Assembly: GCA_020634495.1 (NCBI GenBank)
Contig: JACKBR010000088.1
Span: 1-13,114 of the forward strand
Origin: Ardenticatenaceae bacterium
Lineage (GTDB): Bacteria; Chloroflexota; Anaerolineae; Promineifilales; Promineifilaceae
DNA length: 13,114 nt
Direction of reading: 5' to 3'
The notes under the pieces were generated by a model that was given only the letters and a program-made list of their open reading frames with translations, was not told where the DNA came from and did no database searches. A program made the translations under genes and the position numbers. This document shows, in pieces, positions 1 through 13,114 of this stretch. Each line of letters begins with the position of its first letter. The stretch's first letter is position 1.

Positions 1-395
1 TGAGTGCATCCATGAGATTACGGGGCCATTCTACGCACTGCCAGCAGGTTTGTCAATGTGTGTTGTGGTGAAACGAATACCAGCTGTATATCCCTGTGCT
101 AACTGTACGTCTCTTGTTCTTTGTCCAATGTTGTTTTTGTGGGGACGGCCGTACGGTTAGCGAATTATCACATCTAGCAATGCATATAAGCTTTTATCTA
201 ATCTATTATTGTTAATGCAGAAGATGCGTAAATACTCCAAGGCAGATGACACTGGGAGGCACGTTAAGCGGATACTACAAACGGATGAAGAGGAACTTTT
301 TTTACCAATTGAATGTTTCAGATTTTCCAAAAGCTTGGTCAGAACAGGATCGCCTGTCCTTGAAAAACACACTTCGCCCGAAGCGACATTGAATA
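1..395. other. Gene-poor left edge, no supported gene
   Basis: I see no open frame with a ribosome binding site or a recognisable protein here. Short frames on both strands have low-complexity or unrecognised translations, and the longest plus-strand one runs into the antisense of the ATPase gene, so it is probably a shadow. The stretch contains one copy of the ACGGCCGT palindrome (145-152) and a hairpin just past the end of the ATPase gene, listed separately. Confidence 0.5.
341..360 (-). terminator. Possible terminator hairpin after the STAND ATPase gene
   Basis: Arms AGAACAGG and CCTGTCCT surround a 4-base ATCG loop. The stem is eight pairs on the minus-strand RNA, counting one G-U. It begins 35 bases past the stop codon of the ATPase gene. 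The following T-tract is short (GCTTTTGG about 10 bases later), so this may be a weak terminator or only an mRNA 3'-end hairpin. Confidence 0.35.
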
Positions 396-3200
396 TTAGC
401 CAGAAACATTTACCAATGCTTGAAACTGAGGATTATCACGAATGCAGAAAAAGATTGGATCATGTTGCGCGATATTGCGATATCCTGGTGAGGTTTCAAT
501 TGCCTCTTTCAATAACTTAAGCGATTCCTCCATGGTATTCGTCATCGAAGCAAAGCCAGCTCGCATATAATTTGACAACATGGAATAATTACCATCCTTT
601 TCTTCCTGAGAAAAAAGCTCTCTCGCCTTATTGCAATATCTTTCAAAGGCTGTTTCATCATTTGTTTGTCGGGAAAGTGCTGCCAATGCTATATAGGCTT
701 CTACATAATTCGGCTTCTTCTCAATGGCTTGATGGTAGAAGAAGGATGCTTTCTCAAGATTGCCTAAAGTATGGTAAACATTTCCAAGTCTGCAAATGGG
801 ATGGACAAACGACGGGCTAAGTAAAATTGCTTTTTCAAACACTTCAGTCGCTTCAATAAAATCCCCTTGATGATAATAGGTGTACCCTAATCCATTATAG
901 GGTATTGCTTGGTCTGGGTTCAATTCAATAGCTTGTAAATAGGCGTCAATACTGGACCGATACCGGCCTAACTGTCTATAAGCATTCCCAATTCCATTAA
1001 AGGCATTTGCATATTGGGGCAATAGGTGAATGGCCTCTTGAAAGGCATCAATCGCCTTTTCGTATTGGCAGGTTTGCATCAATGCGGACCCTAAATATAA
1101 CCAGGCACTCGCTCTGTCAGACTGCCATTTTGTTGCCTTTTCCATAAACACAACAATGTCCTGGGGAGGGATTTTAAATCTCCCAGCTTCCAGCCACATC
1201 AACCCACGGGCTATCTTCTGTAACAAGTCACCTAGTTGTTTGAGCAATACTTTGTTCTCTTCGACCAATTTTTCCTCACAAACCAAACAAAAGCGCAACA
1301 ATTCCAGATATTGACTCGTTTGTTCATCCTCCTTTGTAATTTGCATAATTTGATAATATTTAAGTCTCGCCCGACGCAACTCGATGATAGCCTGACGTTC
1401 ATTTTCATTCTTACCTAAAAACCACCCTTTATGAGCACAGAGAGCAAATATCTGCAACAGTTTTTCTTCCTGTGATATATCCATGACGTCATCTTTGGAA
1501 GCAAGAAATATATCCAGCCGAGAAAGCCATCTTGTTTTTGGCAAGAAGGGTGCCCAATTTTCAATTATATTTAATAGACCTTGCCGCATTTCATGATTGT
1601 AAGCCAAACCTTCTATAAACCGGGGAATAAACCATTGCCATGCTTCTTCTCCACCTATCCAGAACAAATGGTCTGCTAGGTCAAGAGTGGCTTGCACCCA
1701 TTCTTCTTCCACACAACGATCTTCAAGAAGCGGTATTTCCTCATTGATTTCTTCAATAATTTGTCTAAAAAAACGAATTGCTTCTAGATAGTAGTTCTTC
1801 ACCCAAATACTTTGGCGAAGAAGTGCATTTTCACGCATATCCTGGCGAAAAAACCGGGCAGGCTCATCATGAAGCCTCGCCTGTTCTAAATGAACGGAAG
1901 CATATTTGCGTTGGAGATCACGCAACCTTTCGACAAAGTTAAATTTTGAATTGCTTTCTAATCGAAGCAATGCTTCTAATAATCTCAAATTGCCATCTGC
2001 TAGAGCCAGTGCATATAAAGCATGTTCATCTGCTTCAATATTTAGACAATGTTTTAAATACCTATCCGTCATTGCTCGAACAATTTGACTACTTGGCATA
2101 CGCTCATCGCTTTCGGCAACGATGTCTTCAATTGGCGCTCCACTAGCCCAAATGTCAGTTGCTTGCCGAACAGCCAAAGGAATACCTTGTGTGGCTCGAC
2201 AAACCTGTTTTAATTCCTCTTCGTTCATGGGGCGATTGGGGACTCTCGCTGCAAAGTAACGGCCAATTTCTTCTTGAGCAAATTCTGTCATATCCAACAA
2301 ACAAAGACCTTGGGGAAAGTCATCACTATATCCAATGAAGTATTCCGATCCAAAACGACCGCTTTGCGATAGATCATTACGCCCACTAATTATCCATATA
2401 ATTCTCGGACCTGCAGACTTGATTAAAATTCGTGTCCAACTATCTGTTTGATCAATTAATTCGTATGTATCCAAAAATAGAAGCAGGGGTTTGGATTTTG
2501 CGACCTTTTTAAGCCCGTTGGCGAGAGCGAGCGCCAGCTGCTCTTCTGGATTCAAATAGAGCTTGTATTGCTCATAGCTTAGGTGCTGCTTTAGTTTGAC
2601 GTCGATAAAAGAACGCATCTCTGCTAACTGCTTGGCACTCATTTGCATACTCTTGTCAAGAATTGACTGCGTAATTTGTTCACCAACTTCACCAATTGGC
2701 AAGGTCAAGCGAAATAGTTTTGCAATTGCACCTGAACTAAATTTACGCAGAAGGGTATACTGATCTTTCTCATCAACACTTTCAAGAGCAGCGGCCGCTT
2801 TTGCCTCAACCTCCTGGCGTTCTAAAATTATCTTTTGGTATTCCTTAAAATGACGGCTCCACCCCTTTCTGGATGCAACAGCATGTATCACTCGAAAAAC
2901 GGTTTCAGCAGCTATTTGGTCCCGCCCCACGTTCAGGCTATTGAATCGGATTCTTTCTGCTTCCCAATCTACCCATAATGATTGAAATTGACCCTTAAAC
3001 TCATCTTCTTTTTTAGCAATATCCTCAAAGCGGCGAGCAAGTGTGGTTTTACCGATTCCCCCATTGCCATATAGTAAAAAGACTTGTGGAAAACCTTTGC
3101 TGGAAGGGGGTACCTGCCTGATAACAGCCCTGAATTGCTCTTGTTCTCTATCCCGACCGAAAAAGGGGTTTCCTCCAACAATTATGCTTCGAGCAGTCAC
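396..3200 (-). CDS. STAND-type P-loop ATPase with C-terminal TPR repeats
   Basis: A 934-residue protein, numbered from a GTG start. An F-x-GR-E-E-type motif (FFGRDREQEQF, 13-23) opens the NTPase. Walker A is GNGGIGKTT (45-53), Walker B LLLFLDTYE (239-247), a sensor-like ISGRND lies near 271-276, and GIPLAV (339-344) is the GxP motif of NB-ARC/STAND proteins. A helical region follows, then five 34-residue TPRs at about 696-865, and a C-terminal block with NPQFQAL. The start chosen is GTG at 3200, because AGGAGG lies 5 bases upstream (3206-3211). An in-frame TTG at 3224 would add eight residues but has no ribosome binding site. STAND ATPases usually act as ligand-triggered switches: the repeat region senses, the NTPase oligomerises, and an effector domain acts. 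No effector domain is visible here; the P-loop domain begins almost at residue 1. Cytoplasmic role in signalling, transcription control or defence is possible; the exact function is unknown. The gene is clearly AT-richer than the cassette to its right. Confidence 0.85.
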   Translation of the reverse strand: MTARSIIVGGNPFFGRDREQEQFRAVIRQVPPSSKGFPQVFLLYGNGGIGKTTLARRFEDIAKKEDEFKGQFQSLWVDWEAERIRFNSLNVGRDQIAAETVFRVIHAVASRKGWSRHFKEYQKIILERQEVEAKAAAALESVDEKDQYTLLRKFSSGAIAKLFRLTLPIGEVGEQITQSILDKSMQMSAKQLAEMRSFIDVKLKQHLSYEQYKLYLNPEEQLALALANGLKKVAKSKPLLLFLDTYELIDQTDSWTRILIKSAGPRIIWIISGRNDLSQSGRFGSEYFIGYSDDFPQGLCLLDMTEFAQEEIGRYFAARVPNRPMNEEELKQVCRATQGIPLAVRQATDIWASGAPIEDIVAESDERMPSSQIVRAMTDRYLKHCLNIEADEHALYALALADGNLRLLEALLRLESNSKFNFVERLRDLQRKYASVHLEQARLHDEPARFFRQDMRENALLRQSIWVKNYYLEAIRFFRQIIEEINEEIPLLEDRCVEEEWVQATLDLADHLFWIGGEEAWQWFIPRFIEGLAYNHEMRQGLLNIIENWAPFLPKTRWLSRLDIFLASKDDVMDISQEEKLLQIFALCAHKGWFLGKNENERQAIIELRRARLKYYQIMQITKEDEQTSQYLELLRFCLVCEEKLVEENKVLLKQLGDLLQKIARGLMWLEAGRFKIPPQDIVVFMEKATKWQSDRASAWLYLGSALMQTCQYEKAIDAFQEAIHLLPQYANAFNGIGNAYRQLGRYRSSIDAYLQAIELNPDQAIPYNGLGYTYYHQGDFIEATEVFEKAILLSPSFVHPICRLGNVYHTLGNLEKASFFYHQAIEKKPNYVEAYIALAALSRQTNDETAFERYCNKARELFSQEEKDGNYSMLSNYMRAGFASMTNTMEESLKLLKEAIETSPGYRNIAQHDPIFFCIRDNPQFQALVNVSG

Positions 3201-3363
3201 CGTTACCTCCTGGCACTCCTTCAAACTGGAGATTTATTGAGTTCCTATAGGCGAAATTATGGATTATTGCTTATGAAGAATCACAAAGTGAACAAACTTC
3301 TCGATTGCGTTTTACACTGTTTCACTCTTATTTGCAAAAATAGAGCAATTATGGCAAAGGACC

Positions 3364-3564
3364 CTAGAATTTATCCGGTACAGGGAATCTGCCCAAAGAA
3401 ACAAAAAAGTCAATTCCAAATTGTGTATGACATTCAGTTTGAAGTCCAAGGATTTCAATAAGATGTATTACTTTGCACAAACCAAAGCCTTCGGATTCAC
3501 CGACACCTTTGCTAGAAAAACTGCGTTGGCTATCCATAAGATATTCCATTCCCTCAATAGCCAT
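3364..3564 (-). pseudogene. Possible remnant of a GHKL histidine-kinase ATPase domain
   Basis: The 66-residue frame contains SFSSKGVGESEGFGLCKV followed by an alternating hydrophobic stretch and FGIDFFVSL. This resembles the end of the GHKL ATPase domain of sensor kinases: an F-S/T-T-K-G segment, a degenerate G-x-GL (here GFGL), a helix, then the G-x-x-F-x-V-x-L strand. There is no ribosome binding site before the ATG, no dimerisation or phospho-acceptor histidine region, and only about the last third of the domain could be present. If real, it is a decayed kinase fragment immediately upstream of the STAND ATPase gene. The resemblance is short and could be chance. Confidence 0.25.
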
Positions 3565-3933
3565 TAATGGAATAGGGTCTCACACTCAGGGAGTCCTTCT
3601 ATTTACTAGTTCAATTTCAGCTCCATCCCGTTTTTCTATTTTTTAAACAAGCAGAGCACAGGCTGTACTGTTGTGCTGAATAACGGATAAAATAGGATTC
3701 TGATAAAGATAAACAAAGCTAAAAAAAGCCAACTGCCCGCTTGCTTCCTGCTTATAAGATACCTTGCCCAATTAATCGGATAACAAACAAAACGGCCGTT
3801 CCCAATAACCATTTTTACGTCCGGCCAATTTTTACCACCTTATGTTCTTAACCAGATGTGACAATCGTCAAAACCCCGGAAGTACGCTTTCCCAGACGTA
3901 AAATTTCTGTGGTGTAAATCACCTCGCAAAGTA

Positions 3934-4122
3934 GGGTGGAGGGCGGGCACGGTGCCTGATGGTACCAGCCATCAGGGTGAAGTCCCTGGACTTCAATGGG
4001 GCGGGTGGGTGGGAACTACGCGCGGCATGAGCATAGATTCAAGTAACGAAAGAACTGAGAGGGTGGAGATACGGCCGTTTCACCAAAGCGTCGGATGAAT
4101 TGCCAAACAACCCATCCGACGC
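3934..4122 (+). other. Folded non-coding element: hairpins plus G-quadruplex motif
   Basis: In order on the plus strand: GGG runs at 3934, 3941 and 3945; a GGCAC-G-GTGCC inverted repeat; an 8-bp hairpin CCTGATGG/CCATCAGG with a TACCAG loop (about 3955-3976); an adjoining perfect hairpin TGAAGTCC/GGACTTCA (about 3978-3995); then GGGGCGGGTGGGTGGG (3998-4013), an ideal four-run G-quadruplex with one-base loops; and a 10-bp hairpin GCGTCGGATG/CATCCGACGC (4088-4097 with 4113-4122). The start GTGCC, a stem, then AGGGTGAAGTCCCT resembles the 5' end of some bacterial group II introns. No intron-encoded protein or domain V is seen, so at most it is a fragment. Alternatives are a small RNA gene or an origin-like site. 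Confidence 0.4.
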
Positions 4123-4134
4123 CAATCAACATCG

Positions 4135-4269
4135 TTAATACCCGTGGCCATCCATCCAGTATGGCTCATCGCTCAATTTCCGTTCGCGACGACGGCTTGA
4201 TGAAAACCAGGGGTTCAGCCACCAGACAAGACCCAACAGCAGAAGCAAAATGAGGACACCCTCAACCAT
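4135..4269 (-). CDS. 44-residue single-pass membrane microprotein
   Basis: A 44-codon frame starts at ATG 4269 and ends at TAA 4135-4137. GGAGG (4276-4280) lies six bases upstream, an ideal ribosome binding site, which is the main reason to call it. Residues 4-18 are strongly hydrophobic (GVLILLLLLGLVWWL), giving one membrane helix with a very short N-terminus. It is followed by NPWFSSSRRRERK, a positively charged stretch expected to stay in the cytoplasm, then an acidic and aromatic tail (SDEPYWMDGHGY). It is the last gene of the cassette after ssb, separated from it by a terminator-like hairpin that ends 23 bases before this ATG. I do not recognise a family. It could be a membrane anchor for the cassette proteins or an unrelated small protein. 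Confidence 0.65.
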   Translation of the reverse strand: MVEGVLILLLLLGLVWWLNPWFSSSRRRERKLSDEPYWMDGHGY

Positions 4270-4285
4270 CGAATTCCTCCTAATA

Positions 4286-4320
4286 AATGAAAAGAGCAGC
4301 TGCCACAGGACAGCCGCTCT
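4286..4320 (-). terminator. Rho-independent terminator after ssb
   Basis: On the minus-strand RNA, AGAGCGGCUG pairs with CAGCUGCUCU around an 8-base loop (10 pairs including one G-U) and is followed by a U-rich tail (UUUCAUUUAUU). It lies 29 bases after the ssb stop codon and only 23 bases before the ATG of the 44-residue ORF, leaving little space for a separate promoter. Confidence 0.75.
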
Positions 4321-4349
4321 GATTGTTTATGCAAAATACAGGTCCCGAA

Positions 4350-4781
4350 CTAGAACGGAATGTCATCCTCTTCGTATTGAGCCTGCGGGGTATCGGTGGT
4401 ATGACCATTTGCCCCGTTGCCGTTCCCATTTCCATTGCTTCCTAGGAATTGCACCTGGCTGGCTAAGACCTCAAACGAGGCACCCACGGAACCGTCAGTT
4501 CGCGTCCACAAGCGAGGCCCGCCTGTGCCTGGGTCTGGCCGCAGGCGACCCTCAACCAACACTTGACGACCTTTGCGTAAATATTGGTTCACGGCTTCCG
4601 CCTGAGCGCCCCAGACCGATACACGATACCAGGTCACTTCTTCCTGCTGTTCACCGGTTGCCCGGTCATTCCAACGGCGATTGCAAGCCAACGAAAAATT
4701 AGTAACAGCCTGCCCATCGGGCATATAGCGCATTTCTGGGTCACTGCCCAAATTGCCAACAACAACGAGCTTTTGATACAT
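4350..4781 (-). CDS. ssb: Single-stranded DNA-binding protein (SSB)
   Basis: A 143-residue bacterial SSB. Residues 1-114 form the OB fold, with typical landmarks: MYQKLVVVGNLGSDPEMRY at the start, VTNFSLACNRRW, WYRVSVWG (51-58) and LRKGRQVLVEGRL. A short glycine-asparagine linker (about 115-125) is followed by an acidic tip, EEDDIPF (137-143), the canonical C-terminal peptide that recruits partner proteins such as polymerases, helicases and RNase HI. It coats single-stranded DNA in the cytoplasm, usually as a tetramer. The start is fixed by AAAGGAG seven bases upstream (4789-4795). It lies downstream of the polymerase-like gene with a terminator hairpin between them, and the 44-residue membrane ORF follows. 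The sequence looks like the Chloroflexota type. It could be the chromosomal housekeeping copy or a cassette-specific one; the neighbours favour the latter. Confidence 0.95.
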   Translation of the reverse strand: MYQKLVVVGNLGSDPEMRYMPDGQAVTNFSLACNRRWNDRATGEQQEEVTWYRVSVWGAQAEAVNQYLRKGRQVLVEGRLRPDPGTGGPRLWTRTDGSVGASFEVLASQVQFLGSNGNGNGNGANGHTTDTPQAQYEEDDIPF

Positions 4782-4894
4782 GATTTGTCTCCTTTCAAGG
4801 TGATAAGGTTGATAAAAAATTCACCCCGTCCGGCGCGATAGCGCCTTTTTGCCCTTTCAGCTGCTTTGTTTATTCGCCAACACCTCTGGCAGAC

Positions 4895-4942
4895 AGAAAA
4901 AAGAAAAGACGGTCGCCAGCCCTAAGGGCCAGTTACCGTCTT
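4895..4942 (-). terminator. Rho-independent terminator after the polymerase-like gene
   Basis: On the minus strand AAGACGGT pairs with ACCGTCTT; after a 2x2 internal loop a further eight pairs (with G-U wobbles) close the hairpin, and TTTTCTTTTTT follows. It begins 21 bases after the stop of the polymerase-like gene. The 124 bases between it and the ssb ATG also hold a small GGCGC/GCGCC hairpin (4832-4845) and could contain the ssb promoter. Confidence 0.85.
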
Positions 4943-4963
4943 CATTGGACATGAAAGGAGTTT

Positions 4964-7585
4964 CTAAAGGGCAGGTTCTAAGACTGCCAGCACGTTCCCA
5001 TCAATGGCGTGCGCCCAGGCAATGCGCCACTGATCATGACGAATGGCAGCCAGCTCATGGTCTCGCTGGACGTAGCCGAACAGGTTGCCATGTGGCGTGC
5101 GGGTCACGACCCGGTTGCTGTCTGTCACTTCCGTGGTAAGCAGCATGCCCTGGAACTCATCCTGAACACAATCAGCGATGCGGGCCTTGGCCCGATTGCG
5201 TACCGCCAACGGCACGTCACTCATGCAGACATACGGCCGTTTTCCCGTTGCATTGAGCCAGTTGAGCCAGACACCATTGAGGCGCACAGGTACACCGGCC
5301 GTAAAACGGCTGGGTTCATCTGCAAAATGCAACACCGCGCCTACCGTTGTCCACACCGGTTCACCCAACAGGCCAATGTGGCGCAGTGCGGCCAGCATTT
5401 GGTGAGCGATACCGGATTCCCGACCACCTTCCGAACGTTGTGCACCCAATTGCCAAACCAGAGCGTCTCGCACTGGCTCGCCGCCCCGACCACGCTTGGG
5501 GCAGGCTTGAGGCCCCTGGGCATACAGATAAGCCGCAGCCCCTAAAAGGGCAAACGGCCGTTTCTGTTCTGGCCACTGCTGCAAGAACCGCTCGCTGGCC
5601 GCACGGGCGGCAACGAAACCTGTAATGAGTGGCGAGGTGCCATCGTTGGCCAAAACATCCGCATCTTCTACGTCACTGCTGTTGCCGATAGCCTGGCGCA
5701 TCGCGTGGCTGTAAGCATTACGCAGCTCCTTACCCACAGGCAGCCAGTCACGACCATGCTCAAAGAGCGCCAAAGGTGGGCAAGCTTCGGTAGCCAGTGC
5801 TTCCACATCTGCCCAGTACTGCTCTCGGTGCATCTCCAGCGCCATTGTCAAGGTGTCCAGCCAATGCCGCCTTAGGCTGGCAGCAGTCGCCACAGCCGCC
5901 GGATCCCGTAACCATTCCGGCAGCCGATCCCGCAGCACAGCAGGCATGGCGCGGTTGCCATTTGCCTGACCATGCTCGACCATACGGGTAATGGCCATCT
6001 GGTTCCACTGCTTCACCAGTGTCAAATCCATCCCGGTTTTCACCGAGCCATCAATGACCGCTTCCAGCGTCGCCGGGAGTTGGTCTGGCAAACGGCCGTA
6101 AATGGCTTTGCACATCATGAGCGCATTGCAGTGTGCCCCCAACACACCCTGGTTGGCCGCCGCCCGCTGAATGGTTGACGCCATCGCCGCCGCCGAGTAT
6201 GATACATTTGTTCTATGAGGGTCGCTTGCTTCCGCGAGTTCCCCGTACTGATAGCTGACGCTATCAATGCGGTTCGGGAGCAGGCGACTTTGCATTTTGG
6301 GGTAGGAAAGCTGGCGACCGCCCGGTACATCCCAGGCGATGACGTGACTGGCGTCTGTTGGCTGCAGCACCACGTACTCGCCCAGCTGATTGGGACTACG
6401 CCAGATGAGCAACTTGCGACCGCCGTTGTCGGACACATCGCTGAAGGGCATCACCCAGACCGCGTCATCTCCATCACAACCGCCCAGCACATCAACGATG
6501 GTGGTCAGCCAGTCATTGTCATTCACCCAGGCAGTTGCACAAGCAGGGTCCAGTTCAATGTGGCCTTCGGGCACATTACGATTGCCAACGACCGCAGGGA
6601 AAATATAGTAACGGCCGCCCGGCGCAGGACAGCGCAGCTTGCTGGCGCGGCTACCCAACCGCTTGAGATGCTGCCGGGCCACCGCTTTCACCAATCCGGC
6701 AAACCACATCAGGCTGCCGCCGCTGGCGATATACTCACCCACATACCAGTTGGATAAAGAATCCAGATCGCTGACAGATTCCGCATCGTAGAGGCGATTT
6801 AGAATGCTAGCTAAACGGCCGTTGCGGATTCCCTCAAGAAACAGCGCGCTTTCCATCCCCGCCCAGGCCAGCAGATGTTCCGGCTGGAAGAACGGGTGTA
6901 GGTTGATGATGCTCTGGATATCCAGGCACATCTGGTCTTCGCTGTGGATGGGATGCAGGCCGATGAAGAGGCGGCCGTCTACCAATGCCAGCTCTTGCTT
7001 GGCGCTGTTGACCGGGAACATGAAATCGACGGCTAGGTCATCTACCACTAGCACATGACCCTTGTCCTGCCCGCCGGCGTGCAGCGTTGTCACCTCAAAC
7101 CGGTCCGTGTGCAGCAGTTCGCGCCGGTGGCGATCATCCAAATCCAGACTGTCGGTCAGGCGCTGGATGAAGCCACGGCTGACCTGGCCGCTGCCGTCCC
7201 ACAGCTTCTCATCCAGCAGGGCATTGTAGTCGATGGTGACCTCATCCTCATCGAAGAAACGCCAGTAGCGAAACGGCCGCATGACGCGGGAGAGTCGTTT
7301 GGAGAGGACATAGCCCCCCTTGTGCAGTGAGAGCTGTAAGCCGGAGCGGGACAGGAAAGTCTCGGTGTCTGTACCAGGCACATGCAAATCCAGCACTTTA
7401 TCGTCCTTCACCCAGCGCAGGGTGGGGGGATCGGCCTGGAAAATCTGGTTCAGTGCCGCTTCGCTGCCAAAGGAGCCAGTCCTCAGCTCGTCGAAGGAAC
7501 GGGAGACAATCTGCCACTGTAATTCGTTGGGCAGAAATGGATATGCCAAACCACCACGGTTGTCGTCAAAACGTAATATGGTCAT
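4964..7585 (-). CDS. Putative two-barrel RNA polymerase (RDR/YonO-like)
   Basis: An 873-residue protein. The start is ATG 7585, with AAGGAG seven bases upstream; the frame is open for 48 more codons, but they overlap the terminator and leader and have no ribosome binding site. Motifs in order match the double-psi beta-barrel RNA polymerase superfamily. DGSGQVS (130-136) corresponds to the DGxGxIS of eukaryotic RDR proteins. GGQDKG (171-176) corresponds to their GGxKG. RCP (318-320) corresponds to the RxP of beta-prime. EGHIELDPAC (340-349) corresponds to beta-prime EGxxIxLxPxxC. GGCDGDDAVWVMPF (368-381) is the metal-binding DxDGD loop. QGVLGAHCNALM (479-490) and IDGSVKTGMD (511-520) match the LGxIxNA and VDxxKTG blocks of RDRs. 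The first Asp of DxDGD appears to be Gly369, with an extra Asp at 374. Residues after about 550 are helical and unassigned. Predicted role: template-directed RNA synthesis in the cytoplasm. The SSB and RNase HI neighbours suggest single-stranded DNA templates and RNA-DNA hybrids. No sequence search was run; the family call rests on several spaced motifs. Confidence 0.72.
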   Translation of the reverse strand: MTILRFDDNRGGLAYPFLPNELQWQIVSRSFDELRTGSFGSEAALNQIFQADPPTLRWVKDDKVLDLHVPGTDTETFLSRSGLQLSLHKGGYVLSKRLSRVMRPFRYWRFFDEDEVTIDYNALLDEKLWDGSGQVSRGFIQRLTDSLDLDDRHRRELLHTDRFEVTTLHAGGQDKGHVLVVDDLAVDFMFPVNSAKQELALVDGRLFIGLHPIHSEDQMCLDIQSIINLHPFFQPEHLLAWAGMESALFLEGIRNGRLASILNRLYDAESVSDLDSLSNWYVGEYIASGGSLMWFAGLVKAVARQHLKRLGSRASKLRCPAPGGRYYIFPAVVGNRNVPEGHIELDPACATAWVNDNDWLTTIVDVLGGCDGDDAVWVMPFSDVSDNGGRKLLIWRSPNQLGEYVVLQPTDASHVIAWDVPGGRQLSYPKMQSRLLPNRIDSVSYQYGELAEASDPHRTNVSYSAAAMASTIQRAAANQGVLGAHCNALMMCKAIYGRLPDQLPATLEAVIDGSVKTGMDLTLVKQWNQMAITRMVEHGQANGNRAMPAVLRDRLPEWLRDPAAVATAASLRRHWLDTLTMALEMHREQYWADVEALATEACPPLALFEHGRDWLPVGKELRNAYSHAMRQAIGNSSDVEDADVLANDGTSPLITGFVAARAASERFLQQWPEQKRPFALLGAAAYLYAQGPQACPKRGRGGEPVRDALVWQLGAQRSEGGRESGIAHQMLAALRHIGLLGEPVWTTVGAVLHFADEPSRFTAGVPVRLNGVWLNWLNATGKRPYVCMSDVPLAVRNRAKARIADCVQDEFQGMLLTTEVTDSNRVVTRTPHGNLFGYVQRDHELAAIRHDQWRIAWAHAIDGNVLAVLEPAL

Positions 7586-7619
7586 TTTCTTACTCCTTGT
7601 TTGAATAGGGAATGGGGAT

Positions 7620-7657
7620 AAACAAAAAAGAGGTTCAATCCACTGGACTGCACCTCT
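7620..7657 (-). terminator. Terminator-like hairpin before the polymerase-like gene
   Basis: Minus strand: AGAGGT pairs with ACCTCT at the base of an imperfect stem (12 of 14 positions in the two arms match) and a TTTTTTGTTT tract follows at once. It begins 26 bases after the stop of the 111-residue gene. Only 43 bases separate it from the ATG of the polymerase-like gene, so a promoter would have to overlap the hairpin. It may act as an attenuator. Confidence 0.75.
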
Positions 7658-7683
7658 AAAATATAGAAAGTGAATAAGTTGGT

Positions 7684-8019
7684 TTATTCGTTTCGCATAG
7701 TAGTCTCTGCGGAGAACGGCCTTTTCCACTCCTTCTCAAAACCAGCCGGGCGCACTTGTTCCGCGCCACGACAGGTTCGGTAGCCTAGCTGGAGGATGTA
7801 GCGCTGCCAACGGCCGTTTTCGTGCCAGGGTAGGGGGAGACAGATGCCCAGATATACGTCTGCATGATCCAGCACAAAGACATCGTTGCTTTCCAGGTGG
7901 AAGGGACCAAGTCGGGCCGACACGGTTTCTTCCCACGCGTTGCTGTGCTTCTCATGGCTGTGGGTCCAACGGCTGTGCATCAGGTGGGTAAACAGGGTGA
8001 ATAAACGTTGAGTAAACAT
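7684..8019 (-). CDS. Unknown 111-residue cassette protein
   Basis: The ATG at 8019 has AAAGGAG with a 9-base spacer, so the start is well supported. The protein is soluble-looking, rich in His, Trp and Arg, with no membrane segment. The N-terminal 35 residues are basic and histidine-rich (MFTQRLFTLFTHLMHSRWTHSHEKH). The middle (about 41-80) looks like a small beta-rich fold, with NDVFVLDHADVYLGICLPLPW followed by WQRYILQLGYRTCRG. I recognise no family or catalytic motif. It lies between RNase HI and the polymerase-like gene, same strand, each junction carrying a terminator-like hairpin 26-29 bases after the preceding stop. Its position suggests a partner of the polymerase-like protein; nothing in the sequence proves this. 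Confidence 0.75.
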   Translation of the reverse strand: MFTQRLFTLFTHLMHSRWTHSHEKHSNAWEETVSARLGPFHLESNDVFVLDHADVYLGICLPLPWHENGRWQRYILQLGYRTCRGAEQVRPAGFEKEWKRPFSAETTMRNE

Positions 8020-8057
8020 GAAAAATGCTCCTTTTGAGTTTGAATGGGGAATTGATA

Positions 8058-8094
8058 TGAAAAGCGGCCGTTACCCACACTCAGTTAACGGCCG
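8058..8094 (-). terminator. Terminator-like hairpin after rnhA, built from two ACGGCCGT-type copies
   Basis: CGGCCGTTA (8065-8073) and TAACGGCCG (8086-8094) form a perfect 9-bp stem with a 12-base loop; on the minus strand CTTTTC follows. It starts 29 bases after the RNase HI stop and ends 45 bases before the ATG of the 111-residue gene. The two arms are two neighbouring copies of the palindromic word that recurs through the window, here in a position where together they make a stem. Confidence 0.7.
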
Positions 8095-8123
8095 TGACTC
8101 ATTCAGTAACTTAGATTGTGCCA

Positions 8124-8531
8124 TTAAACGGCAGACCAAGCCGCTTCCTGGGCTAACGCATCGCACCGCTCATTCATGGCATGGCCACTATGCCCGGCGA
8201 CAAGCTGCACGTGCAGGTGATGTCCGGCAGCCAATGCACGCACTTGCTGCACCAGGTCACGATTGGCTCTGGCTTTACCGCCGTTCAGAATCGTGGCTAC
8301 ATACTGGCTATCAGTGACCACTGTCACCTGGCAGCAGCGTTTTAGGGCGGCCAAACCGGCAATAACCGCTTGCAACTCCATGCGATTATTGGTGGCATGT
8401 GCCTCGCGACCCGTCAGCGTCTTTTCATGGGCTCCGCTCTGCAAAATAGCCGCATATCCGCCAGGGCCGGGATTCCCTTTGCAGGAACCGTCTGTATACA
8501 GAAAAACTTGAGTTTGTGAACAAACCTTCAT
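8124..8531 (-). CDS. rnhA: Ribonuclease HI
   Basis: A 135-residue RNase HI, which cuts the RNA strand of RNA-DNA hybrids using two metal ions. The catalytic set is complete: D14 in YTDGSCKGNPGPGG, E52 in NNRMELQA, D74 in VTDSQYV, H114 in VAGHSG and D124 in RCDALA. The E. coli enzyme is about 155 residues; here the segment after the third catalytic Asp (about 77-100) is shortened and lacks the Lys/Trp-rich basic protrusion, so substrate handling may differ. ATG 8531 is chosen because AAAGGAGG lies about 11 bases upstream; an in-frame ATG at 8591 lies inside the upstream hairpin and has no binding site. As first gene of the cassette it is a logical partner of an RNA-making enzyme: it can remove primers or R-loops. 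SSB proteins are known to recruit RNase HI through the acidic tip, which the ssb here retains. Confidence 0.95.
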   Translation of the reverse strand: MKVCSQTQVFLYTDGSCKGNPGPGGYAAILQSGAHEKTLTGREAHATNNRMELQAVIAGLAALKRCCQVTVVTDSQYVATILNGGKARANRDLVQQVRALAAGHHLHVQLVAGHSGHAMNERCDALAQEAAWSAV

Positions 8532-8564
8532 GATTGAGCAAACCTCCTTTGCTTGCGTATGGGT

Positions 8565-8608
8565 AAACAAAAAGGCCGGTTGCAGACGCACTGTCTACAA
8601 CCGGCCTT
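8565..8608 (-). terminator. Strong Rho-independent terminator upstream of rnhA
   Basis: Arms AAGGCCGGTTGCAGAC (8572-8587) and GTCTACAACCGGCCTT (8593-8608) make a 16-pair stem with one G-U and a 5-base loop, followed on the minus strand by TTTTTGTTTA. The rnhA ATG is only 40 bases further on. It lies 23 bases after a TGA that ends a possible coding remnant (8632-8745), matching the spacing of the other cassette terminators. Confidence 0.85.
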
Positions 8609-8954
8609 ATCCAACCAGGCCATTTAGCCCTTCACAAAGCCCATGGCCGCAGGCCATCATGGGGAGCAAAAAGAGGGTGCTGCTCAATTTCCTGCCAGTT
8701 TGTCCGTAATGAAAAACCAAGGGGACATCCAAGATGTCTCCGTGATCAACGCTTCGGTGTGGCCGATACCACCTGCTTACCCTGCGTAGTTGCAATAACC
8801 ACACAGGGCTAAGACAAAATTATCAGATAGAAGTTATCTTTTAATCCTTCTCATCATTTTCATCTGGCTCCTCACTCGCCCCATCTAAGGGAATACCCTC
8901 CTGCGGCCAATATTAGGCTGTGAAAATCGAAGAGGGATTTGAGGCTGCGAGAGA
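8609..8954 (-). other. Interval with probable coding remnants, no intact gene
   Basis: No intact gene is supported. Two minus-strand fragments look like real C-termini without starts. 8841-8912 encodes 23 residues beginning YWPQEGIPLDG and ending in a run of acidic residues (SEEPDENDEKD) before TAA. 8632-8745 encodes 37 residues ending HPLFAPHDGLRPWAL before TGA; an overlapping frame upstream hints at a frameshifted gene. The spacing of the second stop to the next hairpin (23 bases) fits the cassette pattern, so a former gene may have preceded rnhA and been disrupted when the KilA-N/IS110 region arrived. Neither fragment is recognised. Confidence 0.3.
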
Positions 8955-9773
8955 TTATTCCGTCAATTTCTGTACGGTTTGATCACCGAGCAATATCTTC
9001 ATTTGCTGAATAGCAATCTGATTCAGGCGAGTCAGTCGTGCGGGCTGTGGCATACCTTCGTTAATAAAAAGTGCATTCAGGTTTTCCAGATTTGCTAAAC
9101 AAACCAGTTGTGACGCATTGGCATAATCGCGGATATTTCCTTCTTTGTCAGGATTTTGCGTGCGCCACTCTGCCGCAGTTTTTCCAAATAGTGCCATATT
9201 CAGCAGATCGGCTTCGGAAGCGTAAATGTAGCCAATTTGCTGCTTGCTCAGATGCGGCGGAACCAGGTTTTCTTTGATCGCGTCGGTGTGGATACGATAA
9301 TTGATTTTGGTCAGGTTTCGGCGAATATCCCAACCCAACTGTTTTTTCTCTTCATCTTTCAGGCGTTGAAATTCTTTGATGAGGTAAAGCTTGAACCTGG
9401 GGGAAATCCATGAAGCAAACTCGAAAGCAATATCTTTGTGGGCATATGTGCCTCCATATCGTCCTGCTTTTGCAACGATACCGATGGCGTTTGTTTTGGC
9501 AACCCACTGCTTCACAGAAAGAATGAATCGGTTCAAGCCGGCTTGGTTTTTAATTCCCTCGAATTCGAGGGAATTAAAATCAGGGTTGTAAATTTCTTCC
9601 CAGATACCTAAAAACTCAATGCTGTTTTTATTTCTAAGCCAATTTTCGATTAAGGTTGATCCATTTTCAATGTCGCGCACCATATCAGTAAGAGAAATGT
9701 AATCTTGTTCCTGATTGGTCAGGATCGTGATTTCGCTCCCTTCGACGTCAATCTTTTTCGTTTTCTTTGCCAT
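8955..9773 (-). CDS. KilA-N domain DNA-binding protein
   Basis: A 272-residue protein of a widespread family with an N-terminal KilA-N domain, found in phage and in many bacterial accessory regions. The domain spans about 24-138, with YISLTDMVRD, ENWLRNKNSIEFL, KTNAIGIVAKAGRYGGTYAHKDIAFEFASWISP and FKLYLIKEFQRLK. The C-terminal half (KINYRIHTDAIKENLVPP, ASEADLLNMALFGKTAAEW, ANLENLNALFINEGM) is the usual conserved tail of this subfamily, so it looks full length. KilA-N domains bind DNA; the role of this subfamily is not established, with antirepressor- or regulator-like function and defence both suggested by context. ATG 9773 has GAGG about nine bases upstream. It points away from the IS110 recombinase, and its promoter must lie in 9774-9930, where an inverted repeat CTTAGT/ACTAAG (9793-9824) and the palindrome GCATATGC (9828-9835) could be operator sites. 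Its own coding region contains a perfect 32-bp palindrome. Confidence 0.9.
   Translation of the reverse strand: MAKKTKKIDVEGSEITILTNQEQDYISLTDMVRDIENGSTLIENWLRNKNSIEFLGIWEEIYNPDFNSLEFEGIKNQAGLNRFILSVKQWVAKTNAIGIVAKAGRYGGTYAHKDIAFEFASWISPRFKLYLIKEFQRLKDEEKKQLGWDIRRNLTKINYRIHTDAIKENLVPPHLSKQQIGYIYASEADLLNMALFGKTAAEWRTQNPDKEGNIRDYANASQLVCLANLENLNALFINEGMPQPARLTRLNQIAIQQMKILLGDQTVQKLTE
9548..9579. repeat. Perfect 32-bp palindrome inside the KilA-N gene
   Basis: The left half TTTTAATTCCCTCGAA is followed immediately by its exact reverse complement, with no spacer, so all 16 base pairs match. It encodes residues F66 to about N76 (FNSLEFEGIKN) of the KilA-N protein without breaking the frame. It cannot act as a normal terminator there. 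It could be an internal operator bound by the KilA-N protein or another dimeric protein, or a cruciform-forming site. Confidence 0.9.
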
Positions 9774-10294
9774 TTTTGTTTACCTCGTATACCTTAGTCG
9801 TGGGAGAGCATATTTTGTACTAAGCGTGCATATGCCGACTGGCCGTATTGGATAAATTTTGGCATCAACACAAGCACCTGTTTGTTACTTTCCATTATAC
9901 GGTTTTAGAACATATGTACAAGTACGCTCAACAGAACCAGGAAGCACCTGGTTAATCCCAACGTGTATACATATTAACAACCGCGCAGGACGCTTCGCGG
10001 ACCAGACCAGGCACATCTGGGAACGGTGGTATACTGCCTCTTGTAAGAGAGTGGGTGCGCCGCTCCAGGTACATGGCGTGAGGGCCGGTCGAGTATCGTT
10101 ATGGGATAACGACGATTCTTCCAATCAGTTCGCCAACCCGCTCACGTGTGTGACCGCCCGCTCGCATCCGCTTACATGAGAAGAGTTTCAGACTCAAGCT
10201 CGTATCCGTGTGTGCAGCCATGACTCTCCAAAGGATGTGCCTGGCCTTTGCTGACAAGGCGTGTCAGTTCCCTTATTTCCTATGGAGGTTGAAT
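9774..10294. other. Intergenic region between divergent KilA-N and IS110 genes
   Basis: This interval separates the divergent KilA-N and recombinase genes. The first 150 bases should hold the KilA-N promoter; I see no strong -35/-10 pair, only the inverted repeats noted with that gene. From about 9935 on it is rich in hairpins and is treated as the non-coding left end of the IS110 element. The plus-strand open frame across 9859-10179 has no binding site and an unrecognised product, so I do not call it. Confidence 0.5.
9935..10290 (+). ncRNA. Candidate IS110 bridge RNA locus
   Basis: IS110-group elements encode a structured bridge RNA in the non-coding left end, just upstream of the recombinase gene. 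This stretch contains a chain of hairpins: AACCAGG/CCTGGTT (9935-9953), CCGCG/CGCGG (9981-10000), CCAGA/TCTGG (10002-10020), CTCTT/AAGAG (10038-10049) and a perfect TCGTTAT-GGG-ATAACGA (10096-10112). Position and structure density fit. The target- and donor-binding loops cannot be assigned without knowing the insertion core, and the RNA ends are guesses. Confidence 0.35.
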
Positions 10295-11515
10295 ATGGAT
10301 ACGTTAGAGATTGTTCCCCAACGCTTCATTGGCCTGGATATTCACAAACATTACTTTGTAGCTACTGGTGTCAATCCTGACAAAGAGCAGATATTGGGTC
10401 CGCAGCGCGTGCCTAATGCTCGACTGGAAGCGTGGGCAGAGCGGGAGCTGTGCCCTACAGATGCGGTGGTGCTGGAAATGACGACCAATACCTGGAAAGT
10501 GGTGGATACACTGGAACCCTTTACCCATTCGGTTACCGTGGCGCATCCACCACACGTCCATCTCATCACCCGAGCCCAGGTGATGACCGACAAAAAAGCT
10601 GCCCTCATTTTAGCACAACTTCATGCCGCCGGACTGCTGCCCCCCGTTTGGGTACCGCCACAAGCAGTGCGCCATCTGCGCGCCCTCATTGCCCAGCGCT
10701 GGAAAATGGTGCGTCTGGCGACCCAAGCCAAGTGCCGTTTGCAGTCAGTATTGCACAAATACCACCTGGAAGCGCCACTGAAAAGCGACCCTTATACGCC
10801 GCAAATGCGGGCGTGGTGGGAGGCGCTGCCCCTGGAGCCGCTGGAACAGTTTCGCTTGCAGTCTGACCTGGATACCGTGGCCTTTGCCCGGCAGCAGTTA
10901 GAGCGATTGGAGCAATGCCTGGCGCACCACGCGGCGCGGGATGAGCGGGTGCCGCTGCTGGTGCAGATTCCGGGCATTGGCTTCATCAATGCAGTGACCA
11001 TTTTGGCAGCCATTGGTGAAATCGGCCGTTTTCCCACGGCCAATCATCTGGTTGGCTACGCTGGCTTGGGGACGAAGGTGCATGACAGCGGCCAGCTGCA
11101 CTGGCGCGGTCGGATCACCAAGATGGGACGGCGTGACTTACGCAGAGCGATGGTTGAGGCGGCACAATCGGCCGTGCGCCACCATGACCACTGGAAGGTC
11201 GAATACCAACGCTTATGTGGACAAACGGCGAAGAAAAAAGCGAAGGTCGCCATTGCCCGGAAGCTGCTGGTGACGGTCTGGCATACGTTGGCCAAGGATG
11301 AAGTGGATCGCTTTGCCACGCCACAGCAGGTAGCTTGTTCTTTCTTTGGCCTGGCTTACAAGCTCAAGGTCAAGAATCTGCCGGATGGTATGAGTGCTTT
11401 GCAGTTCACCCGGCATCATCTGGACCGGTTGGGCATTGGGCAGGAGCTGACCCATATTCCCTGGGGCAGCAAGGCGTTTAAGCTGCCGCCTTCGCAGCTG
11501 CCGCCAGCTGGCTAG
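10295..11515 (+). CDS. IS110-family recombinase (DEDD transposase)
   Basis: A 406-residue recombinase that moves the element by bridge-RNA-guided recombination. ATG 10295 is chosen because GGAGG lies six bases upstream; the frame extends 29 codons further back without a binding site. The N-terminal RuvC-like (DEDD_Tnp_IS110) domain shows D15 in FIGLDIHKHYF, E61 in VVLEMTTNTW and D99 in VMTDKKAALILA. The usual motif is TDxxDAxxLA, so the fourth acidic residue is Ala102 here. The C-terminal Transposase_20 domain (about 222-305) starts VQIPGIGFINAVTILAAIGEIG and contains the expected catalytic serine S265 in VHDSGQLHWRG, followed by ITKMGRRDLRRAM. Length is normal for the family and there is no frameshift. 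The missing acid may mean an inactive copy or a subfamily variant. It is transcribed away from the KilA-N gene and converges on the RHS immunity gene. Confidence 0.93.
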   Translation: MDTLEIVPQRFIGLDIHKHYFVATGVNPDKEQILGPQRVPNARLEAWAERELCPTDAVVLEMTTNTWKVVDTLEPFTHSVTVAHPPHVHLITRAQVMTDKKAALILAQLHAAGLLPPVWVPPQAVRHLRALIAQRWKMVRLATQAKCRLQSVLHKYHLEAPLKSDPYTPQMRAWWEALPLEPLEQFRLQSDLDTVAFARQQLERLEQCLAHHAARDERVPLLVQIPGIGFINAVTILAAIGEIGRFPTANHLVGYAGLGTKVHDSGQLHWRGRITKMGRRDLRRAMVEAAQSAVRHHDHWKVEYQRLCGQTAKKKAKVAIARKLLVTVWHTLAKDEVDRFATPQQVACSFFGLAYKLKVKNLPDGMSALQFTRHHLDRLGIGQELTHIPWGSKAFKLPPSQLPPAG

Positions 11516-11593
11516 TTGTTAACGAGCTACACAATTGCATTAAGAAAACCATAGTCGCAGTCGCGGAAGAGGGCGTTTGTCTGCCACCCACCT

Positions 11594-11629
11594 GTCCTTT
11601 CTTTTTGGACTGGCCCAAAAAGAAAGGAC
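11594..11629. terminator. 15-bp perfect hairpin between convergent genes
   Basis: GTCCTTTCTTTTTGG (11594-11608) and CCAAAAAGAAAGGAC (11615-11629) are exact inverted repeats around ACTGGC. The site lies between the convergent ends of the IS110 recombinase (stop 11515) and the candidate immunity gene (stop 11666). A bidirectional terminator is the likeliest role, because the T-run in one arm can serve either strand. It could also be a dispersed repeat that attracted the IS insertion. Confidence 0.55.
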
Positions 11630-11665
11630 CAAAGAAAAAGTCCAGGCTCCCTGACCTGGAATTCA

Positions 11666-12211
11666 TTATTCCGCATTGTCATACAGTCTGTTGTGAAATG
11701 TCTGGTCAACGTACTTGACGATTTGTTCAAATTCCTCAATAGTCATTTCGTCGTCAATGACGACATTGAGCGTTGCTACATACTCCCGATATCTTGCCCG
11801 AGAGACACAACGAAACCCGCCAAATTCTGAGGTGCCGCAGCCTGTCACAAACTCATCAGCTACCGAGCTTCGATACAAACTATCCGTGTACAAAGGGTAT
11901 GATCCCAGGTTTTCATAAAAACGGAACGCTTTGCTTGCCCAACCAAACGTTGGTAGCCGTTCCACGTTGAAGGTTGCTAATCCATTGAGTCCAGACCAGT
12001 AGACAGTTTGGTTGCCCGAATCCAAAGCGGGAAGGGAATCCCTGTTTGAAAGCATCGGATGATAATCCACACCTGCTGGAAAATATCCTTTGGGAATACT
12101 CATTTCCGCAACTTCAATCGGTGGCCTAAAAAACCAGAGATAAAGGAGACCACACGCCGCTATCCCAAGTAGTAAGAGTAAAACCGCTACCATACGCCAT
12201 CTATTGGCCAT
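11666..12211 (-). CDS. Candidate membrane-anchored immunity protein of the RHS toxin tip
   Basis: A 181-residue protein of unrecognised family. Its ATG (12211) lies inside the end of the toxin frame, overlapping by 11 bases, with GGAG about nine bases upstream; this is the tight coupling typical of toxin-immunity pairs. The N-terminus is a short basic MANRWRM followed by a hydrophobic stretch to about residue 28. IAAC at 17-20 resembles a lipobox, but the hydrophobic run continues past the cysteine, so a membrane anchor is more likely than a lipoprotein. The remaining roughly 150 residues would lie outside the cytoplasm. They include VYWSGLNGLATF and a segment with two cysteines (VTGCGTSEFGGFRCVSRARY) that may form a disulphide, followed by an acidic helix (DDEMTIEEFEQIVKYV). 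The immunity role is inferred from position only. Confidence 0.7.
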   Translation of the reverse strand: MANRWRMVAVLLLLLGIAACGLLYLWFFRPPIEVAEMSIPKGYFPAGVDYHPMLSNRDSLPALDSGNQTVYWSGLNGLATFNVERLPTFGWASKAFRFYENLGSYPLYTDSLYRSSVADEFVTGCGTSEFGGFRCVSRARYREYVATLNVVIDDEMTIEEFEQIVKYVDQTFHNRLYDNAE

Positions 12212-12971
12212 AATTGAAAGCTCCTATCGGATAACGGTTTTCTTGAGGCTCTGCTGCAACTGCGGGAATAATTGGTGGTTTTTGCAATGTGTACATGACC
12301 GCTGGTGTCAGGGCTGTTCGCAAATCGTTGGGCACAAATCCATACCCATGTGTGTCAAACAAGTCATAACCCAGGTCAACAGCTGCTTTGTCGGCCGGAT
12401 TTTCATATCGGGTGTTGAAATCTCCTGGATCGCCATCACCAAATAAACCACCAACAAGTTCTAATAAGCCAGCAGCCCAATAAGATTCTTCGCGTGGAAT
12501 GCCTGCGGCAGCGGCTAAAAACCCGTAATGAATATTTCCAGGAACGGAATAGTCGAACCAGCCACAGGATGTTTCGCCACATAAAACCACTGCTTTACCG
12601 ATTACATCTTCCATCTCTCTCTTGAGGTCCCATATACCATAATCGCGGGTCAGTTCAAACCAAGCCCCCTGCGCGGCTAGAAAGCCACTTCCGCCACCTG
12701 CAGCCATAAGTCCAGCAATTTGAGGGTCGCTTTCCATTCTCATAAACTCTATAACTAAATTCAGTTCTTCACTAAATAGATTAGCCAACATCTCACTGCC
12801 TAACCAGGATGTCAAATCATACTGAATTCCCTCTTCGGCTGGTGCATCTATAAAGCTACCATCATCGCTACACTGTTCTGTCCCCAGGACATCACAAGCT
12901 ATATGACCAGATGGGTCAGAATACTTGACAGGGTTGTTATATCCGTAACGACTCTCCCCATATAATGTTTG
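12201..12971 (-). pseudogene. Detached RHS C-terminal toxin tip (Toxin_44-like), 5' truncated
   Basis: The open frame gives 256 residues bounded upstream by an in-frame TAG (12972-12974). Its first 23 residues, including RYGYNNPVKYSDPSGH, are the canonical end of the RHS-repeat core, where the shell meets the variable toxin tip. The tip (about 138-209) carries WFDYSVPGNIHYGFL, AAGLLELVGG and NPADKAAVDLGYDLFDTHG, resembling the Bacterial toxin 44 (Ntox44) domain of polymorphic toxins. The RHS shell, normally over a thousand residues of YD repeats, is missing, so this is an orphan tip or pseudogene. An in-frame TTG at 12815 would give 204 residues, but its binding site is poor. Complete RHS proteins encapsulate and release such tips into rival cells. 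The overlapping downstream gene is the likely immunity partner, kept although the delivery part is gone. Assignment to Toxin_44 is by motif recognition. Confidence 0.75.
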
Positions 12972-13114
12972 CTACCCTACATCGCCATTACAGCAATGGA
13001 GGGTGAGAATTAGTCAAACAACATGCAGTTAACAAGCATGGGAGAATACGTTAGGGTCTGCAGAGAGCCTTTCTTGAGTGTACGTGTAACACGAACACCC
13101 AGCTATATTTATGT
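12972..13114. other. Sequence upstream of the truncated RHS tip
   Basis: Continuing the toxin frame past the TAG gives residues with no RHS character, so the RHS homology appears to stop near 12972, marking a probable recombination breakpoint. A small CATGC/GCATG hairpin (13022-13040) is visible; nothing else is recognised. Confidence 0.4.

Follow-up and report, generated by a model that had tools for sequence, protein, structure and literature searches.

A single-chain, two-barrel RNA polymerase-like protein with an altered metal loop, encoded beside SSB and RNase HI genes in probable mobile DNA of Chloroflexi

The cellular RNA polymerases belong to the two-barrel polymerases, and the compact single-chain members of the group inform the debate on the origin of that machine. 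In RDR2 and QDE-1 both barrels lie on a single chain, with an aspartate loop and a pair of conserved lysines, which in QDE-1 are K743 and K767 (PMC1750930). As described in PMC2950127, QDE-1 strongly favours ssDNA over RNA and is inactive on dsDNA; it works with RPA, and its DNA/RNA hybrids are degraded by RNase H. YonO of SPbeta is an approximately 100-kDa single-chain enzyme with two-barrel homology (PMC5467207), and the NCgl1702-like RNA polymerases are two-barrel proteins already noted on mobile elements (PMC7824862). In the F plasmid, leading genes are expressed by the host RNA polymerase from folded ssDNA promoters on the incoming strand, including one in front of ssb (PMC9849209). Single-chain two-barrel polymerases were thus already known; what appears to be new here is a family whose metal loop is altered, whose copies come in pairs and whose neighbourhood relates to ssDNA transfer.

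The protein under study, POL1, is encoded in the window, which is the whole stretch of 13,114 nucleotides that was analysed. Its parts are as follows.

4964..7585, minus strand: POL1, 873-aa single-chain two-barrel RNA polymerase-like protein (ORF, homologue starts, model, fold matches)
6950..7270, minus strand: predicted first double-psi beta-barrel (beta-like), residues ~106-212 (VIA-align rows)
7061-7063, minus strand: K175, in the first barrel (43/43 rows)
6998-7000, minus strand: K196, in the first barrel (43/43 rows)
6401..6634, minus strand: predicted second barrel region (beta-prime-like), residues ~318-395 (model strands; limits approximate and inferred)
6464..6475, minus strand: D371-G-D373-D374, putative metal-binding loop (conservation in 43 rows)
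6374..6400, minus strand: R396-SPNQLGEY, family signature behind the metal loop (R396, P398, N399 and G402 in 43/43)
4967..5299, minus strand: C-terminal domain, residues 763-873, weak HIRAN-like fold match (separate model, Foldseek)

The reading frame at 4964..7585 on the minus strand, first proposed in a preliminary description of this DNA, was found to be real. The mechanical frame begins at a GTG at 7729, 48 codons before the ATG at 7585; the ATG is the correct start because its Met, in MT(I/V/T)LRFDD, begins most of the homologues listed. The homology search returned 464 proteins at E up to 0.001 among approximately 5.8 billion. Among the best 120 of these 464, all those with a source name were called "hypothetical", and the named organisms were Anaerolineae and related Chloroflexota MAGs, except for one Planctomycetota MAG. 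The closest homologue by alignment among the matches listed (P0002, 87%) comes from a MAG named Planctomycetota, through either misbinning or transfer. Pfam, NCBIfam and PHROGs (E up to 1) gave no match for POL1, nor did PADLOC (E up to 0.01) or the collections of phages and plasmids. No description of the family was found in libraries or literature; an earlier one under another name, such as NCgl1702-like, is possible.

A structural comparison of the kind proposed in the preliminary description was run on the predicted model of POL1, and double-psi matches were obtained, with RDR2 as the best structural match. In VIA-align, designed double-psi proteins and chains of RNA polymerases covered residues ~104-213, and the second barrel was placed by order relative to DPBB2 of QDE-1 (PMC1750930). 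Two double-psi beta-barrels were found in the catalytic core of the model. The RDR-family fold was recovered over the catalytic part by VIA-align, with low Foldseek TM-scores to RDR2 (0.28-0.35); absence from VIA-align or Foldseek rows was never counted against any family. There was no sequence-level match to RDR2 or QDE-1: neither the RdRP family nor any other in Pfam was matched at E up to 1. Searches of PDB sequences returned chance rows only, both for POL1 (one row) and for the profiles A1 and A3, and A3 did not match the P23-45 gp96 fragment (probability 0.1). Residues kept in relatives at 20-22% identity, taken together with the structure match, go far beyond chance. POL1 is a remote relative of the RNA-silencing polymerases of plants and fungi. 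The two-barrel polymerase fold is highly likely on the predicted model, and POL1 is predicted, with strong confidence, to be an active RNA polymerase. The proposal of an uncharacterised single-subunit polymerase family thus gained support from both the predicted fold and the invariant residues.

With plant RDR2 providing the best structural matches, POL1 might be an RNA-dependent, RDR-like polymerase that makes dsRNA for defence or silencing, and defence genes do occur in some elements (BrxL and PglZ at locus L078; KilA-N with PDC-S22 in the window). However, no Argonaute or Dicer domain was found in 20 Pfam-scanned neighbour proteins of relatives, PADLOC had no match for POL1 or for the one scanned member of a second, paralogous polymerase, POL2, and the SSB and relaxase-like genes indicate DNA; the RDR-like reading is very unlikely. 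A defence system as such was dropped on the same PADLOC result.

Unlike RDR2 and QDE-1, POL1 is bacterial, lies in a mobile-looking context and has an extra C-terminal domain. The separate model of this domain had a pLDDT of 87.5, and its top 12 Foldseek rows were all lp_0118 or HLTF HIRAN, at weak E values of 0.015-0.15. In contrast, the 21 members scanned at E up to 10 matched 15 Pfam families between them, and HIRAN was absent from these. With structure rows for it and sequence against it, the HIRAN likeness is weak.

Residues were counted over an alignment of 43 rows, including one identical pair, which comprised 20 Chloroflexi and 16 phage proteins (A3), five second phage copies and two further POL2 proteins. 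K96, R97, D130-G131, K175, K196, D222, D371, D373, R396, P398-N399, G402, G483 and D512 were present in 43/43 rows; D374 (42/43), P320 (42/43), N487 (39/43) and R318 (only 32/43) were less than invariant. The strings quoted in the preliminary description were all present in POL1 in the quoted order and its numbering of D371/D373 was correct, with EGHIELDPAC and VKTG largely confined to the Chloroflexi branch. The metal loop, in contrast, was not the DxDGD given there for the superfamily but GGxDxDD, found in 240/240 among the matches listed (best 120 of the 464 POL1 homologues and best 120 of 237 matches of a phage relative). The canonical DxDxD metal-binding triad was not found in the POL1 family: three aspartates are kept, the third standing one residue early. 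The sole row without D374 is that of the divergent homologue L134, where the aligned residues read DQDGD; the first two of these aspartates align on D371 and D373 and the third falls one residue after D374. These alignments suggest a one-residue shift of the third aspartate in the POL1 family. Aligned on the GG pair instead, the GGDLDGD loop of RDR2 would pair only its last aspartate with D374. The GGxDxDD loop also differs from that of YonO, which keeps the cellular-polymerase aspartate triad and was set apart by description, and its DxDD differs from the DxDxD loop of P23-45 gp96 and gp64 and P74-26 gp62, which in gp96 is DFDGD (PMC10770324). Two basic residues from the other barrel were found in K175 and K196, which correspond to K743 and K767 of QDE-1 by position, not by superposition.

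The absence of the canonical third aspartate position could mean that POL1 is a catalytically dead relative whose altered DxDD loop binds nucleic acid without polymerising. This is highly improbable: three aspartates and both lysines are kept over POL1, POL2 and two phage groups, and dead enzymes do not usually keep a full set of catalytic residues. A large family (464 and 237 matches), unannotated in the libraries searched and with shifted aspartate spacing, is a natural test of how much change the metal loop tolerates.

The neighbouring genes of POL1 in the window are as follows.

4350..4781, minus strand: SSB, 143 aa, tail EEDDIPF intact (PF00436, E 9.5e-31)
7684..8019, minus strand: c3, small conserved cassette protein of unknown function (cluster cl3, 10 loci, some duplicates)
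8124..8591, minus strand: RNase HI, 155-aa ORF, true start may be internal (PF00075, E 5.3e-32)
8955..9773, minus strand: KilA-N protein (PF04383, E 7.6e-26; PADLOC PDC-S22, E 9.5e-135)

The catalytic D-E-D-D pattern of RNase HI was present by eye in the 8124..8591 protein, and the one c3 member that was scanned had no Pfam match. The genome-contig scan gave 30 loci, and each record title named a Chloroflexota MAG or a genome of that phylum. The recurring order was methyltransferase-helicase (DUF6094), small genes, RNase HI, DUF4326, c3 and POL1, followed by SSB, c22, c10, relaxase-like gene, VirD4/TraG coupling protein, DUF4417, c21 and POL2. Every piece together was found in no single locus; L005, L006, L009 and L010 span POL1 via the coupling protein to POL2. 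Among loci with at least 1.2 kb of downstream flank, 17/20 had a same-strand SSB gene no more than 1.1 kb downstream of POL1 (upstream in two, absent in one). RNase HI lay within 1.6 kb upstream in 13/18 loci with at least 2 kb of upstream flank and was missing in 5/18; in L010, whose cassette also holds a relative of the window KilA-N protein, it is in pieces. Where the downstream flank was at least 5 kb, a relaxase-like gene was found within 3.5 kb downstream of POL1 in only 7/13 loci and a coupling protein within 4.1 kb in 6/13. Among POL2 loci, DUF4417 stood directly before POL2 in 10/11. Distances were taken between stop-to-stop frames. The counts omit L003, L007, L014, L017 and L028-L030 (short), L027 (polymerase piece of less than 900 bases) and, for each count, loci whose flank was too short; L086-L090 were used for POL2 alone, and loci of the same MAG are not independent (L002/L008/L013; L001/L016; L006/L021/L023; L009/L019). 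In the window, KilA-N, RNase HI, c3, POL1 and SSB were present, with no relaxase and no coupling protein. A large AAA/NB-ARC-like protein with TPR repeats (396-3224) lies past SSB, where other loci have the relaxase-like and coupling-protein genes.

The DNA that bears POL1 in Chloroflexi is probably mobile. A VirD4-type coupling protein was found in relatives of the POL1 element (PF02534, E 1.4e-33 in one member); these proteins keep the Walker-type PTxxGKG and DELP motifs in 7/7 aligned, and occurred in 5/8 polymerase-bearing genomes, with 7/8 of their loci on polymerase contigs. With E allowed up to 10, PF03432 was matched by 7/8 members of the relaxase-like cluster (best E 5.6e-6), which has an invariant HxDTxxxHAH and a Tyr; in the whole-genome Pfam relaxase search at E up to 0.001, one place in 1/8 genomes was found. 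A large serine recombinase was located approximately 4.5 kb past POL2 in one locus. VirB4-type PF12846, the single model searched in these incomplete MAGs, was weak in 8/8 genomes, exceeded the cut-off once and was never on a polymerase contig, and a self-transmissible element gained no support from it. Polymerase matches were found in 22/56 genomes of one order, or 15/49 when the seven known carriers are subtracted, and in at least 2/400 genomes of a phylum sample, one being the centre genome itself; the latter figure is a lower bound, with at most two candidates per genome scored among the matches listed. Such a patchy distribution is as for mobile DNA; the accessory cassette that had been suggested is supported.

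The best fold match of POL1 in the viral library was an unannotated 851-aa phage protein (E 1.5e-38). When viral contigs were scanned with POL1, two contigs were found, both with one identical distant relative (24% identity over the matched part). This phage relative had no match in the phages collection, and its own family comprised 237 significant matches; the phage family was found at 35 loci, and the contigs of 17 of these measure 104-268 kb. The Chloroflexi and phage families matched each other as profiles (A1 against A2) with a probability of 99.4 and an E value of 8.8e-22. Some of the phage contigs encode a WhiB-like protein (cluster ph11, identified by eye), which hints at actinobacterial hosts for some of them. 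This homology, and the strong PHROG matches of KilA-N, SSB and RNase H, would fit POL1 as a decayed prophage gene and the window as the remnant of such a large phage. In the tree of 44 rows, however, a long, fully supported branch separates the Chloroflexi from the phage proteins, no convincing phage structural gene was found among the neighbours (10 by PHROGs, with weak head/tail rows; 20 by Pfam), and coupling-protein and relaxase-like genes are present instead, making a prophage origin decidedly unlikely. The large-phage relatives have no evident role in transfer, and the family may originally have served ordinary transcription in phages. By linking Chloroflexi elements to large phages, it offers a new point from which to trace how transcription machinery is exchanged between the two.

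Polymerases were paired in both settings. Two long matches on one contig were found on 6 contigs in the order survey of 56 genomes, and a second match was present on 8/14 searched phage contigs of 133 kb or more: in seven of the eight as a divergent copy approximately 9-17 kb from the first (two of these, G459 and G468, look like the same phage), and in one as a close copy elsewhere on the contig. In the tree, POL2-type proteins formed one clade (support 96/86, one long branch included) and phage proteins another. On the phage contigs L134-L138, the second polymerase is a divergent two-barrel protein, with GGxDxDD in L135-L138 and identical sequences in L136 and L137. On G004:C241 (L021/L082), a 1020-aa POL2 lies upstream of POL1 and keeps a C-terminal domain.

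The pairing in elements and phages is what the chief rival explanation would lead one to expect, namely that POL1 and POL2 are promoter-specific dsDNA transcriptases of element genes, with SSB and RNase HI as ordinary replication neighbours. Characterised single-chain phage enzymes act in this manner, both YonO (PMC5467207) and the virion and non-virion enzymes of P23-45 (PMC10770324). This explanation leaves the linkage to SSB and RNase HI unexplained, though, and QDE-1, a structural relative, is reported to be inactive on dsDNA (PMC2950127). Nor was an element-specific promoter motif found in one simple k-mer test. The strongest upstream motif, the 8-mer ACGGCCGT, occurred in 33/141 upstream regions against a control maximum of 8, and as a promoter of the polymerase it was dropped, as it occurs within genes and genome-wide. 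The dsDNA reading is rather unlikely.

In contrast, an ssDNA-linked proposal follows from three things taken together: the precedent of QDE-1 with RPA and RNase H (PMC2950127); the cassette, where their bacterial counterparts SSB and RNase HI flank POL1 and whose fuller versions also encode nicking-type and transfer proteins; and the transcription of ssDNA in F. Conjugative leading regions likewise combine an element-encoded SSB with early RNA on the incoming strand, F doing so with the host enzyme, unlike the role proposed here (PMC9849209). The steps beyond fold and neighbourhood are inferred. The element would pass through a single-stranded form when nicked, transferred or replicated by rolling circle, and SSB would coat this strand. 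POL1 would then start RNA on it, giving second-strand primers, early transcripts or both, and RNase HI would clear RNA from the RNA:DNA hybrids. POL2 is a possible second enzyme with another start specificity, as in phages with two RNA polymerases. The folds of plasmid primases are unrelated to that of POL1. The whole reading, in which a mobilisable element has an active DNA-dependent RNA polymerase that is templated by ssDNA and acts with SSB and RNase HI, was given a probability of about 0.5. For POL1 itself, a role linked to ssDNA in element transfer or replication has slightly less than an even chance. It is suggested more tentatively that mobilisable elements of Chloroflexi use a two-barrel pair of their own, with the DxDD loop, on the SSB-coated strand during transfer or replication, beginning their priming and expression in a new cell without host RNA polymerase or primase, and that the same family supplies RNA polymerases of large phages. 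An RNA polymerase may thus travel with such elements. Because the gene is set beside those for SSB, RNase HI, a relaxase-like protein and a coupling protein, it becomes testable whether some mobile elements have one for ssDNA.

Inverted repeats of four stretches were also inspected for hairpin-type ssDNA promoters, with nothing consistent by eye. ACGGCCGT is a palindrome that was found nine times in the window (0.15 expected), at 145, 3792, 4071, 5233, 5554, 6092, 6815, 7810 and 8088, and was absent from L012, L024 and L089. AACGGCCGTT was counted 3388 times in G003, 4045 in G002 and 3823 in G001, compared to 42, 12 and 7 for the reversed control, and is a highly iterated palindrome in G001-G003. 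HIP1 of cyanobacteria is a comparable highly iterated palindrome; no description of ACGGCCGT was found in the literature.

Other genes were observed near the polymerases. At L078 (5321-8871), BREX-type genes (PglZ domain, BrxL) adjoin POL2 on the opposite strand. In the window, positions 10208-11515 encode an IS110-family RNA-guided transposase, and positions 12201-12815 encode a protein with an Ntox44 toxin domain (E 4.2e-10); the adjacent 181-aa protein has no known role.
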